Shown: positions 1 through 64,000 of the stretch, piece after piece
Layout: each line of letters starts with the position of its first letter
Numbering within the stretch: position 1 is the first letter of the stretch
Assembly (NCBI GenBank): GCA_964017235.1
Contig: OZ024936.1
Coordinates: 49,031,028 to 49,095,027 of the forward strand
Source of the DNA: Sabellastarte sp. h YS-2021
Taxonomy: Eukaryota > Annelida > Polychaeta > Sabellida > Sabellidae
Reading direction: 5' to 3'
DNA: 64,000 nucleotides
Position numbers and translations under genes: made by a program
The notes under the pieces: model-generated
What the model saw: the letters and a program-made list of their open reading frames with translations, nothing else
Database searches by the model: none
What the model was told of the DNA's origin: nothing

Positions 1-29
1 TCATACTTAATCACTACAACAAAATTTCG

Positions 30-261
30 GGGGCCACATTGACCCAGTGGTAACACACTCCCCTCCCACCTCTGAGGTTGGCGGTTCAAATCCGAACCTT
101 ATGTGGGAGTGTTGGCAGTTGTTCACTGATGGTTGGCAGTTTACAGTACAGAGCCTTTACCAACTGTATGTACTGGTTTCCTCTGGCCACAAAACTACCT
201 GTCATTATGTGACCTGTACGGTGATGAAAGCCACATAAAACTCAAAATAATAAAGAATAAA
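30..261 (+). mobile_element. tRNA-derived SINE, family A, old copy
   Basis: The head has a B-box-like stretch (ggttcaaatcc) and the tail ends in an A-rich AAT/AAA run. The body shares blocks such as ggcagtttacagtacag and tgtactggtttcctctg with the other family A copies. It is flanked by 19-base direct repeats at 11-29 and 262-280 that differ at two sites, so it is an old retroposition event. Confidence 0.85.
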
Positions 262-353
262 TCATTACAGCAAAATTTCGAATTGAACCAAAAAAAAATA
301 TATGTGTACTCGTAATATCAATGAAACTTTGTTCCCAACTAGTGTCACAGGAT

Positions 354-377
354 CCCCCCCCCCCCCCCCCCCCCCCC
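354..377. repeat. Poly-C run of 24 bases
   Basis: An uninterrupted C homopolymer. No gene is seen between the SINE and the retroelement that starts near 481. Confidence 0.9.
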
Positions 378-480
378 ACCAATTACTATACCGTATCAAG
401 TTGTAATAAATATTTTAATAATAATTATGTGAGCTACAAATATGCTTCATGCTTCATTAGATTAGGCCCTTTTACGACGC

Positions 481-630
481 CAGTTTCTAGAGGTCGTAGG
501 TCAGATTAAAGCCACAAGGTCAGAATAATGTAAGCTGCTAAGTGTTTGGGCATATTTTATTTTACATGTTAGTATATGTTTAAAATATAAAGTTTGCAGA
601 TTTTATGGATGAAATCTGAAAAACCACCAA
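481..630 (-). repeat. Split direct repeat B2 (3' end of the Ngaro-like element)
   Basis: Identical to B1 over 150 bases. The 188 bases between it and A2 (631-818) match nothing else in the window. Confidence 0.9.
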
Positions 631-818
631 TCACAATATGCTCTCTGATAAAATGAATACAACTCGTGTAAAAGAACCTGATATCACATAAAATAATAAA
701 AACTGTTACAACTAGTGAACATAAAAGAATTAATTTTTTGGCAACTAGTACCCAAACCCATGTACCCCATCATAATACAATCGTTTAGCCTGCTGGACGT
801 GGGGGTGGGACTGGAGGG

Positions 819-1015
819 CTATTTTTAACTTCTATCTATAACCTTGTATGTCCTTCGATTGCAGAATCTAATATGATGGACCCTATCGTTTCAAACGCTT
901 AATGAAGCGTGAAGTGCTATTGGTGGAGAACTACGAACCAGAACAGCAATAGTAAATTCTATTAAGGTCGACCATAAACTGACTGGACAGGCCCCTATGC
1001 AGGCCGTGTCGTACA
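819..1015 (-). repeat. Split direct repeat A2
   Basis: A 197-base sequence nearly identical to A1 at 6174-6375. It abuts B1 without a gap. Confidence 0.9.
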
Positions 1016-1165
1016 CAGTTTCTAGAGGTCGTAGGTCAGATTAAAGCCACAAGGTCAGAATAATGTAAGCTGCTAAGTGTTTGGGCATATTTTATTTTAC
1101 ATGTTAGTATATGTTTAAAATATAAAGTTTGCAGATTTTATGGATGAAATCTGAAAAACCACCAA
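1016..1165 (-). repeat. Split direct repeat B1
   Basis: A 150-base sequence identical to 481-630. It directly follows the recombinase frame and abuts A2. Confidence 0.9.
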
Positions 1166-1178
1166 GCGCCAATCCGAG

Positions 1179-2129
1179 CTAAGATGAAATGACCTTGGCA
1201 AAGGTGAGAGGGATAATGGAGGGAGCCACAGATGCGTTTTGCAAATACTGCCATACCGCCGAGCTCCGCCATAACCCGTGGGCCATAATGTGTTGGAGCT
1301 GAACATTATTATCAAATGCCATGGTAGCTCCAGATCTTCTGAAGGAATGAAACCCATGCCCTCTAATAGGAATGTGTAAATGGGTAAGGACGGTTTTCAG
1401 TGCCGCTCTGATGGTGGTATCTATAACCACGGTATAAGGAGAATTTTTGTGAACGAATAAGGGAGCTTGAGGATGGAGGGGTCTAGACTCAATCAATTCC
1501 TTGATAGCCCTGACAGGACATAGTCGGGGATTTTTAAGGTTTGGAATCTGAACAAAGTGATGGGCTGATCGATCTTGCAAGGTTTTTGTCCATTTCAACA
1601 GAATATGGGCCCCTGGATGAAGGAACAATACGTCCTGACGGAGAATGTGGCGGTATGGATCAAAAGCCGCCTTGGAATGGGGGGCAATGTTTGACATGCG
1701 CAGAAATGCAAAGAAGGCTATTAAAAAGGCAGCTCTGAAGAGGGGGGGGTCTGAGAGAATGTCGCAAGCCGCCGAAATAGAATGCATCATATTAATATCG
1801 AACACACCTCTGACTGTTGGGGAATAAGTGAAGTTAATTTTTATACTCCTAAGATACGCCCCCACCAGGGGGCTCTCTAAAGGGGCTATGTCCCAGTGAT
1901 AATTTTTTGCCATGAATCTTAAAGATGACATGTAATTTAACATCACCTTATAAGAAATCTGATTGATGAACAGATATTCAAGAAAAGTAATGATGGAGTG
2001 AATTGTGAATTCCAAGGGTAAATCCATAAATAACACAAATGCCAGGTAAGTGGAGAAGTGGACTCTATGAGAAGCCCTGGTGGATGGTCTGTATGCTATC
2101 CTGATTCTGTGAATTGCTGCTTCTGCCAA
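1179..2129 (-). CDS. Tyrosine recombinase of the Ngaro-like element
   Basis: A 316-residue frame, last of three, starting 36 bases after the RT frame. The catalytic block HGFHSFRRSGAT (HxxR), followed by the HGLW box and a Tyr in VWQYL, is the signature of phage-integrase-type recombinases. The fold-defining first Arg probably lies in FLRMSN near residue 143. In this order of elements the enzyme inserts a circular DNA copy and leaves no target-site duplication, which fits the lack of a clear duplication at the ends. Confidence 0.9.
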   Translation of the reverse strand: MAEAAIHRIRIAYRPSTRASHRVHFSTYLAFVLFMDLPLEFTIHSIITFLEYLFINQISYKVMLNYMSSLRFMAKNYHWDIAPLESPLVGAYLRSIKINFTYSPTVRGVFDINMMHSISAACDILSDPPLFRAAFLIAFFAFLRMSNIAPHSKAAFDPYRHILRQDVLFLHPGAHILLKWTKTLQDRSAHHFVQIPNLKNPRLCPVRAIKELIESRPLHPQAPLFVHKNSPYTVVIDTTIRAALKTVLTHLHIPIRGHGFHSFRRSGATMAFDNNVQLQHIMAHGLWRSSAVWQYLQNASVAPSIIPLTFAKVISS

Positions 2130-2164
2130 GGCATTGGAAGGAGCTCCCAGATTTCGATCTACAA

Positions 2165-4786
2165 TTATATATGCAAGGTCAAGTCAAAATAAGAGTGGAA
2201 AATCGGTTCCCAATGATAATTTTTGACTAAATGCTTCAATATATTTTCATCCACCAATTTATTAGAATGTATGCGAGATAAAGTATCAGCAATCCTATTT
2301 TCTTTACCAGCAACGTGTTCAATGATTAAATGAACATCATATATTGCTGTGTGAAGCCAAATATTCCTTATGCACAGTGCCAGAAAAGGATCCCTAGTCT
2401 TGCCATTTTTGACCACCTGGACAACGCTGTGATTGTCACAAAAAATTTTGACGCTTGAATGACGCCAGTGTTGACCCCAAACCCTCAAGGCCAACAAGAC
2501 ATTGAACATCTCCAGATGTACGATTGTTAGAACAAAGCCTGGTATCTCCCTCACTGGAGTCGCATATACACGATCTCTCCAGACTGCACCCAACCCAGTA
2601 AGAGATGCATCCAGGAATAGTGACTGGGTGTCGTCGACCGCGTTCTTTTCAATGAAGGTGATCCCATTGAATGAAGGGAGAAACTTAATAAACCAGTCTA
2701 TATCTGCGTGAAAGGCCTTGTTTAAATAAATTTTTTGTTTATGACTACCTTCCCTAAATGTGGCCAAAATCCTGTTAATAAACACTCGAGCCGGTTTCAC
2801 TATCTTCTGTATGTATAAAAGTTTCCCCATTAACGCCTGGAACTTGTTTTTAGACAGGTATTTTTGACCCCTGACCTTAACACACTCTGCATAAATATCC
2901 TGTAATTTTCCTTCGTTTATGGCCATTGTGTTACTATCAAGATCAATGTCAATGCCCAAATATGTGAGGCGTTTGGTGGGGGGGGTGAGCTTCGCAATAT
3001 TCAAGGGGAGGCCCAGCTCTTGCAACAGTGAACATAATTTATCAAAAGCTACGTCTGCTTTAATCTTAGGTAAAACTGCTACATAATCGTCTATGTAGCA
3101 GTGAAGATTACAATAATCTCTCATGAAGTAAGCTATGGAATCTGATAATAATTGGAACGAAGCTGTCCCGAAGATCCAGCCGAACGCGACCGACTTATCC
3201 AGATAAAAACTGCCCTCCCACTTAATCCCCAACTTAAGGGCATCGACTGGGTCTACAGGTAGATTCCTGAAGGCTCGGGCCACATCTATTTTAAACATAA
3301 CTGGGTCTTCCTTGATACTAACAATGTCTTTAACAAAGTCATCAATAGAAGGTAGTTTCAGTACTAAAGGAGTACCATCAAATTTTTCTTTAGTTACCTG
3401 ATCATTTAATGCATTACCCTGGGGGAATGAGAGGTCCATGATGACCCTTCTACTATCCCCATCCTTAGGGCGTGACATTAAAGGTGAACAGTGGAAGTCC
3501 TTGGAATCCACGCTATCAACAGGACCCAGCATGGCCCCCAAACTAATTTCTTTGTCCAAGTACTTCTGTATATCTTGTGGATACTGTCGAGCCGAAAAAT
3601 GATTGGATACCTCTTGGTTATGCAACCTATCTGGAGATATCAGGGACAGAGGGAAGCCAAATTTTATGTATTGAATTAATCTGTCATCTGGATAACCCTG
3701 CAATTGTCGCTCCCAAGCTGGGATATTCAGGCCTGATATCAAAGGAATTCTTGCCATGCGATAGTTAGGTAAGTTTGTATTCCTTATGATTTTTCCTATT
3801 CTTAAGCACTTATCTATAGAATCTATGGCTACAGGCAAACGATCCGGACCGATGAATCGAAAATCTGTACTGTCCAATGCCAGATGACCCACCTTCTTGG
3901 TTAGTATATTATAATCCGACAGATCGTGGTTGTTACGCGGATTAACCCGAACGCGCTCCCTAATACAAGTCCCCATCTTGTCCTCGACAATACCATCAGT
4001 CAATGGTTGTGATTCGACCTTTATACTTTCATCATCACTTTCTACATTAATATTTTCCATCTGATGTATAAGACCATCAATTACATACTGCATATATTTC
4101 GCATACGAGCAACCATGGCGCTCCCAAGCTATTTCTTCTCTCATATATTCCCAATAGGCTTGCTTTGCCTCCTGCTTCAAATCCTTTGTGATAAACTGGA
4201 ATTTTGAATTAGTTCGTATTAAAAAGTGACCCCTTCCTACGACTTCCATGTACTGTTCAATATCCCTGTGCAAAATTTGTAATCTTATATCTCCCTTTTC
4301 CTGAAACCACCAGAAGAAACCCTGGAGGTCAGATCCCTGTTCCCCATCTATATGCAATAGCTGCCGGTGGCGTTCGCCATGGTTACTCACAATGTGAAAC
4401 ACAGTGTATGGTATACTATCGAAGTTTACCATCTGATTCCCCCTCACTTTTGTTTGTTCTTCCCATGGCCCGTCCATGGAGATGGCAGCAAACGACAATT
4501 TCAATTCACCCCAGGCATTGAAAACCCGAAATTTTTTTAACTCTGGTGCCCGACCATCACTCCTGCCACCCCCCTGGACAGCCCCAGACAATATATCATG
4601 CTGTAAATATTTAGCATTGTTCATATTACCGTAATACATATTTTCACAACCATTATCATAAGCATTAGTATCATTTTTACACTCTTGCTTATTAACTAAA
4701 TGCATTCTGTTCATATAAACACCACTTAATTGTTCATTATTGTTATCTTCATTTAATTTAACTTTATTGTCTGTAACTTTATACAC
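2165..4786 (-). CDS. Reverse transcriptase-RNase H of the Ngaro-like element
   Basis: An 873-residue frame. About 400 residues of N-terminal sequence without a recognised domain precede the reverse transcriptase. The RT palm is marked by FKIDVARAFRNLPVDP and the active-site box YIDDYVAVLP. RNase H follows, with its acidic residues in LFLDASLTGLGAVW, HLEMFNVLLAL and FCDNHSVVQVV and the closing block NRIADTLSR. The frame ends shortly after RNase H, leaving no room for the methyltransferase of DIRS1 and PAT elements. The protein would copy element RNA to DNA. Confidence 0.9.
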   Translation of the reverse strand: MYKVTDNKVKLNEDNNNEQLSGVYMNRMHLVNKQECKNDTNAYDNGCENMYYGNMNNAKYLQHDILSGAVQGGGRSDGRAPELKKFRVFNAWGELKLSFAAISMDGPWEEQTKVRGNQMVNFDSIPYTVFHIVSNHGERHRQLLHIDGEQGSDLQGFFWWFQEKGDIRLQILHRDIEQYMEVVGRGHFLIRTNSKFQFITKDLKQEAKQAYWEYMREEIAWERHGCSYAKYMQYVIDGLIHQMENINVESDDESIKVESQPLTDGIVEDKMGTCIRERVRVNPRNNHDLSDYNILTKKVGHLALDSTDFRFIGPDRLPVAIDSIDKCLRIGKIIRNTNLPNYRMARIPLISGLNIPAWERQLQGYPDDRLIQYIKFGFPLSLISPDRLHNQEVSNHFSARQYPQDIQKYLDKEISLGAMLGPVDSVDSKDFHCSPLMSRPKDGDSRRVIMDLSFPQGNALNDQVTKEKFDGTPLVLKLPSIDDFVKDIVSIKEDPVMFKIDVARAFRNLPVDPVDALKLGIKWEGSFYLDKSVAFGWIFGTASFQLLSDSIAYFMRDYCNLHCYIDDYVAVLPKIKADVAFDKLCSLLQELGLPLNIAKLTPPTKRLTYLGIDIDLDSNTMAINEGKLQDIYAECVKVRGQKYLSKNKFQALMGKLLYIQKIVKPARVFINRILATFREGSHKQKIYLNKAFHADIDWFIKFLPSFNGITFIEKNAVDDTQSLFLDASLTGLGAVWRDRVYATPVREIPGFVLTIVHLEMFNVLLALRVWGQHWRHSSVKIFCDNHSVVQVVKNGKTRDPFLALCIRNIWLHTAIYDVHLIIEHVAGKENRIADTLSRIHSNKLVDENILKHLVKNYHWEPIFHSYFDLTLHI

Positions 4787-4834
4787 ATAGCTCTGTTTTG
4801 TCCTTGCAGGTTGTCCAGGTGATCCTGCTGGCTC

Positions 4835-6112
4835 CTACCTTGCTGACACTGCCTTGACCTCTTGTGATCTGACGTTCACACGAAAACTACATTTAAATTC
4901 TGGATGTGATGAAGTACGACCTTGCTTGGAACACAAGGAACAGATATGTCTGTAGATACCGTGGTTACCTTCATTGCTGCACGATCCCTCATTGTAAAAT
5001 TTGCAGATACGACTCTTCTGTCCGAAGGAAGACACATTCTGACTATTAATGACTGCAATTTGAGAGGAACTGACACGATTCAGGGCCCATTGTGTGGTAT
5101 CATGCCATTGAAGCCTACCTTCCTCAACCTCCGTCATTGAGACAGCCCAGGCGGCCCTCACGGCTGGCCACGGCAAGGCTACGGAATCGTTCAGTGCCAA
5201 CATCATCTGCCTGAGAACATGTCGCAGTAAGGTGTTATCGTCGATTTGCAAAGCATTATTGAGCTGACCTACCGCCCACTGTTGCAGGTTCATCTCATCA
5301 AACGCCGGTTTCTTGCTGTTTGAAGAGGACACAAACCCCTCATTGGGCCACCTCACCTCAGGTCTACCCACTGGCATATCTGTTGTATTATATCTACCAG
5401 ATTTTTTTCTATGTAGAAAGCCCTTACCTTGCAGAACATCATGGTGTGATTGTGTTTCAAACTGGGCCAGAAGGTCAGAAACCGTGGACGCCACGTGAGA
5501 CATTGCCCTCAACCGCTCCAAACTGGGGACAATCGCGTCCTTGTCGTAGCCTCGCCTCTGCTCCTGCTCTGCTGGTGGCTTATAATTCCCAGGATGTCTA
5601 CTGTCCCGTGACTGAGGATGCAGTGAAGTTGGTGCTGGCATTTCTTCCCTGGCTGGCCACTTATAAGCATTAAGTAGGCTCGCATGAGGAGTGAGATCTC
5701 CCAACTTCTGAGCGCCGGGCGATGTGACCTTGGTCTGTGGTAATTTGAAGGTCACATTGTCCCCAGGTCCCGACTGAGGTGATGATGCTGGGGTTGAGGT
5801 GATAGTATTGTTCCGCTCCAGTCTTTCCAACCGCTTCATAACTTCCGAGTTTGACTGCTCCAGCCGGGCCAACACACTCAGTACTGTGTGATCTACAGAA
5901 GTTGACGACGCTGCTACAGTATGGGGCGGACTTGCTACAGAAGCTAACATGGATTGACTATCGTCATTAAGGTACGAACCGTCTTTGTTAATCACCAAGT
6001 CCTTACTCTTGTCCTTCTTCGCAGCCCCATTCTTCTTATTCTTGCCTGGTACAGGAGTTGCCTTCTTTTTCTTAGTCGTAGTTAATGGTGACTTCTTACT
6101 AGAAGCAGGCAT
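4835..6112 (-). CDS. Gag-like protein of the Ngaro-like element
   Basis: A 425-residue frame, first of three. Its N-terminus is rich in Lys, Ser and Thr (low complexity, about residues 1-75). A short coiled-coil-like stretch (LARLEQSNSEVMKRLERLE) follows near residue 85. The C-terminus has a Cys/His cluster starting CKFYNEGSC, with further His and Cys pairs, of the type seen at the end of Gag in DIRS-order elements. It presumably packages element RNA. The next frame starts about 50 bases downstream. Confidence 0.75.
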   Translation of the reverse strand: MPASSKKSPLTTTKKKKATPVPGKNKKNGAAKKDKSKDLVINKDGSYLNDDSQSMLASVASPPHTVAASSTSVDHTVLSVLARLEQSNSEVMKRLERLERNNTITSTPASSPQSGPGDNVTFKLPQTKVTSPGAQKLGDLTPHASLLNAYKWPAREEMPAPTSLHPQSRDSRHPGNYKPPAEQEQRRGYDKDAIVPSLERLRAMSHVASTVSDLLAQFETQSHHDVLQGKGFLHRKKSGRYNTTDMPVGRPEVRWPNEGFVSSSNSKKPAFDEMNLQQWAVGQLNNALQIDDNTLLRHVLRQMMLALNDSVALPWPAVRAAWAVSMTEVEEGRLQWHDTTQWALNRVSSSQIAVINSQNVSSFGQKSRICKFYNEGSCSNEGNHGIYRHICSLCSKQGRTSSHPEFKCSFRVNVRSQEVKAVSAR

Positions 6113-6173
6113 TCTTTTGATTTAAAACCAACTAAAACAACTAAAACCATAAAATAATTCGATTTTTCATTCA

Positions 6174-6375
6174 CTATTTTTAACTTCTATCTATAACCTT
6201 GTATGTCCTTCGATTGCAGAATCCAATATGATGGACCCTATCGTTTCAAACGCTTAATGAAGCGTGAAGTGACCTGCTATTGGTGGAGAACTACGAACCA
6301 GAACAGCAATAGTAAATTCTATTAAGGTCGACCATAAACTGACTGGACAGGCTCCTATGCAGGCCGTGTCGTACA
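6174..6375 (-). repeat. Split direct repeat A1 (5' end of the Ngaro-like element)
   Basis: This 202-base repeat matches 819-1015 in direct orientation and marks the upstream end of the element on the - strand. Confidence 0.85.
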
Positions 6376-6627
6376 ACGCTTCTGACCATTTTTGTTGCAT
6401 TAAAATCTATGCAGAAACGGTGGGAAAATCTCAAGTTAAAAATTGAAGATTTCGTACTCACAGGTGCACTATAAGTATGGAGGCATTTCAAAGTTTGTTT
6501 TTTTTTGTTGGCATTCTTTTGGTAAATATTTAGTTATTATAGTAATTATTGAAGTGAGGGATAATAAAAGTAAATCATCATTTACAAATATAGGGAGAAA
6601 ATGTTATACTCATCAGTGCTAAAAAAA

Positions 6628-6724
6628 CATATGTCACGAATCACGATAACAATATAAATATATATTTTTATTCATGAAGAAGAATAAAAATATATATTTA
6701 TCTTGTTATTTTGATTCATGACAT
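6628..6724. repeat. Long AT-rich hairpin
   Basis: Two imperfect arms of about 45 bases, rich in AATATATATTT and ending in catatgtcac and gattcatgacatg, face each other across a short loop. It could be a small foldback transposon or a palindrome. The rest of 6376-7068 shows no gene. Confidence 0.7.
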
Positions 6725-7068
6725 GTTTTTTTTCTCCGGGAGGCGGGGTGGGATGGTTGGCTTCTGGAAGTTCTGTTATTGTTAACAATCAGTGTCATGA
6801 TTCCTGGTGAAGCTTCCATTCCATGCTTAACTTCAATACAAATGTATAACATTTTTGAGTTAGTTACCAGGGTCAGCCTTGGCCACCTTGTTGTTTCAGT
6901 CATTAGTGGGGTTAGTTAACATATTTGGTTAACAGGCAAGGACTAAATCATTAAGACTGCAAGAAACTGTGGTTCGATTCCACACTGGTGAAAAGTGGAG
7001 TTATACTTAGTTATTTGGTTGATTATCGCCCAAGAATAAAATGCTTCATATTAACACCTCTTAATATA

Positions 7069-7282
7069 TTTATTTTTTTATTTGGGGTTTTACGTTGGTT
7101 TTACGTTGCTTTCAACACTGTACAGGTCATATCACGACAGGTACTTAGAAGGGCAGAGGAAACCAGTACATACAGTTGGTCAAGGTTTTGTACTGTAAAC
7201 AACCGACTGAGGGCAAGCAGCTACCAGCTTTCCCACTTGAGGTAGGGCCGGGAACAGAACCCCAATCTCAGGGGTGGGAAAG
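7069..7282 (-). mobile_element. tRNA-derived SINE, family A, 5'-truncated
   Basis: The reverse-strand copy starts with the family tail (tatttggggttttacg) and runs to the reversed B-box region, then stops before the A box. Ten-base direct repeats tcttaatata at 7059-7068 and 7283-7292 flank it. A few bases are duplicated near the tail (ttttacgttggttttacg). Confidence 0.85.
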
Positions 7283-7292
7283 TCTTAATATA

Positions 7293-9202
7293 AGAATGTT
7301 AAATAAATACACTGTTATAATGAAAAAAATGGGAAATATTAAACATTCTTGGATTTCTAGCCAAGAGTTTATATTAAGAGAGTTGAGGAGTTTTTGTAAT
7401 ATGTTAGAATGAAATACCAGGGGCTATTAAAATCCTTGTGTATAAAGTTAAAGTTTGCAAAAGTAAAAAATAATAATAACATAAAATAATAGTGATAAAA
7501 ACAGAAATACTAAAAATTAGAAAAGAATATAATAATATAATCATTATTTATTGTAAAAATTAGAATATGTAGGATACTGCAATGGCTACAGAATTAGATT
7601 GCCAAGGCGGCCTTTTGCAAGAAAATACTGATTTAGGGGAAAATGTCACCCAAGAGAGACCTTGTCAACTCACTTATGATTAATGAGCCATTCTCACAGT
7701 TCCAGCTCCTATTGCAATGCTACTTCAGGACCTTGTCCTTATGATACTGAAAAGAGACCTTGTATCTTGGTAGGGTACCTTCAAAAATGAGACACCCTTA
7801 CTTTAGTACTTCAGTTATGGCAGCCTTAGCTGTATTGTGTTGTGAACTACAAGTCTAATGTATTCATATGTATTATTATAGTCTAAGAATAGAATCATAT
7901 TTCCCAGTGTGTAGTGTTAATAATACATAGCTTATGGCTCAGTTGGGGCACTGTAATATATTACAAACTTTAAAAGTACTTACTTCTACCTTTGACAGGA
8001 TCTAAGGCGCAAAATCCAAAATCTAGTTAAATAATAGTTAATCCAGTAACGTAATCTGTTCATATATATGAAGACACAGAGACGTAGGGGAGGTAGGGTT
8101 TTTTTTGCAAACAGGTAAGTTTTGAACGTGTTTTTGTTTGAGACGCAGAGAGGTAGGGGTTTTTTGCGAACAGGTAAGTTTTGAACTTATTTTTGTTTGA
8201 GGCAACGAGGGGAAATTGTATATGGTACCAGATATTTTATTCTAAATTCTAGGTAGCGCCAAATGCAAAACTGAGGCCAAAATGTTTAATTTGATTTGTG
8301 AACATGTTTGTAAAAATTTGCATTTAGAACAAGTAATTCCCGTCAGGGTGGCATTGCCTCGTGTGGCAGGAGCAACTGCTGAGAGACTAGGGAGATCCTA
8401 AAAGGTAAGAGTCTATTTGGTACTACTCAATCATCTGTGTCCATTGTATAATAATAGTGTTTAATCATTTTCCATAAGTCCAAGCCCAAGACCAGCCCAA
8501 AATAATGAAGTTTGGTTTGGCCTTTGTATACATGTTTCTTTATTCAAAAATTTTATGCTTCTATTTTTACAGCTAAGGTATTTTCGTGTGAGGTAATATA
8601 CATGGTTATTGTATGGCCCAGCTGATTTCATCATACATTTTTACCAATAGGGACCAGGTTACTATAACACAATTTTTGAGTATGTTGGAATCAAATAACT
8701 TTCAAATATCACAGAACAGACCTCAGAGACCCATCGGGCACTGATGATGCCAGACTGTGTATTTTGTAGACTTTTATTGTATCTTCTGTATTTAATTTTC
8801 CCATAGCATATTTGTCTCTAGAAATCACCCTGCACTTACACCCCAAGGTACAGTTTAAAAAACTTGAAGTGGAGCTCTGATCAATTCTGTGGACAGATAA
8901 TTATTTTGAATTATCAAGATGATAAACCTGTAAATCGATAATTTTCTGAAATTATCGAGATAACATTAGTGAAAATGTAATTATAAAAAAAACAGCTTCA
9001 GAAAGACTGTACTACCGCTCCGTAATAAATTCACACTCGAGGTATTGATCGAGTCATGATTGGGGTGGAGACTGAAAATAAACTGAACAAACTACTATGC
9101 CTGCGCTAAGCTTTCATACAAGTATCTTCTTCATACCGCATGTACAGAAAAACATGTGTAAAACCTTGCCTGTTTTGGCAAAATGAACTTACAGAATAGG
9201 AC
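7293..9202. other. Non-coding stretch
   Basis: AT-rich sequence without a supported exon. It holds a two-copy 61-base tandem duplication (8079-8198) and nothing else recognised. Confidence 0.6.
8079..8198. repeat. Tandem duplication, 2 x about 61 bases
   Basis: Each copy starts with gagacg, contains a T run, and shares caggtaagttttgaac. The second copy is slightly diverged. Confidence 0.8.
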
Positions 9203-10036
9203 GGAAGCTCTGAGCTGCCAAAATTTAGTTTATATTAAGTCTAATATATGACTTCGTATTTCCTATATACGACTTAACAACTTATATATTCGACTTACTA
9301 TCTTGTATATACTCATTAGTATCTTGTATATATGATTTATTAACTCATATATACGACTTAGTATCTCGAATATTCGACTTTTTAACTTGTATATACAACT
9401 TACTATCTTGTATATACAACTTAGTATCTTGTATATTTGACTTAATATCTCATATGTACCACTTAATAACTCATATTTGTGACTTACTAACTTGTATATA
9501 CGACTTAGTATCTCGTATTTATGACTTAGTATCTCTCATATACGACTTAGTAACTTGAATATTTCTCTTGTTAATTCACATATACAACAAAGCTTGTCAT
9601 ACATATGACTAAAGAACTTGTACATTCCACCTATTCAGTCAAATCTTCGACTTACTGTCTTGTATATGCCAGTTGTCATAAAACAAAAGAAAATGAATAG
9701 CCCATGAAGTTAAATGGCTTGTTTGACATCAATGATATGTTCTGTGAGTAAGATTTAGTTATTCATATAACTCAATGGAAATGTTAAACTAAGTGGTATA
9801 AACGAGATACTAAGTCATATATATGAGTTATTAAATCATATATACAAGACAGTAAGTCGTATATGAGAGTTATTAAGTTGTATATACAAGATACTAAGTT
9901 GTATATACAAGATACTAGGTGGTATATACTAGATACTAAGTCATATATATGATACAAGATACTAAGTGGTATATACAAGATACTAAGTTGTATATTCGAC
10001 TTAATACAAAATACATTTTGGCAGCTCAGAGCTTCC
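9203..10036. mobile_element. Foldback DNA element with inverted minisatellite arms
   Basis: Perfect 22-base inverted ends (starting ggaagctctgagctgcc) lie at 9203-9224 and 10015-10036. Inside, 21-base units close to gacttagtatcttgtatata run forward at about 9236-9680 and in reverse complement at about 9784-10012, with a unique spacer of about 100 bases. No transposase is seen, so this is a non-autonomous element. Confidence 0.75.
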
Positions 10037-10290
10037 ATAGAATAATTCTACTGTCATAAGTTTGTTTACAGACCACCTCAATGTGATATGCTAAAGAGCA
10101 ACTCTCTGGAAGGTATAAAACTTATCATTTAAACATAGGATCACAACCAATCTTTTGAGTACCATAAGGCTGATATTCAAACTGTTACAACTTTCTTTAG
10201 GTGATTTGCCTAATCGTTTGGCTGTTAGGAGAAATGTTGTGCACTCTTCTGTTAAAATAGATTCCAGCAATCTTTGACCTGGAGTTGGGA

Positions 10291-11290
10291 CGAATCGGCC
10301 CTTTGCCAAATTGGATCTCGGAAAATCGCCCCCCCCCCCCCTAAAAAAGTCGGTCTTTGGCAAATCGGCCCCAGTTGAAAACTTTTATAAGTACACATTA
10401 TTTATAGAATTTATAGACCTGCACAAAGCATTTGACTAGATTGATAAAGATATTTTTAAGCATCATTAAAACTGAAAAATAGAGGATCCTTTTGAACAGA
10501 GACTGCCTGCCTTTGAAATGGTGTTGAATTATAATCTAGTCCACGTTAATATTGACTAAAGGGGGGATACTTCTCTATAATTATGTATAATGATGATAAC
10601 TTCTTATGACTCATTTGAATTAGTTTGATTAACACACATCAAAGATAACTGGATGCTGTGATCAATCAGTTTTAATCTATATGCTTTATATTCTTGTTTA
10701 TTTCAGAATTATTAAAATTGCAATTTTTTAAATGCACCGCCTGTGCAGGTAAGATATTAACTGTTGTGATCTTGTAAGAGCAATTTGCTTTTAATGTATG
10801 CTACTGCCTGATTAGTATCATGCTAATAATCAATCTGCTTAGACATGAAACTGCTTTGTAACTGTTGTGATAATTTGGGAACAACTGACTTTAATTCATT
10901 AATATTTGTGTAATATTTGTATAAGTTTTTTTGATTAATATTTGTGTAATATTTATTTAGGACTGAGCTGAATATTTTTAATGTTCATATTTTAATTTAT
11001 GATGATGAATTTCATTTATGAATTAAAACTTAAAAGAATAAGGAATATTTCTTTACTCTTTTGATAGTTTAAACACTACGTTTGTGGTAATGTAAACAAT
11101 AAATTAAGGCATTGCTTTCCCTGAATATTTACACAGATTTATATGCATTTAATATCTAGGGGCCAATTTGACCAGGTTAAAATTTCCAGCTGCCGATTTG
11201 TTATTGTTATTTCCAACGGAGTCGGCTTGACCAGGATACTTTTTTCTAGGGTCTGATTTGATGGGGGCCTATTTGGTAAAGGGCAGAATA
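10291..11290. mobile_element. Probable old non-autonomous DNA transposon
   Basis: The outer ends carry diverged inverted sequence built on repeats of caaatcggcccc and ggggccaatttgacc, with a C run at 10330-10341. No coding capacity is seen. The borders are approximate and the inverted match is loose. Confidence 0.45.
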
Positions 11291-11558
11291 GTCAATGATT
11301 TATCTTTTTTTAATATTTTTATTTCTTTTTCAAAGGAGTTCACATTTACATGTATTGTATTTCATAACAATTCCAAGCTTTAATAGTCTGTTAAAGAACA
11401 TTCACAATATTACAATATGAGAGTAGATACTGTACAAAATGTATGTTACAAAATCAATTCTGGGAGAAAATCTCATTTTTTTAAATTTGCATTCTTGGTT
11501 TTGTATTTTTGACACATACTCCTGTTCCATATAGACATTTTTCAGCATCTCAAGAGCT

Positions 11559-14500
11559 TCAACTAACTGTGGAGTTTTTTCTTTCCTGGATGTAGTAAAA
11601 ATGTATTTTTTTCATTATTATCAATAAAATGTTAGCAGGCCACATTTGTTTTTCTTGGAAACCCAAAATTATGTCTTTACTTGAAAAATCTACTTCCCTC
11701 TTTGTGTTGGTTTTAATTTTCCTGGATAGATTCTCCCAGAATTTTCTTGTTGGTTTACATAGGCTGAAATGTACTAGAGTTTCTTCATTTTCATTGCATA
11801 CTTTACACACATTGTCTTGTATTATGCCCATTTTGAATTTTAAATTTGTGATTCCCAAGATTTGGTTTAAGATTCTATAATGGAGCCAAATTAAATAGTT
11901 GTCCTTTATAGTTTTGAAACAAATGAGGTAACATTTTTGCCACATTTTTCTGTAACTTCAATATTTGGTAGTGTTTCCCATTTATGCCTGACCTTATTGT
12001 CATTGAAGGATTTCTGTAGGAGTAAAGTTTTATAATATTCACTTGACCCTTTTGCGCCTTTGGAGAGCAAATGTAATGTTTTTGGATCGATGGGCCTTAT
12101 GCTTGTTGAGATATTGGATTTGCCTATAAAGTTGTTCACACATTGTCTAACCCTATGATATTCTAAGAAATTATAAGGTCCTGAGTATTTTACGATTAGG
12201 TCACAGTGTGTTAAAAATTTTCCTTGGGAGTCAATTAAATCAGATACAAAAATGATGCCCTTATTAAACTACTGTGGCAGAAAAAGTTCCATCTTTAAAA
12301 TCCTTGGATTATACCATATTGGGCTAGAAAGTTTCTTATTTTGTCCATCAGGTATGTTTGTGTCTAATAGACATGCCCAGGATAGCAAAGCCTCCCTCCA
12401 AACAATATTTGTTATATTTTGTGCAAGGTTTTCGGGCCAAGTTGAACCAAAATATTGTAGATTAAGAGGGTTTCGGATACAATGTATTCGTACAGTTTTC
12501 CACACCAGTGTTTCATTGCTCAACAACCTTTTGATCCAAAAAATTTGGAGACCGGTTATGAAGGTATCTATATTTACCATTCTAAGGCCTCCTTTTGAAT
12601 AGCTTTGTGTTAGTTTGGCTCTGCTTATCTTATCAGGTTTATATTCCCATACAAAAGAATAAAAGAGTTTATTCAAGGATTTTATAGCCTGGGAGCTTGG
12701 TCTGGGAATCGTCATGAATAATGTGACAAACTTTGGTAATATAAACGTTTTTAAAATGCATATTTTACCAATTGGGGTTAGGTTTCATTGCCTCTCTACA
12801 TCTGTTATTATAGTATTGAAGTTTGGCTTAGGTATATCAGGAAGATTTACTGAAAACGTTATACCAAGAACTCTAAAAGTATCTGTTCCCCACTTCAAGT
12901 TGGCCTGCGGACACATTTTTCTTGTGTTTCCCCTTTTGAACCAATCTATATTATTTGAGTTTTTTCTTTATTTACTTTTAAGCCAGAGTATGTGCAAAAT
13001 ATTTCGAGGACATTTAGCACTGATTGGAGAGAGCTTTCAGAATCAATTAGGAATAGTGTTGTGCCATCTGCAAACTACGTAATTTTTACATACTTTTTAT
13101 TTATTTTTAATCCTTTAATTGAGTCACATGTCTCTACTGAGAGTGTTAAAAATCGAGTATATTATAAAAAGATATGGAGCAATCAGGTCTCCTTGTCGGC
13201 ACCCCCTTTTAATACTGATTTGATTTGATAGGAAACCACATTGAAAAACTGGTGCAAAAATGTTTGTGTTAAAGGTAATTATCCACTTAATAAAGTTCTG
13301 TCAAAAACCTAGTCTGTTTAGAGCCTCAATTAGGAAATCCCATGACAGAAAATTGAATGCTTTTTCAAAATCAACTAGCATTAATAAACCAGGGATTTCA
13401 TTGTATTCTGCGAAGTGAATTGCGTCATATGTCAAGCGTGTACAGTCACTCATGTAGCGTCCACTTATAAAACCTGTCTTCTGCTCTGTAATTAAATACA
13501 TTAGCACCTTTTTCAGTGTGTTTACTATCGCTGACGAGCCTATTTAATATGCTACTGACAGAAGTGAAATGGGACGCCGGTTTTTCAAGTATTCTCTCAC
13601 TTTATTACCTTTTGGCAAGCATGAAATTATGCTGTGATGCATTGTAATTGACCTATTTTGTAGCTTTCATTCAGGGTTCTCAGAACAAAAATTTTCAATT
13701 TTTTCCAAAAAACTTTATAGAACTCTGATGGAAATCCATCTATCCCTGGGCTTTTATTGTGTTTCATACTCTGTAGAGATTGACTAATTTCATGTTCTGT
13801 AAGTTCCTCTTCAAGGGCACCTGCGTCTTGTTTGGATAGCTGATGATAACTATCAGAATTAATATTGCTGAAAAAGTCTTTCATACATCTACTTTCAGTT
13901 TTGTTAAATAATTTATAATAAAAATTGTGGATTTCTATTAGGATAATCTCTCGTTCAATAATGTTTTCACCCTTTTCATTTTTGATATTTTTAATGGTTT
14001 TCTCTATGTATCTATGGTTTTCTAACATACAAAAAAATTTTGATGATTTTTCTCCTTCTCCAAGCCATTTGGCTCTTGACCTAATTATTGAGCCTTTTAA
14101 TTTTTCACTTCTGATGTGTTCAACCTCTTTATTCTTTTTGTCTAGTAATTCCAAATCTCGTACTCCTTCTTGTTCAAGAGATTCAATTTCCTTTTTCAAA
14201 ATTGATTCTTTATTGTCCACTGATTTTATTTTATGTTATGAAACTTTTATCATTTCGCCTCTTATTTTTAGCAACAATACCTCGAAAAATTGACTGTCTG
14301 ATTTAGTGAAATCCGGGTTATCTTTGTTTGGAGCATATATGTTAATGAGCTTCACCTTTAGTTTTTTATTTATTAAAAGATTTAACCAAATAAGTTTCCC
14401 TTCATTATCTTTGAAGCTTTCCATTATTTCAAATTTGAAGTTGGATTTAATAAGTATTGCCACTCCATTGGCATTCGCCTTGGTACCACTTTAAAAAACA

Positions 14501-14670
14501 GTCTCCTTGCCAAAGATTTTTTATTGCGCTTAAATCGTTTTCCGTCAAATGTGTTTCTTGTAAACATAAAATATTGCCACCTAATGAATCCAAATAGTTT
14601 ATCACGTCAGCTCATTTCTTAAAATCTCTTAGGCTTTTGCAGATTGCAGACAACACTTTTATTTGACAGC
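11559..14670 (-). pseudogene. LINE ORF2: endonuclease-reverse transcriptase, broken
   Basis: The endonuclease begins near 14670 (SLRDFKK, then ILCLQETHLTEND) and continues with LINIYAPNKDNPDF near 14330. The RT region follows in separate frames: NKSPGIDGFPSEFYK (about 13730), QTGFISGRYMSDC and LVDFEKAFNFLSWDF (13500-13350), then GCRQGDLIAPYLF (about 13200). The usual FADD box appears as FADG, so a catalytic Asp is lost. The thumb and C-terminal parts (12715-12269 and 11945-11559) end in CKVCNENEETLVHFSLC, the Cys/His motif of L1-type ORF2. At least five frame changes or stops separate the pieces, so the gene is dead. In a live element it would nick DNA and copy RNA at the nick. Confidence 0.85.
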
Positions 14671-14699
14671 GTATTTTGCCTTCCATTTTTAATACATTT

Positions 14700-16290
14700 C
14701 TCTCTCCATCCGCACCCCATCTCAATTTTAACAGTTATACATTCGTTGATTTCTACTCTCATTGAGAAGGTATTTTTATAGGTTACTAAATTTGACTTGC
14801 TTGGATTTTGGATTTTAATCAACTGGTAATAGTTGAAAACTCCTAAATGTATAACAAATAAAACAACTACAAAATCAACGTTAATAGAAAAGAACCGAGT
14901 GTAACTAGGGTTCAAAGCATGAATATTTAACATTACAGCTTTAAACAAGTTCAAAATTTCTCTCAACAATCTGAGATCTAAAAGTTTTGTAGTCATGGTC
15001 TTCAGCAGTTATACAATCCTTTTCCCTTATCAAATACTGGCATATCGTATATTTATATTCTAAGTAGCTAAGAATAAAAAATGATTTAGTACACTGTAAC
15101 AACAGTTCTTTTATGCCATATTTAGAGTTGCTGCTGTTATTTAGATCTAAGATACAAGTTGCAAAGGCCTGACGATTATACTTTGGTGTATATTCATTTT
15201 CCATAATTGAAGAAATCTAACAATGACATCTAGTTATCACTTATACAGGTTATATCGGATTAGTATATCAACAAAAAACACCTCATCAGCCATCTGGATA
15301 CCTATGCATCATCACATAGAAAAAGTAGTACACAGTTGGTCTTCATAGAAGTTAATACAGGTTCCCACAAACTTTTGACAACTGGATTCAAGGTCTTTTC
15401 AAAGATTTTATTCAATTTTCGCTAAATTCAAGGACTTTCTAGGCCTTGAAGATGCAGCAAGTTTTACATGTTTGTGTTTGTTCACCTTATAAATACAAAT
15501 TAAATTATTCCTTAATGTGCAGACAAATTGCCATTACTGAACAAGAATTATTTTTGTATTATTTAGGCAGTTTATGTGAATATTTCAAACTGACTGTAAC
15601 TGACAAGCCTTTATTCCCGTACTATCTCCCACCAATGGGGGGACTGCCCTGGTGTAAGAGAAAGTTCAGGTTAGCTTAATATTGAAAGCTTTATATGTGT
15701 AATTTCCATATAACTTTTTTCCTAAACATTCAACAGATAATTTTTTTCTTTTCCTTTTTTTAAATGTTCCCAGGAACAATTAAAATTACATATTGTTGTA
15801 TGAAATTAGATTACCTACTTTTAACAAAATATGAAATTAGTTGTACATAGGAAGTTTTTATGAATGTTTCAATTATCCCAGCAGACAAGTATTAATTCCC
15901 TTACTACCTCCTACCAATGGGTGTAAGAGGAAGTTTAGGATAGCTTGTTGTGGAGGACATTGTCCTTACACTTTCAATATATCCATTGTTTTCTATACAC
16001 AAATTGATAAGAGTACCATTTCTAACATTCCTAGGAACATTTAAGATGACAGGAGTACAAACTTCTTTATTTTAATAAATGACAAGAGTATGGCAGTAAC
16101 ATATTAGTTGGAATTACAGTTGTGATATAAATTTTACTTTAACAATTCAAAAGACAAATTTTACAATTCACATATTTTCATAAGATATACAGCGGTCGAT
16201 GCTAGATTATTACTTTCTAATACAAAGTTATATTTTAATGATCATACTATGTTAAGAACTAGAAATTCAACTATTATCTTATCATGGTTA
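14700..16290. other. Non-coding gap inside the LINE
   Basis: No coding signal links the SGNH segment and ORF2. Two related pieces of about 80 bases (15600-15680 and 15870-15960), sharing actanctcc-caccaatggg and a following gtaagag, lie about 270 bases apart. A stretch near 15360-15450 is rich in ttcaagg words. The interval is probably later insertions. Confidence 0.45.
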
Positions 16291-16299
16291 TACTCTTAA

Positions 16300-16900
16300 A
16301 TTGATAATTTTTCTCTTTTTATTACGTATGAAAGTTGACCAAGAAAATATTTCTGCATCACTTTCGACCCTTCTTGTGATAGATGTAAACCATCCCAATC
16401 AAAGTAGTTTTCCTTCGGGGATCCATATTTCATAAGGGGTTTATGACTATAAATGAACTACACATTAGATTCCTTACACAATTTAGATTCCTTGCTCTAT
16501 TTACCTCAATGAGGTAATCTTTGTTTTGTTTAAAGTCGAACGGTCTGGGAAGGATTCCTAAAACCATGATAAATATGTTTGGGGTCTTGGTTTTAATAAT
16601 CTCCAATAGTTGTTCAACTATTCTGTCAACATGGGGTTGTAGTATAATGCAGCAAGGTTATTTCTTTCCCTTTATTTTCTTGTTTTGATTTCTTATACCA
16701 CTGCCAAATTGATTTGGGCATTAAGTCATTTGTTCCCATTGGTAACATAATCACCTTATATTTTTCTAGCGGAATATTTGGTATTTTTTCTTGAATTTTA
16801 GATATTGTTGCCCCTGGAATTGACAGTGGTAGGGCTCGTGATAAATGACGAAATTTTTGCCTATTGAGTCAGTAATGAAGATTCCCTTCATTTCTTCAAA
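16300..16900 (-). pseudogene. SGNH-hydrolase-like segment in the LINE
   Basis: Reverse-strand translation gives, in order, GIFITDSIGKNF (block I position, Asp-Ser), KVIMLPMGTNDLMP (block III, GTND), FIMVLGILPRP, and FDWDGLHLSQEGSK (block V, with Asp and His). Spacing and order match SGNH/GDSL esterases of about 190 residues. Frame changes and a stop interrupt it. SGNH-type esterase domains are known from ORF1 of CR1/L2-type LINEs and from Ngaro elements; finding one in an L1/Tx1-like element is less usual. A run resembling a splice acceptor (tctgttttctttctag) precedes it, so a separate exon origin is possible. Confidence 0.65.
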
Positions 16901-17059
16901 CTCTGTTCCTTTCAAATCTAGAAAGAAAACAGATAAAAGTACATGTTATTGGTGATTTTTTTTGTATAGATAATGGACCAAGATTACTAATATTGGTGTT
17001 ATGGTACACAACTTGTATGAATACATAACTTAAATATTGCTAGCATTACGGAGCAAATT

Positions 17060-17465
17060 TTCCACCTGTGCTACTGCACATAATTACTAGAAGAATCGTT
17101 ATGCTGCGCAATGACGTAATAGCACACCTAATTCATGTCTTCCAAGGGAGTACTATAACACCCCTCCATGTACAATCAGACTAACAGATAGTTATTTTGA
17201 AGTTTGTACAGTACCACAACAATTCTAATGAACTGATGCTCAACAATCTAATTAATGAAGAAGAATTTGCCAATTTTTACATAATTACTATAATGCTCTG
17301 CAGCAATGTATTGACATACCTAATTTATGCCCTGCAAGAATAGTACCATAACACCCTTCCATGCACAATCAAACTAACATATAGTTATTTGATATTTTTA
17401 CAGCATTACAACAAGTATACTGAACTGATGCTTAACAATATGATTAATGAAGAATTATTTACCAA
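17060..17465. repeat. Tandem duplication, 2 x about 210 bases
   Basis: The first copy (about 17060-17265) and the second (about 17276-17465) share acataattacta, ataacaccc, cttccatgcacaatcaaact and gatgcttaacaat-type blocks in the same order, with about 80% agreement by eye. They lie between the NADAR and SGNH modules of the LINE. Confidence 0.75.
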
Positions 17466-17634
17466 ATATGATATTAGTAATTAGTATTTTCTTGATAATG
17501 TGATACCACTTTACTGTAAGATCACCCTGGTAATCTATATACGCCAATGATGGGTGAAGAAATAGCATCATTCTGTGCAAGACACAATTGACAAATAGTA
17601 TAATATTTCCCCAATGATGTGTCAGACTAATATT

Positions 17635-18860
17635 TTACATAACAATATTTCTTCTCACATTCTCTAAAATATTTCCCATAATGTTGCCTTTTGTGGGCCA
17701 CTTTACTGGTAGCCATGCATCTGGATGATCAATTGACATACCAATCCCAAATGTGTTGACGTATGGGTTGGCTTCCGCAATTCTTTTTTCACCTATGCTT
17801 TTAGCACTTCCAAGGCATGTTTTGCTCAAACTTTGCTTGTATACCAGGAAGGATTAATTCATGTACTTGACTGTGCCATATGCCATATGTCACTTTTTTC
17901 CCAAGTCTCTTTTGGAGCTTCAGATTTTTTTAATCATAATTGCTTTTGCACTCTCCAGGTCCCTAAACAATTTTGCTTTGGTGCACATTATAAACTGTTG
18001 TAGGTTACATTTTCAAATGTAAATGTTGTAAGATAATGATTGGAGAAGGGAGAGTTCTTTGTAAAGAAAAGAACAATGTTTTCTTTTGCTGGCGTCCACA
18101 CCTTTTTGGGGTTTAAACAGGTTGGTAGCTCTTCCAGATTGTGTTGGTTGTAAAATTTGCCATCAATTTCAATATTGTCCCACTTATATCTCGATTTAAC
18201 TGGGTGTTCAGGTGAATTTAAGCCTCTTGCTTGCTTCAGGATTGGCCAAACCTCTTTCCTGTGTTTCACCCATTCTGCTGGCAGGTCTTCTTGTACAGTC
18301 ATATTGCATAAGTGAAGACTGTGTTTATTGTTCCCTACTCGATTCCTTATTGTCAATGAGTTGAAGGTGACTAAAATGGGTCTAGGATGTTTGTTTTGTT
18401 TCTGTGGAAGGCGATACCTGGTGTCAATGTCAGACTTTGTAACTATAATGGAAAATTTGTCTAAAGAGTCTATGATGTACTGGCTTAAATTATCCATGTT
18501 TACATCTTCTGGAATTCTGAAAAACCTTGGGTTTCTTTTTTTAGGTTTGCTTCCAGACAGTTATTCCTTTCCGCTTCCAAATCTAGTTGTCTTTTCACTT
18601 GTTGGATTTCAGCTGACTGGTTGTTTAATTTTGTTGTGTATTCCGCGAACAATGTTTTAAGTTCCTGCTTTAGTTTAAGTGTGTTTTGCTTCCAGCTGTT
18701 CTTTGTTTCTTCGAACTGAGCCTGTAATGTATTATTAACTTTCATCTCCCATACAGATAATTTATCTTCCACAATTTTTTCAATTTTGTTCACCAAAAGA
18801 GGACTGAGGTCTGGTGATGGTGGTGAGAATTCACATTTATGCTTTTTTACTTTCTTCTGT
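17635..18860 (-). pseudogene. LINE ORF1: coiled coil-RRM-CTD-NADAR, broken
   Basis: From the right, KCEFSPPSPDLSPLL leads into a coiled coil of about 85 residues (18796-18500). After a frame change comes KKRNPRFFRIPEDVNMD and the RRM with RPILVTFNSLTIRNRV. The L1 ORF1 C-terminal domain follows (TVQEDLPAEWVKHRKEVWP, then KSRYKWDNIEIDGK). The same frame continues into a NADAR domain: NIVLFFTKNSPFSNHYL and FTFENVTYNS near 18010, then in a shifted frame QFIMCTKAKLFRDLESAKA, and IAEANPYVNTFGIGMSIDHP with WPTKGNIMGNILENVRR near 17680. NADAR (YbiA/DUF1768) enzymes are glycosidases acting on ADP-ribose-type or riboflavin-pathway compounds. Stops and shifts show the copy is dead. The ORF1 identity is firm and the NADAR call strong; any role in retrotransposition is unknown. 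Confidence 0.8.
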
Positions 18861-20044
18861 CATACTTATACTGTTATTTTGGTGAACTGGTTTTTTGACA
18901 GTGTCTATTTTATATCCAGTGAAACTGACTGTCACTATTCATAATCAATTCCGTTAACTTTCCAGTAATCAGAAATCAGTTATCAACTTCACACTGACAC
19001 AGAGCCACACAGTTTTATATGTATTAAGTTCTATATGCCTATAGGTTGTAATATACTGACAATTGAATCATTTCCCAGTTGCTTTTTTAGTGTATTGCAT
19101 CAACAGTTTTCAATAAAGTGTACTAGACCTTACCCAGTGAGCTACATTCATGAATGGCTTGGTTTACTGTTCTAGATACTGTCTTGTCAATGATATTAGT
19201 GTTGATATTATCGCCCATTTAGGAATGGTACATTTAGTCTTTTAAAGGGCTTTCCTTCTCCCTAATCATATAAAAAGTAACAAATACCCCTGGTTTGAGT
19301 TAAATTTATCATAAAAAGGCTGTTTCCTTCGTTTTTAGGCCATACTTTGAAGAATTTTATCTCAATCGTCTAACGAGAAAACGGAAAAGACATGCGTCAG
19401 TCTCAGCACATTCTAAAGTCTATGGTTCATCTTGACCCATGAGAAAATTAGTTGTACTAGTCTGCTAATAGTTTTTCTCTGTTTCCCAAGACTGCCCAGT
19501 GGTATGTGTTACAATTTATCCTTACCAATCATAACAGTCAGGGGAAGGTTCTTTGTAATGCATGTACTTGGTCAGTTTTTCTGCCCCTTTTCAACAGGGT
19601 TAATCCTAGCAGCCTATTAGGTTTTAATCAGGAAGGACTTACAATCAGTCTTGAAAATGGAAATGAGGTATAAGGGGGAATCCCAAGAGTATCAAGTGTT
19701 TGTCCAGCCGATATGCATAAGGATATTACAAGATATACAATTCTGTTACGATTCTGTACAGAACACACATTTTCATTGTTTTTTCAGTGTGCCTTTCTTC
19801 AAATAATTTACCATATATGGTAGTAAACATATCATAATATTAACTGTCTAAACTCGTATATAGAACTATAGATACTGGTGCTACATATTGTTTGCAATAC
19901 TACAAAGTTTATTTGTTTGATAAACAAGCATTGGGATATTGATAAATATATTTTAAAGTTGACAGAAAATATATAGTGTGCTTATTTTAAGTCTTCTTTT
20001 TGGTAAGTACTTGAACACTTCTTTAATTTAATAAATTGGCAGAC

Positions 20045-20180
20045 CCTAAGTAGTGTAGTGGGTTAGCAGGTTTGGTATCTAATCACATGCTGTCACCTCT
20101 GTTTATGTTGACTCCTACACTTGATGAGGTTGATGGCCTGTCCCAATATGACCCGGATGGTTGTTTGATGAAGACCCCCT
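20045..20180 (+). mobile_element. SINE C, diverged copy
   Basis: Shares gtgggttagcaggtttggtatct and gctgtcacctctgt-type words with the better copy at 48621-48770. The tail is degraded. Confidence 0.6.
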
Positions 20181-20924
20181 CACTCTGCAAATTCTCTTCA
20201 ATTTTCATATCCAGTCATTTGCATAATAGACATTTAGCAAGAATAGGACATCACCTGACCTTTACTGTGGCAATATCACTTACAAATGCATTCACCAGTA
20301 ACAGACTAGTTATGAGTGTAAGCACAAAACTAGACGCAGTAGTGCCCTGCATGGAATGCTTTTTTTTACACTCCAATGTATGTCTGCTCAAAGCTTTGTT
20401 CCATTGCTCACTTCAACAATAGTTTTCGCTGTTCTGGTCTAAAACTCTGTAATTCCTTTCCCCAGAAGATGTTAGGTGTGCTTCCCCCTCTCAGTAAACT
20501 AAGTTTTTTTTTTTCGCTCATGACATCCTCAGCCAGTTCTCTAATATGATGATGATGATGATGAAGTTAATTTATCCCCAACAGATGTTTTTGCATTTTG
20601 CTTTTCTGTTGTTACACCTCCTTACCTACTTTTACTAAGCACATACAAATTAGATAAGATTAGATTACACCAACTTCACTTGTTCTTATATTGCAGTTGA
20701 TCCAGTTGTCCAAGGAGGGGAGTGGAAATTATCCAGGCAAAAAACTATACATATTTAATTTCATCTGTTTCAGTAAATTGTGATTTCCTCTTAAAAATAA
20801 AAGAATTGCTATCAATATGTTGCTACATAAAATTGTCTAAAATCTCATCTGCCCGTCTGGGTTTGATTTGATTGTAAATGTGTATATCTTGTCTTTGTTT
20901 TTGCCTAACTGCAAAAGAAAAGTG

Positions 20925-21176
20925 GCTTAGTGGGTAATACACTCACCTAGTAACACAGAAGACAAAAGTGTGATTCCAAAAACAAGAAGACGTTTAGGGC
21001 TTGGAAGACAACTTTTAAATTCTCAGTGCCCAGGGCTAAAGAACCTCAGGAATGTTGATAAACGGTCATCCTTGAGAATCTGTCTTTCAGTTACAGGAAT
21101 GTCAAATACGAGTGGGTAGACTGTACTTGCGTAATTGGGATGGGCCAAATAGCACTTTGAATCCTGTAGTAAAGCA
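20925..21176 (+). mobile_element. SINE B (tRNA-like head)
   Basis: An A-box-like cttagtgggtaatac and a weak B-box-like gtgtgattcc are followed by a body with cggtcatccttgagaatctg and ctttcag. The body matches 52955-53235 and, reversed, 42940-43150. Confidence 0.65.
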
Positions 21177-21875
21177 AATATATATGTAGTATATACCGAA
21201 TCAAAACAATTTTACCTTTGTTGGTAATAAGCTTACTGTACATACAACTAAGTATTGATTTTCTCTATTTTCAATGTTACATTATCTTTTTTGCCTGTCA
21301 GAATATTACCAATACATATATAGCTATAATATGAGTTAATATGAGTATGGTGTGAGCACAATTTCAACCGTAAGCTCTAATACCATCTGCACACAATCTA
21401 TGTTTTCAAATGACTCTTGAAAATGGATGATATTGATCAGTTCAGAGTTGTCACTCAATGGCTATTTATTTTTCTGTGCTAATTTTACTAAGCACAAGAA
21501 CAATATGCAGCTGTATTCATCGTAGGGACAGCACTTGTCCTTCATTAAAATTTACCAACAAAATTTTGACAAATATGTTTCAGTAGGTTCACAATGTTGG
21601 TCTCTCACCATAAATTTTCATATTATTTTATTCTGATTCTTTAATCTAATTGGACATATGATAGAATATTTGGCCATTTTTTTTTGTTTTCCTGTTGCAA
21701 CTGAAAAGCAACCAGTAATTGCTACCGCATTTGTCCTGTGACCGTAACACAGGTTCATGTTCTGATAAGAAGTAGGGATCTTCTTTATTAATGGTAGCAG
21801 GATCACACAAATATTATTGGTTGGAACTTCATTAAAAATTGGTCTTTGTCCAACTTACATACCACTAATTTTTGA

Positions 21876-22140
21876 GCGATGTTCATCATTGTCTGAATAC
21901 AAGAATTCGAAGATTCCCACTTTATGGATTACACAAATACTACTAGCTGAAGTTTTATGAAAAAATAGGCAGAAAGGTCTTGGTGCAATTTAGATCCCAT
22001 CAAATTTTGAGTGTGATCTGGATCACTATCTGTATGCAAACAAAAAAAATCCGGGTTTATTTTAAATTTACTTATTGTTACGTGCCTTGGCGAAGGTCTG
22101 CTCTCTCCAAGTGTTCTTGTTTATATTTGTGATTACATTA
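21876..22140 (+). repeat. Old dispersed repeat (ctggatcac family)
   Basis: The order attacacaaatac, ggtcttggt, tttgagtgtgatctggatcac, aatccg, ccttggcg matches 57990-58190 in the same orientation and 23130-23335 reversed. Class unknown. Confidence 0.6.
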
Positions 22141-22394
22141 GTCCTCTGCTGTCTCACATGATGCAAAACTGGCACAAATTCTGATTTTTTTTTTTTTTTT
22201 TTTTTTTTGGTCTGACCTTAAAGGTTAGCTTCCAGTGGCAACCTTTACATGCTGTATTGAATTGCGGGTGTCTTGTTCTATATCTACCATATCTGGTAAA
22301 TATTGAATTGTTAAGAATTCATTGTTAAGGTCATCTTGACAGTTTGCTTACATGGAAACATGTATTTAGTACAGCCTTTTCCTCTCTATTTCAG

Positions 22395-22471
22395 ACTGAC
22401 TTGAAGATGAGTCGGCAAGTAGAATTTACATGGGGTGATGTTTCCTTACAGCCAAAAGAGTTTATATCCAG
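22395..22471 (+). CDS. GAREM-like: GAREM-like exon 1
   Basis: The acceptor ctatttcag lies just before 22395, so the exon carries a short leader. ATG is at 22407 and the next four codons upstream are also open, so an earlier coding exon cannot be ruled out. It encodes MSRQVEFTWGDVSLQPKEFI plus Ser and two bases of Arg. The donor is gtatgc and the exon ends in phase 2. Confidence 0.8.
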
Positions 22472-25400
22472 GTATGCGATATAAAATATCACAGTAGTTC
22501 CCCAGACTTACATTTTTGGGGGGAAGTTGGAAACTTTAGAATATGGTCTTGTAAAACCACCTTTGAATTAGGTATTGAAGATTGGCAGTCGACATTTTGA
22601 TAGAAGGTCGCCAGACCAACAAAATGATAAAATAAATGGGTTATGTAACATATAAATTCTGTTTACTTTGTCAACCCCTTTAAAAGTTTGCCCTTTCTAT
22701 TTTGTCAACCCCATGCATATTCAAAAAGATAAACTTTAGTGTATTCATGATTCAATAAGTATGAATATATTCATAGTTTTGAAGCATTATTAGCATATTT
22801 CTACTTCCGTCGGGGGGGGGGGGGGGATTCTGCAGTTCAGCCCATAAAACTCCAAAGTTAACATTTGTAGAATAATGGGTTTCAATTAAAGCAATCATAT
22901 GAATGACCCTTATCATCAACATAATTAAAACATTTCCCACGACCCCCCAAGACAATAAAGAATGATATGGGTTAAGACCCTTATCATCAACATAATTAAA
23001 ACAAAACAAAATATTGTCGTTGATAAAGGTTGAGAAAATTACCAATTGTTATTGTGTCCGGGATGGTAGCTTTTTCAGATGAGAATTATCTAGTAATATA
23101 ACTCTAACAAGAGTACTCAGAGAGTGCAGACCTCAGCAAAAACATTTATGGTGTTTTTTTCTTAAATGGCTCAATAATAAGTAAATAGAAAATCCTGAGT
23201 ATTTTTTGTAAACCAGGCATTGATCTGGATCACTCAAAATTTAATGGAATCTAGGTTGGGACAAGATCCGTCTTCTCATTTTTGTTTCATAAAGATCCAA
23301 GCAGTAGTGTGTGTAATCCTGCAAACAAACAAACAAGACATTGAAAATTTTTAAATTGTAAAAAAAAATTTCCGACCCTTTCTTAATTCCACTTGTATGT
23401 TTCAGCGAGTATTTGTTTGTTTGACAAAGTTAAATTGACCATTTAGATACGTGTGTGTATTAGTTGACCATTTAGGTACGTGTGTTCAAATACACATGTC
23501 TTTTTTTCTTCATATTGTCGACCTTTCGACTTTGCAGACCTCTTCAGGAATACCTTCAGCAACATGAATGCATTATCTTGTCAACTTTGTCGACCTGTCT
23601 TCTATTTTGTAATATAATGCATACATGTATTTTCCCAGGTTACCTCCACTTTAAATCTAAATATTTAAAATTCCTTCCAATTTCGTTATTTAAATACTAA
23701 TTACAATCTTTCATCTTCCGTCAGGGGGGATTCTACAGTCGCGCCGTTTTATGTCCCTTTTTAAAAAGGTTTCTAACATACAAGGGAACCCTGTATTCAA
23801 TACCTCGTGGGCCCAAAAATTGTACAAATCTTTTCAGATATTGTGTATCCTATCTAACGTTCAGTGAACAAAAGTACCAGTATATTATTATATTGACATG
23901 CCTGTAAAAACCTTTGCATGCAGACACTAGAGATTTAATCTGACATAAACCATTTGCAAGGAAAAACAAGTGGATTACATGATTCTCTTGATATAACATA
24001 TGTGATCAACTCTATAAATAACCAAGTTACGTATGTGGACAAGTATGTGGATAAACAACCCCTGCAAAAACACACAGAATAAGAATACTGCCTTGCTACC
24101 AATTATCGCCGGGTACCAATTATCGCCGCCCGTAAATGAAACGTCTATATTTCAGTAATGGCCACATATTTTGAAAGCTTTTTCTTGTGTATTTGCTTTA
24201 TTCACTTTGGAAATAGTTTTACATTATTTGTGAAACTTGGGATGTCATTTTTATCAAGTTATGTCTATTTAAATTCTGTCTGGCGATAATTGGTACCCGG
24301 CGATAGTTGGTAGCAAGGCAGTAAAGTGTTACTAAAAAGTTACAACTATCATCATTAAAAAACTAGGAAGCATTCCTAGAGTGCAGCATATCTCCGCCAA
24401 GGCAGCCGACTATCATCATATTGTAGTTTCACCCAAATACTGTTTTTTTATTGTTTTAGCCCTAATAGTTGGATTTAGATTTTTTTTTTTTTTTTTGGTC
24501 TTACGTTACGTTCAACAGGCAGGGCAATATTGCAATGGGTAGTTTATAGGTGGAGGAACCAGTGCATACTAGTTGGTCAAGATTCCGCACTGTAAACAAC
24601 TGGGAATCGGCAAGTAACTACCAATTTTCCAACATTTAGAGCCTGGGCCGAGATTCAAACTGGGGACCTTAGAGGTGGAAGGTGAGCACCCTTGACTGCT
24701 ACACAACCGAGCTCCCCCCCCCCCCCCCCAAAAAAAAAAAATAGTTGTATAGCAAGACCATAATAATCTGCACAAATCCACAAACCCCCAGAAAATAGGA
24801 AATGTTGCAATTTTGGGTTTTTTGTATCCAAAGTATTATCCAGATCTTTCCTAAAATTCCTATTCATTATAAAAGTGCCATGAAGATGTGGCATTAGTTT
24901 TGGGTAATCATTAACACACTCAAACAAACCGTTGGTCGGCAGTTTACAGTACACAACCCTAGCGAACTCTATGTACTGGTTTCCTCTGCCCTTCCAACTA
25001 CCCGTCGTGATATGACCTGTACAGTGTTGAAAGCGACGTAAAACCCAAAATAAACAAAAAAATAAACAAACACTCAAACAAACAGATAAACAGACAAGCA
25101 AATAAATGCACCCAAAAACATAACCTCTTATAAGTAGATAACAAGCAGTGTCCTAAACCTGACAAACCCTCCCCCAAGATTGGTGGTAAAACAATATGGA
25201 TGCTTGATCCAGCACTAGATCTGAAAAACACTTTGAGGTGGACCAAGTCAGGGGCAGTCCCGACATTGTGTAAAATTATAACCCCATTCTAATGAATAGT
25301 GTTTGAGTTATGCATGCAGATATTGCGAAAAATGTCACATACACAATTCTGGATTTGCTATCTGGATCTAGACCCCCTTTAAAAAAAACAACCGAATCGA

Positions 25401-28400
25401 GTGCAGGCCCATCTTTAAAATATAAACTCAATTCAGTATTATAGTTTTCAAGTTATGCATGCAGATAAATAAATGGACCCATTTACAATAACCTCGCCCT
25501 TTTGGGGGCCAGGGTAAATACATACAACTGACATGCTAATGTCATAAGCATATTTCTCCATTTTATTTTCCACTTAGAACTAGTTGAACATTATCATTTT
25601 AGTTTTATATAGATAGATATAGATCGAACTGATTTTAAGAGCAATATATCAAATCTAAGTGTCCTTATGTCCCCAAAAGTTTGGCATTCAATCGTCTGAT
25701 CCTCTCTTACACAGTTGTTGGGTGGTGATCCGGGTCACCTCTGGAACTTTTAAAAGGATTTTATCATTGCATTTGTAAGTCGTATTCCAAGTATTGGACC
25801 TTGGGGCAAGTTAGCTTTTCTGTCATTCAGAAATTGGAGAAAATTTGAACAAACTTTCTGTGATTTTTTTTTTTTTTTTTTTTTTTGATTGTGCATACAT
25901 TTTTTCTTCTCTCGTGATAAAATTTTTAAATACTTAATTTCTGTAATTTATCTATTATAACAGCATATATGATCGCAATAATATATAACATACATTTGTG
26001 GACGTTTGCTTTTTTAGATTTGGTGAAAAATTGCCACTCCTAGTCAAAATTTTAGAAGGCTACAGTGATGCCAGCGACGAGTATTCCTACAGTACTGGTG
26101 ATGTAAGTGTTTATTTGAAAACCTAAAGGGCTTTGCACATATGTGCAGTCGTGTGCAACACGGTTTGACCTTTAATAAATGCTGAGCAGGCAAATTTCCC
26201 TTACCTTTCACATTTGTGTATTTTGCGGTTTCAATAAAATTAAGTAAATCTTTATTTTACATAAAAGTTAAACTACTGTTACTGAAGACTCTCCCGGCCC
26301 TACCTCGAGTGAGAAAGCTGGTAGTTGCTTGCCATTGGTGGGCAGTTTACAGTACAGAACCTTGACCAACTGTATGAACTGGTTTTCTCTGCCCTTCCAA
26401 CTACCCGTTGTGATAAAACGACGTAAAACCCCACATAAATGAAAAGATAAGAAGACTCATATTAAAACCCATAATAATGGCATGTATACAATAGTCTTAA
26501 GTCATAATTACAGCAGGCTCCCTTACTATAAATTGGTGGAAGTCTTATGCCAACTCCTGGAAACAGAACTGGGGCATTTTCCTGTGACCCCAATATTCTG
26601 ACATTGCAAACTGAGCTGCCATAATGCCTGTATAAATAAGGGCTGCACTTAAACAGTAGTCTCAAAAACAAAGCAACATCTTTCTTGGCAATCCTCTAAG
26701 ATCCAAGAATATATCCTATTTGGGGTTTTACGTCTCTTCCCATAGTAAAGGTTGTGTCAGGACAGACTTAAAGGCATCCTCCTTTTCCCATGAGTTGGTA
26801 TTAAGCCCAGAACTACAGAGATGGTGGCTAAGTGATTCAACACCAAATTTGTGAGCCAACCAACCACAGAACCCTATCAATCTTCTAGCCAGCCCAAGGT
26901 GAAATCCTTTTCTATTACGTTACTATTGTTTCAAGTATGCAAAATGGTCAGAAGGTGTTCCATGGTAAAAGACATCCATGGTACACATAACTCCAGGAGG
27001 CAATTATATGGTAAATTCTTGACAATATACAAATATTATTACTGATAGCAGAGCATATAACAGGTGTGAACCATAACTGAAGGCTTGAATGAATATCTGA
27101 TTTTGAATTATATTTTTTCAATTAACTTTGTAAACTCTCTAGGTCCTCGGGAATGACATAAGCTGGAGATGCCAGGGGAATGCAGAGGTATAACCGAACC
27201 ATTATCGACTTTCCAAAATCGACCTGTTCCTTTTTAATAATAATAACCTGCCTTTTCTAAGTTTGAACTATTCTATTACCCCACCAAAACAGAGATGTAG
27301 TTTGCTTCTTAGGCCTAGATCGGACTTGGATAAATAAGACAAAAGGTGCTATCACTGTTGCGTTGTGAAATAAATTGGTTTTCTTCCCATGCATTGAATT
27401 TGAACTATGAGGACAAGCAATTATACTTGCTGTAGGCACCTAGTTAAAAGAAACTCACAATGTTCTTCTAGTTTCTTCTATAGTTGCATGTCAAGTTATT
27501 TAAATAATCATTTTATCAGGATTCATTGAAAGATCAATCGAGGACAATATCATCTGCGTTTGGCAATGATATACTTCCCATATTGGTAAAAGCCATTTTG
27601 TTAGTGGCTTTGTGGTTATGTCATGTGTTTATAGCTTGGCTCTCATATGACCTTTGTGAGTTAAGGGAAACACCTTTTGCAAATATTTATGGGCTGTTTG
27701 TATGACCCCATGGTAAAATTCACATAAATACTAAGCTTTGACTTTCATTTTAAATGATATAAATTGTTGTGCTTTTGTTATTGCATTTATACATATTTAG
27801 GTGTACTGGGTCACTCACATCCTGCAGACCTGTAAGATCATCTTCAGGAGAGAGACTGGACATCATCTCTCTATGCCAGCTGACTACTCTCTCATGTTTC
27901 ATCTGATAGATGATGATGGAGAAGGTTTGTTTATCAACCTCAGTATAACATACACATGGTTAAGGGTTGTACGTAAAATTCAGTAACTAAGGTAAGGCCT
28001 TCTTTGCATCTCACAAGTTGCCATGAGCTCGATTTTGGCCCATACCTACAGAGCATGAGAGTCTAATGGTACATGTCAATCTTGTGTATTAGTACTTAGC
28101 CGCTGGGGCTTCTCAATCTTCCAGCCAGCCAAAGGTACAATCATTTTCTTTGAGTTATTACTGGTTCAGGCATGCAGAATATCAGTGAGTAGGTGATCCA
28201 TGAAAAGATGGATCATGAAACACCAAATACCATGGAACACAGAACTTTGGGGCAATTTAAAGAAAATTCTTGATAATGCACAATATTTAAATTGATAGTG
28301 GGACACAGGGCAAATGTGAACGCTACAAACTAAAATAGACATGTAATTAAACCAATAACACTCGACCTTAATCTTGACCAAACTCTTTACTAGCTGCTAC

Positions 28401-31400
28401 ATTGTATATTAGTCACTGCAATTCATTGATTGCTTCGATTAATTGATTGCTTCGATTGATTGATTGATTGATTAGTTGGTTGATTGATTGATTGATTGAT
28501 TGATCGATTGATTGATTGATTGATTGATCGACTGACCAATCGATTGATGGATTGATTGGTTGATTGGTTGAGTGAGTGAGTGAGTGAGTGAGTGAGTGAG
28601 TGAGTGAGTGAGTGAGTGAGTGAATGAGTGAGTGAGTGAGTGAGTGAGTGAGTGAGTGAGTGGGTGAGTGAGTGAGTGAGTGTTATATGAATATACAAAT
28701 AGACACAATGTCCTATTTTATATAGGGACAAAAATAAAAATTGATGAGGGAATTTCCAAAGGAAGTTAAGTTTGCTCTTGCACATGACAAATGCACAATT
28801 CACAAACACAAGAACTTGGCAAAGTATCTATGTAAATCTCAGTCATTGTTGTTATGCATTATCTCCCTCAAAATCGCGCAGATTTTTATCAGAATATTTA
28901 AAAAGCCCTGCAAACAAAGACCCAACTGTTATATGAAAAAACTGGCATAACCTATTTTTATAGGAAGACAGGTCAGTGCTCTGGGTTGGCAAAATGCCAA
29001 GAGCATGTTAATATACCGTATGTAACATTGGAGTGCTCACAGAGACCCATGAGAGAAGCCATGTTGAGAGCATACTGAAAACACCTTGTTTGCACGTGCA
29101 AATCTCTACATAATATCACACAATATGCTGATAAATTTTGCAACTCATACAATATACCTAAGCTACTTGCATCAACAACATGGGTTTTCACAGGCGAAGT
29201 AGGTTAGAATGTTTGGCATGTAATTACAGGCTGTCCCCTCTTTGTGGGCTCTACTCCCAGAATGGAAAAAAGGAGTACAATCTAAGTCATCAAGATTCTA
29301 CACCGAAGAATATTTGCCACTGGCAAACAACTACCAACTTTTCCATTTTCATATGCTTAAGGTAACAACATAAATAATTAACTCTGGGTGTGTCCCTCTG
29401 TTGGACCCGTAACAAGTGAAGACACAGCTTTCAAAAGTTTACACTTTATCCAACAAAAGAAGACATATTATCGGTGCCTGGTGAAAGAAGTAATCATTCA
29501 GATTTATAACATAAAAGTGGGAAAAATATCCTAAGCTCTTGATAGCTTTATTTAAGTTTTATTTTCATGCGCCCTTTTGTGACTTCTTATGGTTCTTACA
29601 TTATTTGCCATACCAGACTCTTTTGTTTGCTTTAGTTCTACACTAGGCAAGATTGCAAAAAAAATATGTTGACTCGTGAAGTCCAAAGAACTGAAATGTC
29701 TTATGGTATTATGTTTGTTTAACAAGACATTTTAATGATTTTTTTTCAGTGACTGTTTAATTGTGTACTTTAATGCTATCTATAAATAGGGCTACACACT
29801 TAAGCATATATGGCTATGTATCATTTCAAGATATGTTTTACCGTACTCCAGCCACTTCGTTCAAAATATAGCAAGTGCAAATTATTATTTAGTAATGATA
29901 GCACCTGTATGTAATTAAGCAAATAGGTTACATTTTGTCTGCAAGTTTATATGCTCTAATCATAGTCCAAACATAGGGCAAGTCATTTTATTACCCTACA
30001 GCACACAGAGGGTCAAATGTGGGGTTTTAATTCCCTTTTACCTTCTAATGTCACACCAGGCTTGCTAGTATTACATCATACTTAGTGCAATGAGAAGTTC
30101 TAGAACCAAACACCACAGAGATATTAAAAGGCAAATTTACTGACCAGTTGGTCTCTGCAGCCGCTACAACCTGTATAATTAGTGCCGACCATCTATGGTC
30201 CATTTCACTGGTAATTAGTTCATCTGTTAACTCAATCTATGATTTTATTTTGTTTATCACTACCCTCAATACAAAATTTCTTTGAAAACTTCATGTTGAA
30301 CAGAGCTGCTAAAAGTCCTTGTCTTTGCTGTTTTAGATTTCAATATAGTTCATAACAACAGGCAAGGTGCACTCACTGAGGAACTGCCAGACTTTAATGG
30401 CTAATGCCCGTGTCCCACCAAAGCATTAAGACCCAATTTGTCCTGGGACCTTTAATCCTTAAGAATCAGTGAAAAAAACATGAATAATGGCGGGGATATG
30501 GAATCCTGTTCCAGGTCTGGGATCAAGCCAATATCATCCTCAGGAAGCCTCAGACTTCCTCAGACAAGTCATGATCATTCCCCAACTATGAGGCGATTAA
30601 GCCACGTTTGTGACCGGTTTCAACCCCGATCCTGTTGGGGATATACCCACTGGTCTGAGGTTTCTCAGGCCTCCTGGTACTAAAAACAGACTAAGTCCAG
30701 GCCCCCTGAGACTACGAGTCCTGGGCTTAAGAGTCACAGGTCGCCTCAGACAACACAGGATTGTGTAAATTTGGATCTGAGGAGGCCTAAGGAAGTCTGA
30801 GACTTGGGGATTTGTGGGTAGGGGCCAAAGTGGATCGGTTACAATCGTGAAAAAATATCAAACATGTTTGATTTTCATACAGATCACAACATATCCAAAC
30901 AGAATCCAACAGACTGTCCAGGACTCTGAATCCGATCCCAAAAAACTCTTAATCCTGAGTCTTACTCTTGTGGTGGAACAGGGGCATTAGGTATTGAAAG
31001 CAATGAAAAAACAACATTTGTTTCAATATGATCAACGATATACCCCCGCCACACACAACTTATTCTGTATCTTTAGGCCTGAAAGCCTTTTGAAGAAGAA
31101 ACTGGATCATGTCGGTTGACATTTTCAACCAATCATATGCTTTGTATTATCAGAAGGAGAAGCTCAGTCGTTGGCTAGCCTTGCCGCCAAACTTGAAAAG
31201 GGTGACGTCATAGTCGCAGAGAATGATGGGCAGGTGAACTTCGGGAGCGGGATTGAGCAACAAGTAATAAGTAAACAGCTGGGCAAGCTGACCTATGTGG
31301 CTGAATATTGTGAGAGGGGACTGGTGGGCAATATGGTGGAGTATGCTAGTAAGATGTTTGTTACCAAAACTGATTAATTGGTTAACTGTTATTGTTTTTT

Positions 31401-34400
31401 TTATTTTGTCAGTAAGTCTAAATTGATAACTGGTGAAATTGACCGATAAATCCTCCTGTTGAAAATGCTGTTACAGTAGAATATTTTTCACCATTCATTT
31501 CTTTTACTTTTTTTTATAGCAATGAGCTAGACTAGTGTGAATCAATTAAGAGACAATTTTTCAGGTTTGCACTATTTTTGCGCTAATAATTCAACATGTC
31601 AAACTTGTTAACCATTAATGTGTTCTAGTTCTGATACTGTGTTCTACTTCCAGACCACTTACACAAGACAAGTGTAGTAATACCTGCATACGTTGACATT
31701 CCGCTAGTGTTAGCTGAAGGATTGGTTCGGGGCACAGATGAAGACTTCCAAGCTGTCTTGCAGGGAATGCACAGTGTCTCCCAGAAATTCCACAATGAGA
31801 GGGTGTCTATTAAAACAGGTAAATAAAACAAAAAATTATCTGGTAAATCAAATGAAATGCCACATTGACAGAATGGTAGCAAAAACAGGTTAATCATCAG
31901 TAATATGATTGGTAAATCATCAGAAAATCCACATTGAGGGAGTGTCTACTCATACCTGTAAATTGAAAAAAAAACAATTCCTTTGTTAATCAAGAGAAAT
32001 CTCACATTTACAGAATGGTTCTGTAATTAAGTCTACACCCCACCCCCACCCCCTGTGCTCTTGTGCTGTATTTTTTTAAAAAGAAAGCACTGCCATATTG
32101 CATTTCATTTGATTTTTTTTTATCAATAACCGACAAATTGGTTCTTTCAAAATTGATATTTAACGTACCTTTTTTGGAGAGGAATTGCTGAGAGTTACTA
32201 GAAGTCGTATGCAAAGTGGTATATTGAAGATGTAACCATTAAAAATCTAGTGCTTTAATCACAGTGCAGGCGGTATTTTCAGTGGTTACAGACAGCAGGA
32301 AAACTAGAGGCAGAATGTTTTATTGCCTGTGAAACCCAGCTTCAAATATCTGGCAACACAAATGGAGGAAGACATTACTCAAGGTTTCACATAGTTTTAG
32401 CACAGCAACGGTGCAGTAAATATGCACATAAAACATTATTGCAATCATTTAACTTCCTTTAAGATACAGAAATAGGCAAAATAAAGAGGAAAGTCTTCAG
32501 AAGTGATAGGACCCCTTTCAGTTATGGCCGGTTCTGGGAGGTGACCTTCATTAAGCCTATGATGTGTGGAAATTTTGAACTTTTCAAATTCAATTGCGAA
32601 TGGCCAGGGTAAACAGGGAATGCCACAGTATATAAAATTTACTGACAAATGTTTTGTGATGCGGAGAAATGAAGTGTTGTTTTCTTTTCCAAAATATTGG
32701 CAATATCTGCTGTACCGTGATTTCGGCATTAGCTTGCATGCATTAGGGGTGTCCTGTGGATGGCATTATGAAAAGCAATTTGTTTTGCTGTTTCAGAAAT
32801 CATGCTTTACGAGGGAAGCATTAAGAAACTGAAAACAAGAGACTATGACTACATGAAACCGAGCGATTACATGAAGTGTAAACAGGTAAATGGTGTCTAG
32901 AATTTTTGCAATTGTTGATTTAGTGTTTTATGTCATGTCCACTAACTTTATATCATTTATTGGTTCCGTTTTTCTGATATATTTTTCCAGATTCGGAAGC
33001 ATGTTCAATATGACAGCCTGAAGAAACAAGCTTCCGTTGATTCTGAAGAATCCAGTTGTGATACTGTGATGACAGCAAGTAAAATATATGAAAAGCATGT
33101 CCCAGTATTGCCACCCAGACCACAGCGGAGCCTCAGTACCCCAACGTAAGATGACTGATGGGTTCATATTGTAACCTAAGTGTTCAAGTAATGGTCAACT
33201 ATTGTTAACTGATAGGTCCAATTTACATGTTCATGTACAAATCAGTCTAAGCTGATAGATTTATTTTACAGGTTAATGTTCCATGCAACTATAACTACTA
33301 GAAAGTTAGTTTTTTTCTTAGGGTGACATGTATAAATCAATTATTACTAACTGATTGGTTCATTTTATAATTAAGCATTCACGTACAAATCAACTATTTG
33401 TAATTGTTAGGTTTATTTATTAACTTGGTGTTCTAAGTGCAAATCAATCTTTACTAACAGATTAATTTCACAGCTTAGTGCTCCATGTACAGTCAACTAT
33501 TACTAACTGGTTGGTTCATGCTATAATTAAGTGTTCTGTGTACAAATCTACCCTTGCTGACTAATAGGTTCATTTTATAACTTAGTCTACCATATACAAA
33601 TTAACTATACTTAATTAAAATGTAAAGCTGCCCTTGAAATGGACCTCGCATATGTAAAAATGAGCTGCCCCATATATATCCCACCATCCCAACCCCCTCC
33701 CCTATCCCTCTGATGTGTTCATTTTATTTTAGCGTGTGAAGGCTTGTGAGGCTAAAAATCTGATACAATACTGGAAAAGCTGTCCGCGTTGTGGTGAATG
33801 CGCCCTATCAAATACAAATCCCAACTGATTATGACGAGGGGATACTACTAAAACACAAAGCACATTAAGCCACAAATGAACCCTAACAAGCTAAATATTT
33901 TGCACTCGTATGTAACTCGTGAGGTCAGCACAAAACAGTGTGACCTGGTAAACCATACTTTGTGTAAATAATACTTAGGAGGAATTGCTTTGAGGTTGTA
34001 ATTCTTATAATTGATTCATCGGTTGGTTGATTCATTAATTAATTGATTTGGGTTAATGCCACTTTCTTCACATTGCAAAATTCATCCCATGGTGTGTTAG
34101 TCATATGGATGGAATAAATAAGTGCATATTGGTCGAGATGCTACAGTGATAAACCCATCAGTATCAGTAAAGACAAGTACGTTACCATCAATGCCACACC
34201 CACCTCCGTTAAAGCTTTAATTTATTTATTTATTTGGGGTTTTACGTCGCTTTCAACACTGTACAGGTCATATCACATCAGGTAGTTGGAAGGGCAGAGG
34301 AAACCAGTACATACAGTTCATCAGGGTTCTGTACTGTAAACTGCTGACCAATGGCAAGCAACTACCAGCTGTCCCACTTGAGGCTGTGCCGGGAATCGAA

Positions 34401-37400
34401 CCCCGGCCTCAGAGGTGGGAAGCGAGAGTGTTACCACTCTGCCACCGTGGCCCCCGTTAAAGCTTTTAACGCTAAAGCTACCATTCACTAATATTGCTCT
34501 GTATTTGTATCAACTATTTGTATATGTATCACACATTTAGAAAATGAATCTCCTTAGGTTTATATTAAATGTGACAGAACCCCGGGTGCGAGAAAACTGC
34601 CTGCTCCTCCTCCCAAATGGAGCTGTTCAACGAGTCTCTCCACAGCTTTTCAACTTGATGCTGCAGACATAGATGATGAAGATCATCTGTATGAAAAGGC
34701 AGAACCATTGGATGAGGCCACACCAGCCAAATCTGGTACTCTGAGGAAGGTACTTGCATTGCGTTCATATATAACACTTGTATTTATTCTTATCTGACAT
34801 TTACACACCTATTGGCGAGTGGATTTCTTCCATAGCATCTCTGTTTGAATGGCACACACCAACCATAGCATGAAAATTTTATGTTATTACCACTACATGT
34901 AGACACAATAATTACATTGCTCGTGCTATTTCACTGTCATTCTGATTGTCATGTTATAGCTATTACAGTTGCTCATGATGTTTGATTTTACATGTTGTTA
35001 AGTTGTGCGAAGCTAATGCGTTCATTACACTATGTGATGTATGATATTGTCTGCTGTATATGTTTATAAAATATGTGTCACCACATGAATTATAGTATTT
35101 TACGTCTTTGTCCTATTGTGATTTTAAAGTATGATGTACCTCAAGACACCTTGCACCTTAAGCTAGTTATTGGTACATAGGGGTCCATAATGCATGGACC
35201 GAACAGGGCATAGGTCGTGAGTGAGTTAGAACACGGTGTTCGGATTAAACAATTGTACGTTCTTTGTTTCATCCTTCCCCTTAAAAATACTTACAGCTAA
35301 AGTCATAGGCGAGTTAGGGGCTTCTCTCAATTGGACCATATTGGAACGAATGTAATATCATGTAACAGGGACACCACCCATGGCTATTAGCTAGATACCA
35401 ACATTGCATCAAAATGGGAAGGACCCCTCTATGAAATTATAAATTGGATTCCAAACTACCACAGCCTTAAACAGGACTCTTACAGGACTTACCAACTCAT
35501 CATTTGAACTTTTTTTCCAATGGAATGGGTCATATCACCAGTAATGTCATTTAAACATATTGCTTTAAACGTTTTCTTCAGAAATTCAATGTAAAAACTT
35601 TTAGTGATTTCTCTGTTTGTCTTAAATTTATTTTTTTCATGAATATTTATTATTCGTATCTTGGATTCAAGTTATGTACTGGGTTCTTATTGTTATTTAA
35701 AATTTTTTCGAAATTTTGATTCCAATTTCGCTGAGCTTACAGAGTGTCTCACATGTATCCAAAACTGGATGGCTGGCGTGAAATTGAAACTCAATCCCGA
35801 GAAAACTGAATTTATTATAATAGGTGATAGACAAGCCAGAGAGTCCCTCATTAATAAATTCCCTACTCAACTTCTCGGAAATTCTATTTCCCCTACTGAT
35901 ACAGTCAAGAACCTGGGTGTAATTTTTGACTCTGGAAACACCTTTTCCAACCACATAACTAATATGTGTCGAGCCTGCTACTACCACCTTAAGGACCTAA
36001 GACGTATTCGTAAATTCCTCAGTGTGGAAACTGCAGCCTTGCTTGCAAACTCAATGATCAGTAGTCGACTTGACTACTGCAATTCCCTACTTTATGGCAT
36101 CAGTAAGTACAATGTTGCTAAACTCCAAAAGATACAAAATGCCCTTTGTAGAATTGTTTTTAGACTTGATAGAACTAGCCATGTCACTCCTTTTCTTCAA
36201 AAACTACACTGGCTTCCTATCACTTACCGTATATTGTTTAAGTACAATCTAATTACTTTCAAGGCTATAAATTTCTCTCAACCCATATACCTATCATCCT
36301 TGATCAAAACCAGTTGTCTAACACGTGGAAATCGTCTTTCTCTTTCCTCAGCCTCTCACAAAAAGGCCATCGGTAAGAGAGGTTTTGTAGTGGCTTCCCC
36401 CATAGAATGGAACAGACTCCCACAATCAGTACGATCACAACAAACAATAACAGGTTTCCGTAGCCAGCTAAAGACCTACTTGTTTAGATTAGCATATCCT
36501 CCACCATAGTACATCTCCCTGGCGGGCGCTAACCTTGGATCATGACCTCGAACGTCCCTCGACTTTCCCTTTTTGATTTCAAGCGCATTAGAGGATGTTG
36601 CATCAATTTTGCGCTATATAAATGTTTCTATTCTATTCTATTCTATTCTAAAAAATGACATTTTATCCTCTAAAAGCTAAAGATATATGCAATATCTACA
36701 CACATATATTAAATATAAGAGGTACTGTATATACTCTGTCATTTTATTTTTGGTTTAATATTTTCCTTAATGTGCAGTTTATGAAATGAATACACTGTCT
36801 AGCCTTTGTCTATCTTCCTGCAAAGTACCAGGATGTAGAAAATCTTTTGTCTTTTTCTTTGTCTTCTGGTGCGCAGTGGAGTAATTTTCCCCAATATAAA
36901 TGTCTGGTTCTTCAACACATGACTTTCAGACATGTCTTCCAGACATACTAATAGGTTCAAGAGACATTATTCAATAAACAGTCTTTTATGCTTGTGTTGG
37001 TGGTTATTCAAAACACTGGTAGAAACACCATTTACATATTTGGTAGTGGCAATTTTAGTTATGTTGGTGCAAGTTTTTGCACAAATAAAAGTTCAGAAAA
37101 GTGGCCTTTGTCATGAATACAAAGTCAGAAAATTAATTGAAAATGGTTTACATGCAAATGGTATCAATGTGTATGTGTGACACATGTACTCTTAATTGGT
37201 ATTTCATCAGTTTTACAAGTCACATATAGTACATAACATGAACTTTTTCATACCTGTTGTGTGTTTAAAATTTGTGTCTTTTGTCCTTGACAGCCTGTAT
37301 CTGTCTCCTGGTAAAAATATTCCAAAGGGAAAACCACGGTCTGTACTTAATGTTGTGTGCAATATTCAGGGTCATATTTGGACTTTTGTGTGCAGTTGTT

Positions 37401-40400
37401 TGCAGTCACATCAGAGATGTGTATAATGTATGTAAGCCTCTTTAAAAATAATGTAGAGTACCAATATTGAGGATCACTGGTGCTTGCACTTGAAAGTCAT
37501 GGGGTGTGTTATGTGTAAAGTAATACATATATACAGAATTAGTTTAAATTGTTTCTAGTTGTTATAGGTCACACCTTGTCCTTTAAACTTGTAATTGATG
37601 AAATATTGACACCCAGGGAAATTCACTTAATTACAGGGAGGCCCCAGATAACATTCTACCATCTGCAAAACACTAGAGAATAGTCATGAAACATTAACAT
37701 GATGTTTCTACTTTTGGTGAATACTAACGTAACAGTGACTACAGTAGGCAACATATAATTTATGATTAAGCGTCCCGCAAGGGACGGTTGTTTGAGTATA
37801 GGAGGAAATCCGGCTCCGTGAGCTCTGCATTTTATTTTCCTTATAACTCTGTGACCGTTGGGCAGATTCTTTTCAAATTTGGCAGGTGTATGCAGTAGCC
37901 TTAGGATTTTTTTAGAATATGCTGCAGTGACATTTTGACCAATCAGAGAGGTCACATGACTGAAAATGTGTTTTTTCGATGGGTAAGCTTGTCCGGATGA
38001 TAACTTGAAAGAAATTGTATTAATTCACATGAAACTTGGCAAATACATTCATTCTATTAAAATCTGGAAATCATTAGATTTTGGCATTGATTGGTTAAGA
38101 AATGGCCGAGTAATTAATGATTAATTAATCATTATGAATTTTCCAAATAAGGAAACCACAAAATTGCTTATATCTCAAAAACCGTGCGACATAGAGCGAT
38201 TTTGACGAAATTTTTGATCCACAGGGTATCTCTGCAGGGTAGCGATGCATGTCTCACCAAAAATGGCGGCCATTTTGAATTTTCGAATTTTTTGCAAATA
38301 TTGCAACAAACAAAAATGGTTATATATCAACAATCATTCTAGATAGAGGGATTTCAATGAAATTTTTGACCCACAGGGTATCTCTGCAGAGTAGCTATCC
38401 TAATTTTCAAAAAAATTTTGTCTCGCCAAAAATGGAGGCCACTTTGAATTTTCGAATTTTTGTGCAAAACACAAAAATGCTTATATCTCAAAAACCATGC
38501 TAGATAGAGCGATTTTGACAAAATTTTTGACCTACAGAGTATCTGTTCTGAGTCGCTATGCCAGTTTTTAAAAAATTTTTGTCTGGCCAAAAATGGCAGC
38601 AATTTCCAATTTTCGAATTTTTCGCATAAATTGCAAAACACAAAAATGCTTATATCTCAAAATCTGTGCTAGATAGAGCGATTTCGACAAAATTTTTGAA
38701 CCATGCAATTTTTAAAAAAATATTTTGTTTCACCAAAAACTGGCGGCCATTTTGAATTTTTTGCAAAAATTGCAAAACACAAATATGCTTATATCTTGAA
38801 AACCATGCTAGATAGAGCAGACTACGCTAACTTTGATTGCCACAACAGTATATGGCTAGAAGCAGAGCATTTTCTTAATACTTTAGCACTCACCTTTATA
38901 TCCTTTTTGGAACGCTTTGTTTTTGCTGTGCAAAAACATTATTTTTTTTGCATGTGATCCTCTAGTTAGATTTTGTTAATATCAAGTAAAGTTTCCATCA
39001 TATATGTCAACCATGGTAGTATTAAGCAGAAACTTTACAATGTCATTTGTCAGAGGTAAACCAGTAGAACCAAAGTAGTGACACTAGTATTGGCCCTAGC
39101 TCTAGTACAAATGTAACTTTATAACAGACAAGGCAATAAATCAATCTTTGTTATGTTGCAAAATGAAAACTTTTGCAGTGGCAAGTGAATGTGAAGATAT
39201 AAATTGTCTTCTGTTTTGTGCAAAGTTAATGCGTTTTCCAAGGTACAGTTTGAAGCATTAGACAGCCCCATAATCTGTCTTTCTTCAGCCATGTTAAGAT
39301 AACTTAAGTCCAATTTCAGTACTAATTTAAATGGTGTTGGTCTAAAATTCACTTACATCATTGTATAGGTAATCTTTGAATGTGGAAAGGGAAGTAGAAC
39401 ATGTACCCATGAATGCCAAGGCAAGCAAGTACCAACCTTATGACAATACATGATGAAATGGGGAAAACTAACATTTGACTTATGATATAATCTTGGAACA
39501 AGGCCTTCACATTATTGGCTTGCTGACATACAATATTTATAAGTTCTGTTTTATTAAATAATTTAAGGTCAATTATGTTATTCGTGTGAGTTAACCATAC
39601 AGAAATATAAGAAAAATTTACCTTTAACTCTTGTATCAGAAATCTACTCATATTTTTGATACTGAGAACTATGATTTATAGCTCACCCACCATGTCTCCT
39701 ATAATCTTATTTTACAAATTTGAAGTTTACTTCACAACCTTCAGCTTTTCACCTGCAATGTCCTGTCCTTAATAATTGTTGATCTCTGATTTTTCTTGTT
39801 TGATGTTCCTCGGAATCTGTTTAATGTGTCTTGGAATCTGGGGTCCAGTCCATCCATACTTCAACCCATTAACTGTCTTTAGATAGAGATTAAATGCTAT
39901 AGAAATACTAATAGAGTTAGAATTACCTAGTGTTGATTACTCTGCAAATAGATGCAACAGAAACTGAGCCAACTATATATCTTGAGAGTGTCATGTATAC
40001 ATAGAAATCTTAACTAACTATGTATCATGTGTCATTAAAATCCCATGCATTCAGCATCAATTACTACCATAAATGAGGCAGAAATTAAAACACATGATTC
40101 AAATATTTTTGGGTCATCGTGAATCAAAAGTTAGCATGGAACAGTGTTGTCTGGTGTATTAATTAGAGACTCTCGTTATAAATTTGGTATTAAAGTAATG
40201 GTGCATTAACGAGAAAATATATGGTATATGTAATTATCAGTATTTATCTTCATTTATAGGTCACTGTTCAAAATGTATAATGAAAAAGCCATACATGGGG
40301 ACTATATGTTTTTATGATGAGATACAGTTTATTTTGGATCACAAAATAGTATTCATCTGGTGGCTCTACACATGAAAGCATGTGGACAGTCACAGTTTCA

Positions 40401-43400
40401 TAGATGGCAGACACCACATGACTAATTTAATAAAATTATTTGGGTTTTGCAAATCTAGTTAGAATTTTTCCCTCAGAAAAGGTTATTGCGTTCTCTGTTA
40501 GGATTTTCATTTGTAAATCTATCATAAAAACACATTTCAACAGTGTTGGTAAATGACATTATTCTATTCAAAAGCACTATTAAATATCTTGACAGTTATT
40601 GGATACCAATGAGCTCTCTCCTTGTTACCCTTGTGGTGTATGTATATTGTTATCTAAACACAATAAATTGATCTCTATTATTCTAATTTTAACTCAACTT
40701 TAATCTAAAGATTCGACTTTGTGGTTGTCTGAAGGACAGGCACTGTTCCCTTGTCTTAATAATTGAATTAACAGGTAAAGTCAGACCTTTCTTCTAAAAG
40801 AGCTTGTTCCCTTGTCTCTAAAAAATTCCAGCTTTGACACCTCACCTGGGCAGATCTCTAGGTCTCAACTTTTTGAAACACCAGCGCACTTTCTCTGTCA
40901 GTAGCCTTTCAGAGATATATTTACCAGGGAGTCACATACAGATTCTAACATCTTTTGGAAACATCATTTCTATATCTCGCTTTCATTTAAAATGACCACT
41001 GAGTGGGCTGGACTGGACTCACTCTCGTACTAGGATGCGGGTCTACCAAAACCGGGGATGTTTATATAGTTCCCCTTTTTCTCCCAGGTTCTTTAACTTT
41101 GCCTGCTTCAAGGTCATGACTTCGGTCGACCTTTGACTTCTTGACCTCTGAGTATGTCACTGTCCACCCCAGTACTATTGGTCCAGTAATAAAATGGCTC
41201 ATATAGTATTGTTACATATTAATACCAGTGAAGTTTGAATCACTTTAGTATTTAGATTATTGATACAAAGTAATACTACATGTTGACGTTTGAATAGACT
41301 TATGTTAAAGAATTAATAAAATTTTAACTCTCTTTTGTGTACATTTAGGTTACATTGAATGTATCTATTTGGTATGCTATTTTTAAATCAAAGCTAACAT
41401 TTTATTTTATTCTTAACTTCAAAAATTTTGCTTGACAATGTAAAATGTTGTCATTTAATGTTATTATAAATTTGTGCACATGATATTTTATTGTTTTATA
41501 CTTTCACAAAACTGGTCCAGTACATAGTCAACTTACATGTATTACAGAGCCTGAGTATTAGTGTGGAAAATATCATGAAATTCTTCAAGAATAAAGAAAA
41601 GAAAAAGCCTGTTCCTATGGCAGTAGTCAAACCACAAGTTAAGCCTGTGGTTGAAGACGATGGGTATGTTGCTGTAGCTCGGCCACCACCGGTACGAAAG
41701 CCCCCCAAACTAAAGAAACACAAGAAAAAGAAAGACAAGACAAAGCATCGACCTAAGAAGGACTTACCACCATTGCCTATTGAATCAGATGATGATGAAG
41801 ACTATGAAATAACAGAGGTTAGTCGTCGTGATCGTAGATCATAGGTCAAGGTTTTGGTTTTCTGTCACTTTTACTAGATTAACTTACAGTCCATATCCCA
41901 AAGATATTACAAATACCATTATTATTGACATTTCATCGATGAAAACAAGATCTTAGAAACATAATTCATTCGTGACACAAGTTATATATACATCTGTCAC
42001 TTTTACTAGATTAACTTACAGTCCATATCCCAAAGATATTACAAATACCATTATTGTTGACATTTCATTGATGAAAACAAGATCTTAGAAACATAATTCA
42101 TTCATGACACAAGTTATATATACATCTACTGAACCACAAAGTAAAGTATGTAAAATAATAAAAGTTTATTTATTTGGGGTTTTACGTCGCTTTCAACACT
42201 GTACAGGTCATATCACGACAGGTAGTTGGAAGTGCAGAGGAAACCAGTACATACGGTTCATCAGGGTTCTGTACTGTAAACTACCAACCAACGGCAAGCA
42301 ACTACCAGCTTTCCCACTTGAGGCTGTGCTGGGAACCGAACCCCGGCCTTAGAGGTGGGAGGCGAGAGTGTTACCACTCTGCCACCATGGACCCTAAAAT
42401 AATAAAAATAGTAACAATACTCATGCAGTACAAAATGTAACACAAACAATATGCCTGATCATTGGTACTAATTATTCACATTATTGACAATAGATTATGT
42501 ATAACAATATTCTCCAATGAATAAAATAAATATACTGGTCAACAGACATGTAATGCATGAATAGCTAGGATCATATCAGGAGAGGCCCACAGGATTGCCA
42601 CTTGTGGAGGGCCACAGAGGACTTCAATAATATAGTTGGAATAACATACCTAAGCCTTTCACACTGACAATGAGACCATACAAGCCAAAAACAAACGGTC
42701 TTTATTGTGAAGAATTCTCAAACATTTATTTCTTCAAATCAGCATAAAGAAAAGAGCTCCAGCTAAAACAATCACAACTTCCTTATTTCTGGCCCAACTT
42801 TGTAAATCTCATCATTATTTTATTTTGTGTGGTGGAACCCCATGTCTGAGTGTATCATATTGCATCTTATAGAATCTTTTTTTTTCTATTGTATATTTAT
42901 ACTCACAATATATAGATATACCACTGGACTCAAAGAGCTATTTAATCCATCCGAATGCACAACTGCAGTCCAAAATCTCAAGTAACTGACATTCCTCTAA
43001 CTGAAGGACAGAGGCTCAAGAATGACCATTTATCAACGTACTTGAGGTTCTTTAGCCTCCCACTGAGGATAGGACCTGATGATAAAGGACTACTGTCATT
43101 TTAAGTGGTCATCTGAGCCACTATGTATCTGGTATGTCCAAGTCTTAAGTATGTCTAATAAAGCTTTCTGCTTTGAGATGCCACAACACAAGCAAGGAAA
43201 TGCTTGATTTTTAACCAATTTTTTTAATGTAGTGTTCATATTTGTTGTGACTCTTGTTACTCTTACTTTTTGTCAGTTATGTGACATGTGGTGTTCTGTT
43301 TATTTTAGTTTCCACCACCTACTAGCCATGTCACAGACCGACAGGACTTCAGGGAACTTCGGAAACCCGTACCTGTACCACAGAACATATCAACATCATC

Positions 43401-43962
43401 TGAAAAGAGTCCCTACATAGATATGAAGCAATGTAGTCAAAGGACCAGGCTTCCACCACGATCGCAAGATACTCCAGGAGCATCAGTTAAAACCTCCTTG
43501 CATAGCTTATACAGCCAAACTAAAGAACCCAAACCAAAATTTGATCTGAGGAACCGCCGTCCTGCAGAAGTGGAAAGAGATGCGAAAAACATGCTCAGCA
43601 CCACACGGGGTGAATATGTATCAGTAACTACCAATAGCCAAGTGGATCAATATGTAACACCACTAACTGACACATCAGAAGATACTTCAGATGATTCAGA
43701 TTCTGATGTTACTCAGTCAAGCTTAACAGATCTGGCACAAGTTCCAAAAAATCTGGATTCACTGTCGATGACTGATGTGTCTCAATGTTTACGACTTTTA
43801 AACCTGGAACAGTATGTGGACAACTTTGCAAATCAACAAGTGGATGGTGCCCTCCTATCAGTACTAACTGTGAATATTCTTGTGGAAGAGTTCAAAATGG
43901 TACATTCCGATAGCTTGAAGCTTCGGGACTTTGTGAGAGGATTGAGATCTGGATTAAATTGA
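22407..43962 (+). CDS. GAREM-like: GAREM-like adaptor (CABIT + SAM), 10 coding exons
   Basis: Coding exons 22407-22471, 26018-26102, 27801-27924, 31154-31348, 31654-31818, 32797-32885, 32991-33145, 34578-34749, 41548-41817 and 43309-43962 join with matching phases into 657 residues. The CABIT-type region covers about residues 8-240: WGDVSLQPKEFISRF and KLPLLVKILEGY open it, STGDVYWVTHILQ and SMPADYSLMFHLI follow, and VVIPAYVDIPLVLAEGLVRG ends it. Residues 275-310 carry SH3-type motifs (VLPPRPQRS, KLPAPPPKW). Residues 351-440 are Lys-rich with tyrosines (DDGYVAVARPPPV, DEDYEITE). The SAM domain is residues 591-657 (SLSMTDVSQCLRLLNLEQYV, then VDGALLSVLT and LVEEFKM). GAREM proteins bind GRB2 and SHP2 after growth-factor stimulation and promote MAPK signalling; the role here is inferred. 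Human GAREM is longer (about 870 residues), so further exons in the 6.8-kb intron 8 cannot be excluded. Confidence 0.85.
23130..23335 (-). repeat. Old dispersed repeat (ctggatcac family), reversed
   Basis: Contains gatctggatcactcaaaatt and a following tagattgg-type block, with the end gtgtaatcctgc, reversed relative to 21876-22140. Confidence 0.5.
24086..24323. mobile_element. MITE with 42-base inverted ends
   Basis: The left end tactgccttgctacc, followed by a double caattatcgccg-type word, is mirrored on the right with one or two changes (ggtagcaaggcagta). TA at both ends suggests a Tc1/mariner- or similar TA-targeting parent. No coding frame. Confidence 0.8.
24497..24716 (-). mobile_element. 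SINE A, diverged reverse copy
   Basis: Starts with a degraded tail (ggtcttacgttacgttcaac), keeps the accagtgcata and gtaactaccaa words, and reaches a reversed head. A C run and an A run follow it. Confidence 0.6.
24928..25068 (+). mobile_element. SINE A, 5'-truncated
   Basis: Begins in the middle of the family at cgttggtcggcagtttacag, then tgtactggtttcctctgccc, and ends gaaagcgacgtaaaaccc plus an AAAC-rich tail. Confidence 0.8.
26018..26102 (+). CDS. GAREM-like: GAREM-like exon 2
   Basis: Follows a T-rich acceptor (cttttttag). The first base completes the Arg codon; RFGEKLPLLVKILEGYSDAS is then read, ending STGD before donor gtaagt, phase 0. KLPLLVKILEGY matches the start of CABIT domains (LPxxhxIxxG). 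Confidence 0.88.
26290..26440 (+). mobile_element. SINE A, 5'-truncated
   Basis: Starts near aaagctggtagttgcttgcc and ends aaacgacgtaaaacccca. It sits in intron 2, 188 bases after exon 2. Confidence 0.8.
26878..27080. repeat. Dispersed repeat D, copy 1
   Basis: Shares tcaatcttctagccagccc, a ttactattgtttcaagtatgc-type block, ccatggta and attcttgacaat with 28105-28330, in the same order. Class unknown. A reversed family tail (tatttggggttttacgtc) at about 26718 may belong to the same element. Confidence 0.6.
27143..27187 (+). other. Candidate cassette exon a (phase 0, 15 codons)
   Basis: Flanked by acceptor aactctctag and donor gtataa. It reads VLGNDISWRCQGNAE in the phase of the exon 2-3 junction. 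The direct exon 2-3 join already fits the CABIT family, so this would be an alternative or spurious exon. Confidence 0.25.
27521..27586 (+). other. Candidate cassette exon b (phase 0, 22 codons)
   Basis: Flanked by acceptor ttttatcag and donor gtaaaa. It reads DSLKDQSRTISSAFGND then ILPIL, open and in phase 0. It shares GNDI with candidate a. No family support. Edges are approximate to one or two bases. Confidence 0.25.
27801..27924 (+). CDS. GAREM-like: GAREM-like exon 3
   Basis: Acceptor atatttag and donor gtttgt. Encodes VYWVTHILQTCKIIFRRETG and SMPADYSLMFHLIDDDGE. The D-x-G-x-P-x-x-Y-x-x-x-F pattern is the CABIT core strand seen in THEMIS and GAREM. It starts in phase 0 and ends in phase 1. 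Confidence 0.88.
28105..28330. repeat. Dispersed repeat D, copy 2
   Basis: Homologous to 26878-27080 in the same orientation, so the two copies flank exon 3. Confidence 0.6.
28444..28682. repeat. Compound microsatellite (ATTG)n then (GAGT)n
   Basis: Tetranucleotide runs: ATTG/GATT at about 28444-28565, then GAGT at about 28569-28682. Open frames across them (Thr-His-Ser-Leu repeats) are an effect of the period. Confidence 0.95.
29192..29260 (+). mobile_element. SINE C, fragment
   Basis: Contains gtaggttagaatgtttggca and ggctgtcccctctttgtggg, matching the head of the copy at 48621. Confidence 0.5.
30402..30989. mobile_element. Non-autonomous DNA transposon with inverted ends
   Basis: The left end taatgcccgtgtcccacca and right end tggtggaacaggggcatta are inverted with a few changes. 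Internal words such as cctcaga and cttcctcag recur. No transposase frame. TA at both edges. Confidence 0.7.
31154..31348 (+). CDS. GAREM-like: GAREM-like exon 4
   Basis: Acceptor ttatcag. Codes for GEAQSLASLAAKLEKGDVIV and onward to ERGLVGNMVEYA. The frame stays open a little past the donor gtaagatg at 31349, but only this donor gives the phase needed by exon 5 and keeps the family pattern. Confidence 0.85.
31654..31818 (+). CDS. GAREM-like: GAREM-like exon 5
   Basis: Acceptor tacttccag, donor gtaaat, phase 1 at both ends. Encodes VVIPAYVDIPLVLAEGLVRG and DEDFQAVLQGMHSVSQKF. The block resembles the human GAREM stretch LTVPKFSLPEHLVKGESWPE. Confidence 0.88.
32797..32885 (+). CDS. GAREM-like: GAREM-like exon 6
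   Basis: Acceptor gctgtttcag, donor gtaaat, phase 1 to phase 0. Encodes EIMLYEGSIKKLKTRDYDYM and KPSDYMKCKQ. Tyrosines are clustered at the end of the CABIT region. Confidence 0.85.
32991..33145 (+). CDS. GAREM-like: GAREM-like exon 7
   Basis: Acceptor atttttccag, donor gtaaga, phase 0 to phase 2. Encodes IRKHVQYDSLKKQ, an acidic-serine stretch, and YEKHVPVLPPRPQRS. VLPPRP is a class I/II-type SH3 ligand, as expected for a GRB2 partner. Confidence 0.85.
33160..33610. repeat. Degenerate tandem array, about 65-70-base unit
   Basis: Six to seven units share gtacaaatca, tactaactgatnggttcat and ttataa. The array starts just after exon 7. Confidence 0.75.
34219..34453 (-). mobile_element. SINE A, full-length, reverse
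   Basis: Runs from the (ATTT)n tail and ggggttttacgtcgctttc to the head with gggaatcgaaccccg (reverse B box) and gtgttaccactctgccacc. Direct repeats of about 13 bases (ccgttaaagcttt) flank it at 34206-34218 and 34454-34466. Confidence 0.9.
34578..34749 (+). CDS. GAREM-like: GAREM-like exon 8
   Basis: Encodes TPGARKLPAPPPKWS and DIDDEDHLYEKAEPLDEATP, ending TLRK before donor gtactt. The acceptor after tgtgacag has a poor pyrimidine tract but is the one that fits phase 2; the nearby cttag at 34558 would give the wrong frame. Confidence 0.75.
35703..36651 (+). mobile_element. 5'-truncated CR1/L2-like LINE
   Basis: One open frame to 36509 encodes the end of a reverse transcriptase: VKLKLNPEKTEFIIIG, then VKNLGVIFDS, SRLDYCNSLLYGISKY and WLPITYRILFKYN, the standard order in CR1/L2-type ORF2. 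The frame is uninterrupted, so the copy is fairly young. The 3' end reads gcgctataaatg and finishes in four to five ATTCT units (36627-36651), a microsatellite tail common in this group. It sits in intron 8 in sense orientation. The 5' border is approximate. Confidence 0.85.
36652..41547 (+). other. Rest of intron 8 of the GAREM-like gene
   Basis: No extra exon fitting phase 0 at both ends was recognised. It includes a degenerate tandem array (38150-38830) preceded by related sequence from about 37770. Confidence 0.5.
38150..38830. repeat. Degenerate tandem array, about 140-170-base unit
   Basis: Four to five units repeat atgcttatatctcaaaaac, gctagatagagcgattt, aaatttttga-cc-acag, gccaaaaatgg and ttgaattttcgaatttt in order. 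Confidence 0.85.
41548..41817 (+). CDS. GAREM-like: GAREM-like exon 9
   Basis: Acceptor gtattacag, donor gttagt, phase 0 at both ends. Encodes MKFFKNKEKKKPVPM, DDGYVAVARPPPVRKPP, a Lys-rich run (HKKKKDKTKHRPKKD) and ESDDDEDYEITE. The basic runs could be a nuclear or membrane-binding signal. Confidence 0.82.
41861..42126. repeat. Tandem duplication, 2 x 132 bases
   Basis: The second copy starts at 41993 and differs from the first at only about three sites. It lies in intron 9, 44 bases after the donor of exon 9. Confidence 0.9.
42164..42394 (-). mobile_element. SINE A, full-length, reverse
   Basis: Complete from the tail (tatttggggttttacgtcgc) to the head (gtgttaccactctgccacc). Perfect 13-base target repeats taaaataataaaa lie at 42151-42163 and 42395-42407. 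Confidence 0.93.
42940..43150 (-). mobile_element. SINE B, reverse copy
   Basis: Reads aagagctatttaatccatcc, gacattcctctaactgaagg and gaatgaccatttatcaacgt, the reverse complement of the SINE B body. Confidence 0.65.
43309..43962 (+). CDS. GAREM-like: GAREM-like exon 10 (SAM domain, stop)
   Basis: Acceptor gtttattttag, phase 0. It begins FPPPTSHVTDRQDFRELRKP, continues with SPYIDMKQC (a YxxM tyrosine motif) and GEYVSVTTNSQVDQYVTPL, then a Ser/Asp-rich linker, and ends with the SAM domain at about 43762-43959. The stop TGA is at 43960. Confidence 0.9.
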   Translation, partial: FPPPTSHVTDRQDFRELRKPVPVPQNISTSSEKSPYIDMKQCSQRTRLPPRSQDTPGASVKTSLHSLYSQTKEPKPKFDLRNRRPAEVERDAKNMLSTTRGEYVSVTTNSQVDQYVTPLTDTSEDTSDDSDSDVTQSSLTDLAQVPKNLDSLSMTDVSQCLRLLNLEQYVDNFANQQVDGALLSVLTVNILVEEFKMVHSDSLKLRDFVRGLRSGLN

Positions 43963-44883
43963 TTGAATGGCATATGGTTTGTCAAACTACAAAGGGTAAA
44001 AACTAACAACCATGATGCTAATGGTAGACATGAACTTGATGTACAAAAAGTAGTTTGATTTGACAATAGCTATAGCTGGATTGAGTGTTTTTGCAGCGCG
44101 GGAAGATTGCACTGATTAGTTTTAATTTCCTCTCACAAAGTATTAGCAATGTAGCAGTGTAGCAGTGCTTTTGAATTGCCAAATTAATTGCCGATTTCAT
44201 TGTATGTCTTCCAAGTTTGTAGTCCAGTAAATTCTGTGATGAGCAAATCAATCTGCCTACTAATATTGCCATTAGACCATGGAAGATATATATATATATT
44301 GCTCTGCTTTCCTTTTGCATTTCTAAAAACAACAAAAAAGTGAAACAAAGGACACTTTCTCCCAACAAACAAACATTATCCAATCTATAGATAATTTGAC
44401 AGCAATGCAGATTAACCTTTACTAAACAACTCCAGAATAATTTCTGTCTAAATCTCATGTTCTATGTTAGTTTTAAGCCCCCGCCCCTCGCCAGATATTA
44501 AACACATTCTGAGTAACTGACAACGTCATCAAATCACTTTAGTCTTAAGGCCTATGAAGACCAAAACGATCTATTATAATATGCTGGGTTAAGAAACTAC
44601 TGTAACCTGATTAAAATGGCAAAACATGTTGGGAATCAGTCAACAAATAATTTAATCATGGCCATTTTAACTGGGCTTTGTTAGTTGGTGTTTTGATAAA
44701 GGTTGGAAGGTCTTCACAGTGAAAATCAGGTATCAACTTGTATTGCATTCAATGTGTAGATTAAAGGAAGTTACGTTTTTCACATTTTACTGTCAATTTT
44801 GTGTTTTGTTTCATTGTTGTTTTGAATGACCATTTCATGTATTTGTGTATAACAATAATAAGAAAATTGTTAAACAATGAAAT

Positions 44884-44889
44884 AATAAA
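44884..44889 (+). promoter_or_regulatory. Candidate poly(A) signal of the GAREM-like gene
   Basis: AATAAA in an AT-rich run about 920 bases after the stop codon. Other AATAAA words are nearby, so the true end of the transcript is uncertain. Confidence 0.3.
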
Positions 44890-45128
44890 TAAATTAAATA
44901 ATACAGGGTAAAATACACAGTGGATACTCTTAATTAACAGCAGAGGAAACCAAGACATAGAAACCTCTTGACTCACGAAACCTCTTGCCCATGGTGCTTA
45001 TAGGCAAAGTTGCAAGTTCCACCTGTTATATCAAATCATTTACCAGCAGCATCGGTCTTCTACAGACCTTTACGCTGTGACTTCATATTGTTAAAATAGT
45101 GCAAATGTTTTTGTTTTTTGTTACTGCC

Positions 45129-45372
45129 ACGCCCATACAAATTTGTGCATCACCCTCCTTAACCTCTTTCAGAAAGCAGCTTAAAACCTACCTGTACACC
45201 AAGGAATACCCGCCTTAGTCTTTATCATACCTGGCCTTATCTGTGGTGCTCAGCCTCTTTTCTGTCCCTGGATACTGAATTTGGTTGACTGTCTTCTGCT
45301 GTTGCACTTTAAAATTCCCTAATCTTAAAGGGAGATTATGTGCAACAAAAGTCCAATAAGAATTATAATAGC
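45129..45372 (+). mobile_element. 3' end of a CR1/L2-like LINE, copy 1
   Basis: The last codons read SFRKQLKTYLYTKEYPP and a stop, the usual ORF2 end in CR1/L2. A 3' UTR with ctttctgtccctggatactg and gtccaataagaatta follows. It is homologous to 56248-56443. Confidence 0.8.
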
Positions 45373-45499
45373 AAAAGTGACATAATTGGTACAACTGGGG
45401 CAGTTAATACCTGGATCACACTGCTCTGTGCTGGCCCCATATATATGAGTTACGTACGTATGAGAAATACTAGACTCATCTTGGCTTGTTTATAGAAGT

Positions 45500-45830
45500 G
45501 ACAACTTTTTGCACAATGTTTGAAAGACCTCTCATGAGTTCTCATATGCTAAACTAGAATGTACACTGGGGGCTGGGGTGGGATTGCTTTGCGAGGCGGC
45601 TCATTGTTGAGCATGCATTGCACATACGAGGTCCATTTACAGAGCAATAAGGACAAAGTCTTGCACTGAAAATTTAATATGTTTTGAGGCAACTTCACAG
45701 AACAGTATGAACAGGCTTTCATACAAAAATTCTTTAAAAATTCTCTAACTTTAGATTTCACTGCCATTTCTGCATAGACGCTAATGGAACAAAAAAAATG
45801 CTTTTGCAAAGATATAGGATTAAGCCTTTT
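45500..45830. repeat. Dispersed repeat E, copy 1
   Basis: Shares atgtttgaaaga, tctcatgag, gcggctcattgttgagcatg and gtccatttacag words with 51440-51600 and 53640-53780. Class unknown. Confidence 0.5.
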
Positions 45831-46478
45831 TCTGAACCAACTGAGAACTGTGCTACAGACACCAATCCATGATAGTCCAGTATCACTGCATTAGCAGATC
45901 CTGATCATTACCAAAATTGAATCATTTGTTCATTGTGCTATCATTAATTTCGTCAAAATCAATTACTTTACACGTAAAAGCAAGTAACTAAGTAACTTTT
46001 GCAGGTGCTTGAACACCTTGGTCGTATATAGCACCATTAAAAAATTATTACCTTGGCTAAAATATATACAACATTAAGAAATACAAGTAAAACAGGATAA
46101 CTGGACAAAAAAAATCGAGATATAAAAACAATACACTTTACTGGTTCAAAGACCAAAGCCACCTGACTAGATAAGGAAAGTAAAAATAACATAGAAAATC
46201 AAAAAATATAAAATATAGGATAATGCAATACAAATACAGCTTGACTACACTAACTAGATCTATACATATCACATACAAAACAAGAAAACCGGAAAACCCG
46301 CAATAAATTAACATAAATTAAGACAATACGAAATAAATTATGCTTCCAAAATTTACCAAATAACCAACATTCTTTTAAACAATCACATATAATTTCATAT
46401 TTCCATAAAGTAAGTCTTTTAAATTATTTATGTTTCTGTTTTATGTTTTTTAAATTATTTATGTTCAACCAATTGGTA

Positions 46479-46720
46479 GGGGGACCACGGTGGCAGAGTG
46501 GTAACACTCTCGCCTCCCACCTCTGAGGCCGGGGTTTGATCCCCGTGACGGCCTTAAGTGGGAAAGCTGGTAGTTGCTTGCCATTGATCGGCAGTTTACA
46601 GTACACAACCCTAGCGAACTGTATGTACTGGTTTCCTCTGCCCTTCCAACTACCTGTCGTGATATGACCTGTGTAGTGTTGAAAGTGACGTAAAAACCCC
46701 AAATAAATAAATAAAATAAA
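46479..46720 (+). mobile_element. SINE A, full-length, forward
   Basis: Head ggtggcagagtggtaacac (A box) and ggggtttgatccccg (B box), family body, tail gacgtaaaaaccccaaat plus AAAT units. Perfect 14-base target repeats tcaaccaattggta lie at 46465-46478 and 46721-46734. Confidence 0.95.
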
Positions 46721-46796
46721 TCAACCAATTGGTATAGCCTTACGGTCAGAATAACAACTTTTCAACCGAGCACATAGACTTTGAAAAAGGCAATCA

Positions 46797-48540
46797 TCAC
46801 CAAGATGTTTCTTTTGGTGTGTAAGGTGCAAGTCTGTATGAGGTTTCTGCATAGTCCAGGGTGGGTCTTCTGGCAATGACACAGTCTGAATATGAAGATG
46901 CAGAGGATCTTATTGCAGAAGGCTTCTTATCATAAAGATCATAAAACTTGGGGTTAAAAACAACATCATAAGCTGGAATGTCAGTATTACTTCTCAATTT
47001 CAAAGCATTTCTGAAGACATAGATTATCAAACCTTAAATACTAGGGTGGTTCATTTGCAAGCTTGCATTGGAGAAGTCCTGAAAGCTCCTAGGCATATTC
47101 TTAAGCCCTGATTTTGAATGGGTTCCAATTATTAAAGATATAACTTACAAGCAGAACTAAAAACAGCACAACCCATTTTCATTCTAAAATGAACAAATGA
47201 ATAATAAAGTCTCATTAAAACACTTATATCTGCTCCCCAATCTATTTTAGAAACCACTTTTAGCAAGTTCATGGGTTTTAAACTTTTTGACTAACATAAT
47301 CAATGTGTCCTATAAAATTAGGTTTATAATCAAAGATAACACCAAGGAATTCAGTTTGTTTAACTACAGGAATTTGTGAATTGTATATTGTTAATGTAGG
47401 GTCTGTATGAAGTTTTCTTTTATTGCAGAAATGCATGCAAACAGTTTTGGTTTTAGAAAAATTAAAACCCTTTTCATCAGCCCATATTTCAACTTTGTTG
47501 AGACACAACTGAAGTTGCATTTCTTTTTAAGCCATATTTCAAGAAGAACAACCTACAGAGAAAACATCAACAAAAAGAGACTTTTCAAAGGCAGATAGAA
47601 TAATATCAGCAATGCTATTAATCTTTAAAATAAATAAAGTAACAGAGAGGATGCTGCCTTGAGGGACAGCCATCTCTTTCTAATGTAGATCAGCATATCT
47701 CGAACCTAAACGAACGCTAGAACACATTTTGTTGTTATGTCATTGAATTTATTTAAAACTGCAGGAAACTTTTCTGCTATATCGGTAAAATTGTGCCTAT
47801 TGATATCTAGAGAACACTGAAGTTTGAATTCTAGCCAATCGTTATTTTTTAAGATTCCAATGAGAAGCATTGTCCTATGGCATGCTCTTAACTATATCAA
47901 TTAAAATGCGAAATGGTCACTACCACACTGATCAGAATGGACCTGCCGTGTAAAGTCAAATAACTGAACAAGAACTAAAGGGGAGTATAATGACAAATCT
48001 ATTGAGGTGAATGAATCAGTTACAGGATGAAAGTAGGTTGGTAACTTATCATTAAGTAAACAAATATTGGAGGATTCAAGAAGGTGCTCAACTTTATTTC
48101 CTAAACTATTACATGAGGAACAACCCCATAAATTACTATGTGCATAAAACTCTCCAATAAATAGAAAAGGTGCAGGTAACTGGTTGACTAGGTTACCAAG
48201 ATCGCTTGGTGCAATATTAAAATATGGTGGAATATACACAATACATACAGTTATAGTTTTATGCAGAGATACTTTTACAGCAACTGCCTGCAGCTCTGTA
48301 TCTAACTTAAGTACCTTTCTTAACAAATATGGAGCAGCCACCAGTGGCTCTCCCATGTACTTTTGACATGCCTTTTTAAAATAAAATAATGGTTAAATCC
48401 TCGAATATTTACATTATCTGTATCTTCTTCTTCAAAGTTTGGTCTAAAGCCACAACAGTTCCAGTGTAGTATACTTTTATTTTTGTTTAGCTCCATTATT
48501 TTCACTTCTATTTCCACTCCGCCATTGTGAATTTGTGATT
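46797..48540 (-). pseudogene. Nimb/I-like LINE ORF2 remnant
   Basis: The endonuclease start KSILHWNCCGFRPNFEE (about 48460) is followed by LFIGEFYAHSNLWGCSSCNS, where the usual GDFNAH reads GEFYAH, and by a linker NDWLEFKLQC near 47850. The RT appears as VPQGSILSVTLF (about 47660) and FVDVF in place of FVDD, then KTKTVCMHFCNKRK and VKQTEFLGVIFDYKPNF (about 47350). The segment between the linker and VPQG is too short, so the RT fingers and first catalytic Asp are deleted. Confidence 0.75.
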
Positions 48541-48620
48541 GGGGATTCATCAAAACTCACTTCACTGTCACTATCACTCAAAGCATCATGTTTGTTGTAT
48601 TGTTTAATAGGGTCATTAGA

Positions 48621-48770
48621 GCGGTCCTTGGTGGCTTAGTGGTTAGCAAGTTTGGCATCTAGTCATAGGCTGTCACCTCTGTGAGTTCGAGTCCAACAAG
48701 TGGTAATGCTGAGGACCTTTTCAATATCACCCTGGCTGTTGAAAGGGACATAAAACCCCATCTTTGACTT
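48621..48770 (+). mobile_element. SINE C, best copy
   Basis: Head tggcttagtggttagc (A box) and gagttcgagtcc (B box), short body, tail gttgaaagggacataaaacc. Target repeats of about 16 bases with two differences flank it (48605-48620 and 48771-48786). It is inserted between ORF1 and ORF2 of the Nimb/I-like LINE. Confidence 0.85.
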
Positions 48771-48891
48771 TAATAAGTTCATTAGATCACTTATGTTGTT
48801 GGTCATATATAAGTTGCTTTGGATAATTTTGAATTTAGTAGGGTCATTTTGAGATGCACTTGTCTGACTCGATAAACTGGTTTTCATCACT

Positions 48892-49826
48892 TTAGTTATT
48901 TTTCAAATGCATACTTTTTGGTTGTTTCAAACCATCTGGCCAAGTTATTTTTGTTTGTGTTTCTACAGTCACTGTTTTACTGTGGGTTTGGTGGCTGCAG
49001 CCGCTTGGACATAGGTTGTTTTCACTGGAATAAATATATCCATTTGTCTCTTGGCTTCTGTGTATGAAATCCCCCTTTCTGCCTTTATTTTTTGAATTCC
49101 TTTTATTCGTTTGATGCATGGTTTCCTTGGCAATTGACACATTTTGCATCATTTTTGCATTCTTAAGAGTCTGGCTGTATGATCTTTTTGCCCACATTGA
49201 TTGCAAACATCATTCTTTCTGCAGTTGAATTTAGTGTGACCAAACTTCTGACACTTATAGCATCTGACAGGATTAGGGATGAATTGTGACACAACCACCC
49301 TGGAGTAACCCACCCTGATGTATTTTGGTAAGGTCTGGCTTTGAAATGTCAATATAAAAGTCACTGTTGGTTTTCTTTGTCCATCTCTAAATACCAAAAT
49401 CCTGTCTAGTTTGATGACTTCATCTTTTAGTCCTTCTAATATTTCCTCATCAGAACAGTCTTTTATATCCGGGCATCTAATGACCCCTTTGACTCCTTTC
49501 AGGCTGTAGTGTGGTGATACAATGATGGGGATAACATTGTCCACAGTCGAGCACAGTTTGGTTGTTTTCATTAGTTTGTTGCTTTGAGTTTCCATGTCAA
49601 CTTCAACTAAAACATTTTCTTTTTGGGATCAGACCCTAAAACAGCAACAATGGACTTGTTTACAGTAAATGGTGACAGTTTAGACGAAGGTCTCTCATTG
49701 TCTGTATCTTTTACTAACATGAATCGTGGCCATGAACAAATCTGAACAGAATCCAAGTTAGCAGTCATGAAATCAGGTATGGTTTTTATCCTTTTTATCA
49801 ATCATTTGGGTATTTTGTGAAGCCAT
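48892..49826 (-). pseudogene. Nimb/I-like LINE ORF1 (zinc-knuckle protein), broken
   Basis: Pieces at 49826-49607, 49595-49149 and 49206-48892 give a gag-like ORF1: GVKGVIRCPDIKDCSDEEIL, FIPNPVRCYKCQKFGHTKFN and CNQCGQKDH. The CCHC knuckles bind RNA in I/Jockey-type elements. Two frame changes separate the pieces. Confidence 0.75.
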
Positions 49827-50085
49827 AATGTTTTAGTGGTTATTCATTGCCAATGCTCTCCACCCTTTAATCCAAACAAGGATATATCATAACAGTGTGG
49901 AGCAGAGCCCTGCACACTGATATCAGAGATACATGAGCAATATACTCAAAGAACACATAAAAAATGAACACGAGTTGTTTTGCTGTGTTCAGGTACAGCT
50001 TATATGAGAATCCGATGGAGATCCTGCAAGGTATGCTGTGCCAAAAAGAACCAAATCTAATGTAACATACTAAAATATCTTAGAA

Positions 50086-50323
50086 TTTATTTATTTATTT
50101 ATTTGGGGTTTTACGTCACTTTCAACACTGTACAGGTCATATCACGACGGGTAGTTGGAAGGGCAGAGGAAACCAGTACATATAGTTTGTTAGGGTTCTG
50201 TACTGTAAACTGCCGACCAACGGCAAGCAACTACCAGCTTTCCCACTTGAGGCCGTGACGGGGATCGAACCCCGGCCTCAGAGGTGGGAGGCGAGAGTGT
50301 TACCACTCTGCCACCATGGCCCC
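50086..50323 (-). mobile_element. SINE A, full-length, reverse
   Basis: Complete copy with five ATTT tail units. Perfect 14-base target repeats aaaatatcttagaa lie at 50072-50085 and 50324-50337. Confidence 0.95.
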
Positions 50324-50654
50324 AAAATATCTTAGAAAGACGAAGGAAAGTGTTATAAAACAGTAATGCAATATACCTGTAACAGTAAGTAGGTGACCTC
50401 TAAATGTTACTAGGTAGGTAACTAAGAAGAATAACCGTTAAAATTGCTAAAACGATAGCCATAATGGTATAAAAGTTGGACATGTAAGGTAATGGGAAAC
50501 ATGCAATCTCTGAAGGTCACTAAAGCCTACAGGCATATGAAAACTTGAATGGTATACCAGTAGATGGGTGGCCTCTATATAAGTTAGGTATCAGAGACAA
50601 AGAAATTGCCTGTATATTGGCATCAAAGCATGACTTAGTAAAACACGTGGCAAT

Positions 50655-51304
50655 GACTTTCTATCTTGTGGTAATGACTTGCTATTTTGTGGTAATGATT
50701 TGCTAACTTGTGGGAATGAGTTAGTATCTTGTGATAACGACTTTCTAACTTGTGGGAATGACTTTCTATCTTGTTTTAGCGACTTTCTAACTTGTGGGAA
50801 CAAGTTTGTATCTCGTGGTAACGACTTGCTAACTTGTGGGAACGAGTTAGTATCTTGTGATAACGACTTTCTAACTTGTGGGAATGACTTTCTATCTTGT
50901 TTTAACGACTTTCTAACTTGTGGGAACAAGTTAGTATCTCGTGGTAATGACTTGCTAACTTGTGGGAACGACATAGTATATTGTGGGAACGACTTAGTAT
51001 CTTGTGGTAACGACATTATAACTGGTGAGAATGGCTTCCTAACTTGTGGGAATGACTTCCTAACTTGTGGGAACTACTTTCTATCTTGTGGTAACGACCT
51101 TCTTACTTGTGGGAACAACTTCGTATCTTGTGGTAATGACTTTGCTAACTTGTGGGAACAAGCTAGTATCTTGTGGTAACAACTTTCTAACTTGTGGGAA
51201 CAACTTAGTATCTTGTGGTAACGACTTTCTAACTTGTGGGAACGACTTTCTATCTTGTGGTAACGACTTTCTATCTTGTGGGAATGACTCACTATCTCAT
51301 GGAA
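50655..51304. repeat. 21-bp minisatellite, about 31 units
   Basis: Units alternate between gactttctaacttgtgggaa and gacttagtatcttgtggtaa forms, with one base following each. Since 21 is a multiple of three, open frames with a 7-residue period occur on both strands (DFLTCGN on +, SFPQVRK on -). No start context, splice signal or homologue suggests a real protein. Confidence 0.92.
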
Positions 51305-52954
51305 AAGAGATAAAAAAATGAAAGAAAAACAGTTCTATGTCCCTTCCTGGGCTCCGTACTATTGGGCTAGGATGCCTTGCTTTGGAATTGTATTTGTATT
51401 TGGACAGGTATTCAACACAACTCAGTAAACATTTTGCTTTTGGGACCGTTTTTTTCAAATGTTTGAAATATCTCTCATGAGCTGTGGATAAATATATGCA
51501 CTGGAGGAGTGAGAGGGGAGAGGGGAGATATTTCAGGAGAGGCTCGTTCTTCTATGTTTACTGCCAAGATATGAAGGGTCTTTTTAAATTTCATTTTTAG
51601 CCTATTTGTAAATGTTATCTACAAGAGAAAAAACAATCCCGAATGGTTACTGATGTGTTCTATATCATCATCTTAACAAGGTGAAGTTCTTTATAAACCC
51701 TCACATTTACAGAAGTTTACAGATTCTATAAACCCTCACATTTACAGAAGTTTACAGATTCCATATGGTTATTAAATATGTGACACTTGCCATGTATATG
51801 TTGGGGTATTTACTTTGGACTCATATATGACAGACAATTGAGTGAATGCTCTTTATCCTCCTGCGGTTGAGCTTTGAACATTTGACATCAGAAAAATGCT
51901 GGTTGAAAGAAAATACATTGAAGTTGGTCTTAATTCGACCAACAAAGCTGTTTATATTTACTGAGTGAAAAAAACACTGTCCACAAGGTATTACTCTTTG
52001 GATTTACCGGTACCGATTCAACTTTTTTGCTGATTGGTCAGCAATTTCACAAGACTCAATCCAATTGGTCAGTAATAAGTGAGTACTGGCAGTTTTTTCT
52101 TGGTTACAAAGGTCGACTTTGACAGAAGAAGTGGAAAAAATTATAATCCCAAATCAACAAACTGCAAAATTATTACAGATCAGTGGCCGAAGTTCTGCTG
52201 TATATTCTAAATATTGGCCCCACTCATGGTCTTGTATGTCGTATGAAACCAGTGTCTCACTGTATTGTTCAGAACATTGGCCCCACTCCTGGCCTTGTAT
52301 ACCATATAAAACCCCTGTCCCACTATTTTGTTCAGATGCCCAAATAGCCCCCTTTTGGAAACACAGCATGAACGATTGAGCGTGGCCCTTGACCAAGCAA
52401 AATGTGTACAAATGTGTTTGGTTCAGATTTGTTTTCAGACAAAAAGAAATCTACTCTGAAAATAACAAGGACTCTCAGACCACAGCCCTCCACACCAGGG
52501 CAGGTTTCCAAAACTTTGGAACTCTTTTATATCCAGAATATGACCCGGATCTTTCCAGAAATGTAATCCCTTCTTCTTTTGGCCTGGCCGTACCCCAAAT
52601 ACAACTAAAAAGCTGGTCATTAATTTTTAGTAGTGTCAACCAGAAAGCCAAAGCCATTGTAAATACACTGAAAATGGGTCCTTTCAAGATTTTTGTACCC
52701 ATAACATAATAGGGATCTTTATCGAAATTAAATCACCTCTACCTTTGGTCAGGACCTACCCACATAAAAAATCAGAAAATTCTGTTTGTTCCTCTTTGGT
52801 GTTAATGCAAACACAGACAAACAGGTAGGCAGCCTGCTTTGTTACCCAATTTTTATACAGCTCATAGCTATGTAATAATATCACACTACAGGTTATTATA
52901 TAGAACTGTGATTAACTCCATTTATGTTAGGTCAGTACAATTTATATTCTATAG
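51305..52954. other. Non-coding stretch
   Basis: No supported exon. It holds dispersed repeat E copy 2 (51440-51600), a 2 x 36-base tandem duplication (51691-51762) and, near 52530-52660, an old repeat with gacccggatctttccagaa that resembles 62310-62390. Confidence 0.5.
51691..51762. repeat. Tandem duplication, 2 x 36 bases
   Basis: tataaaccctcacatttaca, then gaagtttacagattc, occurs twice without a gap. Confidence 0.9.
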
Positions 52955-53235
52955 CAGCTGGGGAGGGAACAGACGATTGGTGGATAACACTAGGATGTAG
53001 GTTTGAACCCATCTACAGGTAAATACATAGTGCCTCGGATGACCACTTAAAATGGTGGTTTTCTATTTTCCCCCTTTGGCAGACTATAAAAGATCATCAG
53101 GTACACTGATAAATGGTCATCCCTGAACATCTGTCTTTCAGCCAGGTAAATGTCAGTCACTTAAGAGCTTGGGTTGTACTTGTGTTGTCAGGATGGGTTA
53201 AATATCGCTTTGTGCAGTACAAACAAAACTGTGCT
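52955..53235 (+). mobile_element. SINE B, forward copy
   Basis: A tRNA-like head with ggtttgaaccc (B box) is followed by aaatggtcatccctgaacat, ctgtctttcagcc and ttgtcaggatgggttaaat, matching 20925-21176. Confidence 0.7.
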
Positions 53236-53779
53236 GAATATATACCGTATAAGTTTATTTTTCTAAGAATAGATGCATTTCCTTAGACACAAAAAAAACT
53301 TAAGGGACAAAGAAAAGTTTCCAAGAATTAGATTTTTTTTTTAATGTTTATGTTAAAAACACTTTTTCTGCAATACAAATCCCCAAGAATTAATATATGC
53401 TCATTCTTAAAAATTGGTCTTAGTCTAAGACTCAGTCTTAGAAATGGTTGCTTTCTTACACCTAGTTCAGACAGTTACATGCTAACCTCATGAGCTACAT
53501 AGACGTGCAAAATATTTAACTCATAGGAACTCATTTGTATTGTGATGTGATGTGGTTTTCTTGTTTGGGTAGAATCCGTTTGGTTTTATAGGTGTACACA
53601 GGTCACACTTGCCCCAACACGGACCACGTTTCCAGCATGTATTTTAAAAATATTTGAAAAAAAAACCCACAGGATTGGCTGAGGGAGGGCAGAAGCAACA
53701 TCACTTTATGGGGCGGTTCATGGTTAAACATGCACTACCCACACACAACGTCCATTTATATATAGGGTAATGGCCAAAT

Positions 53780-54115
53780 AAGTGTCCAATATTTGAAAAT
53801 AATGGATTGTTAACGAGGTCCCAAAGGGACCGTGTCAATCGTCCATTATTTTCAAATATTGGACATTTACGAGGCTGTTAACCTATTTAAATTACACCCT
53901 TCCTTTATTTGTAATTTTAAAAGATATTTAACATCCTTACTTTTCATTTCTATATTTCTGGTGTGTATTTTCTGGGTTTTTGTGATCATTTTAGCTGAAA
54001 TAACTGTTAAAAGGTTTCTTTGGAAATGTGTAAAAAGGGTTTCGATATGGACAAAATCACAGAGTAGAACAACTGCCCAATAATGAAAGATATTGGACAC
54101 TTTTAACCAAAAAAG
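53780..54115. mobile_element. Foldback element with nested inverted repeats
   Basis: agtgtccaatatttgaaaat at the left is mirrored near 53850 around a centre gaggtcccaaagggacc, and again, diverged, near 54100 (gatattggacacttt). Its architecture resembles 60270-60374. Confidence 0.6.
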
Positions 54116-54164
54116 AAAAACACTCAACTGTAGTTTAAAGAACTGATCCATAGACAAAAACATC

Positions 54165-54241
54165 ATTTTCTTCATAAAATTAACTAAGGTTTTAGAGGTG
54201 GCGAATTTTAGATTCCTGGCGAATTTTAGATTTCTTACTCT
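54165..54241. repeat. MITE end shared with 58990-59069
   Basis: About 75 bases (ttcttcataaaattaactaa through tagatttcttactcta) are identical or nearly so to the right end of the MITE at 58838-59069. The matching left end is not seen here. Confidence 0.8.
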
Positions 54242-56247
54242 AAGAACAAGATCGTAGAGAGAAATTTAAAACAAGCTGTTAAAACCGCACAGAACTGTGG
54301 GAACAGACCATTAGAAAGTTTTATTTTATTGAATGTCAGAGAAGTCTGAAACCCCCAATATACAATAACATGACAAACGGGGTGTGATGGCCCCTTTAGT
54401 TATTTGCCTACCTTTATGTGTATTTTGTAAAGTTTGATCACATTTACGGTCTACTAGCTCCAAATCTATGTAAATAGAAATCACAAGAAAGCCTCCTATG
54501 TCAAAAGACAGCTACTTCAATTTTTTAATTCCTCTGAAAGGTTGGGGAAATACGCGGCATTGTCTGTCTTATACAGACATAGGTAAAATCAAATTTAAGA
54601 AAAAGATTTTGTTGTTTATAACTAATACTATTTTGCGATATTCACACAAATTCTGCATTGGTGCTTAAAAAATGAAAATGTGGAAGATTTGATATAGCTT
54701 ACTGTATATGTATACTTCTTTCAAATTTCTTTTGATATATCTACTTCCTGGTTTTAATATACCATTTAATTATATCTAGTTACTGACTGTTATATAATCA
54801 ATCATATAATGACACACATCAAGTTTGGTGTAAAACCTTCCCTGGTTCGTTCAGTGTGGTTTTGAAGTGTGCACATTGTCAGGATATAACAGATTGTCTC
54901 TAGTAAGTAACATGTACATCAATTTCCACTTTGTGATTTTAATTATAACTCAAAACTCTGTGCATAAAAATATGTACTGGTGTAATATATTCAGTATTTT
55001 GAATTGTCTCTCTAACATTTTATCACAAAAAGTCTCGGTTTTCAACAGAAATTGCAACATGAGCCTTGAAAGACTGTACCTGTGTGCTTTTATTTTCTTT
55101 AGCCTTAAAAATGCTGAGGCCTGAAACCTAAGGTTATTTATCTAAATCCAAACGTCTAGTTGTGAACAATATCCTTTTTTTTTTGTAGCTTTTAAGTTTT
55201 AAGCTTCGGATCTAAGACGTATTTTAATTAATATATCCAGTTTATGCATGCTTTTTGTATGGCTTTAATATTTTATGGTTTCCAATCTAATGTTAAAACG
55301 TGTAAATCGATATATCAACTTTATGTATAATGTCCTGTGTAGTTTTTAAATGTAAAAGTTTCAGATCTGAGGAGAAAAACTTGGTAGAGTCTTCTATGTC
55401 GTTTTCATATTTAAGGCTTAAGATCGAAGGTGTATATCTTACTCAATATAGGCAGTATATGAGTATTCTTCAGTGTAACTTGGTAAAATGCCAAGCCTCA
55501 GATCAAGGTGTACATCTAAAATGATAGATCCAGTCTGTGTATATTGTTGCATAGTATGGCTATATAAGTTATGAGAAATTCTAAATTGTTATAGCTAGTT
55601 TATGTATACTGCTTTATCGGGTTTTTTTTATATTTTAAGGTTCAAACCTAAGGTGTTTATTCAAAGTTTATATAACCAATATATATAAAATGTTCTGAGT
55701 AGTTCAATATAATGGCTGCATATTGATAGATCCAGGTTATGTATGATATTTTATAAAAGGTTTTTAAATGTAGGGGGTCCGAATCTAAGGAGTATCCAGG
55801 TTTTTCCAGCAGCCCCCAAGGAGTCCCACATGATACAAATAAAACACACACTTCTACTTCTTTTAAAATATGCACATTTATTTATGTATTTATTTTTGCT
55901 ATTCTTTAACAAGAATTTTATAAATTCTGTCCATAACTTAGTTTGGGGTTTGAACGAATCTAAATGATAGAACATGAAAATGGGGTCAAAACAGGTCAGC
56001 CAAGGTCAAGCAATTTGAATGATCTTAGGGCGACACGAGAGGTCAAGATGGTAACACTTAAAGCCTGAGGAGCAAACGAGTGGGTTTCAGTATCTCCATA
56101 AATTTGTGGCCAGCATTTCTGCCCTCGCCCCTCTGGGTGTACTTGCACGATGTTAAAAAAAAGGGCAAATAAAAATTATCGAACGGAAAAAAAAAATTTG
56201 TGGCCAGCATATTAAAGTCACTGTCATTGTGTGTAATAACTTAATCC

Positions 56248-56443
56248 TGAGTTAAAAACTACCTGTACACCAAGGCATACCCACCTTAGTCTTAATCACC
56301 CCCTGGTATTCTCTGTGGTGCTCGACCTCTTTTCTGTTCCTGGATACTGAAATTGGTTGACTGCTTAAGTCCTGTTGCGCCTTCGAGGCCCCTTTAAATA
56401 GGGGAGATTAAGCACTATAAAAGTCCAATGAGAATTAGAATTG
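56248..56443 (+). mobile_element. 3' end of a CR1/L2-like LINE, copy 2
   Basis: aactacctgtacaccaaggc, a stop, then ttctgttcctggatactg and agtccaatgagaattagaat match the copy at 45129-45372. Confidence 0.8.
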
Positions 56444-57989
56444 CCCGGCATGAAGAGTGTGTCTTCATTAAAACTTTGTCACACAACCAGTGTTTTGTTT
56501 TTCATTAGTGATTCCTATCGATATCAGATTAAATTTACTGTTCATGTCACTTTGTGCTGATTTATGGTATGTGCTAAATTATGACAGGAACTAGTAGTAT
56601 ACACTGACTTTCTCTCCACATAATTGACTTTGTGTTCTGATGAATCAAAATATAGTAAAGTTTACAAGCATCACAAATGTCTGAAATATCAAGATATTAT
56701 TGCTGCAAACACATTTCCTGTGTTTCTAGGGAAATATGACAAATGACTTACTTTGATATAATGATTTAGTTGCCCCTTTTATAATAATACTAGATGCAGG
56801 AGTCCTGGATGGATCCACTCCACTGACCAGCCATCATGCTTGGTTTTGCAAATGAGTTTATTTTGAATGTAAATTATGTTTAACGCTGATTTTAACCTGC
56901 TTCAAAAACCATATCATATTGAGCAATTTACTTAGAAAAGTAAATCAAGCATGGAACTAATTTGAAAACCATTTTTTGCCAAGGTTTCATTTTCCTTGGT
57001 CACTAAACCTTGTGCTTTCAGTCATTTGACTGTTACCTCTCCTAGTGCGTGGTCTATTTCCTGATGTAAGCTGTTAAAATTGCAGCCAAGTATTTCATAA
57101 ATATACTGCTTTGTGAGGTAATTTGGCAACTGCTTAAATTAGAATCATGAGGAAGTAAGCAATAAATTGCAAACATGCAGCCAATCAGGATGCACAGATA
57201 CAGGAATAATATATATTTGTAAGTTGGAGGCTGAATGTGTGCTAATTTAGAGCATTAGATTTGAGAATACTTTAGAGCATTACTCAGTTCATCATGTAAA
57301 AAATTACATGAAAATAAAGTTTATGCTATTAATTTGTGTTTGTGTCCCTGCATATTTTTTTATTAATTGAAATTGTCATCCAACGACAAAAATGTGCAAG
57401 GTAAAAGCTTTACCTTGAATGTCTTGAAGTGTTGTGACAAATAATCAAACCAACCAGTAACAAACTGAAATCTAAAATAAGGGGGCACTTGGGTTCGAGG
57501 GCATAAATTCACAAAAATATGTTGATACCCATTGGGTGGAGGGTGTGGAAGGCCCAACTGTAAAATAACTCCTGTCTGTTACGTTTAGTGGAGGAATCTG
57601 GGTTGCTTTCCTCCCCCATCCATTGCACTATGCTGAACTCCATATTTCTGACACTATGTTTGGGTTGTGTAAAGTGTCTAGAGACTGGTGTTGAATTAAA
57701 AGATCCTAGGGAGTAGTTATCCTCAGGATTAAGGAGCAAATCTGCAGGATCAAGGCGGACTCCTGAAATGCACCTCAGTAACCAAATCTGTCCATCTCAC
57801 AGCCTCTGAGGAGAACTGACAACACAGATCGAAATATTGACACCAGATAAGGTGTAAATATAAGGCAGAGATATATTTGAGTCTTAACCCTTTCACTGAC
57901 ACAACACTTATTCTGTAACAAACTGAAATAGTTACTTCCCCCAAGAAGGTATTACTTTCATGACCATTTATCTGTCTGTTTATCAATTT

Positions 57990-58190
57990 GTTAGCATGAT
58001 TACACAAATACTCCTGGATGACACTTCATAAAAAATAAAAAACGATGGGTCTTGGTTCAAATTAAACCCCAATTAATCTTGAGAGTGAATCTGGATCACC
58101 GTCTGGATACAAAAATAATCCGAATTTTTCCTAGTAACTTATCATTACATACCTTGGTGGACGTAGGTGCTCTTTGAGTGTTATTGTATT
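57990..58190 (+). repeat. Old dispersed repeat (ctggatcac family)
   Basis: gattacacaaatac, gggtcttggttcaaatt, gagagtgaatctggatcacc, aatccgaa and accttggtgga follow the order of 21876-22140. Confidence 0.6.
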
Positions 58191-58386
58191 GTTTATATTA
58201 CTATTTGAACATTTGCACACAAAATGAAGCATAAAACATTTTCCCGATACAGCCCTAATTAGTGTGTAACATTACTTATCGTCATGAGCATGTTTGATTG
58301 TTTGTGAGAAACATGATAAGTATTGTGAGAACGATAAGTATTATGTTAATGTTTCAGATTCAGACTTCAGTTGCCCTAAATGAGCC

Positions 58387-58581
58387 ATGGCTCAGTGTGG
58401 ACAGAACAAGGATTATGCATCTATAGATGTACTCCGCAGACTCAAATACACAGGAAAACCAGACTATGAACTACCTAGTCTGGTCTCTGACTACTGGCCA
58501 GATAAGCTGCCAGTCTTCATACGAGTGACCTGTGGTTATTGTGGAGCCAATGCCATTGATTTCACATTTGCATCTGATGAG
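58387..58581 (+). CDS. First coding exon of a second CABIT-type gene (partial)
   Basis: ATG at 58387 is preceded by an in-frame TGA nine bases upstream, which fixes the start. A possible acceptor (atgtttcag at about 58359) suggests a 5' UTR exon. The 65 codons include KLPVFIRVTCGYCGANAIDF and end FASDE before donor gtatac in phase 0. This lines up with exons 1-2 of the GAREM-like gene (KLPLLVKILEGY...STGD, also phase 0 before an intron), so it is probably a CABIT-domain paralogue. Here the two exons are fused into one and the N-terminus is longer. Continuing exons were not recognised and may lie beyond the window. Confidence 0.65.
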
Positions 58582-58837
58582 GTATACATGCTCATATTGT
58601 TGTTATCTTTTCCAAGAGGTGTTTTATGTTTTAAACGTGTTCACTTGTTTATCTGTCTGTCTGTTTGTGTTTACTCAAAAAGCTAATCAAGGCATCAGTG
58701 AAAAAAAACAACTTAAAACGTATGTAAGAAAAAAATCCACATTTTTAACAGTTCCATTTTCAAATATTTTCATTCTGATCATGCATTTCAATTATAAGGA
58801 TTAATTTTGTGTTTAAAAGCAGTATTTGGATGAAAAT

Positions 58838-59069
58838 ATAGAGTAAGAAATCTAAAATTCGCCACATATCTGAAATTCGCCACATGTGAAAATACTAATA
58901 AAATAAATGAATTGTGGTGAGATTTGTTGACTGTATAGTAAATAAAGGCTTTTTGAACTGAAAAATACCAATTTTTGGACAAAAACATCATTTTCTTCAT
59001 AAAATTAACTAAGGTTTTAGAGGTGGCGAATTTTAGATTCCTGGCGAATTTTAGATTTCTTACTCTAAT
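58838..59069. mobile_element. MITE with inverted ends
   Basis: The left end tagagtaagaaatctaaaat then tcgcca is the reverse complement of the right end tggcga then attttagatttcttactcta. A second, inner tggcgaatttta word is also mirrored. No frame inside. Confidence 0.8.
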
Positions 59070-59306
59070 ATGGGCATACTCCGCTGCCTTGGCAGAAATC
59101 TGTGCTCTAGGAGTGCTTCGTATCTTTTTTGGTCTTTTATCTGAGGACTAAGAAAATAAATGATGTTTTGTTTTACTTTATATAGTACACAACACAGTTA
59201 TTGGGGAACTGTTGGGGGTTTAACAGTCACAGGATTTATTTATTTTTTAATTCAATTATTGTTTTTTTTTTTGTGTGTGTGTGTGTGTATGTTTTTACAT
59301 ATTATT

Positions 59307-59470
59307 AGGGGCCACTGTGGTGCGCAGCGGTAACACACTCTGCTCCCATCTCTGAGGTCGCCCGTTCAAATCCCGGACCGTAAGTGGGAAAGTGTCTCTG
59401 CCCACAAAACTGCCTGTCATGATATGACCTATACAGTGTTGAAAGCGGCGTAAAACCATTAATAAATAAA
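59307..59470 (+). mobile_element. SINE A variant with an internal deletion
   Basis: Has the head (B box gttcaaatccc) and the tail (gttgaaagcggcgtaaaacc), but about 75 bases of the family middle are missing. Perfect 15-base target repeats tttttacatattatt lie at 59292-59306 and 59471-59485, so it inserted in about this form. Confidence 0.9.
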
Positions 59471-59485
59471 TTTTTACATATTATT

Positions 59486-61174
59486 TGTCTCTGCGGGCTA
59501 CAAAACATTGAATAGAACAACTAACAATAACGTCCAAAATATTCCCTTGAATGCCAATAAAAACTGGTCCATAAAAACTACATCCCCTGCAAAGCCAAAT
59601 GTCAAAGTAATACAGGTAAAATGTATTTCTAACAGTTAGTGTTATCAAGCAGAAGTACAATGGAAGAATCTACACCTTGTCAATAGAAACTCTGATTATA
59701 TTTTACTTCAGCCTTTCTTATGGCCTGCTTGATATATATGTCATGTCACAATAAAAGTAACAAGACAACTTAAAATAGACTGTACTTTGTTTGTGTTCAT
59801 GTGTTGTTCAACATAAACTTCCCACTCTTGCATGGGGAAAGAAAGGTGTAATTTTGAAAAAATTAGATCTATGTGAATTTTGCCACTGGAGCGTCCTTTT
59901 AAGGGTGTCTATTCATATTTTAAAAGTGTGTTTATTTTACTTTGCCTGCATAGAAAGCTGTATATTTTACTCACACAAGTAAACAGTTAGAAAAAGTAGC
60001 TAGTAAAATATAATAACAGTTTTGTTTTAATTCTTTCCAAAATTCGGGCAGAAAATGTAGATGGCATCTATGGTGGTGTCTGTCAAGAATTAATTAATTT
60101 ATTTGGATTGACAGGTTTCATTCACCGGCAAGCTATGTACCTCATCCCCTTTCTTGGTGTATTTTTAGGTATCATGTGAAAGGTCGCAAATGTCTTGTAA
60201 TGCAAGGATAGTTGATCAGCAAAAACAAAATCCATGCGAATTGTTATTTAGTTAAAAGTCTTTATTATATAGATAATGGCCAGGTGGTGCTCCATTATGT
60301 AAACTTAATGGCCTGAGGCCCTGAAAGGGCCGATGGGTTATTAAGTTTACATAATGGAAGCAATTATCTATTATAAAACCCTGTAAATTAAAACCAATTT
60401 ATTAATTCAATGATTTAACACCTTGTACCAAATGATCAACCTAGACAATCTTTGCAATGTTTCCTTTGGTGTGAATACCATATGGGGCTTTCACTAAATT
60501 AGTTCTATGTTTTTTATTTCAATACCCAATCAACATTTTTTCACCATGTGTACCACTGGTTTTCCTTTACAGTATGGGAAAATATAATTTTGGATAAAGC
60601 TTGAAAAGTTTTAATATAATCTGACTGCCACAAAATTTAACCATGGACAATGATAATCGATAAAATATGGATCTGTGACTTACAGAAAGCACTTTCCAGA
60701 AAAAAATGCGACTGTTTATTTAACAATGCTGTGGATAATTTGTTGTGGTCAGTGTTTCATGTTACTTTATTAATCTGTGCTTATTTTAAGACAGTACACT
60801 ATTATTTTTGTGTTTCAGGCATTGAAAGTACTAGAAACTGGAGAATTACTTACTTGTTTTATTTTGTGTTGAAGTTTTTGGGTTTCTCAAGATTTTTATT
60901 TTGTGTGCTTCTTTGTCTCTTAATTTGGAATCAAGGAAAAATGCCTCCTGGAAAGATTGTCTCCTGGAAAAAAGCCTCATAGAAAGAATGCCTACTCAAC
61001 ATTTTGTATTTCAGTAATACCTCCTATGAAAACTAATCCACAACATTAAGAAGAAAATTCATTTCAACCACAAACAGTGTATCATTTTAGAAGTATATAA
61101 CAAACTGTAATAAGATAAATTAAAATCTTTGTTTTGAACTTAAAAAATTTGAAAATATAAATCAAATTTAAACC
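59486..61174. other. Non-coding stretch, presumed intron of the second CABIT gene
   Basis: No exon resembling CABIT exon 3 was recognised. A hairpin element lies at 60270-60374. Confidence 0.45.
60270..60374. repeat. Hairpin foldback element
   Basis: tccattatgtaaacttaat is mirrored by attaagtttacataatgga around a centre ggccctgaaagggcc. The outer parts atagataatgg and caattatctat also pair. Confidence 0.8.
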
Positions 61175-61666
61175 TAGACCGAGTTTCTGTCCCGTCGCCA
61201 ATTGCTATTGATATACTGATAGACACAATGGCGAGGGACAGAGCTCACATGTACTTGTTTTCTGTGTAAATTTTGAACGGCATATTTGTACACATAATTT
61301 ATCAAGTATAATGTGTTATTTACATTCTTTGAGCTATGTATATGTGCCGTTCACTAATATTTAATGCCTATCCTACTGATATGTGTATAGTTCAACCTAT
61401 TTTTAAAATGTAAACAAACCTTTAACAGTGCACTGCTATCTGCAAAAAAGAAATTCCTGGCTTGTAAAAGCAGTTTAGTGCAACAACATATGTATTATAA
61501 CCTAGATACAGCTATGTAGACATATCAAAGAATTTCTAGGGTTAATGCAATAATTTCCAACAGTTCAAATTTACACAGAAAACAAGTACATGTGAGCTCT
61601 GTCCCTCGCCATTGTGTCCATCAGTATATCAATAACAATTGGCGACGGGGATAGAAACTCGGTCTA
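61175..61666. mobile_element. MITE with about 100-base inverted ends
   Basis: The left arm (tagaccgagtttctgtcc ... ttgttttctgtgtaaattt, to about 61275) is the reverse complement of the right arm (about 61566-61666) with about four changes. It is bounded by TA. The interior also contains a shorter inverted pair. No transposase. Confidence 0.88.
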
Positions 61667-61741
61667 AAATACTAAGTACCCTTTTCTTCTTGGGAGACTG
61701 GCCATTGAACTAAACCACGATCCACTGTTAGAAAATAATGT

Positions 61742-61786
61742 AGTGTTGACTCTCCATTATGCAAAAATAATGGAGAGTTGAGACAA
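61742..61786. repeat. Short hairpin
   Basis: gactctccattat and ataatggagagtt pair across a short A-rich loop, followed by ggaagggtcgccc. It may be a relic of the same foldback type as 60270-60374. Confidence 0.6.
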
Positions 61787-62254
61787 TGGAAGGGTCGCCC
61801 ATCTGGGTTTTATTTGAAGATATGGTGTTTGAAAAGTAACGGAAAAGGTGAATATTTTGACTATGCATAGGACTAGCATTCTGAGTAAACTTTGAAATTT
61901 TGACCAAAATTGTGAAAATCCACATTTAAAATTAGACAACGTAAACAAAATTAGTGAAAATTGTACGTGGAGATTAGAGGCCTCGTGTAGCCACATAAAT
62001 CTCGAATGTGTAAAGAATTTCTGAAAAAGTCAAGGAAATAGAATAGGGTTTCCTTACTGGTAAATTTTACATATATTACAATATCATAAAAAATAAATGT
62101 ATCAAAAAAACATATGACATAATTCATTCTGAAGTAAAGATTGTTGAAAGACGTGCCTTGAAGGGTGTGATTTGGAAGTAACAGAATTATGTATACATAG
62201 AAATGTATTAACGTTTTCAAAACATATCCAGTTGTTCAGGCGACATACCAAAAG

Positions 62255-62480
62255 TATTATTAGAAAGCACTCGTAGAGCACGAACCTCCACTGGAGGGGT
62301 GCTTCCAAAATAAATGATCTGGATCTTTCCCAGAATTTAATCACTTCTTTCCTTTAGCCAGGTCCTACCCACATAATTTTTAGAAAGGTCTGCTCATTAC
62401 TTTAAGAGTTATCCTGAACACAGAAAAAACAGACAACCACACATGCATAAAAAATATAACCCCCCCTGGTGGAAGTAGTA
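62255..62480. repeat. Old dispersed repeat
   Basis: tggatctttcccagaattta, acttctttcctttagcc and aggtcctacccacata resemble 52530-52760. Class unknown. Confidence 0.5.
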
Positions 62481-62703
62481 AGAACTGGTACAGCTCTAGA
62501 TAGTTCTTAGTAAAGAAATGTCATAGAAAGATATTACAGAGGAAAAAAAATGTGAAATTTACCTCTGTATCTGAACCTCACTAATAAAGAAAGCCCTTTG
62601 TGTTTCCTTGACTTGTAGGGACATTCTCTGTACATTTTTCATTCCACTTTTTATCACAACACTAAGTCTCTGATCTCCCCTGATCTCTGCCCTCCCCTGA
62701 TGT

Positions 62704-63921
62704 CAGGGGCCGGTTTCACGAAGCCTCCTTAAGATAAAGGTCACCTTAAATTCTAGGATTTCCTTGATTTTCTCCCTCCTTTAAAAAATCTCAGTCTCAC
62801 AAAGCCTCCTTCCTTAAAGGAGACCTTGAAAACTTCCTTGAATTTCAAGGAAGCTAAGGATCTACCTTAGATTTAAGGAAGTGTCATTCAAGGAATATTT
62901 ATTAACTTTAATGAACATTTTAAGGTGAATCTACCTAAATATATAGAACTTGAAACATTATTGTCAAACTTACATCCACAAACAATGTTTTGCTGTTTAT
63001 TTCATACAATTTGGTTGTTTAATTCTTGAAAAATTGATGTTCAAACTTTTGAAGTGAGAAACATATTCATGGAGTTTCCTTGAACTGAAGGGCCCCTACC
63101 TTACTTGAGGTAAAAAATTGTCATGTGACCTACTGTATTAATTTGCAAACCATACTCACAACCAATCTGCATTTTACAAAATTTATTAAAATATAGTAAA
63201 ATAAAGATTTACTGACTTTACTGATCTTTAACAGTGTTTAAATAACGACATTGCCTCCATAAGGTAATTTAGGGGCCACGGTGGCAGAGTGGTAACACTC
63301 TCGCCTCCCACCTCTGCGGCCGGGGATCGATCCCCGTCATGGCCGTAAGTGGGAAAGCTGGTAGTTGCTTGCCGTTGGTCGGCAGTTTACAGTACACAAC
63401 CCTAGCGAACTCTATGTACTGGTTTCCTCTGCCCTTCCAACTACCCGTCGTGATATGACCTGTAGTGTTGAAAGCGACGTAAAACCCCAAATAAACCATA
63501 AGGTAATTTAGGTACAAAATAAGTGCACAAGTACACATGTACTTACAGTGAAACAAAAACATTGGCGTGGTTATAGGTTTTGGAAACAACTGCCAAAAGA
63601 AATAAAAATTCACATAATGTATCTGAAAATTAAAATGTACCTAATGTACCAATTTTAAAATAGTTAAAATGCTAAAATGCAATTTATTCTCTTAATATTT
63701 AAAATAAATTGTGTGAAGGTTATATAAGCAATGTTGGGGAAATTCCAAGTAGTGTGGTTATACAGGGAATCGCCCTTCCTTTGTTTTAAGGAAAATCTTT
63801 GGTAAGGTGGAATAAAGGGGGCTGTGTGAAACAGAATTTAAGGGAAGCCTTGCCAAAGGTTAGAAATCCCCCTTCCTTTAAGGAAGGAAAAAACAAAGGA
63901 GCTTCGTGAAACCAGCCCCTG
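62704..63921. mobile_element. MITE-like element with caggggc...gcccctg ends, SINE nested inside
   Basis: The left end caggggccggtttcacgaag and right end cttcgtgaaaccagcccctg are inverted. Flanking inner sequence is full of ccttcctttaagg words that can also pair. A SINE A at 63273-63495 splits it. No coding frame. Confidence 0.82.
63273..63495 (+). mobile_element. SINE A, full-length, forward, nested
   Basis: Complete copy with head ggtggcagagtggtaacac and tail gaaagcgacgtaaaacccca. Perfect 16-base target repeats ccataaggtaatttag lie at 63257-63272 and 63496-63511. It is inside the MITE at 62704-63921 and so is younger than it. Confidence 0.95.
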
Positions 63922-64000
63922 ATCTCAGATCTTCCTTAATCTCTGATCTCCCCTGATCTCTGAACGCCCTTGATCTCCCCTGATCTCTGACCTCCCCTGA

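Follow-up and report, generated by a model that had tools for sequence, protein, structure and literature searches.

NADAR domains in the ORF1 proteins of L1-type and other LINEs of a sabellid annelid genome

The ORF1 protein of LINE-1 is not known to carry a NADAR domain. A NADAR-like ORF1 has been described for Tx1 LINE families of Crassostrea gigas in Repbase, and the passages on these families call its role unclear and suggest processing of the RNA intermediate (PMC12477816). The fusion of NADAR to a LINE ORF1 is therefore not new as such. In a literature search covering part of the matching papers, a link between NADAR and transposons appeared only in PMC12477816, which was also the only match to the phrase 'NADAR domain'; the same search gave no match for the scale of the fusion, a second ORF2 lineage, evidence on active site and selection, or an SGNH partner.

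NADARs are reported to be the only tested family of hydrolases that reversed ADP-ribosylation of the guanosine base in RNA (PMC11833690), and they also reverse guanine ADP-ribosylation on DNA, the Phytophthora enzyme hydrolysing guanine-ADP-ribose (PMC11543638). The role of NADARs in animals is described as open in one account (PMC11125620), and CARP-1, a clam enzyme, is reported to ADP-ribosylate guanine N2 in DNA and to be guanine-specific (PMC11209040). That CR1 and L2 LINEs have traded entire ORF1s has already been published, in a paper that places the esterase ORF1s of CR1 and L2 only in vertebrate subgroups (PMC4120745).

The window element and its closest relatives

The window is the whole stretch of 64,000 nucleotides that was analysed, from the genome of Sabellastarte sp. 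h YS-2021, where it falls within contig C14. The COX1 frame of this genome is open under genetic codes 5, 9 and 4 and closed under the vertebrate one. Relatives were searched in the same genome (1.79 Gb), and two of them, L029 and L015, served as tblastn queries for the parts listed here.

18521..18835, minus strand: ORF1 piece 1, coiled coil, in frame -1; 76% amino-acid identity over 105 aa in tblastn with the L029 ORF1
18003..18542, minus strand: ORF1 piece 2, RRM and CTD followed by the beginning of NADAR, in frame -3; tblastn with the L029 ORF1
17641..18000, minus strand: ORF1 piece 3, remaining NADAR, in frame -2 with stops, its middle in frame -1 at 17929-17819
16918..16919, minus strand: AG of a 3' splice-acceptor-like site before the SGNH segment, with a pyrimidine tract
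16302..16927, minus strand: SGNH/GDSL esterase segment, in frames -1 and -3; tblastn with the L029 SGNH ORF, E 7e-67
14281..14716, minus strand: ORF2 endonuclease pieces; tblastn with the L029 ORF2, E 1e-55
11598..14346, minus strand: frame-shifted pieces of the ORF2 linker, RT and C-terminus; tblastn with the L029 and L015 ORF2, E 4e-156 and 2e-154

The whole ORF1 of the window (18835-17641, minus strand) is frameshifted and has the order coiled coil, RRM, CTD, NADAR. An earlier sequence-only reading had placed a complete NADAR behind the RRM and CTD of an L1-type ORF1. The peptides that it named are all present on the minus strand, and tblastn with the L029 ORF1 covers 18542-17641 with the NADAR in order from start to end. 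The E values for the window ORF1 are 7e-121, 5e-36 and 2e-9, the latter two belonging to the NADAR remainder (18000-17641 and 17929-17819). The observation is thereby confirmed, with two corrections: the copy has stops and changes frame several times, which makes it a pseudogene, and its NADAR part starts near 18060-18075. Where the frame breaks near 18000, the codons around E43 have been lost.

Taken by themselves the window pieces are too weak in Pfam to decide the matter. The NADAR end alone (17853-17635) scores 19.3 bits (E 0.0015) against Pfam NADAR, below the cut-off of 35.1, and the RRM-CTD piece alone obtains no score; the case for a fusion therefore rests on the relatives. An AlphaFold single-sequence fold of 18560-17988 had a mean pLDDT of 32 and was discarded.

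Judged by its homologies, the window element is a three-ORF LINE of L1 type, with a NADAR-ORF1, a predicted SGNH esterase ORF and a predicted endonuclease-RT ORF2. The SGNH segment (16927-16302) is absent from the sequence-only reading, and the ORF2 pieces (14716-11598) were not tied to the element there.

Two other features of the window were recorded. Long open frames of 334, 889 (RVT_1, RVT_3) and 428 aa occupy 1179-6121 on the minus strand, an element that we take to be DIRS/Ngaro-like. A 21-bp tandem repeat forms two arrays at 9233-9995, and its translation is open over about 90-110 aa.

The RRM-CTD-NADAR piece of the window, used as a query, gave 1067 candidates, of which 150 were scored as matches. 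Seven genome matches have 73-74% amino-acid identity to ORF1 piece 2, from residue 2 or 6 to residue 188 of 190, and five of the seven lie in open frames of 422 aa. Three relatives, L029 to L031, were fetched. The ORF1 is open over 422 aa in L029 and L030 and split between two frames in L031; L030 and L031 are both 98.7% identical to L029, over 5257 and 2934 bp respectively. At the DNA level identity to the window is 76.5-76.7% in ORF1 and 79.6-80.3% in the SGNH segment, and the ORF2 values are 75.5-78.6% for L029 and 73.4% for a short part of L030. The element order in this family is ORF1, SGNH ORF (open over 218-221 aa), ORF2. The ORFs of window and relatives align throughout while the spacers between them are alignable only in short stretches of at most 83 bp, which suggests coding constraint in the window family. 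Between the window and L029, dN/dS is 0.11 for the coiled coil (105 codons) and 0.155 for the RRM-CTD piece (180 codons).

Pfam Lipase_GDSL_2 is found in the SGNH ORFs of L029 and L034 at 56.3 and 38.5 bits (cut-off 32.9; E 7.6e-15 for L029), and the L029 ORF matches PDB 4C1B, 'ORF1-encoded protein', with E 3e-4. The SGNH/GDSL domain of the esterase-bearing (type IV) LINE ORF1s is thus present, but not within ORF1 itself: in L029, L030 and L034 it occupies an open frame of its own after the ORF1 stop codon. When SGNH matches were paired with the best 40 of the 150 ORF1 matches, at least 18 of 54 (55 rows less one that overlaps) had an ORF1 match upstream on the same strand within 8 kb, in seven cases at 1446-1464 bp; one ORF1 is common to three of the 18. 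The pyrimidine tract and AG occur at the same place and in the same codon phase in the window, L029 and L034. Because this acceptor-like site is shared in phase, and the open SGNH frame of L029 has no ATG ahead of block I, the SGNH segment is perhaps a spliced exon. L034 makes splicing less likely, since in its SGNH frame an ATG stands upstream of the acceptor-like site. A search for a matching donor found none; a GT near the ORF1 end is common to the window and L029 but stands in the wrong phase, and it is not among the top 12 scores in L034.

Copies, active site and proposed role of the NADAR-ORF1

A Pfam NADAR search of the genome gave 2705 first-look candidates, and the 150 that were scored are all above the cut-off. 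The first 38 of these are standalone NADARs of 167-179 aa; 54 of the remaining 112 lie in open frames that reach 380 aa or more. A query limited to the RRM-CTD of L015 gave 1132 candidates, of which 150 were scored as matches. Eleven of its matches were fetched, a non-random choice in which nine lie outside the lists from the Pfam NADAR and window-piece searches. NADAR is present in 10 of the 11, although L128 breaks off within it and L133 ends early; at L135, the eleventh, another element begins before the NADAR position is reached. The 12 ORF1 loci read from the window-piece search all have NADAR behind the CTD. No NADAR-less ORF1 of the clade was found among the matches read, which are a minority of the list and in two of the searches were selected for NADAR. 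NADAR follows the CTD in 29 different ORF1 sequences and in four more (L032, L035, L039 and L040). The sequence-only reading had expected a true fusion to recur with NADAR directly behind the CTD, and many copies in the window's own genome have it there in one open frame; copies of the family without NADAR, which it had named as counter-evidence, were not encountered in the 10 matches that could be followed to that position.

Three observations concern NADARs in other settings. The standalone NADAR ORFs (L001-L008 and L136, 167-179 aa) belong to a multi-copy repeat with tandem units of ~165 bp behind them, and the 2.5 kb upstream of L001 hold no ORF longer than 97 aa; this repeat, 36-43% identical to the ORF1 NADARs, was considered as their possible source and set aside. 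At L134:3-2192 a SCAN/gag-like frame is open into a LINE ORF1-NADAR over 730 aa in all, which probably reflects insertion of a LINE into a gag gene. The ORF1 alignment, used as a query against viral contigs, matched at least 80 loci; the matches start at query residue 273 or later, which is NADAR, except at L081, where the match spans 188-457 in a 323-aa protein with no recognised LINE ORF1.

A profile of 19 ORF1s matches the NADAR 8BAU (E 2e-35) and YbiA 2B3W (E 1e-23) in PDB, and the same profile matches LINE-1 ORF1p (2YKP/2YKO) with E 3e-12 over profile positions 79-234, from coiled coil to CTD. The 19-ORF1 profile thus has the coiled coil, one RRM and CTD that define a type II (L1-type) ORF1. 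A Pfam scan of four single ORF1s at E ≤0.1 listed no ORF1-type family. Pfam NADAR scores 136-150 bits in nine ORF1s (147-150 in four intact ones) and 122 in L042.

Catalytic and ADP-ribose-contact residues were taken from PMC11543638 and mapped by alignment onto the 29 ORF1s. E43 and W89 are present in 29 of 29, K50 in 27 (replaced by L in L042 and by A in L129) and K75 in 25. Position Y84 is F or Y in 26 and position R79 is R or K in 22 (K in 18), with neither K nor R in 7. In the readable copies E125 and D130 are kept in 28 of 28 and W133 in 24 of 28, with F or Y in the other four. This census leaves aside the near-copies L013, L014, L017-L022, L030, L031 and L130, the early-ending L133, and L032, L035, L039 and L040; L128 enters it without the last part of NADAR, and in L027 only the sequence from the end of the CTD onwards belongs to the LINE. 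The ORF1 NADAR is assigned to the YbiA family because of the glutamate at the E125 position, and the relatives combine homology over the full domain with E125, E43 and K50.

The copies were further expected, in the sequence-only reading, to be under purifying selection, and in five of six closer pairs the NADAR dN/dS is 0.06-0.13: 0.10 for L009/L010 and for L025/L026, 0.08 for L024/L028, 0.06 for L128/L011 (79 codons) and 0.13 for L126/L012. The sixth, the young pair L133/L011, has 0.39. In the closer pairs apart from L009/L010 and L133/L011, dS is at least 1.77 and imprecise. A comparison of 210 pairs kept 22 with NADAR pS <0.72, of which 19 are deep; these 19 have NADAR dN/dS of 0.21-0.47 with dS near saturation, and three further pairs with saturated NADAR dS yield no ratio. 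In all 19 deep pairs NADAR dN is below both RRM-CTD dN and coiled-coil dN, and in L025/L026 and L024/L028 RRM-CTD dN is below NADAR dN. Purifying selection seems to maintain the NADAR in the LINE ORF1.

The window element is best explained as a defunct L1/Tx1-type LINE. Its chaperone ORF1, with coiled coil, RRM and CTD, carries a NADAR that, on the reading towards which we lean, strips ADP-ribose from guanine. We infer the catalysis, its substrate and the host opponent. The ORF1p would coat the element RNA, and the NADAR would travel with the ribonucleoprotein. There it would free guanine of ADP-ribose, on the RNA or cDNA of the element or on its target DNA, and so undo a host ADP-ribosylation that might otherwise block translation or reverse transcription. 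Evasion of such a defence had been offered as speculation in the sequence-only reading. To our knowledge, no LINE has been reported to undergo ADP-ribosylation of guanine. A search of the genome for a DarT-like transferase found none, its control matching in one genome; a Scabin-like search gave no match, but neither did its control. Were the host a bivalve, the clam enzyme CARP-1 would be a natural candidate for the opposing transferase.

It is possible, though on present evidence doubtful, that the NADAR is catalytic and acts on another substrate, such as ADP-ribose attached to proteins (ORF1p/ORF2p or host factors), signals consisting of soluble ADP-ribose, or RNA-repair by-products. The discussion of viral NADARs in PMC9503650 argues that they act on macromolecular or soluble ADP-ribose derivatives, and PMC11543638, where it deals with E. 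coli YbiA, describes an N-glycosidase for riboflavin intermediates. The RNA-binding fusion partner, however, points to a nucleic-acid substrate, and in the assays given in PMC11833690 the tested NADARs were active on guanosine-base RNA adducts and inactive on phosphate-end and 2'-OH adducts. An unlikely reading is that of a non-catalytic module binding ADP-ribose, PAR or RNA, which would help RNP assembly or target PARP-marked DNA breaks at target sites. Binding alone would explain why ADP-ribose contact residues are kept besides the catalytic ones, and the absence of K50 in 2 of 29 agrees with it, but E43 and E125 are both kept in every readable copy of the 29.

Two ORF2 lineages and the mobile unit

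The L029 ORF2 has Exo_endo_phos (E 3.9e-17) and RVT_1 (E 1.1e-26) in Pfam, and the best PDB matches of the L015 ORF2 are LINE-1 ORF2p (E 2e-56) and R2 (E 4e-26). The APE endonuclease and L1-like RT of an L1-type ORF2 are found in the window family, including L029, and in L015 and L025-L027. We assume for these L1-type elements the name Tx1. The account in PMC12477816 uses the same name. In a second type (L011-L013, L016-L022 and L028) the best PDB match of ORF2 is still LINE-1 ORF2p, with E 4e-25, and in L012 and L016 the ORF2 N-terminus has an NPGP motif (ESNPGP, ELNPGP) before the endonuclease. We tentatively take the second type to be CR1/L2-like (Jockey group) and the motif to be 2A-like. 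The label L1-type given in the sequence-only reading thus holds for ORF1, by the profile match to LINE-1 ORF1p, and for the window ORF2; the same ORF1 design also stands beside the very different second ORF2. The ORF1-ORF2 spacers of L015, L025 and L027 are about 1.8-2.9 kb long and contain no ORF of 120 aa.

RT identity is 56-59% within the L1-type elements L015, L025, L026 and L029 (87% for L025/L026); among L012, L013, L016 and L028 of the second type it is 60-70%, and between the types it falls to 22-28%. The ORF1s are related otherwise. Between the types, L029 aside, RRM-CTDs are 42-57% and NADARs 50-58% identical; for L029 the corresponding values are 25-28% and 36-40% against the second type, and 21-29% and 35-38% against the remaining members of the L1-type. 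The RRM-CTD of L015 is 56 and 57% identical to those of L016 and L028, and 43 and 29% to those of L025 and L029. For ORF1, the identities listed for L013 are those of its near-copy L011. Because the NADAR-ORF1s are 42-58% identical (window family aside) while the RTs joined to them share only 22-28%, these comparisons indicate at least one transfer of ORF1 from one ORF2 lineage to another, as a module exchange.

Slow ORF1 evolution from one ancient origin, with no exchange, is a very improbable account of this pattern. An ORF1 tree of eight elements also fits with the L1-type ORF1s as one group, which it does not reject (p-AU 0.163). Within the L1-type, however, RTs are 56-59% identical and RRM-CTDs 21-44% (without the close pair L025/L026, 87 and 72%), and between the types RT identity is 22-28% but the L015 RRM-CTD is 46-57% identical to the second type; one clock cannot fit both.

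The NADAR is part of the mobile unit. A 6.28-kb unit of L016 is common to L018, L019 and L021 at 99.4-99.5%, is shared over 5.7 kb with L017 and in pieces with L020 and L022, and has different flanks in its copies. Direct, target-site-like repeats measure about 11 bp at L016 and 10-13 bp at L019; those at L018 and L021 are only about 6 bp and may be due to chance. The L015 junction of ORF1 end, spacer and ORF2 start (2501 bp) recurs at full length and 100% identity at C14:59872019, and a further match, at C4:176864760, spans 2060 bp with 98% identity. The NADAR-ORF1 design occurs in many LINE families of the genome, some of them recently active. A NADAR that stems from a host exon or pseudogene and merely adjoins one insertion, the other counter-evidence named in the sequence-only reading, can be dismissed: the window copy does lie in several broken frames, and the genome has a standalone NADAR repeat, but single open frames run from coiled coil to NADAR at many sites and the NADAR lies inside replicated units.

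On a broader scale we suggest, tentatively, that an animal host may mark transposon nucleic acid with guanine ADP-ribose, and that a shared NADAR-ORF1 eraser could have spread between at least two LINE lineages as a counter-defence. Young LINE families of this genome have an RNA-binding protein that includes a selectively maintained NADAR with the active site kept, and this ORF1 has apparently been swapped between lineages; a possible use of nucleic-acid ADP-ribosylation against animal transposons thereby becomes directly testable.

Comparison with described systems

The closest counterparts are the C. gigas Tx1 LINEs, likewise with a YbiA-family NADAR in a LINE ORF1 and likened here from their description in PMC12477816 only. 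Compared with the note on them in that account, the present genome adds the second ORF2 lineage, the active-site census, selection, recent replicated copies and the extra SGNH ORF. A Gypsy element of Ectocarpus, as described in the same source, is also a retrotransposon with NADAR, but it is an LTR element with the domain in Pol and not in an RNA-binding ORF1 (PMC12477816). The type II ORF1p of LINE-1 (2YKO/2YKP) has the coiled coil, RRM and CTD in common with the ORF1s studied here (profile E 3e-12). The NADAR of Phytophthora nicotianae (8BAU) and E. coli YbiA (2B3W) resemble the ORF1 domain in homology and catalytic residues and are not fused to a LINE ORF1. The esterase 4C1B, which we take to be the ORF1-encoded esterase of zebrafish ZfL2-1, is likewise of SGNH/GDSL type; here the domain is a separate ORF behind the NADAR-ORF1 of an L1-type element. 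The reticulate ORF1s of the Jockey superfamily, for which the relevant section of PMC4120745 sets CR1 against L2, are alike in the swap of a whole ORF1, which in the annelid would have taken place between an L1-type and an RT-distant lineage, with the NADAR aboard.
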